Origin: Desulfohalobiaceae bacterium
GTDB lineage: Bacteria > Desulfobacterota > Desulfovibrionia > Desulfovibrionales > Desulfothermaceae
NCBI GenBank assembly: GCA_021737085.1
Contig: JAIPEP010000001.1
Location: 1 to 55,819, forward strand
DNA length: 55,819 bases
Direction of reading: 5' to 3'
Part shown: positions 1 to 55,819 of the stretch, piece by piece
Numbering within the stretch: position 1 is the stretch's first letter
Layout: each line of letters opens with the position of its first letter
Translations under genes and position numbers: made by a program
The notes under the pieces: generated by a model
Told to the model about the DNA's origin: nothing
Seen by the model: only the letters and a program-made list of their open reading frames with translations
Database searches by the model: none

Positions 1-784
1 GCGGGCCGAAGTAACCGGCTTTTTCCAGCTCGTCCTGGCAGAGGATGATGGCTTCGTCGATGTAGTCCTTCTTCCGCTTCTCGCCGATGATGGCGTTTAC
101 CACCACGCCCACCTCGGGCTTCTCGATGGAGAGATCGCCGTAGGCTTGGAAGAAGGCGCTCTTCATGAGCCATTCGTGGCCGGTATGGGGCACGTTTCGG
201 GTCTGGTGGGCCACGGTGCGGCTCCAGCCCTTCTGCTCCTTGATCACCTGGCGCATCTTCAGCGGAGGCAGGAAGTAGGAGGTGTAAGGCTCATTGATGG
301 CCGGCTCCTGGAGCAGGGTAATCTTGCCGGCCACGAACTTGTCCTTGTAACTGTAGGTACGGTCGCAACCGGGGTGCTTTTTGTCCGTAGTCCCGAACAC
401 GGACTGGCACATGGCCTCGCGGTCGTATTCGAAGACTTCCTCGACCTCGAAGAGGGCCAAGGGATTGCCGTCGAAGGACAACACCAGGGACTTCCCGGCG
501 TCCACCCCGTATTCGCTGATCTCCTGATCGCTCATGTCGAAGAGGATGGGGATGGGCCAGATGGTCCCGTCGGAGAGGGTCATGTTCTTGACCACGGAGT
601 CCACGTCCTTCTTCCCCATGAAACCCTCAAGGGGAGTGAACCAGCCATAGGCAATACTGATAACTTCGTTGGCGAGCTGCTTCCGGATGGGATACTGGGG
701 GAGCCCCTGAATCGCCTCCTTGGCCTCGCTTGGCTTCATGATCCTTTCTTGGATTTCCTTGCCGCCGTGTCCGATCTCGGCCAT
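1..784 (-). CDS. sat: Dissimilatory ATP sulfurylase (sulfate adenylyltransferase), 3' end cut by window
   Basis: Catalyses ATP + sulfate to adenosine 5'-phosphosulfate + pyrophosphate, the cytoplasmic first step of sulfate respiration. I translated the first 261 residues by hand from the minus strand; the family is usually about 420 residues, so the C-terminal part lies outside the window. The nucleotide-binding motif QTRNVPHTGHE is at residues 194-204, and the N-terminal PUA-like part (AYGWFTPLEGFMG, 45-57) is clear. The ATG follows AAAGGAG at good spacing. The gene has its own promoter region, a Rex-like operator and a 14-codon leader ORF that copies its start region. No cys genes are adjacent, which fits a dissimilatory rather than assimilatory role. 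Confidence 0.95.
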   Translation of the reverse strand, partial: MAEIGHGGKEIQERIMKPSEAKEAIQGLPQYPIRKQLANEVISIAYGWFTPLEGFMGKKDVDSVVKNMTLSDGTIWPIPILFDMSDQEISEYGVDAGKSLVLSFDGNPLALFEVEEVFEYDREAMCQSVFGTTDKKHPGCDRTYSYKDKFVAGKITLLQEPAINEPYTSYFLPPLKMRQVIKEQKGWSRTVAHQTRNVPHTGHEWLMKSAFFQAYGDLSIEKPEVGVVVNAIIGEKRKKDYIDEAIILCQDELEKAGYFGP

Positions 785-807
785 ATCACGTCTCCTTTCT
801 TTTAGCG

Positions 808-852
808 TTACCTTGCTGGTTTCCGTTTGCCGCCTTCTCCGACTTCCGCCAT
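808..852 (-). CDS. 14-codon leader ORF duplicating the sat start region
   Basis: Encodes MAEVGEGGKRKPAR, which mirrors the Sat N-terminus MAEIGHGGKEIQER. The match extends upstream: both starts are preceded by AAAGAAAGGAGACG, then GATATG, so the ribosome-binding site and first codons look like a 68-bp tandem duplication. The stop codon lies 24 nt before the sat ATG. Either it is translated as a leader that couples ribosome flow to sat, or it is a silent relic of the duplication; the intact SD and an ORF ending before the second SD favour translation. Inference only. Confidence 0.6.
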   Translation of the reverse strand: MAEVGEGGKRKPAR

Positions 853-980
853 ATCTCGTCTCCTTTCTTTAACCTTCCCGGCTATGGGTACTCTCCGCGA
901 GGCTTTCTTCGTGGGTTCGCCGTTTTGTCAAGGCTGATCTCACGGGGCAAGCGAACCGGCCCATATATAGGGATACCCGA

Positions 981-998
981 GCACAAAATAATTTGTGC
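981..998. promoter_or_regulatory. Perfect 7-bp-arm palindrome in sat promoter
   Basis: GCACAAA and TTTGTGC flank ATAA. It overlaps the Rex-like site by six bases and lies just downstream of the likely sat -10 region. Its half-sites face the opposite way to a Rex operator, so it is either a second regulator site or the by-product of three spaced TTGTG-type half-sites. Confidence 0.45.
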
Positions 999-1010
999 AG
1001 TAATTAACAA
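993..1010. promoter_or_regulatory. Rex-like operator upstream of sat
   Basis: On the minus strand the site reads TTGTTAA, TTAC, TGCACAA. The Rex consensus is TTGTGAA-N4-TTCACAA, with TTGTTAA as a common half-site variant, so the second half has one mismatch. It overlaps the probable -10 region 3' of a TTGACA box, where a repressor would block RNA polymerase. NADH-sensing Rex is known to repress sat in Desulfovibrio vulgaris Hildenborough, which supports the assignment. Confidence 0.6.
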
Positions 1011-1029
1011 GGCCGTGATACCCTGTCAA
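1002..1029 (-). promoter_or_regulatory. Probable sat promoter
   Basis: A perfect TTGACA lies at 1024-1029 on the minus strand. A weak AT-rich -10 candidate (TTAATT or TAATTA) follows 16-17 bp later, inside the Rex-like site. This gives a transcript leader of about 200 nt before sat, including the leader ORF. Confidence 0.5.
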
Positions 1030-1079
1030 GTGCCTTGCGGCATCAATATAATTAACCATTTGATATTAATGGAAATAGT

Positions 1080-1199
1080 TTACAAAACCCTTTTAACAAG
1101 GCAGTGCAGGCGGTCTTTCGCCAGAGGCAGTATTTTTTGCTGATCTACTTGCTGAAAAGCGAGCTTGTGAAAAAAAAACAAATTGTCAAGCCCCGACAT
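1080..1199 (-). CDS. Possible 39-residue ORF upstream of sat
   Basis: Begins with an ATG preceded by AAAGGAG (10-nt spacing) and encodes a short basic peptide starting MSGLDNLFFFHKLAF. It contains a run of nine Ts and lies between the PurD-like gene and the sat promoter. I recognise no family. It could be a real small protein, or simply the 3' untranslated tail of the upstream gene. Confidence 0.2.
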   Translation of the reverse strand: MSGLDNLFFFHKLAFQQVDQQKILPLAKDRLHCLVKRVL

Positions 1200-1312
1200 G
1201 CCGGAATATTCTCCTTTAACTCTTACGCTCAAACAACATAGCGTCCAGCCCAATGCTTCGGCCAGGCACCATGGGCCAAATAGGGTGAGGGGCTGACCGT
1301 TCCCGCTCTGGC

Positions 1313-2848
1313 CTACCCCTGTCTTGCCGCGGCGAGAATGGCGTCTGCCAGGGCAAAGTGGGAGCCGATATCCTCCCGCAGGTCGAGACGGTTGCCTTGG
1401 GCATCCTCCCTGGGCACCACCCGCACCTTGTCGGAGCGATATGCGGCGAGGACCCGATTCGCGAGCTTGTCCGCCACTGGGCCGCGCTCCTGATCCGGTC
1501 CCACGGTGGCGTTCGCGTTGAGGTAGGCCACTCTGGTCCCGTCGGAATAGAGCCCCCGTTCCTCGGAATAGCCCATGCCCGAAGGCACCAGTTGCAGATT
1601 CTTGTTTTTGAGGTATTTGAGGTCGATCTCCACGGGCTCGTATTTGGTCACGCTCCAAGGATAGCCTTTCTGTCCGTCCGGTCCTCCCGGCCCGGTGACC
1701 AGGGCAGTGCACAGAGCGATCTGGTCCTCGCGGATTTCCGGCTCCACCCGGTCCAAACGGGACTGGAACATGGCCCGGACCAGGGCGCCGAAGTTGCGGA
1801 TCCGACGCACCACGGCCTGAAACTCCGGCTCCCCGGGGCGAATGTTAAATTCGCAGACGCGCAGATCCAGGGGTCTGGCCCCTTGTTCCACATCGTGGGA
1901 GAAGGAGACGATGCAGCCGGGATAGAGCACGCAGGGCCGCAAGATCCCCCGGTCCCGCAGGGCCTCGATCATGGGCCTGGCGATACGTTGGGAAACCATG
2001 TCCAGGAGCTCATTGGACTCGAAGGGATGGGGGGAGATGCTGCCCATACCGCCGGTTATGGGATTTCCCTTGCCCGCCGGGCCCGGGTAGCGCTCCGGAT
2101 AGTCCAGGGAGGTGGGCAGAACCCGGAAATTCCCCTCTCCGTCCACCAGGATGGTGAAGCTGATCTCCACCCCGGACATGCGGGATTCGATCAACAGGGG
2201 CCAGGGCCGGTTGTGAAACATCTTGCGGTAGTCCTTTTTGTAATCCGCAAGGAGGGTATCGTAGACCTCCTTGATCTCCCAGGCGTCGAGAATGATCCGG
2301 GCCCCTTTGCCGGAGGCGCTATAGGGATATTTGAGGACCACGCCGCCGAAGCGGTGCAGAAAGTCCAGGCAGACGGCAAAAAACTGGGGAAAGGAACGGG
2401 CGTCCACGACCTCCCAGTCGTCCGCCACGGGAATCCCGGCTTGCCAGCAGAGTTTTTTGCACTCTGCCTTGTCTCCCTCGATGAAGGCGGCTTCGCTCTC
2501 CAGGCCGGCGATGCGGTCCCCGTAGCCGCTGTCCCGGAGGAGGTCCACTATGCCGCCGTACTGCAGCGCTTCGGGCAAGGGGAGCACATAGTCCAAGCTC
2601 CCCTGATTCAAGGCCTGTATTATGGCTTCCGCATAGGCCTGGGTGCTGTTCTCTGCGGTGGAGAGGAAATCCACAGGCCAGTCGAACCACTCCGGCCCGG
2701 CGAGCACGGGCATGGCGCTGGTGCCCCTGAGAACAACCCCACGGTAGGAGGCGCTGTCCGTCTCGCTGGCAGCGGTGGACATCACCTGGGCGCTCAACAG
2801 AGTCCTGGCGTCTGTTCCGGCGAAGCCTATCCTGTATTGCTGGCTCAT
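1313..2848 (-). CDS. PurD-like ATP-grasp protein (phosphoribosylamine-glycine ligase family)
   Basis: 511 residues, against about 425 for typical PurD. The ATP-grasp core is recognisable: GDKAECKKLCWQAGIPVADDW around residue 125, VLKYPYSASGKGARII around 170, and FNIRPGEPEFQAV near 345 for the metal/ATP site. The usual N-terminal GxGGREHA motif is absent; the N-terminus reads GFAGTDARTLL instead. This suggests either a strongly diverged PurD or a paralogue with another amine or acid substrate. The ATG follows AAGGAG at a slightly long distance. It lies alone between the DUF2156 gene and sat, both on the same strand. Glycinamide ribonucleotide synthesis is likely but not certain. Confidence 0.7.
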   Translation of the reverse strand: MSQQYRIGFAGTDARTLLSAQVMSTAASETDSASYRGVVLRGTSAMPVLAGPEWFDWPVDFLSTAENSTQAYAEAIIQALNQGSLDYVLPLPEALQYGGIVDLLRDSGYGDRIAGLESEAAFIEGDKAECKKLCWQAGIPVADDWEVVDARSFPQFFAVCLDFLHRFGGVVLKYPYSASGKGARIILDAWEIKEVYDTLLADYKKDYRKMFHNRPWPLLIESRMSGVEISFTILVDGEGNFRVLPTSLDYPERYPGPAGKGNPITGGMGSISPHPFESNELLDMVSQRIARPMIEALRDRGILRPCVLYPGCIVSFSHDVEQGARPLDLRVCEFNIRPGEPEFQAVVRRIRNFGALVRAMFQSRLDRVEPEIREDQIALCTALVTGPGGPDGQKGYPWSVTKYEPVEIDLKYLKNKNLQLVPSGMGYSEERGLYSDGTRVAYLNANATVGPDQERGPVADKLANRVLAAYRSDKVRVVPREDAQGNRLDLREDIGSHFALADAILAAARQG

Positions 2849-2988
2849 AGCGGATCCAACTCCTTGCTGCTTTCCTCATTGCCTGGCCTGCCGGCCGCTT
2901 TCCAGGGCCTGTTTGGTCGCGAATCACGGACAAGATCCAGTGCCAGGGAGCATGATACGCTGCCAGTACAGTATGCTGCCCGGCAGGT

Positions 2989-3016
2989 GCGGGAGACTAA
3001 AGGCTTAGTCTCCCGC
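2989..3016. terminator. Hairpin over the stop codon of the DUF2156 gene
   Basis: Perfect 12-bp arms, GCGGGAGACTAA and TTAGTCTCCCGC, with a 4-nt loop. The stop codon lies inside the hairpin. There is no U-run after it on the minus strand, so it may act as an RNA-stabilising 3' end rather than a classical intrinsic terminator. Confidence 0.5.
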
Positions 3017-3875
3017 TGTATTTCTTCACGTAGCCCACCGGATTATATGACTGCTTGGCCTGCCGAAGGCCTGGGTCTCCCAGATCCTGTTCCCGGTTCA
3101 CGTAGGTGTATCCTTGTGCCTCCTGTTGCAGGAAAATCTGGTTGATGGCTTGGTAGACACCTTTATATGTGGGGCAGGCCTTTTCGAAATGGATAACCAG
3201 GGTGTCCGAATCCAGCGGCTCGGCCACGGTGTAGGCGATCATGTTCCCCTCCACCCGCAGACCGCCGCCGAAAACGTCCTCCAGGCCCTGCCATTCGCGG
3301 AGGGTGGCCAGAATGGCCTCATTCTCCTTCTCCAGGGTGGCCGAGTCCTCGCATTCTCGCCACAGGCACCACTCCGTCTGCAGGATCAGGACCTGTTCGA
3401 TATGGGAGGGATCAAGGCGGACGTATTCCGCCTGGTAGTGCTTGTGGAACTGGCGGAGAAGATTCCTTTTCTTGTGGAACTTGTTCCCTTTGAGCTCCAC
3501 CAGCTCGGAAACGGAATAAATATAGTCCCAGTGATCGGGATTGGGCTCCAGGCTCAAGCCGGGTATATCCTCCCAGATTCTGGCCAGGGGCTCAGGAATT
3601 CGAGTGAAGGAAGGCTCCTGCCGGAAAAACTCGGGAAGCCGCCGGGACCATTCCACTTGGTGCCAAGGGCCAACCGGAGCCCAGTAGCAGACATGGGGCA
3701 GGGTCTGCCGGATCCAGATCAGACCCCCGCGCCAAGCCCATTCCAGGCCGTAGACATCCCGCCAGGCCCACAGGTTCCCAAAGCTGTAGTCCGAGGTGAT
3801 CTGTGGGCACTGGGAAAGGAGTGCTTTGTATTCAGACTGTTCCTGCAGGGAAACGGGATGGAAAGCGGGCTCCAT
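2997..3875 (-). CDS. DUF2156 / phosphatidylglycerol lysyltransferase-C domain protein
   Basis: 292 residues resembling the DUF2156 family, which has tandem GNAT-like folds related to the C-terminal part of MprF/LPG synthases. Features include the N-terminal SDYSFGNLWAWRDVYG, KGNKFHKKRNLLRQF near residue 130, and the C-terminal YVNREQDLGDPGLRQAK, all typical of these proteins. There are no membrane segments, so it is a soluble protein, unlike full MprF. The true acyl or aminoacyl substrate is unknown. The start overlaps nothing: it lies one base after the MATE stop codon with GGAG at good spacing, so the two genes are probably co-transcribed. Confidence 0.75.
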   Translation of the reverse strand: MEPAFHPVSLQEQSEYKALLSQCPQITSDYSFGNLWAWRDVYGLEWAWRGGLIWIRQTLPHVCYWAPVGPWHQVEWSRRLPEFFRQEPSFTRIPEPLARIWEDIPGLSLEPNPDHWDYIYSVSELVELKGNKFHKKRNLLRQFHKHYQAEYVRLDPSHIEQVLILQTEWCLWRECEDSATLEKENEAILATLREWQGLEDVFGGGLRVEGNMIAYTVAEPLDSDTLVIHFEKACPTYKGVYQAINQIFLQQEAQGYTYVNREQDLGDPGLRQAKQSYNPVGYVKKYSGRLSL

Positions 3876-3876
3876 A

Positions 3877-5295
3877 TCAGGCTCCGGCGGCTTGCGGCTG
3901 AACTTTGCGGGATTGCATGGAAAATCTGTACCAGTCCTTATACGAAAACAACAGAAACATCAAAGTGGCCTGCACCATCTGGGAGATGAGCATGGCCGCC
4001 CAAATCCCGGTGGCAGAAACGAAAACCAAGTGTCCCAAGGCAAAGGCCAGGGGCAACCGAACCAGCCAAACGGTGCCTCCGATGGCCAACATATTGAACC
4101 GGGTCGCACCCGCGCCGATGAACACCCCGCCCAGGATCATGGTGGTCCCGGTGAAGGGAATGGCCATTATGTTGAAATGTAGATAGTTGGCGATTTCCGC
4201 CTGGACCAGAGCCTTTTGGCTGAGCAGCCTGGCCAGCTCGGGGACGAATTGCCACAACACGACACCCAGCAGAGTGATGAAAAGGCAGCCGAAGGCCCAG
4301 GTGCGCAGGCCGATGCTCCGGGCGCCGGCAAAGTCCTTGCTCCCCAGATAGTGCCCCACCAGGATGGAGGCGGTCATATTGAAGGCTACCGCGGGCAGAA
4401 AGAGGAGGGACTCCATGCGTAGCCCGGCGGCGAGGGCGGCCAGGGCCACAACCTCCTCCCTGGGCAGGCTCGCGGTAATGGCAAAGAGAACCAGGTACCC
4501 GCTGTGCCACAGGACCTGCATCATTCCCGCAGGCCAGGCCACGCGCCACAGATAGGGCAGCCCTTTCTTGATCCAGCGCAGGGGAGGGAAGTGCGCGAGC
4601 CGCAGCCATCCCCTTCTGGCAAGGACCACCGTATTGAACAGGCAGCCGCCGGTAACGGAGATCAGGGTGGCCCAGGCCAGGCCCATGTACCCCATCTGGG
4701 GAAGGCCGTAGATCCCGAAGCAGAGCCCGAAGTCAGCCCAGGTGTTGAGCCCGGTGACGATCACCATGCTGAGCAAAGGGATGTGCACCTGCTTCTGGGC
4801 GCGGAAGACGGCATTGCTCACGAGGAACAAATAATATACCGGAGTCAGGATCAGATAGATCAGGAGGTACTGCCCGGTGATGTCCTGGATCCGGGGAGGG
4901 ACCTGGAGCAGGAGAAGCAGGTGCTGCTTGAAGAGGAATCCCACCAGGAGGAGAAACATCCCCGCTCCGAGCACAAGAAGCAGGCACAACCCGATGTATC
5001 GCTTGGCCCGCAATATCCTTCCGGCGCCCAAGGATTGACTGACGGTGGAGACCGCACCGTTGGACAGGGCCATGGCCACGATGAGGAAGAAGAGCAGGGT
5101 CTGGGTGATCAGTCCCAGGGCTGCCTGGACGTCCTCGCTGATCCGCCCCGCCACGTAAACGTCGAAGAAGCCTATCCAGAAGTGGAAAAACATCATCAAG
5201 AGCTGGGGCCAGGCAAGGTCCCAGATCTTCTTGCCCGGGGATTCCTCGCTTCCGGATGGCTTCGGTGCGGAGTCTGGGGTCTGCTGCAGGGTCAT
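3877..5295 (-). CDS. MATE family multidrug/toxin exporter
   Basis: 472 residues with about twelve hydrophobic segments arranged as two six-helix halves. The first helix (IWDLAWPQLLMMFFHFWIGF) and the VSQSLGAGR segment near residue 85 are typical of MATE Na+ or H+ antiporters (NorM/DinF group). It would export cationic drugs or metabolites across the inner membrane. The ATG at 5295 was chosen; a GTG three codons upstream is also possible and neither has a strong SD. It is followed directly by the DUF2156 gene. No regulator is adjacent, so the substrate cannot be guessed. Confidence 0.88.
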   Translation of the reverse strand: MTLQQTPDSAPKPSGSEESPGKKIWDLAWPQLLMMFFHFWIGFFDVYVAGRISEDVQAALGLITQTLLFFLIVAMALSNGAVSTVSQSLGAGRILRAKRYIGLCLLLVLGAGMFLLLVGFLFKQHLLLLLQVPPRIQDITGQYLLIYLILTPVYYLFLVSNAVFRAQKQVHIPLLSMVIVTGLNTWADFGLCFGIYGLPQMGYMGLAWATLISVTGGCLFNTVVLARRGWLRLAHFPPLRWIKKGLPYLWRVAWPAGMMQVLWHSGYLVLFAITASLPREEVVALAALAAGLRMESLLFLPAVAFNMTASILVGHYLGSKDFAGARSIGLRTWAFGCLFITLLGVVLWQFVPELARLLSQKALVQAEIANYLHFNIMAIPFTGTTMILGGVFIGAGATRFNMLAIGGTVWLVRLPLAFALGHLVFVSATGIWAAMLISQMVQATLMFLLFSYKDWYRFSMQSRKVQPQAAGA

Positions 5296-5369
5296 AGTAG
5301 GCACGGGGCCAAAGTGGATCGTAGCCGGTTTTGCGGGACGGGCTGTTACCCGCCGAGGGCTTTATGCGC

Positions 5370-6431
5370 CTAGATGCCCGCTCGGCTGGCGTGTAGCAGC
5401 CACATATCCGCCAGTACGAGCAGGGTCATGGCCTTGAGCACGGGAACAATGCGGGGAATGGCGCTCACGTCGTGCCGACCCCGGAGCTGCAGAGTGACTT
5501 CCTGGTTCTTGTTGTTTACTGTGCGCTGAGGGGCTGAGATGGAGGGGATGGGCTTGACCGCGGCCCTCAGGACAACGGGTTGCCCACTGGAGATGCCGCC
5601 CAGGATGCCCCCGGCGTTGTTTCGGGAGAAGCCGCTCTTCAGAATGGGGTCGTTGTTCCTAGTCCCCATCATCTCTGCCGCCTCCATGCCCGCCCCGACC
5701 TCGACAGCCTTGACCGCGCCCACGCTCATCAGGGCGTGGCTCAAGCGAGCGTCCAGCTTGTCGAACACAGGCTCGCCCAGCCCTGCAGGCACCCCTCTGG
5801 CAAGGATTTCCACGATCCCTCCTATGCTGTCTCCTGCCTTCCGGGTAGCCTTCAATTTGTTCTCCCAGAGTTGGACAACCGAAGGGTCCGGGGCGAAATA
5901 GGGCAGCTCTATGGCCTGATCCGGAGAGATGACCTCTGCCTCGATACCGCCCAGCTTTCGCGTATAGGCAAGTACCCAAATCCCTTTGCCCCGCAGAAAC
6001 TGCTGGGCCACGGCCCCGCCCACAACCCGGGAGGCTGTTTCTCGTGCGGAGGATCGTCCCCCTCCCCGGTGATCCCGGATCCCGTACTTTGCGGCATAAG
6101 TGTAGTCCGCGTGTCCCGGCCGGTAAGCCTTTTTCAGGACGTCGTAGTCTCCCGGCTGCTGATCCTGGTTGGGAATGGCGAAACCAATGGGAGTCCCTGT
6201 AGTATGCCCCTCATAGACGCCGGACAGGATCTGCACCAGGTCCGCTTCCGAGCGGGGGGTGCTCGCCGGGCTAGAGCCGGGCCTGCGACGATCCAGCTCT
6301 ATCTGGAGGTCCTCTTCGGAGAGGGGAACGCCAGCGGGGCATCCGTCCACAACTCCACCGATCCCCGGCCCATGGGATTCGCCGTAGCTGGTAAGCTGAA
6401 AAATACGCCCCAGAGTATTGTTGGTGATCAT
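5370..6431 (-). CDS. aroC: Chorismate synthase
   Basis: Converts 5-enolpyruvylshikimate-3-phosphate to chorismate with reduced FMN, the last common step of aromatic amino-acid synthesis. 353 residues, the usual length. Signatures seen: GESHG near the N-terminus, RPGHADYTYAAKYGIRDHRGGGRSSARETA around residue 105-135 (written here as the family's HGGGRSSARET-type motif), and DARLSHALMSVGAVKAVE near 230. The ATG follows GAGAGGG. An in-frame upstream extension is rejected because it runs through the TrmH gene and lacks an SD. It lies 25 bp after that gene. Confidence 0.95.
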   Translation of the reverse strand: MITNNTLGRIFQLTSYGESHGPGIGGVVDGCPAGVPLSEEDLQIELDRRRPGSSPASTPRSEADLVQILSGVYEGHTTGTPIGFAIPNQDQQPGDYDVLKKAYRPGHADYTYAAKYGIRDHRGGGRSSARETASRVVGGAVAQQFLRGKGIWVLAYTRKLGGIEAEVISPDQAIELPYFAPDPSVVQLWENKLKATRKAGDSIGGIVEILARGVPAGLGEPVFDKLDARLSHALMSVGAVKAVEVGAGMEAAEMMGTRNNDPILKSGFSRNNAGGILGGISSGQPVVLRAAVKPIPSISAPQRTVNNKNQEVTLQLRGRHDVSAIPRIVPVLKAMTLLVLADMWLLHASRAGI

Positions 6432-6456
6432 AAAGACCCTCTCCGGTCCCGTCTGT

Positions 6457-7044
6457 TTATTTCTCGCACCAGTCCCGGAACATGGCCTGCCGGGTGGCCC
6501 GTTCCAGGGACGGGGCTGCGTACATGCCCTTGGCGCGGCGCTGCCTCCAGACCTCGTATAGAGTGATCGCCGCTGCCACGGAAACATTGAGGCTCTCCAC
6601 CATCCCCTGCATAGGGATGTACATTTCCTTGTCCACCCACTGCCGCAGCTCGCTACTGATTCCGCTGTGCTCGTTGCTGAAAACAACTGCCGTGGGAAGG
6701 GTCATATCCCATTCCGGCAGGGGCAGGGCCTCCTCCCCCAATCCGGTGGCCAGGATTTGATAGCCCTGTTCCCGCAAGGGGCGGAGCATGGCTCCCGCCT
6801 CGCTATGCTGCTGTGTCTCCACCCACTTGATCGCCGAGGCGGAGCTCTTGCGCCCCAGCAAGGGAAAGTTTTCCGTGGTATAGTAGAGCAGGACCCGCTT
6901 CACGCCGAAGGCGTCGCAGCTCCGCATGACAGCGGAGACATTGTGCGGATCGTGTATATTGTCCATGATCAAGGTCAGATCCTTCTGCCGCCTGTTGATC
7001 ACAGACCATATCCTTTGCTTGCGGCGCTCGCTCACTTCCCGCAT
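6457..7044 (-). CDS. TrmH/SpoU-family RNA 2'-O-methyltransferase
   Basis: 195 residues with the three knotted-methyltransferase motifs: NIHDPHNVSAVMRSCDAFG (motif 1, residues 29-47), FSNEHSGIS (motif 2) and IPMQGMVESLNVSVAAAI (motif 3, S-adenosylmethionine pocket). The arrangement and length match tRNA (guanosine-18-2'-O)-methyltransferase TrmH more closely than the longer rRNA enzymes, but the target cannot be fixed from sequence. The SD is weak. A palindromic repeat of the TATCTAG family lies 57 nt upstream of the start. Confidence 0.88.
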   Translation of the reverse strand: MREVSERRKQRIWSVINRRQKDLTLIMDNIHDPHNVSAVMRSCDAFGVKRVLLYYTTENFPLLGRKSSASAIKWVETQQHSEAGAMLRPLREQGYQILATGLGEEALPLPEWDMTLPTAVVFSNEHSGISSELRQWVDKEMYIPMQGMVESLNVSVAAAITLYEVWRQRRAKGMYAAPSLERATRQAMFRDWCEK

Positions 7045-7100
7045 AGAAATCTATCTGCTTTCACCGGTTTCTGACTGGAAAAAGCTGGGGACCAACAATC

Positions 7101-7147
7101 CATCTAGTATCCCTTCGCAAAGCGGTCCTTCCGGACGGGAACTAGCC
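7101..7147. repeat. Palindromic intergenic repeat, copy A (long form)
   Basis: On the minus strand it begins CTAGTTCCCGTCCGGAA and ends GGGATACTAGAT. Aligned without gaps to the copy at 30470-30518, 35 of 44 positions are identical. It lies in the leader of the TrmH-like gene. See the other copies at 26016, 30470 and 32389. Confidence 0.75.
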
Positions 7148-7180
7148 CGCAAGGAGTGATCCGGCAACTATGCCAGCAAC

Positions 7181-7387
7181 TCAATCCTGTCTCTGGTCTC
7201 CGGTTTGGCTCTGTTGCTGCTGCATATACTCCTTGTGCACCTCTCTTAGCTTTTCCACGAACTCTTCCTTGGTCATGATCCCTTTCTCTACCAGAATCCG
7301 GAGGAAGGCTTCGCCCTGGATCATGTTGGAATAGGCCACTTCCTCCCAGGACATCTTTCGTTCCTGTGCTCCCTGATTGTCCGTCAT
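7181..7387 (-). CDS. Small conserved-looking soluble protein
   Basis: 68 residues, strongly charged. It is predicted to be helical with a central LVEKGIMTKEEFVEKLREV segment and a glutamine-rich tail (MQQQQSQ). A GGGAG SD sits correctly before the ATG, which supports translation. I do not recognise the family. The 'ILVEKGIMTKEEF' pattern resembles short helical-pair tails in SHOCT-like or similar small proteins, but this is only a resemblance. It is divergent from the phosphoribosyltransferase operon and ends before repeat copy A. Confidence 0.65.
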   Translation of the reverse strand: MTDNQGAQERKMSWEEVAYSNMIQGEAFLRILVEKGIMTKEEFVEKLREVHKEYMQQQQSQTGDQRQD

Positions 7388-7510
7388 AAAACACTCCCAT
7401 ACGACTTTTGGGGTTTGCCGAAACAGAGGGACGCTACCTCTTCGGCGATATCTTTGACAATCCCCTGTCTACCCCCGCGCTGCCCACTTTGTCTCTTTCC
7501 GGATACTGTC

Positions 7511-7539
7511 TTGACCAGAACGCCCGGCGCGGGCATACT
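7511..7539 (+). promoter_or_regulatory. Possible promoter of the salvage-like operon
   Basis: TTGACC and CATACT are separated by 17 bp, about 50 nt before the phosphoribosyltransferase start. Both hexamers depart from consensus, so the call is tentative, but this is the only such pair in the divergent intergenic region. Confidence 0.35.
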
Positions 7540-7591
7540 TTTACCACGTGCACCTTGAGCCCGTCCCCAAGATCCCGGATATAGGACCATT

Positions 7592-8281
7592 ATGGACAAC
7601 GTAAAGGAGAATCCAGATTACCGCAACAGAGGCGGGATTTTCGCCGACCGCTTCGACGCTGGGGAACACCTGGCCCGGATGCTGGGACCCGACTTCGCCG
7701 AAGACCCGCAAGGCATCGTCCTGGCCGTTCCCTCAGGCGGGGTGCCTGTGAGCCAGGTCATTAGCCACCGCCTCCACCTTGCCTTTGATCTGATCCTGGT
7801 GCGGAAGGTGCAGATCCCCTGGAACACCGAGGCGGGATTCGGCGCGGTAGCCTATCGGGGACAGACCTTGCTCAACCAAAGCCTCGTGGATTCCTTAGGC
7901 CTGAGCGAGGAGCAAATCCGGGAACAGATCGAGATCACCCGCCAAGAGCTGGAAGAGCGCAACAACGACTTCCGAGGCGGCGAACCCTTCCCCGATCTGG
8001 CCGGAAAGACGGCAATCCTCACCGACGACGGTCTAGCCTCGGGATATACCATGCTCGCCGCGATAGAAACCATCCGGGAGCACGGCATAGGGAAAGTGAT
8101 CCTGGCCATGCCCACTGCGCCGCTTCACTCCCTGGAGTACGTTGCTCCCTACGCGGACATGGTTTACGCAGTCCAGATCAAGGAAAAGGGAGCCTTCGCC
8201 GTGGCCGAGGCCTACCGGAACTGGCGCGACCTTTCCCGGCAGGAGGTGGTAAAAATGCTGCGGCATCCCTTCGGTACATGA
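7592..8281 (+). CDS. Phosphoribosyltransferase family protein
   Basis: 229 residues. The PRPP-binding loop is at TAILTDDGLASGYTM (about residues 138-152), preceded by a type I PRTase core (VPSGGVPVSQVISHRLHLAFDLILVRK, 46-72, i.e. the pyrophosphate loop and flexible hood region). This subgroup includes proteins of unknown substrate related to orotate/adenine PRTases. It is the first gene of a plus-strand set, and its stop overlaps the next start (ATGA), so translation of the two is probably coupled. A role in nucleobase salvage is inferred from the fold and from the MTA/SAH deaminase downstream. Confidence 0.82.
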   Translation: MDNVKENPDYRNRGGIFADRFDAGEHLARMLGPDFAEDPQGIVLAVPSGGVPVSQVISHRLHLAFDLILVRKVQIPWNTEAGFGAVAYRGQTLLNQSLVDSLGLSEEQIREQIEITRQELEERNNDFRGGEPFPDLAGKTAILTDDGLASGYTMLAAIETIREHGIGKVILAMPTAPLHSLEYVAPYADMVYAVQIKEKGAFAVAEAYRNWRDLSRQEVVKMLRHPFGT

Positions 8282-8991
8282 CCTGGCACCCCGGATCCCC
8301 GAAATTAAAGCAAGGACAGCAGTCAGACATGCTCTTATTCTTTGCCGACCCCCTTGGAGAATTCGAGGAGCTCTTCGCCTTCCTAGAGGCCAACGGCCTG
8401 ATCAACATCGAAGGTATTTTCCTGTTGGGCGACATCTGCGCCCCCCTGCCTCTGGAGGATCTTCTGGGCGCAGAGATTGCGGAAAAGGTTTGGTTCATTC
8501 CCGGAGACCGTGATTCCGAGCGCCAGGGATGGATGCAGAACCTCCTTTCCATGTGGGACCGCAATCTCCATGCCAGGATCACCGAGGCCGGCGGCTACCG
8601 GGTTGCCGGACTCGGGGGAGTGTTCCGCGAGGAAGTCTGGCATCCCAAAAAGGGCACCAAGTGGGACACCCGGAATCAAATGGCCCAACATACGCCGCCC
8701 CGTTCCAAGTTCCGCAACTGGCTACCTTTGCGGCATTGGACCTCTATCTTCCTGGAGGACTACGAAGGCCTGCTTAACCCGGCTCGGGCAGACATCCTCA
8801 TCGCCCACGAAGCACCGAGCTGCCATACGCAGGGATTCTCCGAAGTAGACGAACTGGCTGCCGTGCTCAATGCCCATTGGATCCTCCATGGGCATCAGGA
8901 CACCAGTTATGTGGACCAAGTCTTCCTGGACAACGACTCCGCTATCCAGACTGTGGGTCTGGCTAGGCGGAACATCCATATAATCGTCTGA
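8278..8991 (+). CDS. Metallophosphoesterase-like protein with altered metal ligands
   Basis: 237 residues with the calcineurin-like phosphoesterase order of motifs, but several ligands differ. Motif I is ADPLGE (usual DxH), motif II LGDI, motif III PGDRD (usual GNHD/E), motif IV AHEAPS, motif V HGHQD (usual GHxH). The fold is likely, but the dinuclear metal site may be reduced or use other residues. The chosen ATG overlaps the previous stop; an internal ATG at 8329 with AAGGA upstream, directly before the first strand, is a good alternative. The substrate is unknown; tight coupling to the phosphoribosyltransferase suggests a nucleotide or sugar phosphate. Confidence 0.7.
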   Translation: MTWHPGSPKLKQGQQSDMLLFFADPLGEFEELFAFLEANGLINIEGIFLLGDICAPLPLEDLLGAEIAEKVWFIPGDRDSERQGWMQNLLSMWDRNLHARITEAGGYRVAGLGGVFREEVWHPKKGTKWDTRNQMAQHTPPRSKFRNWLPLRHWTSIFLEDYEGLLNPARADILIAHEAPSCHTQGFSEVDELAAVLNAHWILHGHQDTSYVDQVFLDNDSAIQTVGLARRNIHIIV

Positions 8992-9050
8992 GACGGCTGC
9001 CGCCGTAAGATCCGGCCAGCGGACCAAAAAATCCCAGCAGGAGAAAGGCC

Positions 9051-9455
9051 ATGACCGAAACCCATCCTCTAGCTCCCGGACTGATCGGCCAGGCCGAAGC
9101 CAGGGTTACAGAAAACGACCTGGCTCCCCATGTGGGAAGCGGCGATGTCTCTGTCTACGCTACCCCGCGTCTGGCTGCACTCATGGAGAAGGCAGCTATC
9201 GATTCCATTCAGGGACTTTTGAACAAGGACCAAACCACAGTGGGTGCGCGGCTGGACCTCTCCCACCTGGCCCCCACGCCAGCCGGAGCTCGGGTGCGGG
9301 CCGAAGCCCGGCTGGAAGGGGTGGATTCCAAGAAGCTCCGCTTTTCGATCACCGCATTCGATGAGGGGGAAAAGATCGGCGAGGCCCACCACGAAAGGAT
9401 TATCGTCTCCCGGGAGAAATTCCTTGCCCGGGCGGAAGAGAAAAAGGGCACCTGA
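9051..9455 (+). CDS. Hotdog-fold thioesterase (FlK-like)
   Basis: 134 residues. The pattern VYATPRLAALMEKAAID (about 36-52) followed by TVGARLDLSHLAPTPAGARV (about 63-83) matches the fluoroacetyl-CoA thioesterase type of hotdog proteins: a Thr, a Glu on the central helix, and a His in the second strand region act in catalysis. Such proteins hydrolyse acyl-CoA thioesters; the natural acyl group here is unknown. AGGAG sits eight bases before the ATG. It is part of the plus-strand cluster, although its link to the neighbouring nucleoside genes is not obvious. Confidence 0.8.
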   Translation: MTETHPLAPGLIGQAEARVTENDLAPHVGSGDVSVYATPRLAALMEKAAIDSIQGLLNKDQTTVGARLDLSHLAPTPAGARVRAEARLEGVDSKKLRFSITAFDEGEKIGEAHHERIIVSREKFLARAEEKKGT

Positions 9456-9527
9456 GGCGCCTCCGGAACTTCCGGCAGGACAACATCCTCTGGACCGGGG
9501 GAGCCCACAGGCCACAAGGACCCGTAT

Positions 9528-10793
9528 ATGAGCATCCTGATCCGCAACGTATTCCTAGAGGGACAAAACGTAGACGTCCTCATCCGGGGCAACCGTTTCG
9601 CCCGCATTGCTCCGGATCTGCAGGAGCAGCAGGCAGAGCAAATCCTGGACGGGACGAACATGGCCATCCTCCCCTCCTTTTTCAACTGCCACACTCACGC
9701 CGCCATGACCCTGCTCCGCGGCTATGCGGAGGACATGGAACTGCACACTTGGCTGGAGAACCATATCTGGCCCCTGGAGGGCCAGCTCGGAGAAGAGGAT
9801 GTATACACCGGTTCCAAACTTGCCTGTCTGGAAATGATCAAATCCGGGACCACCTTCTTCAATGACATGTACTGGCATTACCCCGGCACGGCACGGGCCG
9901 TAAAAGAAATGGGCCTGCGGGCAGCCCTATCCTCGGTCTTCATCGACTTCAATGATCCGGCAACGGCGGACATGCGCTGGGAGGAATGCCAGGAGCTCTT
10001 CCAATCCTACCGGAATTACTCGGAGCGGATCATCTTCGCCCTGGGTCCGCACGCTGTGTACTCCGTAAGTCGTTCCTCCCTGGAGCGGGCCCGGGATTTC
10101 GCTCAGAAGCACAGGCTCATGATACATATCCATTTAAGCGAAACACAGGCGGAGGTGGATCAGGCACGCAAGTCACTGGGCAAGACCCCGACCCAGTACC
10201 TGAACGATCTGGGCCTGTTGGGGCCCAACCTGTGCGCCTGCCACGGAATCTGGCTCTCGAGGGAGGACATGGACCTGATAGCCAGGTCAGGTACTCCGCT
10301 CATCCACAACCCCACCTCGAATATGAAGCTCTGCTCCGGCCAGTTCCCCTATCCCGAGCTGTCTGGCCGCGGCATTGAGGTAGGGCTGGGAACGGACGGC
10401 TGCTCCTCCAACAACAATCTGGACATGCTCGAGGAGATGAAATTCGCCTCCCTGTCCTGCAAAGCCCGTTACAACGATCCCACCATCTTCAGCGCCGGAG
10501 AAGCCTTTGAGGCAGCAACCCGAGCCGGGGCCCGCATTTTCGGCTTGGAGGCCGGTCACATCCGGGAGGGCATGCTGGCGGACTGCATTCTGGTGGATCT
10601 CACCCATCCCCAGCTGGTCCCGGACTACAATCTGATCGCCAATATGGTCTATTCCGCCCCTGGTGACTGCGTGAACACCACCATCTGCGACGGCCGCATC
10701 CTGATGCTGGACAGGCATATTCCCGGTGAGGAGGAGATCATCTCCCAGGCCAGGGAGACCGCGCAAAAGCTGATCAATAGTCGCGCTAATTAG
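9528..10793 (+). CDS. mtaD: 5-methylthioadenosine / S-adenosylhomocysteine deaminase
   Basis: 421 residues, amidohydrolase superfamily. Metal and catalytic residues are visible: NCHTHAAMTLLRG (HxH, around 55-65), HIHLSETQAEVD (His near 200), and LGTDGCSSNNNLDM (Asp near 285). The family deaminates MTA, SAH or 5'-deoxyadenosine to inosine derivatives, clearing S-adenosylmethionine by-products. That fits a bacterium with many radical SAM enzymes. An AAGGA SD precedes the ATG. It closes the plus-strand cluster and is followed by a bidirectional terminator. Confidence 0.9.
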   Translation: MSILIRNVFLEGQNVDVLIRGNRFARIAPDLQEQQAEQILDGTNMAILPSFFNCHTHAAMTLLRGYAEDMELHTWLENHIWPLEGQLGEEDVYTGSKLACLEMIKSGTTFFNDMYWHYPGTARAVKEMGLRAALSSVFIDFNDPATADMRWEECQELFQSYRNYSERIIFALGPHAVYSVSRSSLERARDFAQKHRLMIHIHLSETQAEVDQARKSLGKTPTQYLNDLGLLGPNLCACHGIWLSREDMDLIARSGTPLIHNPTSNMKLCSGQFPYPELSGRGIEVGLGTDGCSSNNNLDMLEEMKFASLSCKARYNDPTIFSAGEAFEAATRAGARIFGLEAGHIREGMLADCILVDLTHPQLVPDYNLIANMVYSAPGDCVNTTICDGRILMLDRHIPGEEEIISQARETAQKLINSRAN

Positions 10794-10826
10794 CCGCCCC
10801 CGATCCCCCCCTCCCTGACTCCCAAC

Positions 10827-10866
10827 GAAAAAAAATGGCTCCGGGAGCTTCCTTCCGGAGCCTTTC
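10827..10866. terminator. Bidirectional intrinsic terminator
   Basis: GGCTCCGG and CCGGAGCC form an 8-bp stem around a 10-nt loop. Eight As precede it and a short T-run follows, so it can end the plus-strand deaminase transcript and, more strongly, the minus-strand radical SAM transcript, which converge here. Confidence 0.75.
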
Positions 10867-10890
10867 GCCGCAGTGCCGCAGCGCAGCCCG

Positions 10891-12423
10891 CTACTGCGAG
10901 ACGCTGTCCGAGCATCCCGAGGTGCGTTGCACGTAGTTGGAAATCGCCTGCCGGCACTTCTTGGCCACCTTCTCGTAGTGGTGCCCGTAGATGGCCAACT
11001 CGATAGCAGTTGGCAAAGCCCGGATCTTAGTAAAGGCAGTCTTTAGGATCAGTTTCCAGTAGAGGAAACAAGAGCGGGAGAATATCCCGATGCGAAAAAC
11101 GCTCTTGATCAGGGCCTTGACCTCGTCCCGGCTGATCCTGTTCCTGGCAGTGGGCTGAAAGTTCTTCACGAAGGTATAGATCCGATCGTAGTACTGCTTA
11201 GGGGAATAGATCGTGGATATGACGCGCCTGTATCCCAAGAGCAGCCGTTCAATGCCCATCTTGGGCATGAAGTTGATGCTTCCGTCCGTATTGTCCCCGC
11301 TTGTCTCGTTCAGCAGCCTGCCTTCCGCTTTGAGCCGGTTCCAGAGACGGGTGCGCGGAATCGCCCCCAGAATGCCCACCATGGCCGTAACAACCCCGAT
11401 CCTCTGAATAAAACGGATCTGGGCATCGAAAATACTCTCCGTATCCTGGTCGAACCCCAGAATGAAACCGGCCATGACTTGCATGCCGTGCTGATGAATG
11501 ATCCGAACGGATTCCTCCATATCCCTGTTGGCGTTGATCGTCTTGCCGCACTCCTTGAGGCTCTCCAAATTGGGCGTCTCCAGGCCCAGAAAGACCTTGT
11601 TGAAGTTGGCCTGGGACATCTTCCGCATCAGCTCTTCATCGTCCGCCATGTTCAGGCTGGCCTCGGTGAGCAGGGTGAAGGGATAGTCCCGTTCCCGCTG
11701 CCACTCCGCTAGCTCGGGGAGCATCTTTTTGGCCTTTTGCTTGTTCCCGATAAAATTGTCGTCCACAATGAAGACGCTGCCTCGCCATCCCTCGTCGTAC
11801 AAGGCCTGGAATTCCTGCACCATCTGCTGCGAGGTCTTGGTCCGGGGTTTTTGTCCGTTCATGATAATGATGTCGCAGAACTCGCAGTCGTGAGGGCAGC
11901 CGCGGGAATACTGCACCGGCATGGTGGCGTAGTCCTGCACATTGATCAGGGACCACATGGGGATGGGAGTATTGGTGATCTCCGGACGCTCCTCGGAGTC
12001 GTACACGCGCTTCGTCTCGCCCGCCTCGAGGTCCCGCAGAAACGGTAGCAGGGTCGCCTCGGCCTCGTTGAGGACAAAGTGGTCCACCTCGGGGAACTGA
12101 TCCATCTGGGCGGTAAAGGCCGGCCCTCCGGCGACCACAGTCTTGCCCCGCTCCTTGCACTGACGGATCAGCTCCCGGGCGCTCTCCTTCTGCACCAGCA
12201 TGGCGCTGATGAAGACCATGTCCGCCCACTGCAGATCCTTTTCCTTGAGCTTTTTCTCCACGTTGAGATCCACCAGGCGCTTGTTCCATTCACTGGGCAG
12301 CATGGAGGCGATGGTCAACAGTCCCAAGGGAGGGAAGGCCGCCTTTTTGGAAATGAACTTCAAGGCGTGCTTGAAGCTCCAGAATGTGTCCGGATAGGCC
12401 GGATAGAGCATAAGGATATTCAT
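10891..12423 (-). CDS. B12-binding-domain radical SAM protein
   Basis: 510 residues. The N-terminal cobalamin-binding Rossmann-like domain (MNILMLYPAYPDTFW and following, to about 140) precedes a radical SAM core with the [4Fe-4S] motif SRGCPHDCEFC (Cys176, 180, 183). The C-terminal part looks like the DUF4070-type tail found in hopanoid-methylase HpnP and many uncharacterised relatives. The substrate is not predictable. The ATG chosen has AGGGGAGG just upstream; a longer reading frame is rejected. It stands alone between rpoD and the convergent terminator. It could methylate or rearrange a lipid or cofactor precursor. Confidence 0.8.
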   Translation of the reverse strand: MNILMLYPAYPDTFWSFKHALKFISKKAAFPPLGLLTIASMLPSEWNKRLVDLNVEKKLKEKDLQWADMVFISAMLVQKESARELIRQCKERGKTVVAGGPAFTAQMDQFPEVDHFVLNEAEATLLPFLRDLEAGETKRVYDSEERPEITNTPIPMWSLINVQDYATMPVQYSRGCPHDCEFCDIIIMNGQKPRTKTSQQMVQEFQALYDEGWRGSVFIVDDNFIGNKQKAKKMLPELAEWQRERDYPFTLLTEASLNMADDEELMRKMSQANFNKVFLGLETPNLESLKECGKTINANRDMEESVRIIHQHGMQVMAGFILGFDQDTESIFDAQIRFIQRIGVVTAMVGILGAIPRTRLWNRLKAEGRLLNETSGDNTDGSINFMPKMGIERLLLGYRRVISTIYSPKQYYDRIYTFVKNFQPTARNRISRDEVKALIKSVFRIGIFSRSCFLYWKLILKTAFTKIRALPTAIELAIYGHHYEKVAKKCRQAISNYVQRTSGCSDSVSQ

Positions 12424-12616
12424 ATGTAGTCCTCCCCTCGATTTAACTGTTTGTCCGCTCCGGCCAAAATGCAACCTCCCGGATCCGCATACCCAGCGAA
12501 AACGAGCCGTGTGGCCCCGCGAATCTCTCTCATTTTTGTGTATCTTTTCACTGTAACCAATTTTCCAGGAAAAGGACGAGTTACTGCCCGAATCCACGCA
12601 TCTCCCTTAGAGCGAA

Positions 12617-12639
12617 GGAAAAACGCGATCCGCCCCGCG
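12617..12639. terminator. Possible rpoD terminator
   Basis: On the minus strand, CGCG and CGCG around a GC-rich loop are followed by TTTTT, 14 bp after the rpoD stop. The stem is short, so the call is moderate. Confidence 0.4.
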
Positions 12640-12652
12640 AAATGGATGTCTG

Positions 12653-14415
<1,763 letters not shown>

Positions 14416-14419
<4 letters not shown>

Positions 14420-16128
14420 TCACCCCCCTTTGTCCACTGACTGATTTGCTGCAAAATCCTGTACACCTCCTGCATATCCCCTTGGCTATGAGCTCGGCTC
14501 AGGGCCTCTTGCAGTTCGCTGTAGCGTTTCTTCTGTCTGAGCTCCCGCACTCTGGCCTGTAAATCCTGCCACATGGTTTCCGGATCCTCTTGGGAGCCCG
14601 CAGAGAAGCGACACTGGATAAAAAACTGTTTCTCGCCCTCGTCCAGATGGGGCTGGACCGCATCCACTCCGTATTGCAGGAGCTTGGACCATAACTGACT
14701 ACCCCGCTGGGTCCTCAGGGCTTCACCCAGGCCGATAAGCCTTAGGCCCTCTATATATTCCGGGTGGCACAGCGCAAAGCGCAAAAACTCTCTGTCCAGC
14801 CTAGCGGGGGAGGGCGCCTCCGGGCTCTGCGCCATCCGAGTACGAGGGACCTGGGAAGGCCTTGCCGAGACCGCATTGCGCAGCTCCGCCTCCGAAATAT
14901 TCAGTCCCTCTGCCACTCTGGGCAAAAAGTAAGCCTGCCAGGAGCGCTGCTGAAGATTGCCCAAAAAGGATATAGCCCAGTTCATGATTTCCCGCGGGGC
15001 ATAGGAATATCTAATCATGTTCAGACAAAAGGCAAGCCCTTCGCGGGCCTGTTCCTGCAATTCCCGGAACCTTCCGCCCCCCTGGCTGCGGAGCAGGGAG
15101 TCCACATCCTCGTCCTGAGGCAGGCTCACCACATACACGGACAGGCCGTGCTGCAGGATCATCTCCGAGCTGCGCAGCGCCGCCTGCGTCCCTGCGCGAT
15201 CCCCGTCGAAGACCAGGGTTACCTCCTTGCAGAGCCCGGCCAAACGCCTAATATGAGCAGAGCCCAGAGCCGTGCCCAACACCCCGCAGGCGTTGGAAAA
15301 GCCGTACTGCACCAGGGTTAGCACATCGGAATAGCCCTCGGTAAGCAAGACTTGCTTACTTTGGGTAATGCTTTTGCGCGCCTGATACAGCCCGTAGAGG
15401 TGCTCCCCCTTCTTGAAGATGGGGCTCTCGCTGCTGTTGAGGTACTTGGGCTCGTCCTCGCCGATAGCCCGTCCCCCAAAGGCGATCACCTTCCCGCTCA
15501 GATCGTGGATAGGGAAGAGGATCCTGTTGCGGAAGCGATCGAAGATCCTCCCCCGCTTGCTTTGGGAGAGCAGCCCCGCGGTCACCCCCTGTTCCGGGGA
15601 ATAACCGCTCTGCTGCAGCCTTTTCTTGAGCCCGTCCCAGGAATCAGGACTGTATCCCAGCTCGAACTGCCGGATGACCTCCCCGGACAGGCCCCGAGTC
15701 TTTTGCAAGTACTCCCGGGCTACGGCACCGCGCTGACTGGCCAGCTCGTTGCGGTAATAGGCCAGGGCCACGGCGTGCATGTCATAGCACAGGCGACGCT
15801 CGGCCCTTTCCGCTGAGGCGTCTTCCTTCCCCTGCCTTCTCTGCAGCTGGACCCCGGCCTCCTCGGCCAGATCCTGCAGGGCCTCCCCGAATTCCAGGCC
15901 GTTGATCCGGCTGTAGAAATCGATCACATCCCCCGAGGCCTGACAGCCGAAGCAATAGTACGCCCCCAGGGAGGGGCTCACGGAAAAGGAGGGTTTGGTT
16001 TCCTGGTGGAAGGGACATACCCCTGTCCACCGCTCGCCCACTGCCCGCAGGCTGACATAGCGCTGCACTATCTGGACTATGTCCAGTCGGGACTTGATCG
16101 CTTCTATGTCGCTTCGGTCACCGGACAT
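14416..16128 (-). CDS. dnaG: DNA primase
   Basis: 570 residues. N-terminal CHC2 zinc-binding domain ([12 protein letters not shown], then [11 protein letters not shown]), TOPRIM domain with [12 protein letters not shown] and [10 protein letters not shown], then a helicase-binding C-terminal domain. It makes RNA primers at the replication fork. The ATG is preceded by GGGGAAGG; a TTG 26 codons upstream, overlapping the mutS2 stop, is a less likely start. It lies between mutS2 and rpoD in a macromolecular-synthesis arrangement. Confidence 0.96.
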
Positions 16129-16202
16129 GTCCTTCCCCTGCCGCGCCACTGCGCAACTAGATAAGTCTATCTCTTCAAGCCGGCCGGAACAAGGGCCAGA
16201 GT

Positions 16203-18491
16203 TCAACCGAACTCCACCACGGTTACACCGTCTCCGCCCCGATCCTCGGAAGCGACATCAAAAGAGCGGACTCCGGGGAATCTGCGCAACTGTTCGTGCA
16301 CCATCCTGCGCAAGACCCCTGCACCTCGGCCATGAATAACCTCCGCCTCCTCTCTGCCCTGATAGACCGCTTGGTCCAGAAAACGATCCAGCTCCAGTCG
16401 GGCGTCCTCCTCGCGATAACCCCGTAGATCGAGGCTAAGCTGGGCACCGAGTCCCTTGTCCGTTCGGGTTACAGTGTAGCTGCTATCTCCGTTCCCCTCA
16501 GCCCGGGATAACTCCGAAGGAGTGGCCCAGATGTTCACTCCGCCCAGGTCTATCTTGAAACTGCCCCGCTTGGGATCCTTCTCTTGAATCAGACCTATCC
16601 GGTTCCAGGGGGCGTAAGTCACTTTCTCCCCGGTCTGGAAATCGCTGTTTTCGGCTCGCGACTCCTCCGTTTCCCTGCTGAGCTGTTCGGCAAGCTCCTG
16701 TCTCTTACTGTGCAGGTGCTTCTGGGCCTGCTTGCGGCCGATCCGATCCTGCCGCCACTGTTGCACTATATCCCGGGAATACTGCCGAACCTCCTCGATG
16801 GCCCGGGCTATCCGGTCCTCATACTTCCGGTGCAGCTCTCTCTCCTTTTCCCTGAGCCGTTCCTTATGCTCCTGCAGGGAGCGAATCTCCCCATCGCGTT
16901 GCCAAGCCAGATCGTTGAGCCGATTCAAAAGGCTGCTGGTGTCCTCCCCATCCAGCAAAAGATACTGCTCCGCTCGCTCCAGGATCTCCTCAGGAAGCCC
17001 ATGTTCCCGGGCCACATCCAGGGCCTGGCTCGATCCGGCCTGATCATAGGCCAGCCTGTACAAGGGGGTCTTGGTCCGGGCATCAAAAAGCACCGATGCG
17101 GCACGGACATCGTCCCTGCTCAAAGCGTAAGCCTTGAGCGCGGGGAAATGGGTGGCTGCGGCTACCCAGGCCCTACGCTGCAACAGGCTGTCCAGGACGG
17201 CTTGGGCCAGGGCGGCGCCCTGGCTGGGGTCGGTCCCTGCTCCGAACTCATCCAGCAGTACCAGCGACTCTTCCCCCAACTCCGACCAGACTCGTCTCAA
17301 ATAGTCGATCTGGGCGGTGAAGGTGCTGACGTTCTCCTCCAGGCTCTGCTCGTCTCCCAGAAAGACATAGACACCGCGCCACCAGGGGATGGAGCTGTTC
17401 TCGGCAACGGGGACGGGAATGGCGCTTTCGGCCATGAGGCTGAGCAGCCCCAGGGTCTTCAGGCACACCGTTTTTCCCCCGGAATTGCCTCCGGTGATAA
17501 TCAGGGCCTTCTGCCCCTCCTCCAGCTCGATATCCACCGGCTCCACACTCGCCTTCTCCAGCAGAAGCAGTGGATGCCTGGCCCGGCGCACACAGAGCTG
17601 CGCCCCAGGCTGCACGGACATGGTGCTGCAATCCAACTCGCGGGCCAAGGCTACCTTGGCTCGCAACACGTCCAGGGTGACCAGCCAGTCGTAGAGTCTG
17701 CGGAGCTTGTCCTGCTCCTGACGCACAAGCGTTGTGAGGTAGATCAGGACCCTTCTCTTGGCCTCCCTCTCCTGCTGCCTGAGCTCCTGGAGCTTGTTGT
17801 TCAGCTCCACCAGGAAGAGGGGCTCGAAATAGCAGGTCTCCCCTGTCTGGGAATAGTCGTGGATTATTCCGGAGAGCCTGCCCTTGAAATTGGATTTCAC
17901 TGCCAATACATAGCGGTCCGAAGAGATGGTCAGGTACTCGTTTTGCAAATATCCGGACACATCCTTTTGCTCCAGAAACTCCCCCACTTTCTTAGTGCAC
18001 TGGCTGTGGAGGCGTCTCAGCTCGGTCCGAACCTGCATCAGCTCCGGCGAGCTCTCGTCCTTGAGCTCTCCGTCATCGTCCAGACAGCGCGCAATCCCCT
18101 GCCAGGTCTTGTCCGGCCAGGGGACAGACTCGCAGTAGAAACTTAGACTCGGATACTTCCGGGAGTCCGTATCCGACAGAACGGATCGGGCCCGGCTTGC
18201 CTGTATAAGGACCTGCCCTACCCCCCACAGCCCGTCCTCATCCAGGGGAGTATCCGTGTCCAACACATGGAAAACTCCCTCGATATCTGGAAAGGACTGC
18301 AGGCAATCCAGTATCACCTTACCAAGGCTGAGGCATTCCCTCACAAGCTGTATCTGGCGCTGCAACTCCTCTTGGGAGACAAACGGCCGCTGTTCCAGGC
18401 AGCGAGAGGCTCCAGCCTCGGACAAGGCGTGATGGCCCATTTGCCCCAGCACCCTGGTGAAATCGAGAAGCCGAATAGTTCGTTCGTCCAT
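16203..18491 (-). CDS. mutS2: Endonuclease/recombination suppressor MutS2
   Basis: 762 residues. The MutS-type ATPase has Walker A GGNSGGKT (334-341) and the Walker B/ABC-like LVLLDEFGAGTDPSQG region, then a charged coiled-coil stretch and a C-terminal Smr nuclease domain with LDLRGY and IHGRGAG. The mismatch-recognition domain of MutS is absent, which is what marks MutS2. Related proteins suppress homologous recombination and rescue collided ribosomes. There is no clear SD before the ATG. It lies 74 bp upstream of dnaG, in the position that other genes take in the rpsU-dnaG-rpoD operon of other bacteria. Confidence 0.95.
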   Translation of the reverse strand: MDERTIRLLDFTRVLGQMGHHALSEAGASRCLEQRPFVSQEELQRQIQLVRECLSLGKVILDCLQSFPDIEGVFHVLDTDTPLDEDGLWGVGQVLIQASRARSVLSDTDSRKYPSLSFYCESVPWPDKTWQGIARCLDDDGELKDESSPELMQVRTELRRLHSQCTKKVGEFLEQKDVSGYLQNEYLTISSDRYVLAVKSNFKGRLSGIIHDYSQTGETCYFEPLFLVELNNKLQELRQQEREAKRRVLIYLTTLVRQEQDKLRRLYDWLVTLDVLRAKVALARELDCSTMSVQPGAQLCVRRARHPLLLLEKASVEPVDIELEEGQKALIITGGNSGGKTVCLKTLGLLSLMAESAIPVPVAENSSIPWWRGVYVFLGDEQSLEENVSTFTAQIDYLRRVWSELGEESLVLLDEFGAGTDPSQGAALAQAVLDSLLQRRAWVAAATHFPALKAYALSRDDVRAASVLFDARTKTPLYRLAYDQAGSSQALDVAREHGLPEEILERAEQYLLLDGEDTSSLLNRLNDLAWQRDGEIRSLQEHKERLREKERELHRKYEDRIARAIEEVRQYSRDIVQQWRQDRIGRKQAQKHLHSKRQELAEQLSRETEESRAENSDFQTGEKVTYAPWNRIGLIQEKDPKRGSFKIDLGGVNIWATPSELSRAEGNGDSSYTVTRTDKGLGAQLSLDLRGYREEDARLELDRFLDQAVYQGREEAEVIHGRGAGVLRRMVHEQLRRFPGVRSFDVASEDRGGDGVTVVEFG

Positions 18492-19026
18492 AGACTACGC
18501 GTCTGCCCTGGTTTTGTCCCTGTGCACACCATGGTGCCCCGTCCCGCCAATTTCCCCCTGATACCGCTTTGCCTTCGGGATAGCTACCCTTGATACCTGT
18601 CCCACAGAGATGCCTGCAACCGGAGCGGCCATGCCTACCAGCACAGTATCAGGACCTGGAAATCCCCCTCGACCCGAAAAGACTCCCCACGGCAACAGGA
18701 CCACATAACCGGAGAATGCTGCCCTAGAAATAAAGGCCATACCGGCAAGCAGGGTGACACAAGCGGGGTCAACTCACAGGGGTATCAAGGAGTATGTCCT
18801 TGCCCGTAGCCTCAGAATGGATTGCGAGTCCCTGCGGATCAACTATCCGTTGCGGGGATATAGATCCTGCAGACATCACCGCCAGCAAGGCTTTGAGAGG
18901 TTTGGGGTGTGCAATCTGTGGTCCGCTGCTTCGGAGGGTATCGGATGTGTCGCGAACGATTCGCAATTGCTGTAGAATTGGGGGAAGTCGCCGGGCGCAT
19001 TGGAAAACCGCCCCATGGTTTGCCCG
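18492..19026. other. 535-bp gene-poor stretch between mutS2 and rpsU terminator
   Basis: No gene with an SD was found. Two short minus-strand frames exist: 81 residues ending three bases before the mutS2 start, and about 65 residues ending IHSEATGKDILLDTPVS. Neither has a ribosome-binding site or a recognisable family. It probably carries the promoter of the mutS2-dnaG-rpoD unit, but I could not identify convincing hexamers. It may contain decayed coding sequence. Confidence 0.4.
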
Positions 19027-19066
19027 AAAAAAGAAAGAGAGCTCGCTTCCCTGCAGGAAACGAGCT
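19027..19066. terminator. rpsU terminator
   Basis: AGCTCG and CGAGCT (with inner TCC/GGA pairing) form a hairpin, followed on the minus strand by a T-rich tract containing a six-T run. It lies about 40 bp after the rpsU stop and separates rpsU transcription from mutS2. Confidence 0.7.
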
Positions 19067-19104
19067 TCGTTTTCCCCACTGTCGATTTAAAATGCCCGAC
19101 AGGC

Positions 19105-19305
19105 TTAAATATGCCCTGCCTTTCGCAACTTCTTCATCAGCCTCTTCCGGGCAGCCGCCTCCTTCTTCTTGCGCTGCACGCTAGGCTTTTCGTAGTGTTG
19201 CCGTTTTTTCAGCTCGGACAAAATTCCGGCTTTCTCGCACTGTTTCTTAAACTTGCGCAAGGCGATGTCGAAGTTATCATTATCATCCAAGGTTACACCA
19301 GGCAC
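19105..19305 (-). CDS. rpsU: 30S ribosomal protein S21
   Basis: 66 residues, the usual size. The basic helical protein has the typical [18 protein letters not shown] core and a [18 protein letters not shown] tail. S21 assists translation initiation at the anti-SD end of 16S rRNA. It has a very strong SD (AGGAGGTGA), a good promoter upstream and a terminator downstream, so it is a separate transcript from mutS2-dnaG-rpoD. Confidence 0.96.
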
Positions 19306-19348
19306 TGGCTCTCACCTCCTTTCTTAAAAGCTTGGCTTCAAACAAATA

Positions 19349-19377
19349 TATATACCATTACTTATAGGCAAAGGCAA
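19349..19377 (-). promoter_or_regulatory. rpsU promoter
   Basis: TTGCCT and TATATA lie 17 bp apart on the minus strand, about 45 bp upstream of the rpsU start codon. Spacing is ideal and the region is AT-rich. Confidence 0.6.
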
Positions 19378-19401
19378 GGAATATTTCTGCCTGCTCCGAG
19401 C

Positions 19402-19441
19402 AAGGAAAGAGGCCAAGGTGGATACCCTGGCCTCTTTCCTT
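19402..19441. terminator. Strong hairpin with 14-bp perfect arms
   Basis: AAGGAAAGAGGCCA and TGGCCTCTTTCCTT flank a 12-nt loop. It lies just after the 58-residue membrane protein ORF on the minus strand, so it most likely ends the HU-small-protein transcript before rpsU. The CCTT end of the stem doubles as a short pyrimidine tail. Confidence 0.7.
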
Positions 19442-19465
19442 AGAGACGGGAAAAACTGCCCTACT

Positions 19466-19642
19466 TTAATGTTTCCACTTCCCGACTACTGTCTGCCAAA
19501 TGGAGCGCAGCAGGACAAAACCCACCCCGCTGGCCAGCATAAGCACGACTATATACAGCACTGTAAAAAAAACGGCATAGTCTGGCCTCCACCACGGGAT
19601 ATCCTGGGGCAGGAGGCTCTGGATTGTTTCTCCAGGCAGCAT
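19466..19642 (-). CDS. 58-residue single-pass membrane protein
   Basis: Read directly from the minus strand: MLPGETIQSLLPQDIPWW at the N-terminus, then a hydrophobic segment (about residues 23-46, including VLYIVVLMLASGVGFVLL), ending in a basic tail KWKH. AGGAG lies seven bases before the ATG. It starts 12 bp after the HU stop and ends before a strong terminator, so it is probably co-transcribed with HU. I do not recognise a family. The topology is likely N-out or N-in with a single helix; function unknown. Confidence 0.6.
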   Translation of the reverse strand: MLPGETIQSLLPQDIPWWRPDYAVFFTVLYIVVLMLASGVGFVLLRSIWQTVVGKWKH

Positions 19643-19654
19643 GGAACGCTCCTG

Positions 19655-19927
19655 TTATTTGACAGATTCCTTGAGCAGCTTGCCCGGACGGAACTTGACC
19701 ACTTTGCTCGCAGGGATAGTGATTCTCTCTCCGGTCTGCGGATTACGGCCCTTCCTGGCCTTACGTTCCTCCACTGCGAAGGTACCGAAACCAGTCAAGG
19801 TAAGTTTACCATCTTGAACAAGTATGTCCTCGATGGACTGCAAGCAGGAGTTCAACGCCCTCTCAGATTCCGCCTTGCTCAAGCCGGTCTTCTCCGCGAT
19901 CTTAGCGATCAGGTCTGCCTTTGTCAT
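19655..19927 (-). CDS. hup: DNA-binding protein HU
   Basis: 90 residues, the exact family size. Motifs: MTKADLIAKIAEKTGLSKAE at the N-terminus, GFGTFAVEERKARKGRNPQTG (DNA-contacting arm; ends in the characteristic GRNPQTGE) and the C-terminal KVVKFRPGKLLKE. It compacts and bends DNA in the nucleoid. The ATG is chosen over a GTG two codons upstream because AGGAGG is eight bases before the ATG but only two before the GTG. Confidence 0.96.
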   Translation of the reverse strand: MTKADLIAKIAEKTGLSKAESERALNSCLQSIEDILVQDGKLTLTGFGTFAVEERKARKGRNPQTGERITIPASKVVKFRPGKLLKESVK

Positions 19928-20226
19928 TACCACTTCCTCCTGTTTGTAGTTAAAAAAACACTATTTGTGCCCCCTTGAGCCGCTCGCTCCATTGCCTCCC
20001 TAAGGCCTCGCCCGGGTATGGGGAGAATTCCTAAACGCCTGAAGCAATAGGGAGGATATGATCACAGGGTGCCTCGTCGCTGGAGTGGTTTTTCTGCGCT
20101 TGACTCCTGCCGGATTCTTGCTGTCCAAAATCTGCTCTCGCCTGCTTTCCCCGACCTTTCTGAAAAAAGGCGTATGGCAAAGATCTTCAGGTATTCGTTT
20201 TTACAGGCTCTCACATTATCGGTAGG

Positions 20227-20254
20227 ACTAAACTTAAATAATCCCGTCTGTCAA
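20227..20254 (-). promoter_or_regulatory. Possible HU promoter
   Basis: TTGACA and TTTAGT lie 16 bp apart on the minus strand. The -35 is perfect and the -10 matches four of six. It would give a long leader of roughly 290 nt before HU. Confidence 0.45.
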
Positions 20255-20283
20255 GCATATCAGCCATTATTAGCATTAAAGAT

Positions 20284-20298
20284 TTGTCATCTTGACAA
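20284..20298. promoter_or_regulatory. TTGTCA-N3-TGACAA palindrome
   Basis: Six-base arms with a three-base centre, about 30 bp upstream of the -35 box of the likely HU promoter. A position like this suits an activator or repressor, but I cannot name one. Confidence 0.3.
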
Positions 20299-20426
20299 CT
20301 TTAAACCATATCTACCCGACTTCCCTAGAAATTTGGCCATGTTTCCACAGCTTCCCACAACGGAGTATAGCAGGCAAAGAACATGGAAAAGGCATCAGGG
20401 CCTGGAAAGATCCTAGGGAGGCCAAG

Positions 20427-21191
20427 TCACACTGTCAGCTTAGTACTCAAATCTACGAACTGAAAGGGAGACAGTTCCTCGGGCCGACTTCGCTGATCCA
20501 GACCCTGCCCCCGGAGCCATTCTTCCAAGCCCGGGCTCCAGTGAGTCCTCAAAATGCGGCCCAGTTGTTTACGGCGATTCTGGAAACAGAGCTTGATCAA
20601 CCGGGAGAGGTTGTCCGGGAAGGCCGGCAACTCGGCAACAGGGTGCGGCTCAAGCCTTAGAACGGCAGAGGACACTTTGGGGCGCGGCCGGAAAACATTC
20701 CGGCTCATCTCGAAAACATAGTACACCCGGAGAAACGACTGCATCCATACGCTAAGCCCCCCGTATTCTTTGCGGCAAGGCCTTGCGGCAACCCGCTGGG
20801 CCACTTCCTTTTGCACGGTAAAGACCAACCTGCATAGAAAAGGGGCCTGGCGCGCCAGATCCCACATAATGGGAGAGGCGACATTATAGGGAAGATTGCC
20901 CACGATCCCGCTTACCCGTCCCTCCAGCCTGCCCCAGTGGAAACCCAGGGCATCTCCATTAACAACACCTAGCTCCGGCCAACGCCTCTTGATCTCCCCG
21001 GCCAGCACCCGATCCTTCTCCAGTGCCAGCACTTTGTGGGCCCGCTGCAGCAGCAGAGCGGTCAAGACCCCGTTTCCTGGACCGATTTCCAGGATCGTCT
21101 CCGTAGGATGAATTTGAAGGCACTCCACAATCTTGGCGGCGACATTCGCGTCGACCAGAAAGTTCTGTCCCAGACTACGCTTGCCTTGCAA
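20427..21191 (-). CDS. rsmA: 16S rRNA (A1518/A1519) dimethyltransferase
   Basis: 254 residues. N-terminal GQNFLVD, SAM-binding ILEIGPGNGVLT (about 34-45) and the catalytic NLPYNVASPIM segment near 98 define RsmA/KsgA, which dimethylates two adjacent adenines in the 3' hairpin of 16S rRNA during 30S maturation. It starts 15 bp after otsA and is probably its last co-transcribed partner. Confidence 0.95.
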   Translation of the reverse strand: MQGKRSLGQNFLVDANVAAKIVECLQIHPTETILEIGPGNGVLTALLLQRAHKVLALEKDRVLAGEIKRRWPELGVVNGDALGFHWGRLEGRVSGIVGNLPYNVASPIMWDLARQAPFLCRLVFTVQKEVAQRVAARPCRKEYGGLSVWMQSFLRVYYVFEMSRNVFRPRPKVSSAVLRLEPHPVAELPAFPDNLSRLIKLCFQNRRKQLGRILRTHWSPGLEEWLRGQGLDQRSRPEELSPFQFVDLSTKLTV

Positions 21192-21206
21192 AGCCGTGTC
21201 TTCGCC

Positions 21207-22685
21207 TCAGCCGATCTTGGGCAGATAGCTTCTGAGCCCGTCCCGAGGAAACTCCAGGGCCTGGCCCTCAAAGGCTGCCTTCAGAAAGGATTCCAGCCAA
21301 AAGTGGATATCATAGGTGCGGATAATGGAGCGAAGTCGGGACATCCTTGCCTGGCGCTCCGAGAGGTGCATATAAAAGCCCCGGCGGATGGCCTCGGCGA
21401 CACCGTTCACATCGTAGGGATTGACCAGGATGGCGTCCTCATAGAGCTGCGAGGCGGCTCCGGCGAACTCGCTCAGGATGAGCGCCCCGTCCTCCCGGTG
21501 ATTGCAGACACAGTACTCCTTGGCAACTAGGTTCATACCGTCCCACAGCGGCGTGATCAAGGCCATCCCCGAAGCCTGGTAGAAGGAAACCAGCTCCTGG
21601 CGCTCCAGGCTGCGGTAGAGATAGTGGATGGGAATCCATCCCGGCTGGGTGTAGCGGCCGTTGATTTCGCCCACCATCCGTTCGATTTCCTCCTTGAGGG
21701 CCTGGTATTCCGCAACTTCCTCCCGGCTGGGCACTAGAAGCTGCAACAGGGAGATTCTACCCCTCAGCTCGGGATAGAGGCTAAGGGCCTTGTCCAGGGC
21801 CATGAGGCGCTCCGGGATCCCCTTGGTGTAATCAAGCCTGTCCACGCCGAGAATGAGCTGCTGGTCTTGATGGAACAGATTCAGCTTGGCTGTTTTGTGC
21901 TCCACCTCCTTGGACCGGGCCTGCTCCTCGAACTGCTCGAAGTCTATGCTGATGGGAAAGCACCCCACGTTTACCGTGCGGTTCTCGCATTGGATGCGCA
22001 ACAAGTTCCCCCATTCCTCGTGATCCACCCAGGGACACAGGGCCCGAAGGCAATGTAGGAAATTTATGGTGTCCGCTTGGGTCTGGAAGCCGACCAATTC
22101 GAAGTCCAACATCCCGCTGAGTATCTCGCGCCGCCAGGGCAGCTTGAGGAAGATCTCCGGACTGGGGAAAGGGATGTGCAGGAAGAATCCGCATTTTCTG
22201 TCTGCCTGTAAGGCCTTCAGTTCTGCCCCCACATCCAGGAGGTGATAGTCGTGGATCCAGATATAGTCGTCCTCCCGGGTGGAACGCATGATTTCCCGGG
22301 CGAACATACGATTGACCTCCTGATACTTCTCCCAATACCAGGGCTCAAAAGAACACCTGGTATGAAAGCCGTGCAGAAGGGGCCACAGGACCTCGTTGGA
22401 AAAGCCGTAGTAGTAGCCCTGGACATCTTCATGAGACAAATAAACGGGGTGCAGGGAATACCCCTGTTCCTCAGCAAAGCGCTGCATCGGTTCGGAGATG
22501 TCCTCATCTGTCACCGTTCCTGGCCAGCCAATCCACAACCCTCCGTTTCGGCTCAGCACAGGCGCCAGAGCGGTCACCAGCCCTCCGGAGCCCGGCTTTA
22601 GCTCCCAGTCGTTTTCCCCGGCTTTCAAAACAACGGGTAGTCGATTGGAAACGATCACCAGCCTGTGGGAATGGTCAGCTCGCAT
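21207..22685 (-). CDS. otsA: Trehalose-6-phosphate synthase (GT20)
   Basis: 492 residues. The GT20 fold shows VSNRLPVVLK (N-terminus), IHDYHLLDVG, FLHIPFPSPEIF, GVDRLDYTKGIPERL and SEFAGAASQLYEDAILVNPYD. It joins UDP-glucose (or GDP/ADP-glucose) to glucose-6-phosphate. A glucosylglycerol-phosphate synthase is a related alternative, since no dedicated phosphatase (otsB) is in the window to settle it. The ATG with GAGGAG upstream is preferred over a TTG five codons before. Compatible solute production fits osmotic stress. Confidence 0.85.
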   Translation of the reverse strand: MRADHSHRLVIVSNRLPVVLKAGENDWELKPGSGGLVTALAPVLSRNGGLWIGWPGTVTDEDISEPMQRFAEEQGYSLHPVYLSHEDVQGYYYGFSNEVLWPLLHGFHTRCSFEPWYWEKYQEVNRMFAREIMRSTREDDYIWIHDYHLLDVGAELKALQADRKCGFFLHIPFPSPEIFLKLPWRREILSGMLDFELVGFQTQADTINFLHCLRALCPWVDHEEWGNLLRIQCENRTVNVGCFPISIDFEQFEEQARSKEVEHKTAKLNLFHQDQQLILGVDRLDYTKGIPERLMALDKALSLYPELRGRISLLQLLVPSREEVAEYQALKEEIERMVGEINGRYTQPGWIPIHYLYRSLERQELVSFYQASGMALITPLWDGMNLVAKEYCVCNHREDGALILSEFAGAASQLYEDAILVNPYDVNGVAEAIRRGFYMHLSERQARMSRLRSIIRTYDIHFWLESFLKAAFEGQALEFPRDGLRSYLPKIG

Positions 22686-22725
22686 AAATTCTCCTCGCAA
22701 GCTTTTCCCTTATTGTAGCAGCTCC

Positions 22726-24777
22726 CTATTCCAGGACATCAAAACGCTGGAAACGCATGGTGAAGGTGCCGCGTCCCTGGGTCGCAGAACGCAATTCCGT
22801 GGAAAATCCGAAGAGCTGACTCAAAGGGGCAAGGGAATGGATGAGCTTGCCTTCCCCAGACTCCTGCATGCTCTCCACTCTGCCCCCCTTTGCACCGAGA
22901 AGGGAAACCACCTCGCCCACAAGATCCTGAGACACAAAGATCTCCAGATCCATAATGGGCTCCATGAGCACAGGGGAAGCATTCTGCAGGGCCTTTTTTA
23001 ACGCGCCTGCCGCTGCCATATGGTAGCCAGCTCCGCTGGAGGCCTCGTTCACTCTCCCCATATCCAGCACCCGGATCACAACCCCCTGCACAGGAGCCCC
23101 CTGCACCACGCCGCTTTGCAAGCCGTCCCGCAATGCCTGCTCCACCTCCTCCACCCAGTTCTCGGGCCAATTTTCCCTGTCCAGGGAAAAGAGGACCTCG
23201 CCCTCGGCATCACGCTCCACAGGCTCAACCTGCAGGGCTACATAGCCGTAATGCGGGATCCCTCCCAGTTCCCGGGAAAAAGTCTCCTCCGCGACTGCCC
23301 GTTCCAGCACCGTCTCCCGGCAGACCACCTGCGGCCTGCCCGCGCGGAAATCCACATTGTGTTCCCTGCGTAGCCTCTCCAGGACCACTTCCAGATGAAG
23401 CTCACCCATCCCGGAAAGAATGATCTGCTTCGTTTCCTCCTCCCTTTGCACGAATAGCGTGGGATCCTCCAGAACCAGCTTGTCCAGCACCTGCAGGAGC
23501 CTTTCCTCCTCCGGGGCGTTGCGCGGTTCCACAGCAAGGGACATAACAGGCCTGTACTGCTCTATCCGTTCCAGGAGTATGGGCTGCTCCTCGCTACACA
23601 ACGTGTCTCCGGTCCCCGCTCCTTTCAGACCGGCCGCGGCCGCTATCTCTCCCGCCCCGACCTCGTCCCTGCGCTCCTTGCGGCCGGCATGAAGGGCAAA
23701 AAGCCTGGAAACGCGCTGATTTACCTCTTTCCCAGCATTGTAGACCATCTCCCCGGCCCGGATCCTGCCGGAGTAGATCCGCATCAAGGCCAGCAGCCGC
23801 CCGCCTTCCAGGCTTACCTTGAACACCAGGGCGGAAAGCGGAGCCCCAGTGGAAACGGGGAAGGAAACCTGTTCCCCGCTATGGGGATCAGTGCCCTGAA
23901 TCCGGGGGACCTCCAAGGGCGAGGGGAGATAGTCGCAAATCGCATCCATCACGGGCCGCACGCCGATGTTCTTCAGCGCCGAGCCCAACAGGACAGGCAC
24001 TCCCTCCAGTCGAAGTGTCCTCTCCCGGATGGAGCGGCTTAGCTCCTCAGCGGGAATCTCCTCCTCAGCGAGGTAGCGCTCCAACAGATCCTCGTCCTCT
24101 TCGGCGAGGGCTTCTATGAGCCACTCCCGCCATCGGTGCGCCCGGTCCAGCTGCTCCTGGCCCAGACTTGTCTCCTCCACACGCTCCCCTTCGCCTCCCG
24201 CCGGATCATAGCGCAGGAATCTGAGATGAAGAAGATCCACTATACCAGAGAACTCGCTCCCTTCGCCCTCGGGGATCTGCAATGGCAGGGGCCTGGCTCC
24301 CAATCTTTCCCGGAACTCGCGGAGGACAGCCTTAAAATCCGCTCCAGCCCTGTCCATTTTATTAACAAAGGCCAGCTTGGGAATGTGGTAGTGCTCGGAC
24401 TGGCGCCACACGGTTTCGCTCTGCGGCTCGACCCCGTTTACTGCGCAAAACACACCCACCGCGCCGTCCAGCACTCTCAAAGACCGTTCCACCTCGATGG
24501 TGAAGTCCACATGGCCCGGAGTATCGATGATATTGATTTGTTTGTCCCCCCAGGCATAAGAAGTGCACGCGGAAGTGATGGTAATGCCCCGCTCCTGCTC
24601 CTCGGGCATGTAGTCCATCGTCGCCGTGCCCTCGTGCACCTCGCCGATGCGGTGTATCCTGTGGGCCTGGTATAGGGCCCGCTCCGTCCATGTGGTCTTC
24701 CCCGCATCGATATGGGCTATGGTACCCACATTTCTAATTCGGCCCAGATAGGCGTCACTGTTTTTACTGAGGCTCAT
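22726..24777 (-). CDS. Elongation factor G, second-type paralogue
   Basis: 683 residues. GTPase motifs: AHIDAGKTT (G1), ERGITI (G2), DTPGHVDF (G3), NKMDRAGAD (G4). Domains II-V follow, with the domain IV ...GYHMAAAGALKKAL region. It is not in a str operon with rpsL/rpsG/tuf; it precedes otsA and rsmA instead. Many bacteria with a canonical fusA carry a diverged EF-G2 in other contexts, and delta-proteobacteria-type genomes are among them. It may act in ribosome recycling or stress; its role is not determined by sequence. The SD is weak (GGCGGA). Confidence 0.85.
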   Translation of the reverse strand: MSLSKNSDAYLGRIRNVGTIAHIDAGKTTWTERALYQAHRIHRIGEVHEGTATMDYMPEEQERGITITSACTSYAWGDKQINIIDTPGHVDFTIEVERSLRVLDGAVGVFCAVNGVEPQSETVWRQSEHYHIPKLAFVNKMDRAGADFKAVLREFRERLGARPLPLQIPEGEGSEFSGIVDLLHLRFLRYDPAGGEGERVEETSLGQEQLDRAHRWREWLIEALAEEDEDLLERYLAEEEIPAEELSRSIRERTLRLEGVPVLLGSALKNIGVRPVMDAICDYLPSPLEVPRIQGTDPHSGEQVSFPVSTGAPLSALVFKVSLEGGRLLALMRIYSGRIRAGEMVYNAGKEVNQRVSRLFALHAGRKERRDEVGAGEIAAAAGLKGAGTGDTLCSEEQPILLERIEQYRPVMSLAVEPRNAPEEERLLQVLDKLVLEDPTLFVQREEETKQIILSGMGELHLEVVLERLRREHNVDFRAGRPQVVCRETVLERAVAEETFSRELGGIPHYGYVALQVEPVERDAEGEVLFSLDRENWPENWVEEVEQALRDGLQSGVVQGAPVQGVVIRVLDMGRVNEASSGAGYHMAAAGALKKALQNASPVLMEPIMDLEIFVSQDLVGEVVSLLGAKGGRVESMQESGEGKLIHSLAPLSQLFGFSTELRSATQGRGTFTMRFQRFDVLE

Positions 24778-24982
24778 AGGGAGTCCGCCCCATTACCGGG
24801 GTGCTTCTCCGCGGTTCCCGCTCTCGTCCCGCATTTCCGGTAAGGAATGGGTAAAAGGGGCTAATTGAGTTTAGCACACTTTTCGCGTGAGCGCCATATA
24901 TTGTTTCCACCGAGGACAAGGCAATTGTGGCGGAAGAGGCGGTGAAGCGTGCCATGCCATGGGGACAGGTCCTTCAGCCTGC

Positions 24983-25861
24983 CTAGCTCACGCACACGGT
25001 CCTGCGCAGGAAAGGATCCCGGGACAGCTCGGGCCAGATCCAACAGCCCTCCTGGCCGGGCCCGAAGACCCTGCGACAAAGGTCTGTTGCCTCCTGGAGA
25101 AAAGAGGTGGGGACATACAGGGCGTCAAGGTCCAGAGCGAAGAACTCGGCAGGCGCGGCATCCACCGCACGCTCCCGCTCTGAAGCCCCGGAGGGAGCGG
25201 CGGGTCCCCCCAAAAGAAATCTGACCTCTGGGTGGGCCGTGCGGATGGCCTGGAGATCCCACTGCTCGGCGTCCTGAAACCAGATCCCCAATCTCTTGAC
25301 CGCAGGGAGATGAACAATACCACCGCAGCTCGGCCCATAGTGACACGGCGGATAGAGATCCTCCAGGAACACCGCGCGCGTTGCCGGCTCCCCCGTCAAA
25401 TCCTGCAGCCAGGCCTCGAACTCTTCCCCTGCCGCATCGTAGACCTCCTCCACCCCGGCAAGCTCCAGGCTACCCAACAATCGGGAATCCCATGAGTCAC
25501 ACTCCGCGCCGACACGTATGGCGCAGCATTGCTTAACACCTGCCGCCAGGGGAGGGAGCACAGCTGCCAACAGCCTGGGGCCGGACAAAAGGAATGCTGG
25601 AAAACAGATAACCGCCCGGTCCAGAGGGGCCAGACTTTCTCGGGTCCAAAAGCCCTGGGACCATTCCTGCTCCATTGTGAAGGACTTACCCCCACCGGTG
25701 GCATACACGGTGTGCAACTGGGCGATGTTCTTCTTGATCCAGGCCCGGTCCATGGCCTCCATCCGGGCAAAGGCCTCATCGAAAGCTTCCTCGGGAACCA
25801 ATCGGTGATGCAGCCGAGCAAAAGGACCCTTGTTTTGTTCTGCCTCTCCGGAGTTGATCAT
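24983..25861 (-). CDS. Unknown protein with weak histidinol-dehydrogenase-like resemblance
   Basis: 292 residues. I do not recognise it firmly. The middle part, LLAAVLPPLAAGVKQCCAI and SLELAGVEEVYDAAGEEF (around 110-160), recalls the 'A..A..GV...' and 'AGVDEVY..GG' segments of HisD and the aldehyde dehydrogenase superfamily. The catalytic HisD histidines are not evident. The ATG at 25861 has GAGG six to nine bases upstream; ATG two codons earlier has the SD too close. It is isolated between EF-G and bamD, with a repeat of the TATCTAG family 155 nt upstream. Confidence 0.6.
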   Translation of the reverse strand: MINSGEAEQNKGPFARLHHRLVPEEAFDEAFARMEAMDRAWIKKNIAQLHTVYATGGGKSFTMEQEWSQGFWTRESLAPLDRAVICFPAFLLSGPRLLAAVLPPLAAGVKQCCAIRVGAECDSWDSRLLGSLELAGVEEVYDAAGEEFEAWLQDLTGEPATRAVFLEDLYPPCHYGPSCGGIVHLPAVKRLGIWFQDAEQWDLQAIRTAHPEVRFLLGGPAAPSGASERERAVDAAPAEFFALDLDALYVPTSFLQEATDLCRRVFGPGQEGCWIWPELSRDPFLRRTVCVS

Positions 25862-26015
25862 GCTCATCACCTCGTTTCCTGCCCCTTTCCGCCATCTGCT
25901 GCACGGCAGAGCCGGGAAGGGGTTGGCTATGTTGGGGAAGAGCGCTTTTGTCCGAGCGAGCGATGTAAACACGGCACAGGGCGTAAGGGTGGGGAAGGGA
26001 GGGATTTAGGACGAG

Positions 26016-26043
26016 TATCTAGTTATCATCCGGAAACCAGATA
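26016..26043. repeat. Palindromic intergenic repeat, copy B (short form)
   Basis: Begins TATCTAGTTATCATCCGGAA and ends CCAGATA. The outer arms are complementary with two mismatches. 20 of 28 positions match copy D and the first 21 match copy C at 17. Located upstream of the unknown gene's start. Confidence 0.65.
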
Positions 26044-26138
26044 CCGTTTCTTTTACCCCAGAAAGAAAAAAATGAACTGATCCTTTGATTTTATTGCGTA
26101 GTCCGTTCGCCTCTTTCGATTACCCCATTCCGGAAGCA

Positions 26139-26876
26139 TCAGAGCCAGTCGAACCACTCCCTCCAGCTGCCTCTCAGGGCAGTCCGAACCTTTTCCGAGG
26201 CCTGGAGCATGTAGCGATAATAGGCCTCGGTGGCTCTGCTCCGGGCGTAAGAAGTCAGTTCCTTTAGATCGTCGTAGGAATCCAAAATTGAGCTATAGCG
26301 TTTCCAAGCCGCTCTGTACTGCTCCGTGCGCATATAGAAATCCGCCACATAGATCTCGTGCTGGGCTATAAGCCTTCGGCAACGTGCAAGGTATCTCTCT
26401 GCCTCATTCGCGAACTCGGACTGGGGATAGGCCTGAACAAGGCGGGTAAAATACTCCTCTGCTTGTTGCACATTGTCCTGAGTCAGATCAATGGAGGTAA
26501 ACTGTTTCAGATTTGCCCTGCCCATCCGAAAAAGCACATAGGGTATCTCCGGATGGCCGGGATGCATGGACTCGAATTCCTTATAGGCGCTCTCTGCGGC
26601 GCTGTACTTTTCCTGCTGGAAATAGGCATCCGCTAGTCCAAGCCCCGCTTCCGTAGTCTGCCGGCTGAAGGGATGGTCTTCCTTGATCCGCTGGTAATAT
26701 TTTGCCGCCTGCTTGTAATTGCCCTTTTCCATGGCCCTTTTTCCGGCCTGAAGCAGCGCGGCAGCGGAATCCGGTTCCTTGGAAGAAGAAAATGGGTTCA
26801 GGGCTCCACAGCCGCTCAGCATCAGGCAGATCAGGCCTATGAAGAGAAGGAGCGGAAAACGCCTCTTTTTATTCAT
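26139..26876 (-). CDS. bamD: Outer-membrane assembly lipoprotein BamD
   Basis: 245 residues. A signal peptide with lipobox LSGC (lipidated Cys near residue 23) precedes tetratricopeptide-like repeats that begin LLQAGKRAMEKGNYKQAAKYYQRIKEDHPFS. BamD anchors the BAM complex that inserts beta-barrel proteins. The start codon overlaps the trxB stop by eight bases; an in-frame longer start is rejected because it would place extra residues before the signal peptide. It is the last gene of the fbp-to-bamD run. Confidence 0.92.
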   Translation of the reverse strand: MNKKRRFPLLLFIGLICLMLSGCGALNPFSSSKEPDSAAALLQAGKRAMEKGNYKQAAKYYQRIKEDHPFSRQTTEAGLGLADAYFQQEKYSAAESAYKEFESMHPGHPEIPYVLFRMGRANLKQFTSIDLTQDNVQQAEEYFTRLVQAYPQSEFANEAERYLARCRRLIAQHEIYVADFYMRTEQYRAAWKRYSSILDSYDDLKELTSYARSRATEAYYRYMLQASEKVRTALRGSWREWFDWL

Positions 26877-27795
26877 TGTCCACCATTTCCGAAAACAAAA
26901 AGGCCCCGTATCCGGCTGTGGCTCCATCCCCTACGGCAGTGGTTATCTGCCGGCAATTTTTGGACCGCACGTCGCCAGCGGCGAAAATTCCGGACAGGTT
27001 GGTCCGCATCTCGGTATCCGTCAACACAAATCCTGCCTCGTCCCTCTCCATCTCCGGCGGCACGAAAGACACAATCGGATCGAGCCCCACGAAGACGAAG
27101 ACCCCCTGAACATCGAGCTGACTACTCTCATCCGTTTTCACGTTGCGCAGATCCAGTCCGGAAACTTCCTTCTCCCCCAGGATCCGCGTAACCACCGTAT
27201 CGTAGAGGATCTCGATGTTAGGCTCAGCGATTACTTTGTCCCCATAGATCTTGTCCCCGCGAAATGCGTCCCTGCGGTGGATGAGATAGACCTTTCTGCC
27301 TAGCCTGGCCAAGTACAGGGATTCCTCCAAAGCCGTATTCCCGCCCCCGATGCAGGCTATATCCTGATCCCTGAAGAACTGCCCGTCGCACAGGGCGCAA
27401 TAGGAAACCCCGCGTCCGATCAACTCGTCCTCTCCAGACACCCCCAGTTTTTTGTACTCCGCCCCGGAACAGATGATCACCGACTTGGCCTGCACCGCGG
27501 ATTTGGCCATACGGACCACGTTTTTGCCGTATTCAGGCTCCAGGGACTGGACCTCGTCCATGTATTTGTCGTAGGAAAATCCTTCCAGGTGCTTGGCCAT
27601 CTGATCCACGAGCTCAAAGCCCTGAACGCCTTGGGGATACCCCATGTAATTCTCGATCCATTCCGTATTAAGCACCTGCCCGCCGGGAGCGAACTTCTCC
27701 ACCCAGGCGAGAGAGGCTCCGGCGCGCAGAGCGTACAGGGCGGCAGTCATCCCGGCCGGACCGCCACCGATCACGAGGACGTCGTATGTCTGCAT
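26869..27795 (-). CDS. trxB: Thioredoxin reductase
   Basis: 308 residues. FAD-binding GGGPAGMTAALYALRAG near the N-terminus, redox pair in CALCDGQFF (about residue 135), NAD(P)-binding GGGNTALEESLYL, and the C-terminal GIFAAGDVR motif. It reduces thioredoxin with NAD(P)H. It starts four bases after trxA and ends inside the bamD start. Confidence 0.96.
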   Translation of the reverse strand: MQTYDVLVIGGGPAGMTAALYALRAGASLAWVEKFAPGGQVLNTEWIENYMGYPQGVQGFELVDQMAKHLEGFSYDKYMDEVQSLEPEYGKNVVRMAKSAVQAKSVIICSGAEYKKLGVSGEDELIGRGVSYCALCDGQFFRDQDIACIGGGNTALEESLYLARLGRKVYLIHRRDAFRGDKIYGDKVIAEPNIEILYDTVVTRILGEKEVSGLDLRNVKTDESSQLDVQGVFVFVGLDPIVSFVPPEMERDEAGFVLTDTEMRTNLSGIFAAGDVRSKNCRQITTAVGDGATAGYGAFLFSEMVDNE

Positions 27796-27799
27796 AGTA

Positions 27800-28117
27800 T
27801 CAGGCCTTGGAGTTGATCATCTCTACTAGGTTGCTCTTGGACACCGCTCCGGTTACCTGATCCACCACTTCTCCGTTCTTGAACAGAATCAGGGTGGGAA
27901 TAGCCCTAATACCGTATTTGCTCGGCGTATTCGGGTTCTCGTCCACATTCATCTTCACGAATTTCACCTTCTCCGGGTACTCGCCCTCCAGTTCCTCGAC
28001 AATCGGGGAAATGGCTCGACACGGACCGCACCAAGGGGCCCAGAAATCCACAAGGACCGCGGTTTCGCTCTTGAGTACCTCGGAATCAAAATTGCTGTCT
28101 GTTACTGGGTTAGGCAT
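27800..28117 (-). CDS. trxA: Thioredoxin
   Basis: 105 residues. Active site FWAPWCGPCRAISP and the cis-proline segment IRAIPTLILFKNGE are both present. A strong SD (GGAGGAGGAA) precedes this ATG; an in-frame upstream start is not used. It is cotranscribed with trxB, giving a complete thioredoxin couple. Confidence 0.97.
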   Translation of the reverse strand: MPNPVTDSNFDSEVLKSETAVLVDFWAPWCGPCRAISPIVEELEGEYPEKVKFVKMNVDENPNTPSKYGIRAIPTLILFKNGEVVDQVTGAVSKSNLVEMINSKA

Positions 28118-28283
28118 AACCAATTCCTCCTCCGGCGTTGTCCACAAAGGACAAAGGAACGGACCTCCTGGACCTTTTCCTTTGCCCCTACTGATCAACG
28201 CGGCTTGTTCGTCTACTTAACTCTAATGCCTCCTGACTTCAGGCCTTAACCATGGGAGGGCTTCTCCACCGGAAGCAAGAATG

Positions 28284-29381
28284 CTAATGCTCCATCCGTG
28301 GGCTGTCAAGACGGGGCATCCTTAAATAATCCCAGGGAATCGGCCTTCCTCTGGGAACGGCTTCCAGACTAAGATCGTGATACCATCCTTCCCTGTAGAG
28401 CACTGCCCCGGTATGGGCTACCATAGCCGCATTGTCCGTGCACAGATCTATGGGGGGAAGGATCAGCTCCAGGCCGTGCTCCTCCGCCGCCCCCTTCAGG
28501 GAGTCACGGATTACTGAATTGGCTGCCACGCCTCCGGCCACGAGCAAAGAGGCAGTTTCCGGACAGCGACGCAGGGCCCGTTCCAGCTTAATCTTGAGCC
28601 CCTGGCTCACGCTCCAGCTGAAAGAGGCGCACACAGTTGCCAGTTGAGGAGAATCCGAGGCGATCTTCTCCGCATCCGGCTCCTCGGCCATCTCCTGCAG
28701 AGCGAGACCGGGATAGGCCCGCACATAGTTCGCCACTGCCGTCTTCAGGCCGCTGAAGCTGAAATCCAGATTAGTGTTGTCCAGATAAGGCCTGGGGAAC
28801 ATGGTGGTGTCCGGTTCGGCGAATGCGGCGATACGGTCTATGTATTTCCCTCCGGGATAGGGAAGGTTCAAGAGCCTGGCCGTTTTGTCGAAGGCCTCCC
28901 CCACTGCGTCGTCCAGGGTGCGACCCAGGATGTCCATCTCTAGGTTAGAGCGTAGCAGATAGAGCCTCGTATGCCCCCCGGAGATAAGCAGTCCCAAGGC
29001 CGGATAGGAAATCCGCTGCGTCAACTCTGGGGCGGTCATATGGGCCTGGAGATGGTCCACTCCGACCAGTGTAGCATTCCCACCCTGCACCAGGCCCTTG
29101 GCCAGCCCCATACCCACCAGAAGGCTGCCCATGAGACCGGGACCTCTGGTGACAGCGACTACCTCCACTTCCTCCAGAGAGGCCTCAGCCCGGGAAAAAA
29201 CCTGATCCAAAAGCCCGGGAATGGCTCGCAAGTGCTCCCTGGAGGCGATCTCCGGCACTACCCCGCCATAAATGGCGTGCAGATCCTCCTGTGAACGCAA
29301 GCACTGGGTCGCGATGCGCCCGTCCCGGAGCAGAGCCAGCGACGTCTCGTCGCAGGATGTTTCAATCCCCAGACAGAGCAC
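28284..29381 (-). CDS. tsaD: tRNA N6-threonylcarbamoyladenosine transferase component
   Basis: 365 residues with a GTG start one base after the fbp stop. Motifs: GIETSCDETS (N-terminus), HAIYGGVVPEIASREH, metal-binding DHLQAHM, LISGGHT and VAGGVAANSVIRD. TsaD transfers the threonylcarbamoyl group to A37 of ANN-decoding tRNAs. Its partners tsaB, tsaC and tsaE are not in the window. The GTG is the only start that leaves the conserved N-terminus intact. Confidence 0.95.
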   Translation of the reverse strand: MLCLGIETSCDETSLALLRDGRIATQCLRSQEDLHAIYGGVVPEIASREHLRAIPGLLDQVFSRAEASLEEVEVVAVTRGPGLMGSLLVGMGLAKGLVQGGNATLVGVDHLQAHMTAPELTQRISYPALGLLISGGHTRLYLLRSNLEMDILGRTLDDAVGEAFDKTARLLNLPYPGGKYIDRIAAFAEPDTTMFPRPYLDNTNLDFSFSGLKTAVANYVRAYPGLALQEMAEEPDAEKIASDSPQLATVCASFSWSVSQGLKIKLERALRRCPETASLLVAGGVAANSVIRDSLKGAAEEHGLELILPPIDLCTDNAAMVAHTGAVLYREGWYHDLSLEAVPRGRPIPWDYLRMPRLDSPRMEH

Positions 29382-29382
29382 C

Positions 29383-30396
29383 CTAAGATCCCTGCTCGTA
29401 GATATCCTTGACCTTTTGCACGTCCCGTCTGGACCCAATAAACAAAGGCGTGCGCTGATGGAGCTCCCGGGGATCCAGGTCCAGGATACGGTTCACCCCG
29501 TCCGTGGCCATCCCTCCGGCCTCTTCCGCGATCTTGGCCAGCGGGGCCGCCTCAAAGAGCAGACGGAGCTTCCCTTTGGGATTCTTGGGATCCCGGTAGT
29601 CGGTGGGGTACATAAAGACCCCCCCGTAGAGCAGATTTCGATGGAAATCGGCCACGAGGGAACCGATGTAGCGCAGGCTGTACAAGCGGCCCAGATCGCT
29701 GTTGGGGTCCTTGAAGGCAGAGACTACCCGCTGGGTGGTCCCGTCCCAGTAGTGCCAGTAGGCCTCGTTCACGGAATAGATCTTCCCTTGATCCGGGGTT
29801 TGCACATCGGAGAAGGAGAGGAGGAACTCCCCCACGCTGGGATCCAGGGTGAATCCGTGCACTCCGCGGCCCGTGGTGTAAACCATCACTGTGGAGGATC
29901 CGTAGATGAAGTATCCTGCCGCGACCTGCTCTGATCCTTTTTGCAGCAGATCCGACAGATCCATGTCCCGGTCTAGGTCTTTGGCCTGACTCCGATAAAT
30001 GGAGAAGATAGTCCCAATGCTCACGTTGGCCTCGATATTGGAGGAGCCGTCCAAAGGGTCCATCACCAGAATATACTCCCCTTTGGGGAACTTGGCCGGG
30101 ATCTGAATGACGTCGGCCTGCTCCTCGGAAGCCATGGCGCAGAGAACGCCTGCACGCTCCATGCGGTGCACGAGAATCCTGTGCGCGAACTCGTCCAGTC
30201 GCTTCACCGTATCTCCGGAGGCATTTTGTTCTCCGGTCTCTCCCAGAATATCTCCCAGCCCGGCCTTGTTTACCTCGCGAGAAATAACCTTGGCCGAAAG
30301 GATAAGCTCATTGAGCAGGCTGGTAAACTGCCCCGTGGCCATAGGGCTCTTCTTCTGATGCAACAGCAGATGCTCGGTCACTGTTATGGGATGCAT
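29383..30396 (-). CDS. fbp: Fructose-1,6-bisphosphatase, class I
   Basis: 337 residues. The metal/phosphate motif [19 protein letters not shown] (about 108-126), the N-terminal GSGDTVK-like [12 protein letters not shown] and the C-terminal substrate-binding [21 protein letters not shown] are conserved. It is a gluconeogenic enzyme, pairing logically with the PEP synthase gene in this window. The ATG follows GGAGGAAG. Repeat copy C lies 74 nt upstream. Confidence 0.96.
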
Positions 30397-30469
30397 AACT
30401 TCCTCCTCACCCGGACTTTAGCGCATCTCCGGGCTGATTTCCCCAGGGCGTATCCAACTCAGCCAGCGG

Positions 30470-30518
30470 GTATCTAGTTTCTGTCCGGAAAGTACGCTTT
30501 ACGGACGGAAACTAGATT
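30470..30518. repeat. Palindromic intergenic repeat, copy C (long form)
   Basis: Arms ATCTAGTTTCTGTCCG and CGGACGGAAACTAGAT match at 15 of 16 positions and flank a 14-nt centre. It is the best-preserved copy; it lies in the leader region of fbp. Confidence 0.8.
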
Positions 30519-30624
30519 GGGCCGCTATTCCCTCATTTCCGTGCTTAACCTGAAAAAAAGCAGGGTGGTGGAACAGGCAACAGGCAGGCGTCATCTCTGT
30601 CAGTGCAGCCGCTCCACAGGGTTT

Positions 30625-31371
30625 TCAGGTGCCCTGCTGGATCTCCACGGCATAGAAAAAAGGCTCCCTGCCGATATAGCGGGCCATCCATAAGAATCTT
30701 CTGTCCTTGACCCTATGTCTCCCGGAAACGCCGTCCTCGAGAAGAACGTCCCACTCTGTACCCGCCAAACGCTCGCTCGCAGTCACGTAGCGACCCGGCC
30801 ACAGGACGCAATTCCCACTAACCGCGATCAGCTCCTCCGCCCGGGAGGAATAGTCTGCCAGGGAACGGAAGTCGAAAGGCACCACCAAGTAGCCCTGGTG
30901 ATCCCCGTCCGTATATAATGGCTTGAGCAAAACCACATCCGCACCGTAGCGCTGTTTGCCGTACACGGCGTGCAACCTTCTGTCCCGCCACTGGCTTGCC
31001 CCCTGCACCACCTTCTCCAGCGCAAGCTGCATTTGCTCCTTTTCCGGACCTTGCAGGCGTATCTCTGCCTCGGGGCTCACCACAGCGGCTCCCGCGATCC
31101 AGGAAAACTTGGACACAAGGTCGGCCAGCTCTCTCCTGTTTGACGGTTCGAGGGTGGTGACGGCTTGAATCAGGGATTGCAACCGGGTATCCACAGGATA
31201 GACAATCCTGGCCATCCTCTTCTCAGTCGGGCCCAGCCCGCTCTCCTGCTCCAGCTCGACCTCCTCGGACCAAACAAGGTCCTCGGCGGCGTCCTCTGTC
31301 CCGCTAAAAACCCCGCATCCCGCGCCTACCAGGCACAGGGCAATTAAAAGCGCCGCTACACGAAGGCCCAT
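30625..31371 (-). CDS. Putative lipoprotein, possibly with a sensor-like fold
   Basis: 248 residues. A signal peptide ends in lipobox VGAGC, so it is probably membrane-anchored in the periplasm. The mature part has alternating strands (WIAGAAVVSPEAEIRLQ, GYLVVPFDFRSLADY, GNCVLWPG) reminiscent of Cache/PAS-type domains, but I cannot confirm this. AGAGGAAAG precedes the ATG, which is preferred over a longer in-frame start. It has no catalytic motif. Neighbours are fbp and a TPR protein; it is likely a separate transcript. Confidence 0.7.
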   Translation of the reverse strand: MGLRVAALLIALCLVGAGCGVFSGTEDAAEDLVWSEEVELEQESGLGPTEKRMARIVYPVDTRLQSLIQAVTTLEPSNRRELADLVSKFSWIAGAAVVSPEAEIRLQGPEKEQMQLALEKVVQGASQWRDRRLHAVYGKQRYGADVVLLKPLYTDGDHQGYLVVPFDFRSLADYSSRAEELIAVSGNCVLWPGRYVTASERLAGTEWDVLLEDGVSGRHRVKDRRFLWMARYIGREPFFYAVEIQQGT

Positions 31372-31482
31372 CTTCTCTTTCCTCTTTGCAGCAAATCGTT
31401 TCCATCCCACGCCTTAAAACCGCTGTCTGAACCATCGGGACAACGGGAAATACGGCTTATCTAGAGTCGCTCCTTAGCCGAA

Positions 31483-31514
31483 CAAAAAAAGCCTCCCCCG
31501 GAACCCGGAGGGCT
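31483..31514. terminator. Terminator after the TPR gene
   Basis: On the minus strand AGCCCTCC and GGAGGCT form a GC-rich stem followed by seven Ts, about 20 bp after the TPR stop. Confidence 0.75.
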
Positions 31515-31535
31515 CTTTCCGGGACGTCTCACAGA

Positions 31536-32327
31536 TCAGCCCCTGGCTTCCAGTCGTTCCGCGAGCCTTTCCAACCTGTGGAGCAACTTCATCTCCTCCC
31601 CGGAAGAGGGCTCCTCTTCTCCCTGGACCATATCCTTGCCGGATGCGGCTTCGATTTGCCGCTTTACCCAATCGATCCTTTCCTGCAGCTTTTCCCGCTG
31701 CTCCTGCGAGTCAGAAGCGGCCTGCAATTCGGAATAGATGTCCAGGGCCTGGGCGTAATCCCCTTGCGAGGAAAGAATATCTGCCATGGTCTTGGTCCGG
31801 TAGGGGTCACCGCCATCTTCCCCCTCCTGCGCCGTGCCCCCGCCTGCTCCTGAAGAACTGGGGGCCACCATTCCCAGCTCGGCCTCCGGGGGCGCCTCCG
31901 CTACACGGGCTGTTTTTCCCTCAAGCTTAGGGTCCCGCGTACCGCGGAGCAGGATCTCGCCCCAACTGGAGACTTGATCCTGAAAATACCTGGCGAGAAA
32001 ACGCACTGCGGCAGCAGCGTCCGCCTGGCCCTCAGACTCCATGTTTGCCGCCCAGTGCTCCCAGAAAGCAGGGTATTTCCGCAACACCTCGCTTACCATG
32101 CGCAAATGCTCCTGAGCCTCGCCGGTTCTTCCCTGCTCCTGGAGCGTTGCGTGCAAGAGCAACCTGGCCTCGAAATGCTCCGGATACCTAGTCAGTCCGG
32201 TCTCCAGAGTGGAAACCGCTTTGTCTTTCTCCTGGTGCTCCAGATAGAGCCTAGCCAGGGACAGAAACAATCGAGACCCCGGATCTGCGGCCAAAAGCTC
32301 CTCGTAGAGCTTGATCTTGTCCTGCAT
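31536..32327 (-). CDS. Tetratricopeptide-repeat protein
   Basis: 263 residues. N-terminal TPR units (LYEELLAADPGSRLFLSLARLYLE and the following YPEHFEARLLLHATLQEQG) are followed by a Pro/Gly/Glu-rich linker, then another TPR at about 182-215 (TMADILSSQGDYAQALDIYSEL) and a charged helical end. There is no signal peptide, so it is a cytoplasmic scaffold. Function unknown. It is preceded upstream by repeat copy D and the MITE, and followed by a strong terminator. Confidence 0.8.
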   Translation of the reverse strand: MQDKIKLYEELLAADPGSRLFLSLARLYLEHQEKDKAVSTLETGLTRYPEHFEARLLLHATLQEQGRTGEAQEHLRMVSEVLRKYPAFWEHWAANMESEGQADAAAAVRFLARYFQDQVSSWGEILLRGTRDPKLEGKTARVAEAPPEAELGMVAPSSSGAGGGTAQEGEDGGDPYRTKTMADILSSQGDYAQALDIYSELQAASDSQEQREKLQERIDWVKRQIEAASGKDMVQGEEEPSSGEEMKLLHRLERLAERLEARG

Positions 32328-32388
32328 ACAGCGCCCCTTTGCCGGACTGAGCCTCTGGACTGGGTCAAGCCCCTTGGACCCACCCGGC

Positions 32389-32416
32389 TATCTAGCTTCC
32401 CTCCGGAAACTGAGTA
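32389..32416. repeat. Palindromic intergenic repeat, copy D (short form)
   Basis: Begins TATCTAGCTTCCCTCCGGAA and ends ACTGAGTA; 20 of 28 bases match copy B and 18 of the first 21 match copy C. It lies 62 nt upstream of the TPR gene start. Confidence 0.65.
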
Positions 32417-32474
32417 GCTTCTTCCTTTCCCCAAAAAACAACGGAGCCTATAACCCGTTAACTTTTCTTGCTGC

Positions 32475-32785
32475 GTAACTATTCACCACTTCTCAGGCCT
32501 CAGCGTAATCTTCAAGGGGGCCTTTTTGAATCAATTCTCCGGAGACTCTGTTCGATTTTCTTCGCTCGCCACGTGGGGGAAACCCGACCGTGAACAGGCT
32601 TTATATGGCCAAAAACTCATTGCTGAAGATACCCTCCCGGGCTTTGGAACAACAGCAACAACCGAGAGTCGGGTGGGGGCAGGGATGCCCCCGCGTGGCG
32701 AGCGTTAGAAAATCCAGAGTCGAAGGTGCGAGATGAAAAAAGACCCCCTTGAAGATTAGGGTTTCGCAAGGCGCTGAATAGTTAC
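32475..32785. mobile_element. 311-bp MITE-like element with long inverted arms and 8-bp target duplication
   Basis: The ends are GTAACTATTCA and TGAATAGTTAC. Inside, both arms share blocks TAATCTTCAAGGGGG, GATTTTCT and CGCTCGCCACG in inverted order over about 105 bp per side. CTTGCTGC directly flanks both ends (32467-32474 and 32786-32793), the mark of a transposition event. GTAA termini and 8-bp duplications are typical of IS66-family elements, so it is probably a non-autonomous derivative. It has no transposase. The centre (about 100 bp) contains no gene. It lies between the TPR gene and ftsB. Confidence 0.8.
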
Positions 32786-32812
32786 CTTGCTGCTTTCTTA
32801 AAAAACAAGCAC

Positions 32813-33094
32813 CTAGGGCTCAAAGGGGAGGTAGAGGATCTCGCCCTGCCCCACAAATCCAGTTTTGGACCGAACCACTTTACCCTGATAGACCGTGCTA
32901 TTCTGAAGTAAACGAATGCGTCGGCTTAGCCGCACATTCTCCCTCTCTACCTCTTTTAGATTCCTACGTAATTCACTGTAGGCTTTTCTGCTGTCCCGAT
33001 ACTGCTGCAGGGCCTTGCCAGGAGCAAAGATCTGATACAAAAGTAGCGCATTAATCCCCACAAGAATCAGTATCAGGAAACGGCGGAGCATCAT
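32813..33094 (-). CDS. ftsB: FtsB/DivIC-type septum protein
   Basis: 93 residues: a single N-terminal membrane helix (LRRFLILILVGINALLLYQIF) then a short coiled coil (ELRRNLKEVERENVRLSRRI) and a small C-terminal part. That is the FtsB/DivIC layout of the divisome's FtsQLB subcomplex. Its start overlaps the stop of the preceding gene by four bases. It is the last gene of a tightly packed nine-gene run. Sequence identity to E. coli FtsB is not obvious, so the symbol rests on architecture. Confidence 0.72.
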   Translation of the reverse strand: MMLRRFLILILVGINALLLYQIFAPGKALQQYRDSRKAYSELRRNLKEVERENVRLSRRIRLLQNSTVYQGKVVRSKTGFVGQGEILYLPFEP

Positions 33095-33369
33095 CTGCTA
33101 CCGCTCCATGCAGAGAAGCTTCCAGAAATTCCGGGCTCAAGCATTTCTCGGAACTCCTCGAGAAGCAACTGAATAGCCCCCTCCAGCCGCTGCATATCCC
33201 TCTCCCCACAGTTAATGCAGGCCGTGCGGGACATGCCCCTACGAAGAAAAAGGAAATCCCGTTTGAAGGGGCCTGCTTGTCCGGACTCCTCCAAACGGTT
33301 CTCCATCTCGCACACGGCTTCCAGGCAACTCCGCAATCTGCAGCGTAGACGCTGCTGATTCCTGTCCAT
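33091..33369 (-). CDS. Unknown small protein with CxxC
   Basis: 92 residues, beginning MDRNQQRLRCRLRSC. It is mostly helical with a CINCGERD motif about residue 57-64 and an acidic helix after it. A zinc-binding or redox role is conceivable but not shown. I do not recognise a family. It sits four bases after the zinc-ribbon gene and overlaps ftsB (ATGA), so the three are translationally coupled. A longer upstream start would overlap the previous gene and is not used. Confidence 0.6.
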   Translation of the reverse strand: MDRNQQRLRCRLRSCLEAVCEMENRLEESGQAGPFKRDFLFLRRGMSRTACINCGERDMQRLEGAIQLLLEEFREMLEPGISGSFSAWSGSR

Positions 33370-33373
33370 ATTC

Positions 33374-34018
33374 TCAAACCTCACCTCGGGCCACAAGCCA
33401 GGGGTGGATGAACTGCCTGTATTTTCCCAGGGCCTGGGGCAGCAATACTTCGAACTTATCCCCATCCGAGCGGGACAGATAGGTATTCACCTTCTGGAAA
33501 AAGGCCTGCTTATTGTCGAAGCTCTGAGCCTGATCCCCCACGAGTATGCAATTGATCTCCCTGCGAGCGTAACCTGGCTGGGAGTGGATCTTCTGGAGCA
33601 AGGGAGCGCACTCCTCCTTGTCCTCTACAACGATAAGGGACAGGGGAGAGGAATAAAAGACTTGAAGCGCCTCCCCGCTCGTGGAAACCACAGCCAATCT
33701 GTACCCCTCTTTCTTCAGCTGCTGCCTAACCTTCAGGAGCAGATCCTCATCCAGGATAAAGAGCAGCGCGTTTTCTTCCTTATTAGGACTAAGGTCCAAG
33801 TAGGCCCGTCCTTCCTCGGCTGGGGAAAGAGACTGACCGGCTGAGGGGGATTGCTCCCGGCTAACTGCTTCCTCCCCGCTGGGGCCACTGTCCCCGGGGC
33901 GCTCCACTTCTATCCTATTTCCGCAGGAAGGGCACTTAACACGAAAGCGGGAAGTATTGGGGAGCTTCTCCTCGGGGAGATTGAACTCCTTGCGGCAACT
34001 GTCGCACCTGATCTGCAT
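33374..34018 (-). CDS. Zinc-ribbon (MJ0042-type) protein with a regulator-like domain
   Basis: 214 residues. The first 38 residues form a zinc ribbon (IRCDSCRKEFNLPEEKLP, then VKCPSCGNRIEV) of the MJ0042 finger type found at the start of many delta-proteobacterial proteins. After a linker rich in Ser and Glu, a receiver-like region follows (LLFILDEDLLLKVRQQLKK, LIVVEDKEE, INCILVGDQ) that resembles a degenerate response-regulator fold. The ATG with GAGGGGG upstream is preferred. It is downstream of pilU and may regulate or cooperate with pilus genes; this is inference from position. Confidence 0.68.
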   Translation of the reverse strand: MQIRCDSCRKEFNLPEEKLPNTSRFRVKCPSCGNRIEVERPGDSGPSGEEAVSREQSPSAGQSLSPAEEGRAYLDLSPNKEENALLFILDEDLLLKVRQQLKKEGYRLAVVSTSGEALQVFYSSPLSLIVVEDKEECAPLLQKIHSQPGYARREINCILVGDQAQSFDNKQAFFQKVNTYLSRSDGDKFEVLLPQALGKYRQFIHPWLVARGEV

Positions 34019-34093
34019 TGTATCCCCCTCTTTTTCCCCTGGCAAAAACACCATCCCTTCCCTGTGTTGATACCCGCACCTGCCCGCAATCCG

Positions 34094-35269
34094 TTAGAGA
34101 GACTGCCACTTCTCCTCGTAGTCGCTGTCCAGTTCCAGACCGTCGATATCACTGACCTCCTGTCCCTGCTCCGCCTTGATCCGGTCCAACATCTGGTTCA
34201 GCTTTGCCTTGTCCGAGGCGTTGAGCATGGCCGTCTCTTCGTCGATAATCCCTTTCTCGAATAACTCGGCCAGATTGATATCAAAGGTGGTCATCCCGTA
34301 GCTGGAGCTCGTCTCCTGGATGTGGTAGAAGGTCTTCTCTTCGTCCTCGCCGTTGAGAATCAGCTCGTTGACCCGGATATTGTTGTAAAGGATGTCGAAG
34401 GCGGCGACCTTTTCCCCCTCCCGATCGGGCATCAGGCGCTGGGAAACCACGTATTTCAGGATCTCGCTCAGGCGTCCCCTGATAGTGCGCTCTTCGTTCT
34501 GCTCCACCATGCCTACCATCCGGTTGATGGTCTGCCCCGCGGTCCCGGTGTGCAAGGAACCCATGACCAAATGCCCCGTTTCCGCGGCCTCCAGGGCAAT
34601 GTCCAGCGTCTCCCTGTCCCGGATCTCGCCCACCAGGATCACGTTGGGGGCCTGACGCAGGGCGGAGCGCAGCCCCGAGGCAAAACTGGTAAAGTCCACC
34701 CCCAGCTCGCGCTGATTGATGGTGCAGGCCTTGTGATCGTGCACGAACTCGACGGGATCCTCCAGGGTTACCACATGTTGCCGTTTGGTCTGGTTAATCG
34801 AGTTCAACAGGGCCGCCAGGGAGGTGGACTTTCCCGATCCCGTGGCCCCAGTGATCAGGATCAGTCCGAACCTTTCCCGGACCATGGAATGGAATATCTC
34901 TGGAAGATCCATTTCCCCAATTCCCGGAGCCTTCATATACAAACGTCGCATGGCCACAGCCAGGGATCCCCTCTGGCTAAACACGTTCACTCGAAACCTG
35001 GCCCTATTCCCCACCACATAGGATAGATCGCAGGCCCCGGTTTCCACCAGTTCCCTGTAAAAACGCTGCTTTTGTCCCAGAATGCAGGAAGCGATAACTT
35101 CCATTTGCCAGGGCGACAGCTTCCCCAGAGCCGGATCCAGGGGGCCATCGATGAACTCGCCCTCATTCTCGACCTGAACAGGCTTGCCTACAGTCAAGAG
35201 GATGTCCGAGGTCTTGGGGACATAGTCCAGGACCTGGGTAATGATATTGTCGAGCAGCGCACGATCCAT
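34094..35269 (-). CDS. PilT/PilU-type type IV pilus retraction ATPase, paralogue 2
   Basis: 391 residues. Walker A ITGATGSGKST near 138, aspartate box TLEDPVEF and Walker B region VILVGEIRDRET are conserved, with the C-terminal half typical of PilU-like proteins. The acidic tail (about the last 40 residues) is longer than in PilT. It starts directly after the pilT stop codon, so the two are coupled. Retraction of pili depends on PilT, and PilU acts with it in many species. Confidence 0.9.
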   Translation of the reverse strand: MDRALLDNIITQVLDYVPKTSDILLTVGKPVQVENEGEFIDGPLDPALGKLSPWQMEVIASCILGQKQRFYRELVETGACDLSYVVGNRARFRVNVFSQRGSLAVAMRRLYMKAPGIGEMDLPEIFHSMVRERFGLILITGATGSGKSTSLAALLNSINQTKRQHVVTLEDPVEFVHDHKACTINQRELGVDFTSFASGLRSALRQAPNVILVGEIRDRETLDIALEAAETGHLVMGSLHTGTAGQTINRMVGMVEQNEERTIRGRLSEILKYVVSQRLMPDREGEKVAAFDILYNNIRVNELILNGEDEEKTFYHIQETSSSYGMTTFDINLAELFEKGIIDEETAMLNASDKAKLNQMLDRIKAEQGQEVSDIDGLELDSDYEEKWQSL

Positions 35270-36352
35270 TTAGACCTCCGTAAAGTCCTGAGGAGGTTCC
35301 CGGAGGAACTCCCGGAACTTAGACTTATTCACCGCCTTGAGGTAGGCTTGTTCCGGATCGATCATTTGTTGCTGCAATAGGTTCATGATGGCGTCGTCCA
35401 AGGCCTGCATCCCATGTTTTCGTCCTGTTTCAATAGAGGAATTGATCTGGTAGATCTTGTTCTCCCGGATCAGATTCCGCACAGCCGCAGTGGCTATAAG
35501 GATCTCCAAAGCGGCCACCCGGCCTTTTTTGTCGATCCGTTTGAACAAGTTCTGGGCAATGACCGCCCGCAGGGACTCGGAGAGCTGGGCCCGAATCTGG
35601 CTCTGCTGTCCAGAGGGGAAGACATCTATTATGCGGTCGATTGTTTTCGAGGCGGAGATGGTGTGCAGGGTCCCGAAAACCAGATGGCCGGTTTCCGCGG
35701 CCTCCAGGGCCAGCTGAATGGTTTCCAGGTCCCGCAGCTCGCCGACAAGAATCACATCCGGGTCTTCGCGAAGCGCGCCCCGCAGGGCCGCAGTGAAGTC
35801 CTGGGTGTCGCGGCCCACCTCGCGCTGGTTGATCAGGGCGTTAACAGGCTCGTGCACGAACTCGATGGGGTCCTCGATGGTTAGGATATGGTCTTTTCGA
35901 TTCCGGTTCACATAGTCCACCATCGCCGCCAGGGTGGTGGACTTGCCGCTGCCTGTGGGACCGGTTACGAGCACGAGGCCTTTGGGGAGCAGCGAAAGGC
36001 CTTTGAGAACTGGAGGCATTCCCAGTTGATCGAGGGTAAGGATCTCCTGGGGTATCTCGCGGAAAGCTGCGGCGATGCCCCGGGACTGCATGTAGTAGTT
36101 CACCCTGTAGCGGGCTACATGAGGGACTTCATAGGAGAAGTCGATATCTCCGGTCTCCTCGAAGGCCTTTATCTTAGGCTCCGGGGTGATCTCGTAGAGC
36201 ATTTTCTTCAGTTCCTCATGCTCCAGGACCTTGTACTTTACCCGCTGCAGCTCTCCGTGCAGCCGAACCACCGGCTGCGACCCGGAGGAAAGATGCAGGT
36301 CGGAGGCACCCAGTTCATGGATCATCTTAAAGAAAGCGTCGATCTGAGCCAT
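35270..36352 (-). CDS. pilT: Twitching motility ATPase PilT
   Basis: 360 residues. Walker A VTGPTGSGKST, ASP box TIEDPIEF, His box and Walker B DVILVGELRDLET, and the N-terminal SDLHLSSGSQPVVRLHG are characteristic. It powers depolymerisation of type IV pili at the cytoplasmic face of the inner membrane. It lies 18 bp after pgsA and precedes the second paralogue. No pilus structural genes are in the window. Confidence 0.95.
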   Translation of the reverse strand: MAQIDAFFKMIHELGASDLHLSSGSQPVVRLHGELQRVKYKVLEHEELKKMLYEITPEPKIKAFEETGDIDFSYEVPHVARYRVNYYMQSRGIAAAFREIPQEILTLDQLGMPPVLKGLSLLPKGLVLVTGPTGSGKSTTLAAMVDYVNRNRKDHILTIEDPIEFVHEPVNALINQREVGRDTQDFTAALRGALREDPDVILVGELRDLETIQLALEAAETGHLVFGTLHTISASKTIDRIIDVFPSGQQSQIRAQLSESLRAVIAQNLFKRIDKKGRVAALEILIATAAVRNLIRENKIYQINSSIETGRKHGMQALDDAIMNLLQQQMIDPEQAYLKAVNKSKFREFLREPPQDFTEV

Positions 36353-36370
36353 AAAAAAGCCCCCGATCCA

Positions 36371-36934
36371 TCATTTATTTTCCGAGAGATTACCCTCCTC
36401 TCCTAGGGAGCGGGCAAACTTCCAAACGTAGTTGCACCCGGAAAGCAGGGTTACAAACAGGGCGGCATACATGAGCCGCTCCCCCCAATATTGGAACTCG
36501 ATACCCAGCCAGGAATAGTGCAACGCCAGCGGGACTATGGCCACATCCTGAAGCACCGTCTTGAGCTTCCCCCAAATGTCCGCAGCGATCACCATCCCTC
36601 TTTCCGCAGCCATGGAACGGACCCCGGTTACCACAAGCTCACGGGCGATGATGAGGATCACGATCCAGGCCGCCAGCCACTGCAGGGAAACAAGCATGAT
36701 CAGGGCAGCCACGACCAGCAGTTTGTCCGCCAGGGGGTCAAGCAGCTTCCCCATATTGCTTTCCAAATTGTAGCGTCTGGCCAGAAGCCCGTCAAAAAAA
36801 TCCGTTACTGTTGCGGCGACAAAAACGACAGCGGCCATCAGGCAGGTTGCCCTGGAGGGAAAATAAAGCAGGAGGACGAAGGCCGGGATGGTTAAGATCC
36901 TGAGCAGGGTAAGATTGTTTGCCAGGTTAAACAT
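36371..36934 (-). CDS. pgsA: CDP-diacylglycerol-glycerol-3-phosphate phosphatidyltransferase
   Basis: 187 residues, several membrane helices. The CDP-alcohol phosphotransferase motif is clear: DFFDGLLARRYNLESNMGK followed by LLDPLADKL. It makes phosphatidylglycerol phosphate, the committed step to phosphatidylglycerol and cardiolipin. The ATG follows the stop of the transglycosylase gene by one base. A longer frame reading through the upstream gene is not used. Confidence 0.93.
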   Translation of the reverse strand: MFNLANNLTLLRILTIPAFVLLLYFPSRATCLMAAVVFVAATVTDFFDGLLARRYNLESNMGKLLDPLADKLLVVAALIMLVSLQWLAAWIVILIIARELVVTGVRSMAAERGMVIAADIWGKLKTVLQDVAIVPLALHYSWLGIEFQYWGERLMYAALFVTLLSGCNYVWKFARSLGEEGNLSENK

Positions 36935-36935
36935 C

Positions 36936-37541
36936 CTAGTCTTGGTTCTCGAAACGGCTATAGAAAGAGATGACCCGGTCGACATATTTCTCCGTTTCCG
37001 GATAGGGAGGGACACCACCGTATTGATCCACTTTCCCCGGCCCCGCGTTGTACGCGGCGACAGCCAGTCTGAGGCTCTTGTACTTGTCCAGCAACCGCCC
37101 CAAATAACGGAGTCCGGCGGCTATATTGTCCTCGGGATCGAAGGGATCCTCCACCCCGAGATCCTTCTGCGTGACAGGCATAATCTGCATCAGACCCTGG
37201 GCTCCGGCTGAGGATTCGGCCCTGCGCCGAAAGTCGGACTCCACCTTGAGCACGGCCACCCCGAGTTCCGGATCCACTCCATATTGGGACCCGTACTTGC
37301 GGACCAGCCACTCCAGCTCCTTGCGCGAATAACTCTTACCCCCGAATACGCAGAAGGGTTTGAACTCCTTGGAATCCGGGGTATCGGTGACGTGCATCAC
37401 CCCGTCCTTATCCTTGTAGTAAAACAGCCCTTCCGCAAAGAGCGAAGGCGACATGAGCAGCACGCAGAGCAGGAGCGAACACACGGCCGCAATAAGCCTG
37501 TGGGGCTGCGGATCAGGTATTATCCTGCACCAGGCGCACAA
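36936..37541 (-). CDS. Lytic transglycosylase with DUF4124 domain
   Basis: 201 residues. A hydrophobic signal-like segment ends at SLFAEG near residue 38, then a DUF4124 region (FYYKDKDGVMHVTDTPDS), then the SLT lysozyme-like domain with catalytic Glu in AVLKVESDFRRRA and the GAQGLMQIMP and AAYNAGPG motifs. It cleaves peptidoglycan glycan strands in the periplasm. The TTG start at 37541 overlaps pcm by 29 bases and has GGGGGAG upstream; no ATG keeps the signal peptide, so the start is uncertain. Confidence 0.88.
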   Translation of the reverse strand: MCAWCRIIPDPQPHRLIAAVCSLLLCVLLMSPSLFAEGLFYYKDKDGVMHVTDTPDSKEFKPFCVFGGKSYSRKELEWLVRKYGSQYGVDPELGVAVLKVESDFRRRAESSAGAQGLMQIMPVTQKDLGVEDPFDPEDNIAAGLRYLGRLLDKYKSLRLAVAAYNAGPGKVDQYGGVPPYPETEKYVDRVISFYSRFENQD

Positions 37542-38184
37542 AATGGGCTCCCCCTACATCCTGTTTCCAGACCCTGCCTCCTTTGCACTGCACGCGGAAC
37601 AGGCGCTGTCCAGCGCCACTCACCTCCAGAGGCGAAAGCATCACCCCCTCCTCGTCCAGCTGGTCCAAGAGCGTGGGCGATAGCGCCTTCCCTCCCGCAG
37701 TCACCAGGATCCGGTCAAAAGGGGCCTCCTCCGGCCATCCCAGGGTGCCGGAGGCGAGCTTGAGCTTGACCCGGAAATAGCGCATTGCATTCAAGCGCTT
37801 GAGCGCGGCCAGATACAAAGACTTGATCCGCTCCACACTGAACACCTCCGCTCCCATTTCCGCCAGAACAGCAGCCTGATATCCGGAGCCGGTGCCGATT
37901 TCCAGCACGCGCATCCCGGGCCTTACTTGGAGTAGAGAGCTCATTCTGGCCACTACAAAGGGCTGGGATATGGTCTGCCCATAGCCGATGGGCAGTGCAT
38001 TGTCGCTGTAGGCCTGGGCCTGCAGGGCCTCCTCGACAAACTCGTGCCGCTTCACCCTTCCCATGGCGGCCAAAACAGCCTCGTCCTGGATCCCCCTGGC
38101 CCTCAACTGGTCCCGTACCATGGCCTGACGCCGGAACTTCTGATCCACAGCTGCCGCCCCCCGCACCATCCATGGCTCCGTCAT
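37513..38184 (-). CDS. pcm: Protein-L-isoaspartate O-methyltransferase
   Basis: 223 residues. The conserved GYGQTISQPFVVARM and SAM-binding VLEIGTGSGYQAAVLAEMG mark this repair enzyme, which methylates damaged aspartyl residues so that they revert to normal peptide bonds. The start overlaps the hydrogenase-protease stop (ATGA); a longer frame 14 codons upstream is less likely. No surE partner is near. Confidence 0.93.
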   Translation of the reverse strand: MTEPWMVRGAAAVDQKFRRQAMVRDQLRARGIQDEAVLAAMGRVKRHEFVEEALQAQAYSDNALPIGYGQTISQPFVVARMSSLLQVRPGMRVLEIGTGSGYQAAVLAEMGAEVFSVERIKSLYLAALKRLNAMRYFRVKLKLASGTLGWPEEAPFDRILVTAGGKALSPTLLDQLDEEGVMLSPLEVSGAGQRLFRVQCKGGRVWKQDVGGAHFVRLVQDNT

Positions 38185-38690
38185 GGGACGAAAGCGGTCA
38201 TCCCGCCCTCTCCGGGGGTTTGCCACGCAGAGGAGTGGGGACTGTCCAGCATGTTACATAGCCTGCTCCGGACAGTCTCCAAAAATACCTTGTAGATACG
38301 GCTTATAGAGGAAGTAAGACAAGCACTGCACTCTCTGCTGGCAGGCTCCAGCCCCACGAATCCGGTCCAAAGCTCCTCACCCAGCACCGAGGAGAAAGCC
38401 ATGGCATCCAAGAGCCAGGGGCTGCGCAGAGATTCCTTATAGAGAGGCAACTCCTTGTGGTTGTAGTTATACATTGTCCCGGGCTCGTTGCCCCGGCACA
38501 ATGTATCCAATAGCAGCAGACAACAACAGTCCCGGAAGAACAAAGGGCTCCACTCGAACTCCGTCCTGTGCACGAAGCATACGTTATGGGGCCACTGTTC
38601 CTGGGCCAGATCCCTGATAGCGTAGAACCCTAAGCCGTCATCGCCATTCAGAACATTGCCCAGTCCCAGAACCATCACCTGAGAATCCAT
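38181..38690 (-). CDS. [NiFe]-hydrogenase maturation protease (HybD/HyaD family)
   Basis: 169 residues, peptidase M52. The N-terminal GLGNVLNGDDGLG gives the GNxLxxDDGxG signature with a metal-binding Asp, and LLLLDTLCRGNEPGT holds the second Asp; a His follows near residue 79. Such proteases trim the hydrogenase large subunit after nickel insertion. No hydrogenase structural genes are adjacent, so the partner is elsewhere. It leads the nine-gene run with pcm. Confidence 0.85.
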   Translation of the reverse strand: MDSQVMVLGLGNVLNGDDGLGFYAIRDLAQEQWPHNVCFVHRTEFEWSPLFFRDCCCLLLLDTLCRGNEPGTMYNYNHKELPLYKESLRSPWLLDAMAFSSVLGEELWTGFVGLEPASRECSACLTSSISRIYKVFLETVRSRLCNMLDSPHSSAWQTPGEGGMTAFVP

Positions 38691-38826
38691 AACCCATCCC
38701 TCTTTGTCCTTGAACCTTTTCCGGGATGCCCGGCAAAGAAAAGCCCCGTTTTTTTATTACGCACCGATCATTTTTGCCTATCCACCTTGGGCAATACTTG
38801 GGGTGATCTGTCTTTATGGAACCCTA

Positions 38827-41800
38827 TCAGCTGAGACTGCTATGCAGTTGTTGCATGGCCTGTTCCTGTTCCGCAAAGGAAGAAAATCCGGCCTGCTGCA
38901 GCGCGTCCTCCACAATGGTGTTCCAGTCCCAATTCGCGTAGATCAGCGGCTTGTGCAGGGTTGCGCGCAAATGATTCAGTTCCTGACGGTAAAACTCCTC
39001 CTTGGTGGTGCCCATATTATTTTGTATCTGCTCGTGCAACCGGTTCACCTCGCCCTCGTACCAGGCCATCACGTCCTCTGCCGTGGTCTTCTCCCGCAGG
39101 ATGTGCCCGTAATTCTCCTGTTTCAACCGCTCGCACAACAAGTTGAAATATTGCCTGCTCAGCCAAGATCCCAGCTGGCTCACCGGTATTTCCTCCGCTT
39201 CCAGATCATGTATGGCCTGCTTGGTCTGGGCATAGGTATCCGCTACTACGGAAGCGGAGACAATGCCCGCGATGCAGACCAGTCCACGGATAATGGTGCT
39301 ATTGGAGACCCCCTGACCGCAGAATCCCACTTTCTTACCGTATTTCTGTCCGCTGAATATGGTCACCAGGATGGCCCAGACCACTGCGGGGTCCTCCTCG
39401 TCGTACACGTGGCGAAGGCGTGCATTGTCCCGGTCCGTGCCCAGCACGAGCTGAGTCATGTCGTTGGAGCCTATGGAGAAGCCGTCGAACTCCTGGATGA
39501 ACTGCTTGGCCAGGATAGCGTTGCTGGGGATCTCTGACATGAGGATGATCTTCAGCCCGTCCTCCCCGCTGCGCAGATTGTGCACCTGATTAATATAGCG
39601 CTTCATGCTGCGGGCCTCTTCCAGGGTTCGCACGAAAGGCAGCATGAGGCTCAGGTTCCTTCCGCCGAACACTCCCCTGGCCAGCTTGAAGGCCTCCATC
39701 TCCCAATCGTGTATGTCCCGGGAAACGCCACGGTATCCCATCATGGGATTGTCTTCCTGGTCCTCGTAGAGTATCCCGCCTGTAAGATTGCGGTATTCGT
39801 TGCTCTTGTAGTCCGTGGTGCGGTAGATGATCTCCTTGCCGTAGAAGGCTAAGGCGAACATGGCCAGGCTCTGGGCCAAGGTCTGCACATAGAGCTCCTT
39901 GCCTGTGCGATAGCCCCGGGAACGGATATGCTGCCGAATCTTCTCCGGCATGACCCGGATGTCCTCCATGGTTCTGCTTAGCCCCACCTTTTGGGCCACA
40001 TCCTCGCGCATTTTCTGAATGCGCTCCAAGACCTGCCGGACCTCGGGATCATCCTTGACCTCTTCCACCCGAGAGGTGATCCTCTCTTCGATCTCCTCCC
40101 TCTCCTGCCGGGACTCCGGATCGGCTTCGGAGAGCTGCAGTAGCCGTTCCGAGTAGCCCATGACCTGGCTGATGTGCTCCCTGAGGCTTGTAGAGGTCTT
40201 GATCACATCCAGGACCTGAGTGGCCCGCTCCATGTAGTGGTCCAGCTGGGCATCCAGCTCGCGGATGCGTCTCTGCAGGGCAAGCACCTCCTCCGTGCCC
40301 CGGGCGCTCACCCTCTCGCTCAGCTGTTCGATCTCCCCGCCCAACCCGGTCAATATGCCCACATACTTCCGCAGATTGAGATCGAAGGTCAGAATGCCGG
40401 AGTCGAGCTGATCCTTGACGATCTTGGTGAGTTGATTCTCCAGCTCAGTCAGCTTCTTCTCCACCTTGTCCTGTAAGGTGTCCTTGTCGTAAGCATCCAA
40501 AGCCAGGGGGTGGACCCCGATATTGCCCAGCATGAACTCCGCCCGGAGCAGTCCCACTTCGAAATCCGGCACTTCCCGCAGGCGGGATAGAAAAAGTGCC
40601 TGCCCCACGTCGGCCAGTATCAGGCCCACCTTGGTCCGGGTGGCCGGGAGCTGGCTCACGTCCACCTCCCCACCCATCTCGATCATAGGCAGCTCGCCCT
40701 TGAAAACTTGGCCGCGGGAGCCGTCCACGGTCACCATCTGGCCGTCCAGGGCGCGCAACAGCTCCACCCTGTTGATCCCGATCACGGATGGAATGCCCAG
40801 CTCGCGCGAGGTGATGGCCGCATGGCTCGTGTCTCCTCCGGCGCTGGCGAGAACTGCGGAGGAGATCCGCATCCCGGGGACCATGTCCGGGTCCGTGCGT
40901 TCCGCTGCCAGGATATCGCCCTTATGGACCTTATTCAGCTCCAGGGCGGAGCGCAGGAAGCGGACCCTGCCGCTGCCCGCACCCCTGGATGCGCCATTGC
41001 CCTCCAGAAGGACCTCGGCGTGCTGCAGATAAGCGGGGTCCACCTCCTGGCGGCGCATGAAGATAGTTTGGGGATGCTTCTCGAACTCCACGTTCCAACG
41101 GGTCTCCGGCCGGGCCTGCACGAACCACAGCCGGTCCCACTGGTCGATGCAGAATTCGGTATCCATGATTATGCCGTCGTACGCCGCGCTAATGGCGCGC
41201 ACCCCCCTGGCCACCTCCTCGGCCTGGGCCAGGGACAAGGACCAGCGATAGATATCCTCCTCTGCCACGGGCACGATCTTGGTCCCGCTGCGGTCCTCCT
41301 CATACACGATCTTTTTGTCCTTGCACCCCATCTGCCGGATGACCACCTCGTTGCCGTCATCCCTTTGATAGACGTAGAACTTGTCCGGGGTGACTGTCCC
41401 GGAGACCACGGCCTCGCCCAGCCCGTAGCTGGCGTCGATGGACACCAGATCCCTGCGGTCCGTGCCCCGACAACCGGTCGCCGTATCCGCGCTGAAGGCA
41501 GTTCCGGAAATAACCGGATTGATCATGCGCATGATGCACACGGACAGGGAGGTATTCTCTATGGCCCACTCCTGCTTGGCCTTCTCAGCAATGGAGTCGT
41601 CGCCAGTGTTCTCCGCCCGGGATACTGCGTCCAGGATCGCCTCGCGGCGGTAGGTCATGGAGCGCAGATTGTATGCGGAGGCGCAGTTCCATTGATAGGC
41701 CTCCACGCACTCCTGCTCGCTCATGATATTGAGATAGGTGTCCTGCAGGCCGGCAAAGGCCTTCTTGCGGCTGTCCTCGCCAGCTGCGGAGGAGCGCACT

Positions 41801-42429
41801 GCCACCGGAACGTTGTCCCTGCCTGCTTCCTTGCATATGTTCCGATAGGCCTCAGCCACAGCCTCCCTCACATCCTGGGGCAGATCCACGGACAGAATGG
41901 CGGCCTGCACCAGGACAGAGCGCTTGCGTAGTTGGTCTATCCCTTCCGGAGAGAGGGCAAACCCCTCCACTATGTTATTTATGAACTTACGCAGCCTGAC
42001 TAGGCTCTCCTTTCCGGATTGGCTCTGGCTCTCCCTTACCTTTCCGGCTATCCGGCGCACGAAATTGCCCAGAAACTCCGGATCGGCATTGGCATCCACG
42101 CCGCTCCAGTCCGTATTGTTATATTCCTGTTCCACCAGATTGCGTATCAAGCTGGCGTTCACCCGGGTCTCATCCAGCAGCTTGTGGAAAGCAGTTGCGG
42201 AAATGGCCCGGAACTGTGGAGCACGGATATCCTCCAGCTCGCTGATAAGGGCAGTATTGTAGTTCTTCCCTCCCACAAGCAACTCTCCCTCTTCCCCCAG
42301 GACGAATATGTCCGCACCGGTGAGGATCAGCTGCTTGCGTATTTCCTCTGGGGATCGCCTCTGCCCAGAATCTTCACGGGACCGATCCCTAGTGGATTGC
42401 ACATTCTTGTCAGTTTCGTTTTCAGACAT
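38827..42429 (-). CDS. Phosphoenolpyruvate synthase, unusually long
   Basis: 1200 residues, against about 790 for E. coli PpsA. The N-terminal ATP-grasp is present (VAVRSSAAGEDS and the ...TEFCIDQWDRLWFVQARPET segment), then the phosphohistidine swivel GGDTSHAAITSR (His about 536). The PEP-binding barrel begins GLLRAEFMLGNIGVHP and resumes at FYGKEIIYRTTDYKSNEY, with the catalytic Cys in VGFCGQGVSN. About 190 charged, coiled-coil-like residues sit inside the barrel at roughly 645-845. The ATG with AGGAGGAGG is chosen. It probably makes PEP from pyruvate, ATP and water. A diverged pyruvate phosphate dikinase is the alternative. Confidence 0.9.
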   Translation of the reverse strand: MSENETDKNVQSTRDRSREDSGQRRSPEEIRKQLILTGADIFVLGEEGELLVGGKNYNTALISELEDIRAPQFRAISATAFHKLLDETRVNASLIRNLVEQEYNNTDWSGVDANADPEFLGNFVRRIAGKVRESQSQSGKESLVRLRKFINNIVEGFALSPEGIDQLRKRSVLVQAAILSVDLPQDVREAVAEAYRNICKEAGRDNVPVAVRSSAAGEDSRKKAFAGLQDTYLNIMSEQECVEAYQWNCASAYNLRSMTYRREAILDAVSRAENTGDDSIAEKAKQEWAIENTSLSVCIMRMINPVISGTAFSADTATGCRGTDRRDLVSIDASYGLGEAVVSGTVTPDKFYVYQRDDGNEVVIRQMGCKDKKIVYEEDRSGTKIVPVAEEDIYRWSLSLAQAEEVARGVRAISAAYDGIIMDTEFCIDQWDRLWFVQARPETRWNVEFEKHPQTIFMRRQEVDPAYLQHAEVLLEGNGASRGAGSGRVRFLRSALELNKVHKGDILAAERTDPDMVPGMRISSAVLASAGGDTSHAAITSRELGIPSVIGINRVELLRALDGQMVTVDGSRGQVFKGELPMIEMGGEVDVSQLPATRTKVGLILADVGQALFLSRLREVPDFEVGLLRAEFMLGNIGVHPLALDAYDKDTLQDKVEKKLTELENQLTKIVKDQLDSGILTFDLNLRKYVGILTGLGGEIEQLSERVSARGTEEVLALQRRIRELDAQLDHYMERATQVLDVIKTSTSLREHISQVMGYSERLLQLSEADPESRQEREEIEERITSRVEEVKDDPEVRQVLERIQKMREDVAQKVGLSRTMEDIRVMPEKIRQHIRSRGYRTGKELYVQTLAQSLAMFALAFYGKEIIYRTTDYKSNEYRNLTGGILYEDQEDNPMMGYRGVSRDIHDWEMEAFKLARGVFGGRNLSLMLPFVRTLEEARSMKRYINQVHNLRSGEDGLKIILMSEIPSNAILAKQFIQEFDGFSIGSNDMTQLVLGTDRDNARLRHVYDEEDPAVVWAILVTIFSGQKYGKKVGFCGQGVSNSTIIRGLVCIAGIVSASVVADTYAQTKQAIHDLEAEEIPVSQLGSWLSRQYFNLLCERLKQENYGHILREKTTAEDVMAWYEGEVNRLHEQIQNNMGTTKEEFYRQELNHLRATLHKPLIYANWDWNTIVEDALQQAGFSSFAEQEQAMQQLHSSLS

Positions 42430-42454
42430 GGCCTCCTCCTTACTTGGCCACATT

Positions 42455-42486
42455 CAATCCCGCGATCCCGGAGCAAGGCGGGATTG
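42455..42486. promoter_or_regulatory. Hairpin in the ppsA leader
   Basis: CAATCCCGC and GCGGGATTG are perfect 9-bp arms with a 14-nt loop, ending about 20 nt before the AGGAGG of the PEP synthase gene. No U-run follows, so it more likely affects translation or RNA stability than termination. Confidence 0.45.
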
Positions 42487-42490
42487 TTCC

Positions 42491-42508
42491 ATCAAATATT
42501 TGATTATA
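42491..42508 (-). promoter_or_regulatory. Probable ppsA promoter -10 and palindromic operator
   Basis: A consensus TATAAT on the minus strand (42503-42508) overlaps a perfect 14-bp palindrome ATCAAATATTTGAT (42491-42504) where the transcript would start. The -35 is weak, which suggests regulated expression. Confidence 0.45.
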
Positions 42509-42571
42509 TTAGCACACAACACTCTACCAGGACAAGTCCCGCCACAAACCGTTCAAATCAAGGGTCCAGCG

Positions 42572-43645
42572 CTACACCCCCTCGGCGACCAGATCCCCTA
42601 TCTCCGAGCACCCGGCAACGGTTTCCCCGCTATGGGCCAAATCCCGGGTACGGAAGCCCTGCTTCAAGACTGCGGCGACCGCCTCCTCCACGGACTTGGC
42701 CTCCCCCTCCAGGCCCAGGCTGTAGCGAAGCATCATAGCCAGAGAAAGGAGCATTGCCATGGGATTGGCTTGATTGCGGCCCTCTATGTCCGGGGCAGAG
42801 CCGTGCACAGGCTCGTAGAGGCCGAAACCGGAACCGCTAAGGGAGGCGGAGGGCAAGAGCCCGATGGAGCCCGTGATGCTCGCGGCCTCATCGGAGAGGA
42901 TATCCCCGAAAAGATTGGAGGTCAGGATCACATCGAACTGCGTTGGATCGCGCACGAGTTGCATGGCCGCATTGTCCACGTACATGTGGGACAACTCCAC
43001 ATCCGGGTAATCTTTTGCTACCTCCCGGACCACCTCACGCCACAGCTCGGAGACCGCAAGCACATTGGCCTTGTCCACGGAACAGACCCTCCCCCTCCGT
43101 TTGCGGGCCGATTCGAAACCCACCCGCGCGATGCGGGCGATCTCCTGTTCGCTGTAGCGCATGGTGTTGTACGCCGAGCGGGATCCGTCCGCCTCGTCGC
43201 GACCCTTGGGCTCGCCGAAGTAGACACCTCCTGTAAGCTCTCGAACTACGAGCAGATCGATCCCCCCTTCCACAATATCCGGCCGCAGCAGGGACGCACC
43301 CGCCAGCTCCCGGAAGATCACCGCAGGCCTCAGGTTGGCAAAGAGCCCCAGCTCCTTGCGGATGTCCAGCAGCCCCTTTTCCGGCCGCTTCTCCCAGGGC
43401 GCCCCGTCCCAGCGGGGGCCGCCCACCGCTCCCATGAGCACCGCATCGCTCTCGCGACAGGCTCGAAGGGTCCGCTCCGGCAGGGGACCGCCGGTTTCGT
43501 CGATTGCCGCCCCGCCGATCAGGGCTCGCTCTAGCTCGAAGCTGTGCCCGAATCGCTTTTCCAGGGCCCGCAACACCTTTTCCGCCTGGTCCGTCACCTC
43601 TTTGCCAATTCCGTCCCCCGGAAGAACACAGATCTGGCTGCGCAT
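42572..43645 (-). CDS. leuB: 3-isopropylmalate dehydrogenase
   Basis: 357 residues. N-terminal GDGIGKEV, the [16 protein letters not shown] segment, substrate-binding [16 protein letters not shown] and the NAD-binding [15 protein letters not shown] are typical. It oxidises and decarboxylates 3-isopropylmalate in leucine synthesis. The ATG has AGGGGAG upstream. It follows leuD by 40 bp. Confidence 0.96.
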
Positions 43646-43685
43646 ATCGCTCCCCTTGTTCGAGTTCCCAAGCCTCGGCGCTGCC

Positions 43686-44186
43686 TCAGGCTGCGGACTC
43701 CAGACGCTTGCGTACGTAGGGCACCAGTCCGCCGGATTCCAAGATCTTCCGCATGAAATCGGGAAGCGGCCGAACCTGAATCTCTTGCTGGGTGGTCAGG
43801 TTCCGGATGATCCCCTCCTCCGCGTCCGCCTGGAGCTGGTCCCCCTCGCGAAGGGCGTCAGCCTGATCGCCCACCTCCAGGAGAACGAGCCCCATGTTGA
43901 ACCCGTTGCGGTAAAAGATGCGGGCGAAGCTGCGGGCTATGACCAGGGGGATTCCCGCCCCGAGCAGGGCCAGGGGGGCGTGCTCGCGGGAGGAGCCGCA
44001 GCCGAAGTTCGCACCGGCCACAAGGATATCCCCCTGCTCCACCCCCTTGATCCAGTCCGGGGAGATTCCCGCCATGCAGTATTGCCCCAGCTCACGTGGA
44101 TCGGTGCTCACCAGGTAACGCGCGGGGATGATGGCGTCGGTGTCGATATGGTCCCCCACGCGATGCGCTTTGCCCGTGTATCGCAT
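43686..44186 (-). CDS. leuD: 3-isopropylmalate dehydratase small subunit
   Basis: 166 residues. The swivel domain contains [14 protein letters not shown] and [17 protein letters not shown]. It pairs with LeuC to form the [4Fe-4S] isomerase of 2- and 3-isopropylmalate. The short form is common with bacterial-archaeal type LeuC. A decayed MITE-like fragment lies between it and leuC, but the order remains intact. Confidence 0.95.
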
Positions 44187-44220
44187 GCTCGCTTCCTTTG
44201 TGCTTGCCTCGGTCGGGTTG

Positions 44221-44292
44221 CCCCCACGTGACGAGCGAAGAAAATCAACAGAACCTACGCTGAATCACTCAAAAATGCCTCGTGAAGGGTTT
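44221..44292. repeat. Decayed MITE-like fragment between leuC and leuD
   Basis: It begins CCCCCACGTGACGAGCGAAG and continues with AAAATCAACAGA; the same order is present in the left arm of the 311-bp element (reverse complement), with clear mismatches and two small gaps. It carries CAAAAA and TGAAG blocks at matching spacing. The ends with GTAACTATTCA are missing, so it is a truncated or old copy. Confidence 0.55.
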
Positions 44293-44305
44293 CGAGATGT
44301 TTGAA

Positions 44306-45565
44306 TCAAATCCGCTCTGGATGGCGGATGCGGCCGGCAACGGCGCTCGCGGCCGCCACCGCCGGACCGCCGAGGAAGACCTCGCTCTCCAGGCTGCCCA
44401 TGCGGCCTTTGAAGTTGCGGTTCGTGGTGGCCAGGCAGCGCTCACCCCCGGCCAGGATCCCCATGTGGCCGCCCAGGCACGGCCCGCAGGTGGGCGGCCC
44501 AATCACAGCGCCGGCCCGGCTGAAGATCTCCAGCAGGCCCTCTTCCAGTGCCATGCGGTAGATCCGGGGTGTGGCCGGCAGAACGATAAGACGCAGCCCC
44601 GGAGCGACGGTGCGACCTTCAAGGATCTCCGCGGCCTGGCGCAGGTCGCTGATACGGCCGTTGGTGCAGGAGCCGATGACCACCTGGTCCAGGGCGATGT
44701 CCTCCACCTCGTAAACGGGACGGACGTTGTCCGGCAGATGCGGGCAGGCCACCTGCGGCTCGAGCTGGTCCAGATCAATATCCAGGCTGGACTCGTACTC
44801 CGCGTCTTCGTCAGCAGCCAGGGGAATATCATTCCTGCGTCCCGCATCCCGCAGATAGACTGAGGTCACTTCGTCCGCAGGAAAAAGGCCCACCTTGCCC
44901 CCGGCCTCAATGGCCATATTGGCCACGGTCATGCGCGCCTCCGCGTCCATGCTCGCAATGCCGGGACCGAAGAATTCCAGGGCCTTGTACAGGGCCCCAT
45001 CCACCCCGATGCGTCCCAGAAGATGCAGGACCACGTCCTTGCCTCCCACATGGCGCCAGGGCTTCCCCTCCAGACGGACTAGGATGCTGGGAGGCACCTT
45101 GAACCAGGTTTCCCCCAGGACCATGGCCGCGGCGATGTCCGTGCTGCCCAGGCCGGTGGCGAAGGCCCCCAGCCCGCCGTAGGTGCAGGTGTGGCTGTCC
45201 GCTCCGACCACCAGGTCCCCCGGGCCCACGAGGCCCAGCTCCGGGAGCAGGGCGTGCTCCACCCCACAGACGCCTCCTTCGTAATAGTGCCGGATTCCGG
45301 CCCGGGCCGCGAAGTCTCGCACCCGCTTCACCTGCTCCGCGGAGTCGATGTCCTTGTTGGGGGTGAAGTGGTCGCAGACCAGGACCACCCGTTCCGGATG
45401 GAAGACCCGCTCCGCGCCCATTCGCTCCATGGAGTCGATGGCCAGGGGGGCGGTGATGTCGTTGGCCAGGACCAGGTCTACCCCGCACTGCACGATCTGG
45501 CCCGGCTCGTCCACAGTCTCGCTGGTATGGGCCTGCAGGAGCTTACTCGCTAGACTGTGTCCCAT
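44306..45565 (-). CDS. leuC: 3-isopropylmalate dehydratase large subunit
   Basis: 419 residues. The [4Fe-4S] ligands are in IGSCTNGRISD and PPTCGPCLGGH. GADSHTCTYGGLGAFATG and FFGPGIASMDAEARMTVANM also match the aconitase superfamily. Length fits the short bacterial/archaeal homoaconitase-like LeuC. Its start overlaps the leuA stop by 16 bases, so it is translationally coupled. Confidence 0.95.
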   Translation of the reverse strand: MGHSLASKLLQAHTSETVDEPGQIVQCGVDLVLANDITAPLAIDSMERMGAERVFHPERVVLVCDHFTPNKDIDSAEQVKRVRDFAARAGIRHYYEGGVCGVEHALLPELGLVGPGDLVVGADSHTCTYGGLGAFATGLGSTDIAAAMVLGETWFKVPPSILVRLEGKPWRHVGGKDVVLHLLGRIGVDGALYKALEFFGPGIASMDAEARMTVANMAIEAGGKVGLFPADEVTSVYLRDAGRRNDIPLAADEDAEYESSLDIDLDQLEPQVACPHLPDNVRPVYEVEDIALDQVVIGSCTNGRISDLRQAAEILEGRTVAPGLRLIVLPATPRIYRMALEEGLLEIFSRAGAVIGPPTCGPCLGGHMGILAGGERCLATTNRNFKGRMGSLESEVFLGGPAVAAASAVAGRIRHPERI

Positions 45566-47082
45566 ACGGTCTTCTCCTCCTTGCGGGCCAATCGGTTCAG
45601 GGCATTGATATAGGCCTTGGCGCTGGCCACGATGATGTCCGCATCCGATCCCCGGCCTATGGCGGTCTGTTCCTGCTGCTCAATCTTTACCGTGACCTCG
45701 CCCTGCGCATCCGTGCCCCCGGTGATGGAGCTAACGGTAAAGTGCAGAAGGTTCGGGGACTGCCCCACGATATTGTCGATGGCGTTGAAGACGGAATCTA
45801 CCGGTCCTGCTCCAAATTCCGCGGTCTGGCACTCCTTGCCCCCCACCTCCATCTTCAGGGTGGCGGTGGGAATGGCCATATCCCCGGACAGAGAGCTTAG
45901 ATAGAGGAGCCTGTAGCGATCCGGAATGCGGAAGATCTCCTCCAGGACAAGGGATTCCAGATCCTCCACATATACTTGTTTCTTTTTGTCCGCAAGCCTT
46001 TTCACCGCTTCGAAGACCTGGGTATGCTGCTCCTCGTTCAGACGATAGCCCAGCTGCTTCAGCTGCCTCTTGCAGGCGTGCTTGCCCGAATGCTTGCCCA
46101 GCACCATCTCCGAGGGGGGACGGCCGATACTTTCCGGGGTCATGATCTCGTAGGTCTGCTTGTTCATGAGCATGCCGTGCTGATGCACTCCGGCCTCATG
46201 AGAGAAGGCGTTGCCCCCGATCACCGCCTTGTACGCGGGGATAGGCTGGCCGATGACCAGGGACAGGAGCCGACAGGTGGGATACACCTGCTCCGTCTGG
46301 ACCCGGTTCTGCACCCCGTAGGCATCCTCCCGGACCCGAAGGGCCATGACTACTTCCTCCAGGGCAGCATTACCGGCGCGCTCCCCGATGCCGTTCAGGG
46401 TCACCTCCACCTGTCTGGCCCCTGCTTGCACCGCGGACAGGGTGTTGGCCGCGGCCAGGCCCAGGTCATTGTGGCAGTGCACGCTGAGCACGGCCTGATG
46501 GATATTGTTCACCTGCTCTTTCAAGAAAAGAACCAGCTCATACATCTCGTGAGGCTGCACATAGCCCACGGTATCCGGGATGTTCACCGTGGTCGCACCG
46601 CTGTCGATTGCGGTCTGCACCACCTGGACCAGGAAGTCGCGGTCCGATCTGGTGGCATCCTCCGCGGAGAACTGCACATTCTCCGTATAACCGCTGGCCC
46701 TCTTCACCGCCCTGGCCGTGGCCTCCAGTACCTGCTCCCGGCTCATCTCCAACTTATACTGCATATGAATATCCGAGGTGGCCAGAAAGATGTGGATCCT
46801 GGGCCTTCTGCTCTGGGAAAGCGCTTCCCAGCCCCGGTCGATGTCCTGTTCCGAGGCCCGGCACAGGGCCGCCACCTGGGCATTCTCCACTGACTGGGCG
46901 ATCTCCTGCACAGAGTCGAAGTCACCCTGGCTGGAGGCGGGGAATCCGGCCTCGATCACATCCACGCCCAGGGTATCCAGCTGGCGGGCCAGCCGCTTCT
47001 TCTCCTGCTTGTTCATGGTGGCCCCGGGAGACTGCTCCCCGTCGCGCAGCGTGGTGTCCAGTACAAAAACGCGTTCCGTCAT
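45550..47082 (-). CDS. leuA: 2-isopropylmalate synthase
   Basis: 510 residues. Condenses acetyl-CoA with 2-oxoisovalerate, the first and usually leucine-inhibited step. N-terminal [13 protein letters not shown], the metal-binding [15 protein letters not shown] near 205 and a C-terminal regulatory LeuA domain (about 380-510) are all present. The second ATG is used because AAGGAG is seven bases before it, but only one base before the first. It is the first leu gene and follows pssA by 127 bp. No attenuator with leucine codons is visible. Confidence 0.96.
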
Positions 47083-47209
47083 ATCCATTCTCCTTGGGAT
47101 TCATGCCTGAGATGAGATCCCCCCCGACAGAGCGACGCTCCACAGACGCATGCGTTCTCTGAATCAGGGGGTCAAAATCAATTGGACAGTAGGATGGGTG
47201 GTGATCTCT

Positions 47210-47974
47210 TTACGAGGGCTTACGGCGGGAAAGCCCCCGTAGAAAAGCACTGCGCCCCCTGCTGTGAAGATAAAAGGAAATGGGCCCGGAAAGAAGATAG
47301 GCCAGGAAGAGCAAAAAAGGCACCAGCTGGGGCTCGGCGAGAACGAGAGCACTGGCGAGCACGACTCCCACGGTGGAGCTAAAGGGATGGAGCTTGACGA
47401 ACTCCAGGTCCTTGAAGGAGGCATAGCTGACATTGCTCACCATGAGAAGGGCGAGCACACAGATGAAGACCAGGGAGAAGGGACCCAGAAAAGTCTCGGT
47501 TATCGCCGCGGGCAAGATGTCGGAAAACAGGACCAGGGTTGCCAACATACAGGCAGCCGCAGGGACTGGCAAGCCCACAAAGCTCTTCTTATTCTGGTGA
47601 GTGCCCCGCAGGGTGTGGACATTGAACCGGGCCAACCGGAGCGCCCCGCAGGCGAGAAAAAGAAAGGAGCAGGCCACCCCCAATCTGCCAAAGCTCTGGG
47701 TTTGCCAGAGGTAGATCAAAAGGGCGGGACTAACCCCAAAGGCCACCAAGTCCGCCAGGGAATCCATCTGGATCCCGAATTCGGACCCCGCCTTGGTTAT
47801 CCGTGCCACCTTGCCGTCCAATCCGTCCAGGAGGGCGCTAACAAGAATGGCCATTGCGGCGATCACGAAGCGGGAGTCCACAGCCCAGAGTATGCCCAAA
47901 AAAGCAGCCAGAATGCTGCCAATGGTGAACAGATTGGGCAGTATATACAAGCCTTTGTGGCGCACAGTGCTCAT
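47210..47974 (-). CDS. pssA: CDP-diacylglycerol-serine O-phosphatidyltransferase
   Basis: 254 residues, multi-helix membrane protein. The CDP-alcohol phosphotransferase motif is DGLDGKVARITKAGSE followed by FGIQMDSLADLV. It makes phosphatidylserine, which the adjacent psd product decarboxylates to phosphatidylethanolamine. It starts 20 bp after psd. The two genes precede leuA, a frequent order in sulfate reducers (recalled, not checked). Confidence 0.94.
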   Translation of the reverse strand: MSTVRHKGLYILPNLFTIGSILAAFLGILWAVDSRFVIAAMAILVSALLDGLDGKVARITKAGSEFGIQMDSLADLVAFGVSPALLIYLWQTQSFGRLGVACSFLFLACGALRLARFNVHTLRGTHQNKKSFVGLPVPAAACMLATLVLFSDILPAAITETFLGPFSLVFICVLALLMVSNVSYASFKDLEFVKLHPFSSTVGVVLASALVLAEPQLVPFLLFLAYLLSGPISFYLHSRGRSAFLRGLSRRKPS

Positions 47975-47994
47975 TGCTTCCTCGTGTGCCCGTC

Positions 47995-48645
47995 TCAGCC
48001 CAGCTGCTTGGCCACGAGGGTCTGTCCGGCCACAACAGTTTGCTGAGGGGAAACGAAAACTTCATAACTTTGTGGTAGATAGAGGTCAACCCTGGAGCTG
48101 AACTGGATCATGCCCAGCCTCTGGCCTCGCTGCAGATGATCCCCGATTTCCACCCAGCTCAAGATGCGACGGGCCACCCATCCGGCAATCTGGACCACCG
48201 TCCAGTTCCCGCCCTGCTCATCCCGCAGGTGAAGGATATTTTGCTCGTTTTCCTGGCTGGACTTATCCCGCGAGGCATTCAGGTATTTACCCGGCCTGTA
48301 GCGTTGTGTGGACAGCTCGGCCTGCACCGGGGCCCGGTTCACGTGAACGTTGAACACATGCATAAAAATGGCCACGCGGTCTTTCTCCTGCCCGTCCACG
48401 GGATCGACTGCCCGGTCCACGCGGACCACGCGCCCATCCGCCGGAGCGACCGCGATACCCGGCTCCCGGGGCACAATCCTCTCCGGATCGCGATAGAACT
48501 GCAGGCAGAAAAGCAAGCCGAGCAATAGGACCATGGCAGCCACTGCCCAGTTAAGCACAGCGCAGATCAGGGCCAACCAGGCCAAGGCCCCGATCAGGGG
48601 CATGCCTTCCAGACGAAGTGGGGGTTGCTGTTTACTGCAGCTCAT
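47995..48645 (-). CDS. psd: Phosphatidylserine decarboxylase (short type)
   Basis: 216 residues. N-terminal membrane segments lead into a core with VAPADGRVVRVD, HVFNVHVNRAPV and the autocleavage region near residue 180. That region reads MIQFSSRVDLYLP, where relatives usually have FGSR, so the residue before the pyruvoyl-forming Ser is Ser rather than Gly. The enzyme would decarboxylate phosphatidylserine at the membrane. Short psd forms of this kind are common outside gamma-proteobacteria. Confidence 0.9.
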   Translation of the reverse strand: MSCSKQQPPLRLEGMPLIGALAWLALICAVLNWAVAAMVLLLGLLFCLQFYRDPERIVPREPGIAVAPADGRVVRVDRAVDPVDGQEKDRVAIFMHVFNVHVNRAPVQAELSTQRYRPGKYLNASRDKSSQENEQNILHLRDEQGGNWTVVQIAGWVARRILSWVEIGDHLQRGQRLGMIQFSSRVDLYLPQSYEVFVSPQQTVVAGQTLVAKQLG

Positions 48646-48685
48646 GCCTTACCTCTTATTACCGCATTCACGCTGGATCCCTCCT

Positions 48686-48868
48686 TCAGCCATTTGAGCT
48701 AACCCGGCGTTGGGAGAAATTGTACACCCCGGACAATACAAAATAATACCCTGGAAACAGCAGAGAGGCAAGCGAAACCTCCTCCACCCAGGCGGCATGG
48801 GGAAAAGCGCAGACACCCCCCACTGCTGCGGCGTAGAGGACGCAAAGGACTATAGTTGTTTGCCGCAT
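48686..48868 (-). CDS. Small two-helix membrane protein
   Basis: 60 residues starting MRQTTIVLCVLYAAAVGGV. The first hydrophobic segment is at about 5-22 and the second at about 33-49 (SLLFPGYYFVLSGVY). An AAAGGG lies right before the ATG, so the SD is poorly spaced and the start is uncertain. It ends 40 bp before psd. Unknown function; a role in envelope lipids is only suggested by position. Confidence 0.4.
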   Translation of the reverse strand: MRQTTIVLCVLYAAAVGGVCAFPHAAWVEEVSLASLLFPGYYFVLSGVYNFSQRRVSSNG

Positions 48869-48942
48869 CCCTTTCGTTCTGGAGGGATAGATATAACCAT
48901 CATGCCTGCGCAGATGCAGGAAAAACGAGGCATACAATGTTC

Positions 48943-48987
48943 GGAGCCGATCCGGGGAGAGCGCTCCACTCTCCCCGGATCGGCTCC
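48943..48987. terminator. Perfect 19-bp stem hairpin after the ABC-transporter genes
   Basis: Arms of 19 bases (left arm starts GGAGCCGATCC) are perfectly complementary around a 7-nt loop. It lies about 60 bp after the last transporter gene on the minus strand. The tract on that side has no T-run, whereas the plus side has TTT then TTTT; it is likely a transcript end or barrier. Confidence 0.6.
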
Positions 48988-49047
48988 TTTCCAATTTTAT
49001 TAAGCAATTCAGTAGATTCGAGACATTTACATACAAACAGGGCGGAT

Positions 49048-49713
49048 TCATCCCTTCCCGAATCCGGGAACGCGCAGCATGTCCTCCAGCTTGCGCAGCC
49101 CCACACTCGCCAGGGAAACCAAAAGCAGGTAGTAGCAACCCACGATAAGGAAGACCTCGGTGTAGCGGAAGGTTTGGGCGGCCAGGATCTTCCCCTCGCC
49201 GGTCAGCTCGATGCAGGTGATAATATAGGCCAGGGAGGAATACTTGATCAAATAGATCAGCTCGTTGCCCACGCCCGGCAGGGCACGGCGCATGGCCTGG
49301 GGCAGGATAATGTGGACCATGGTCTTGACGCGGGAAAAGCCAAGGGACTCCGCAGCCCGGATTTGGCCGCTCTTAATGGAGAGCAGGGCCCCGCGGATGT
49401 ACTCCGAGTGATAAGCCCCGCTACAAAGGGAAAATCCGGCGACTGCGGCCACGTAGGGGGTCAGGTAGATCCCGATGCCCGGCAGTCCGAAATAGAGCAT
49501 GAAGAGCTGCACCAGCAACGGAGTGCCACGGAATATCGTGGCGTAGGCGGAAGCGGCGCGGGAGAGCCAGGGCGGGCCGAATGTCCGGGAGAAGCCTACC
49601 AGGATCCCCAGCAAAAGACCGATGCACGCCGAGGGCACAATCAACAGGAGCGACACGATCAGCCCCTTATTGAGCGCCGGGACAAGCTCGCTCCAGATGA
49701 AGGATGGATCCAT
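49048..49713 (-). CDS. Polar amino-acid ABC transporter permease
   Basis: 221 residues, five to six membrane helices. The HisM/GlnP-type coupling loop is at EYIRGALLSIKSGQIRAAESLGF and the downstream ILPQAMRRALPG. It is the second permease of the cassette and lies 12 bp after the ATPase gene. Ligand cannot be told from sequence. Confidence 0.92.
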   Translation of the reverse strand: MDPSFIWSELVPALNKGLIVSLLLIVPSACIGLLLGILVGFSRTFGPPWLSRAASAYATIFRGTPLLVQLFMLYFGLPGIGIYLTPYVAAVAGFSLCSGAYHSEYIRGALLSIKSGQIRAAESLGFSRVKTMVHIILPQAMRRALPGVGNELIYLIKYSSLAYIITCIELTGEGKILAAQTFRYTEVFLIVGCYYLLLVSLASVGLRKLEDMLRVPGFGKG

Positions 49714-49725
49714 GGCTGTCTCGCC

Positions 49726-50484
49726 CTAGGCGTAAAGTTCGTTAATCTTGGAGCAAAAGGAGAGGGTCCTGCTCTGCTCCGCGCCGGAATGGCTGAGCAG
49801 CTCCTGTGGGGCGCCCTGTTCCACGATGCGCCCCTGTTCCATGAACATGATCTCCTGGGCCAGCGTCCTGGCAAAACCCATCTGGTGCGTGGCCATGAGC
49901 ATGGTCATCCCCCTCTGGGAGAGATCCCGGATCACCGCGAGCACCTCGCCGATAAGCTCCGGATCCAGGGCGGAAGTGGGCTCGTCCAGCAGCAGAATGG
50001 CCGGATCCATGGCCAGGGCCCTGGCGATGGACAGGCGCTGTTTCTGCCCCCCGGAGAGCTCGGCGGGATAGAGACCCTTCTGTTCCCAGATGCCCACGCG
50101 CTCCAGCTCGCGCTCAGCCCGTTCTGCTGCTTGGCGGGAGCTCATGCGCCTCACCTTGCGCAGGGCGATGCTCACGTTCTGCAGGGCGTTCAGGTGGTCG
50201 AAGAGGTTGAACTCCTGAAAGATCATTCCGATCTGCTGCCTGTAGGCCAGGACTTCCCGCTTGCGGCGGAAGGTGACCTCCCTGCCATCCAGGACGATCC
50301 TGCCGCTGTCCGGGAAAAGGAGCAGGTTGATGCACTGCAGCAGCGTGCTCTTTCCCCCTCCCGAGGGACCGATGAGGACCTTGAGATCCCCCTTGCGGAC
50401 CACCATGTCCACATCGCTCAGGATGCTTGTGCCGCTTATCGTCTTGCTCAAGCCCTCGACCCGGAGCAATTCCTCTTCAGCCAT
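49726..50484 (-). CDS. Amino-acid ABC transporter ATP-binding protein
   Basis: 252 residues. Walker A GPSGGGKST, signature LSGGQKQRLSIARALA, Walker B ILLLDEPTSALDPE and the H-loop MLMATHQMGFA are complete. It belongs to the GlnQ/HisP group. The ATG at MAEEELLRVEG is chosen although its SD is poor; a GTG nine codons earlier is an alternative. Confidence 0.93.
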   Translation of the reverse strand: MAEEELLRVEGLSKTISGTSILSDVDMVVRKGDLKVLIGPSGGGKSTLLQCINLLLFPDSGRIVLDGREVTFRRKREVLAYRQQIGMIFQEFNLFDHLNALQNVSIALRKVRRMSSRQAAERAERELERVGIWEQKGLYPAELSGGQKQRLSIARALAMDPAILLLDEPTSALDPELIGEVLAVIRDLSQRGMTMLMATHQMGFARTLAQEIMFMEQGRIVEQGAPQELLSHSGAEQSRTLSFCSKINELYA

Positions 50485-50698
50485 AGTCCCGCCGCCAATA
50501 ACTCCCCTCACTCGGGCCCTTCGACACCTCTGGCCGCAATTCGTCCGAGTTCGGGATTTGGAGTTGAGTGATTGATTCTTCGTGAACCGGGAAGCGGAAT
50601 GAGCCCCGAAGATGTAAGTGCCCGGATCGCACTCAGGCCGTCATCCGGCGCGCCGCATCTGTCGTCTGTCCTTTGAACTCCGGCTTTTCCCAACCGAC

Positions 50699-50730
50699 TC
50701 ACCGACGCACTGACTCACCGAGTCACTGAC
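50699..50730. repeat. Two 16-bp tandem repeats
   Basis: TCACCGACGCACTGAC followed by TCACCGAGTCACTGAC; 14 of 16 bases match. They lie in the 263-bp gap between the ATPase and first-permease genes, where no gene was found. Confidence 0.5.
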
Positions 50731-50747
50731 ACACCGGGCCTCCGCGG

Positions 50748-51416
50748 CTAGCTGGAATAGCCCGGGATATAGAGCTTTTTCTCCAGCCTGTGCAGCAGGT
50801 GGACTCCGGCCCAGGTCAGACAGAAATAGATCACTCCGGCTGTGAGATAAAGGGCAAAATGCTCGTATGTACGCGAGGCGACGAAATGGGTCCTGGACAG
50901 GATCTCTGGAGCGCCCAGGACAAAGGCGATTGCCGAGTCCTTGAGCACGATGGAGTACTCGTTGGCCCAGCCGGGAATGGACGTGCGCAGGACCTGGGGA
51001 AGGATAATGGACACCACCGCCCTGGTATCGCTCATCCCCAGCGCCCGGGCCGCCTTGAGCTGCCCGTGGGGCAGGGCCTCGATCCCTCCCCGGAAGATCT
51101 GCGACTGGTAGGCCACTCCGCGCAGCCCCAGCACTAGTGCCGCGGTCACGATGGCGGACAGATTCAGATTGAGGGCGTTGAACAGCCCGAAGTAGAACAG
51201 AAAGAACAGGACCAGCACCGGGATGCCGCGAAAGAACCACACGTATATCGCGGCTGTATAGCGGATCGGTCGTGTGCCGTAGACTTGGCCCACGGCCATG
51301 GGCAGGCCCAGGGCAAGGCCGATGAGCATGGCCCCGAGGACGATTCCCACGGTGACCAGGCTGCCTTGCAGGATATAGGGCAGGGCGTTCTTCACCGCTA
51401 GCAGGGATTCGAGCAT
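50748..51416 (-). CDS. Polar amino-acid ABC transporter permease
   Basis: 222 residues with hydrophobic helices (GIVLGAMLIGLALGLPMAVG and others) and the coupling motif SQIFRGGIEALPHGQLKAARALGM before ILPQVLRTSIPG. It is the first permease after the binding protein. The ATG used (MLESLLAVK) starts the protein before its first helix; the longer frame has no SD. Confidence 0.92.
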   Translation of the reverse strand: MLESLLAVKNALPYILQGSLVTVGIVLGAMLIGLALGLPMAVGQVYGTRPIRYTAAIYVWFFRGIPVLVLFFLFYFGLFNALNLNLSAIVTAALVLGLRGVAYQSQIFRGGIEALPHGQLKAARALGMSDTRAVVSIILPQVLRTSIPGWANEYSIVLKDSAIAFVLGAPEILSRTHFVASRTYEHFALYLTAGVIYFCLTWAGVHLLHRLEKKLYIPGYSS

Positions 51417-51462
51417 ACAAGCCAGCCTGACCGGGAATACCGCATCAATTCGGACACCTGCC

Positions 51463-51475
51463 GGGGCGCGGCCCC
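51463..51475. promoter_or_regulatory. GC-rich hairpin between binding protein and permease genes
   Basis: GGGGC and GCCCC around GCG. Small hairpins between a binding-protein gene and its permease often lower downstream expression; here the stem is short and the role inferred. Confidence 0.3.
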
Positions 51476-51540
51476 CGCACTTGCCGGACACCCTCTGTAT
51501 CCGGCCAGCGGTTACCTGCCCCGGCTATTCCAGAAACGGC

Positions 51541-52296
51541 CTAGTGGCCGCCGGGTTCGTACTTCTGCACCAGCTTGTCCCAGTAGGGATCGTTCTTGAG
51601 CTTTCTCAGGCCCTCGTTCAGGGTCTGCAGGAGCTCCTCGTCCCCCTTGCGCACTGCATAGCCGAAGGACTCCGGCTCCATGCCGAAGGTGCCCAGGATG
51701 GTGACCGGCTTCTCCTCCTGAGCATCCTTGGCCGGAGCCATGTCCATGGCCGCCGCCTGGACGCGGCCGTTGACCACGTCCGCCACCGCCATGGGAGCGG
51801 AATCGTAGTAGCGAAGGGTGTAACCGTAGTCGTCCTGGTGCGACTTGAGCCACTCTGCGCTGGTGGTGCCGCGCTGCACCCCGAGCCGCTCCCCGGACAT
51901 GATCTCCTCCACGCCCAGATCCGAATCCTGCCGCACCACGAGGACCTTCTTCACCTTCCAGTAGGGGATGGTGAAGTCCACCTGCTCCTTGCGCTGCTCG
52001 GTGATGCTCATGCCCGAGGCGATGAAGTCGATCTTCTCGCTCTTCAGGGCGGGGATGATCCCGTCCCAGTCGATGGGCTTATGGGTCACCTCAAAGCCCA
52101 TCTCCTCGGCGATCCATTCCACGGCGTCCACGTCGAAGCCGCTGGGCTCGCCGGACTCATCCACATAGGCGAAGGGAGGATAATTGGCGTCGATTCCGTT
52201 GACGTAACTCTGTCCAGCCACCGCGGAGAACGGGGCGGCAAACAGAGCCAGACCGATAGCCAGACAAACGAGCCAGAGAAGTCCTTGCTTGTTCAT
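51541..52296 (-). CDS. Periplasmic amino-acid-binding protein
   Basis: 251 residues. A signal peptide (MNKQGLLWLVCLAIGLALF, cleavage after SAVAG) precedes an SBP type 3 fold: NYPPFAYVDESGEPSGFDVD near 38, ALKSEKIDFIASGMSIT and the RLGVQRGTTSAEWL hinge region. It captures a polar amino acid and delivers it to the two permeases. AGAGGTG precedes the ATG. It is the promoter-proximal gene of the transporter. Confidence 0.93.
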   Translation of the reverse strand: MNKQGLLWLVCLAIGLALFAAPFSAVAGQSYVNGIDANYPPFAYVDESGEPSGFDVDAVEWIAEEMGFEVTHKPIDWDGIIPALKSEKIDFIASGMSITEQRKEQVDFTIPYWKVKKVLVVRQDSDLGVEEIMSGERLGVQRGTTSAEWLKSHQDDYGYTLRYYDSAPMAVADVVNGRVQAAAMDMAPAKDAQEEKPVTILGTFGMEPESFGYAVRKGDEELLQTLNEGLRKLKNDPYWDKLVQKYEPGGH

Positions 52297-52515
52297 TCTC
52301 GCACCTCTTGTTTCCGGTTTTGCGCCCCGGAACGAGGCCATCCGCCTCTCCCGGGACATTTCAGGACAATCCCAACCACCGAAACGAAGTCTCTTTGCCG
52401 TGCAAAGCCTCCACGTGACGAAACGCGTCAAGGACTCGGGCAGTCCGCGATTATGGGACGGAACCGCCAGTTCTAGGTGGGATCCGGATCTCAGTAGCAA
52501 AATTGCTGGGTACAC

Positions 52516-54228
52516 TCAAGAAGAAACTGAGGCGCCCCCTTGCTCCCGCTTCTCGATCTTGGCCCAGGTGTCCTTGAGCGCGACAGCCATGTTGAACACC
52601 AGGGGCTCGTGCCGGGAGTCTCCGTTCAGGCAGAAATAGCCCTTGCGCTCGAACTGCAGCCTGGTCCCGGAGTCGATTCCCCGCAGGGCGGGCTCGACCT
52701 TGCATCCGGAGACAACGCGCAGCGAATCCGGGTTGATGTACTGCACGAAGTCCACGCCCTTTTTCTCCTCGCGAGTAGGATCGGCCTTGGTAAAGAGACG
52801 GTCGTAGAGCCGGAACTCCGCATCCAGGCAGTGTCTGGCGGATACCCAGTGCAGGGTGCCCTTGACCTTGCGTCCGTCCGGGGAGGAGCCTCCGCGCGAC
52901 TCCGGATCGTAGGTGCAGTGCAGCTCGGTAATCTCTCCGTTATCGTCCTTGACCACGTCCACACAGGTGATGAAGTAGGCGTAGCGCAGCCGGACCTCCC
53001 GTCCCGGGGCCAGCCGAAAATACTTTTTGGGCGGGTCCTCGCGGAAATCGTCCCGTTCGATGTAGATCTCCCGGGAAAAGGGCAGACCCCGAGTGCCCAT
53101 GGACTCGTCCTCCGGATTGTTGATCCCCTCCAGCTCCTCCTCCCCGTCCTGGGGATAATTGACAATGACCACCTTGAGCGGATCCTGCACGCCCATGAAT
53201 CGCGGCGCGCGATAGTTGAGGTCGTCGCGCAGGGCGTGCTCCAGCATGGACATCTGCACCAGGCTCTCGCTCTTGCCCACACCGATCATGTCGCAGAAGT
53301 TGCGGATGGCCCCCGGAGTATAGCCGCGCCTGCGCAGGCCGGAGAGAGTGGGCATCCTGGGATCGTCCCAGCCGTCCACGTACCCCTCCTCCACCAGCCG
53401 GTTTAGCCTACGCTTGCTGAGCACGGTGTAGGTCAGGTTCATTCGGGCAAACTCGATCTGCTTGGGCCGACTGGGCACGGGAAGATGCTCGATGAACCAG
53501 TCGTACAGGGGCCTGTGGTCCTCGAACTCCTGGGAGCACAGGGAATGGGTGATCCCTTCCTCGGCGTCGGACAGGCAATGGGCGAAGTCGTAGGTGGGAT
53601 AAATGCACCACGCGTCCCCTGTGCGATGGTGCGTGGCGTGCAAGATACGGAAGATAACCGGATCGCGCATGTTCAGATTGGAAGAGCCCATATCGATCTT
53701 GGCCCGCAGGACTTGGCTCCCCTCTGCGAATTCCCCCCGGCGCATGCGCTGAAATAGATCCAGATTCTCTTCTGTGCTCCTGTTCCTGTAAGGGCTCTCC
53801 GTACCCGCCTCGGTCAGAGTCCCCCTGTATTGCCTGATTTCTTCCGGGGTAAGGCTGCAGACAAATGCCCTATCCTGCTTGATCAGCTCCACAGCGTATT
53901 GATAGAGTTGCTCGAAATAATCCGAAGCATAGTACAGGTGCTCTCCCCAATCAAATCCGAGCCAGGCTACATCTTCCCGAATGGAGTCTACATAGACTTC
54001 CTCTTCATTAAGGGGATTCGTATCGTCGAAGCGCAGATGACACCTACCCCTGTATTCCCAAGCCAGTCCGAAATTGAGGCAAATGGATTTGGCGTGACCT
54101 ATATGGAGATATCCGTTAGGCTCGGGGGGAAAACGGGTCACTAGTTGTCTTAGCTGATTGCTCGCAAAGTCCTCTTCGATTATGTTACGTATGAAATGCG
54201 GTTGCATGGAGTGCTCTCTATCCGTCAT
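52516..54228 (-). CDS. glnS: Glutaminyl-tRNA synthetase
   Basis: 570 residues. Class I synthetase with HIGH motif [17 protein letters not shown] near residue 38-54, the KMSKS-like [11 protein letters not shown], and anticodon-binding beta-barrels in the second half. It charges tRNA-Gln directly, so the organism need not rely only on the amidotransferase route. The chosen ATG has AGGAG upstream; an ATG 12 codons earlier is possible but has no SD. Confidence 0.96.
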
Positions 54229-54585
54229 GAACTCTGTCTCCTGAGAAAGATTTTGCCTGGACAACGGATCAACTTTCTTGATGCGAACCTATGTGTGTGG
54301 GACAACCCACAAGAACGCGCAGACTCAAGCCGCCGGGGCAGATATGAGGCCGTTTTCCATTAGCAATGGCAAATTCTCGGACAAGACGCAAGCTCGATAA
54401 TATCGCGCGCACCCCGGTAAAAGGCCCCACGGAGAGCGGAGTCTTCTGCGCCCGGGAGGGAACAGTTTCTGCGAGGCAAGTTTTTGTTCCGCCTGCGAAG
54501 GAGCGCCACATACCGGATTGTCCGACCCTCAAAAAAGTCCCGGGCTAAAGGAACCTGAACCCCGTCAACACAGGGGGCGTAACCT
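54229..54585. other. 357-bp divergent intergenic region between glnS and the histidine kinase
   Basis: No gene found. It contains TGTGGG/CCCACA around ACAA (54296-54311) just upstream of glnS, which could be an operator or a small hairpin in its leader. I could not identify secure promoter boxes or a tRNA or antitermination leader. Confidence 0.4.
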
Positions 54586-55819
54586 ATGCGGCCTTTTCTG
54601 GACCAAGGGCAGATCATTTACCGGCTCGCGACTGCACTGGCAGATTCCGGATCCTCCTTCTCCGCCAAGCTCCGGCAAAGTCTGGGCATTATCCGGGAAG
54701 AGCTCCAAGCGGAGGATAGCCTTCTCCAATTGTACTCCGGCAGTCAGGAGGCTTTTTCCCTTGGGGAAAATGGCGGACTCCTCAGCCGCGAAACAAGGGA
54801 AAATCCCCCTTGGAAGGAGATCACCCGTTACGTGAATTCCAACAGGGAACCAGTGCAGATTAACGACATCCGTAACGATCCCAGATTTGGGGATGCGAGT
54901 TCCGAAGAAGAAAACCGCAATTACGCCCTCCTCGCCTCCCCCCTTTTTTTGGGGGACAGTAGCGGGACCACCGGCGTGATTCTTCTGGCCAACTCCACAG
55001 GGTTCACTGATGAGGACCTGGACAACCTCACCCTTCTGGGCCAATGGCTTTCCCCGTTTATTGCCGATCGTCTCCAAACAGGGGACTATCCCCTGCAGGA
55101 GCCGGAGGAGGGGAATAACCCCTTCGCAGGAGAAAAAGCAGCTCCTTCCCCTCCCCATGCGGACGAAATCGAGGAACTCGAGTTCATAATCCACGATCTG
55201 AAAAGCCCGCTGGCCGCGCTTATGACCAACCTTGACCTTTTGCAGAGCATAAGCCAATCCGAAAAACAAGCCTCTCTAGCCCATACCGCTCTAAAGAGCG
55301 CCAACAAGCTCTATCAACGCATCACTCAGTTTCTGGATTACTCCAGATTTGAAAGCTTAAGCCCTCGGGATGCTGACCCCTATCCAGTGGATCTGGAACA
55401 GGCCGTTTCCAAACAGATCCAGGAACACCAGTCCCTTCTGGACAAAAAAGAGATCGAGATAAACACTGACGGGGCTACAGGAATAGAAGTTTTTGCGGAG
55501 GAATCCCTTCTGCATCACCTTCTGCAGAATCTCCTCTCCAACGCGATCCACCACACCCCGTATCGGGGGCACATAGCCCTCTCCTGGATCACCAGGAAGG
55601 CCATGCGCAAGGAGGACATCTCCTCCTCCATCACCACAGTCTCAGTCGAGGATTCAGGCGAGGGTATCCCGGACCGCAAAAAGCAGAAGGTCCTCCGCTC
55701 CATGGAGCAGGGGCGCAGGTCTCTTGCCAAAAGCGGGGAGTTAGGGTTAGGGCTTCTTATCTGCTCTCGTATTATCCATATCCTGCAGGGAACCCTCTGG
55801 ATTGAGGACGCCTTGCCCC
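54586..55819 (+). CDS. GAF-domain histidine kinase, 3' end cut by window
   Basis: 411 residues are visible on the plus strand and continue past the edge. An N-terminal GAF-like domain (about 80-165: VQINDIRNDPRFG through VILLANSTGFTDEDL) is followed by a HisKA helix with the phospho-accepting His203 (FIIHDLKSPLAALMTN), then N box (LLQNLLSNAIHHTP, about 312-325), G1 (VEDSGEGIPD) and G2 (GELGLGLLICSRI). There is no N-terminal membrane segment, so it is a cytoplasmic sensor. A GGGGG SD is nine bases before the ATG. It diverges from glnS; its response regulator should lie beyond the edge. Confidence 0.85.
   Translation, partial: MRPFLDQGQIIYRLATALADSGSSFSAKLRQSLGIIREELQAEDSLLQLYSGSQEAFSLGENGGLLSRETRENPPWKEITRYVNSNREPVQINDIRNDPRFGDASSEEENRNYALLASPLFLGDSSGTTGVILLANSTGFTDEDLDNLTLLGQWLSPFIADRLQTGDYPLQEPEEGNNPFAGEKAAPSPPHADEIEELEFIIHDLKSPLAALMTNLDLLQSISQSEKQASLAHTALKSANKLYQRITQFLDYSRFESLSPRDADPYPVDLEQAVSKQIQEHQSLLDKKEIEINTDGATGIEVFAEESLLHHLLQNLLSNAIHHTPYRGHIALSWITRKAMRKEDISSSITTVSVEDSGEGIPDRKKQKVLRSMEQGRRSLAKSGELGLGLLICSRIIHILQGTLWIEDALP

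Follow-up and report, generated by a model that had tools for sequence, protein, structure and literature searches.

Apparent lineage-specific tandem duplication of the sat translation start region, with a 14-codon leader ORF, in a Desulfohalobiaceae bacterium

In a Desulfohalobiaceae bacterium, the start of sat, the gene of sulfate adenylyltransferase (ATP sulfurylase), is present twice. How did the upstream start arise, and does the short ORF that it opens matter for the expression of the gene? The locus lies on the minus strand at the edge of the window, i.e. the whole stretch of 55,819 nucleotides that was analysed (contig JAIPEP010000001.1), with the following features:

2..784, minus strand: 5' part of sat (residues 1-261), start ATG 784-782, cut by the contig end.
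759..870, minus strand: tandem duplication with a period of 68 bp, ungapped core 759-802 and 827-870.
853..870, minus strand: ribosome-binding region of the leader, copy 1 (AAAGAAAGGAGACGAGAT), part of the repeat with 759-802.
785..802, minus strand: ribosome-binding region of sat, copy 2 (AAAGAAAGGAGACGTGAT), read directly.
808..852, minus strand: 14-codon leader ORF MAEVGEGGKRKPAR followed by TAA (810-808), read directly.

Direct reading of the minus strand confirmed what a sequence-only reading of this stretch had described, namely two copies of the start region 68 bp apart, the upstream one opening a 14-codon ORF. Copy 1 is TTAAAGAAAGGAGACGAGAT-ATG (ATG 852-850) and copy 2 is CTAAAAGAAAGGAGACGTGAT-ATG (ATG 784-782). 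The repeat between 759-802 and 827-870 covers 44 nt with 86% identity and no gaps, and with gaps it reaches about 811. The AAAGGAGAC sequence ahead of sat is invariant in five aligned family loci. The leader was also said to stop 24 nt before sat; the gap is short indeed, but it measures 23 nt. The frame of the leader differs from that of sat (68 mod 3 = 2), and its TAA is followed in frame by CGC TAA (second TAA at 804-802), giving two in-phase stops. An N-terminal extension of Sat was ruled out on these two grounds, the other frame and the tandem stops. We also observed that AAGAAAGGATC-ATG at sat codon 16 (739-737, minus strand), inside the gene, looks like a third SD-start; it is probably a chance likeness, since it encodes an ERIM stretch common to close relatives.

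The identity of the gene is given by the Pfam domains PUA_2 (PF14306) and ATP-sulfurylase (PF01747), both above cut-off, whereas the NCBIfam PRK04149/sopT match falls below the whole-protein cut-off because sat is truncated here. Another contig of the same genome (C165) overlaps the window end and carries the remainder of sat, followed by a small gene without a name and by the start of an iron-sulfur gene, taken to be aprB. Upstream of sat, the window encodes a PurD-like ATP-grasp protein (1313-2848, minus strand) that scores under the purD family cut-off; in the remaining family genomes searched, its homologue lies on a different contig from sat.

The likeness of the two copies was compared with that of other start regions. 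The 23-nt start motif has two sites in the window, just these copies, with 0.00 expected, and the 19-nt core of the motif, with up to three mismatches allowed, has two further weak matches genome-wide. A scan for start duplications, which took in 1.33 of the 2.36 Mb of the source genome, placed the sat start at the top of 1,626 ORF starts, with 38/45 identical positions at a lag of 68. The runner-up (L221, frame MSEVGYRRSDIGGRI) reached 33/45, a score that looks like the reflection of a simple TCGGA-type repeat, and all the others stayed at or below 27/45. Among 387 starts from the window and the relatives' loci, with the window sat excluded, the maximum was 26/45. The two adjacent direct copies, each including a Shine-Dalgarno (SD) sequence and a start codon, are thus alike beyond chance and constitute a duplicated translation-initiation region. 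The genome scan also returned short-lag repeats at L149, L194, L197 and L160 (contigs C13, C58, C61 and C24 of the source genome, respectively), for example GTTTCAATTCACGCCCCCGTGCAGGGGGCGAC and GTAGGAACTGACCTGATGCAGGAAGGGATTGAGAC; from their sequences, these look like CRISPR or similar arrays.

Is the upstream copy shared by related bacteria? We searched 79 other sat loci, from Desulfohalobiaceae relatives out to Nitrospirae and Archaeoglobales, of which one (L060) was left out because of too little upstream sequence. An upstream copy or uORF was found in 0 of the 78 other assessable loci, among them the seven closest homologues whose upstream regions are complete; all 78 are in the single-copy state, and they score at most 26/45 against 38/45 in the window. 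When aligned with two family genomes, G003 and G004, the window has additional sequence separating the promoter from sat. The sole congener (G001) stands outside the comparison, as its contig ends inside sat. Neither DNA searches nor a search through the neighbouring ATP-grasp gene recovered its sat upstream region; the 298 bp that come after the ATP-grasp gene in this genome bear no resemblance to the sat promoter. Tandem duplication, one of the two explanations offered in the sequence-only reading, is therefore well supported, with the second copy present in the window and at no other assessable locus. A conserved uORF in related genomes, the absence of which that reading had named beforehand as evidence against its own proposal, is lacking: no ORF stands at the same place in the 78 loci, the congener not being readable. 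Judged from this comparison, the leader is no conserved leader, and the best reading of the locus is a lineage-specific tandem micro-duplication of the translation start region.

The region upstream of the leader contains two elements that overlap each other:

1001..1029, minus strand: probable promoter of sat, TTGACA-17-TAATTA, read directly, overlapping the Rex-like site.
993..1010, minus strand: Rex-operator-like site TTGTTAATTACTGCACAA, matching 11 of 12 consensus positions.

The TTGACA element is conserved in five aligned loci. Because a strict promoter scan did not report TTGACA-17-TAATTA, the promoter is counted as inferred. The Rex-like site was scored against a Rex-operator consensus. 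Of the eight closest loci, the window among them, six have a site matching 11 of the 12 positions ahead of sat. Over 76 sat loci the count is also six, all among the closest homologues, where shuffled sequences lead one to expect 0.2. The columns of the site are conserved across the five aligned loci, and the source genome encodes a protein with a Rex N-terminal domain (Rex-type). Upstream of sat, the Rex-like sites come after TTGACA elements; a further TTGACA region near 1165-1190 (minus strand) has a poly-T Rex-like site, a weaker match by eye. As the promoter and the Rex-like element both precede it, the leader should form part of the sat mRNA.

The position of this element also bears on whether the duplication could be an artefact of assembly or strain mixing. 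The source genome is a fragmented draft of 178 contigs (89% complete, with 4.9% contamination), and sat is cut off by the contig end; both would fit such an origin. On the other hand, the copies differ at 7/45 core positions and by indels, differences that would not result from simply mis-assembling a single repeat. Moreover, the Rex-like site stands at -226 in the window, and subtraction of 68 bp gives -158, between the positions in G003 (-136) and G004 (-175), which is what a duplication inserted downstream of the promoter that the relatives share should give. We therefore regard an artefact as very unlikely.

Closer comparison gave no support to the suggestion of the sequence-only reading that the leader frame is constrained at the protein level. 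Over nine aligned leader and sat codons there are six differences, three nonsynonymous and three synonymous. The leader substitutions I4V and H6E depart from residues that are invariant in seven close Sat homologues, and for this reason all three nonsynonymous changes, polarised against these seven relatives, were placed on the leader branch. One of the synonymous changes probably belongs to the leader branch and one probably to the sat branch, the third being ambiguous; the leader branch thus carries three nonsynonymous against about one or two synonymous changes, close to the neutral expectation. Past codon 9, the copies can be aligned only with indels. Purifying selection on the leader peptide was not detected in this comparison, which has low power owing to the short sequence, and conservation of the peptide is undetectable. 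These substitutions do not speak for a constrained leader frame, and the residues MAE-G-GGK shared by leader and Sat are explained by descent.

Differences between the copies are unevenly spread, with 1/23 in the start signal and 6/22 in the body (Fisher p=0.047, post hoc), a weak hint that initiation, rather than a functional peptide, may have been retained at the upstream copy. The body has diverged (6/22) about as far as fourfold sites have between the source species and its congener (18/64). The duplication may accordingly be as old as the genus, in which case it is perhaps more than a transient neutral event.

The leader resembles the conserved bacterial uORFs and leader peptides sought by uORF4u (PMC10219788) in being short, in having its own SD and in lying in a 5' UTR, but it differs from them in being found in no relative and in its undetectable peptide constraint. 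A regulatory leader peptide, the translation or stalling of which senses a metabolite and controls sat in an attenuation-like manner, would suit a short ORF with a strong SD before a central gene of sulfate reduction. However, neither the leader nor a conserved peptide occurs in any relative, and the leader has no codon run suited to sensing. The terminator scan revealed no terminator-like site in the region and the Rfam scan gave no match, so that neither a terminator nor alternative hairpins of an attenuator were found between leader and gene; the sat SD is not sequestered. This explanation is extremely improbable.

RNA folding predicted both start regions to be largely unpaired. With the transcript start placed at 960-1000, the sat ribosome-binding site (RBS) was predicted to be about equally accessible whether or not the upstream copy was present; for a hypothetical transcript start at 900, the results were more variable. 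Relief of an occluded sat SD by translation of the leader was ruled out, as both SDs are predicted to be open. The proposal that a translated leader tunes sat thus came through in part: the anatomy of the locus makes translation and re-initiation plausible, but tuning finds no counterpart in the RBS accessibility, which is hardly altered without the copy when transcripts start near the predicted promoter. According to a review, intercistronic gaps in Escherichia coli are typically <30 nt, and re-initiation, not de novo initiation, is expected there (PMC5972666); the 23 nt between leader and sat fall inside this range, a spacing over which bacterial ribosomes commonly re-initiate.

The arrangement recalls a bicistronic design or translational coupling, with a first SD, a leader of <20 codons, a stop and a second SD just before the main gene. 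It differs in that the second SD, that of sat, is placed after the leader stop and that there is no occluding structure to unfold; an SD within the leader cistron, or one occluded until the leader is translated, was not found here. Selection could still have preserved the duplicated start as a loading site of bicistronic type: after loading at the first, strong SD, ribosomes would translate the 14 codons and stop by the second SD, so that sat translation is raised or buffered, with start and stop mattering and the peptide irrelevant. The full SD and its spacing have been kept in the upstream copy (the 1/23 against 6/22 differences given above), the tandem in-phase stops begin 23 nt ahead of sat, within re-initiation range (PMC5972666), and engineered bicistronic designs with leaders of <20 amino acids raise expression (PMC5995908). 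Yet those designs have the second SD inside the first cistron (PMC5995908), whereas here the leader stops before it. The leader is found in one lineage only, the sat RBS is already open and removal of the upstream copy changes its accessibility little, and the p-value is marginal as well as post hoc. We consider selective retention as a loading site unlikely, and somewhat more doubtful still that the gene has acquired a natural bicistronic-like leader from its own copied start, retained because it loads ribosomes onto sat, with selection acting on the start signal while the peptide drifts.

A single tandem micro-duplication with a 68-bp period in this lineage, leaving a leader that is present in the mRNA and translated, with sat output little changed and the peptide without a role, is in our judgement the probable explanation. 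The event would have copied the SD, the start codon and about 14 codons of sat into the space between the conserved sat promoter and sat, and the upstream copy would later have diverged into the 14-codon ORF that ends 23 nt before the gene. In the alignment of the copies, one AAGG precedes TTAAAG at the left edge and another stands at sat codons 13-14, and these could be the micro-homology involved. The duplicated segment would have begun just after the first AAGG, in the 5' UTR, and extended to the second one, in codons 13-14, about 62 bp, with a small later insertion; as such a segment would give nearly the observed arrangement, a micro-homology-mediated origin is likely. In its head-to-tail copies, 68-bp period and presumed AAGG edges, the locus is like the short tandem duplications that arise by micro-homology or slippage in bacterial genomes; it differs from the usual ones in that the sat copy includes a translation start and that the copies have diverged by ~15% and by indels. 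The leader is probably translated, since a full SD and start were kept in open RNA. Ribosomes that end on the leader could re-initiate at, or pass to, the nearby sat SD, and sat would also be initiated directly. The net effect of the leader on sat output is probably small, and we infer that the peptide itself has no role.

The duplicated start of sat is a modest, lineage-specific curiosity. If neutral, it would show clearly how the duplication of a start region gives rise to a short new ORF upstream, and would caution that a leader may resemble the downstream protein through mere descent. If selection has maintained the start, the locus would present a naturally occurring bicistronic leader that arose by self-duplication before a central energy-metabolism gene.
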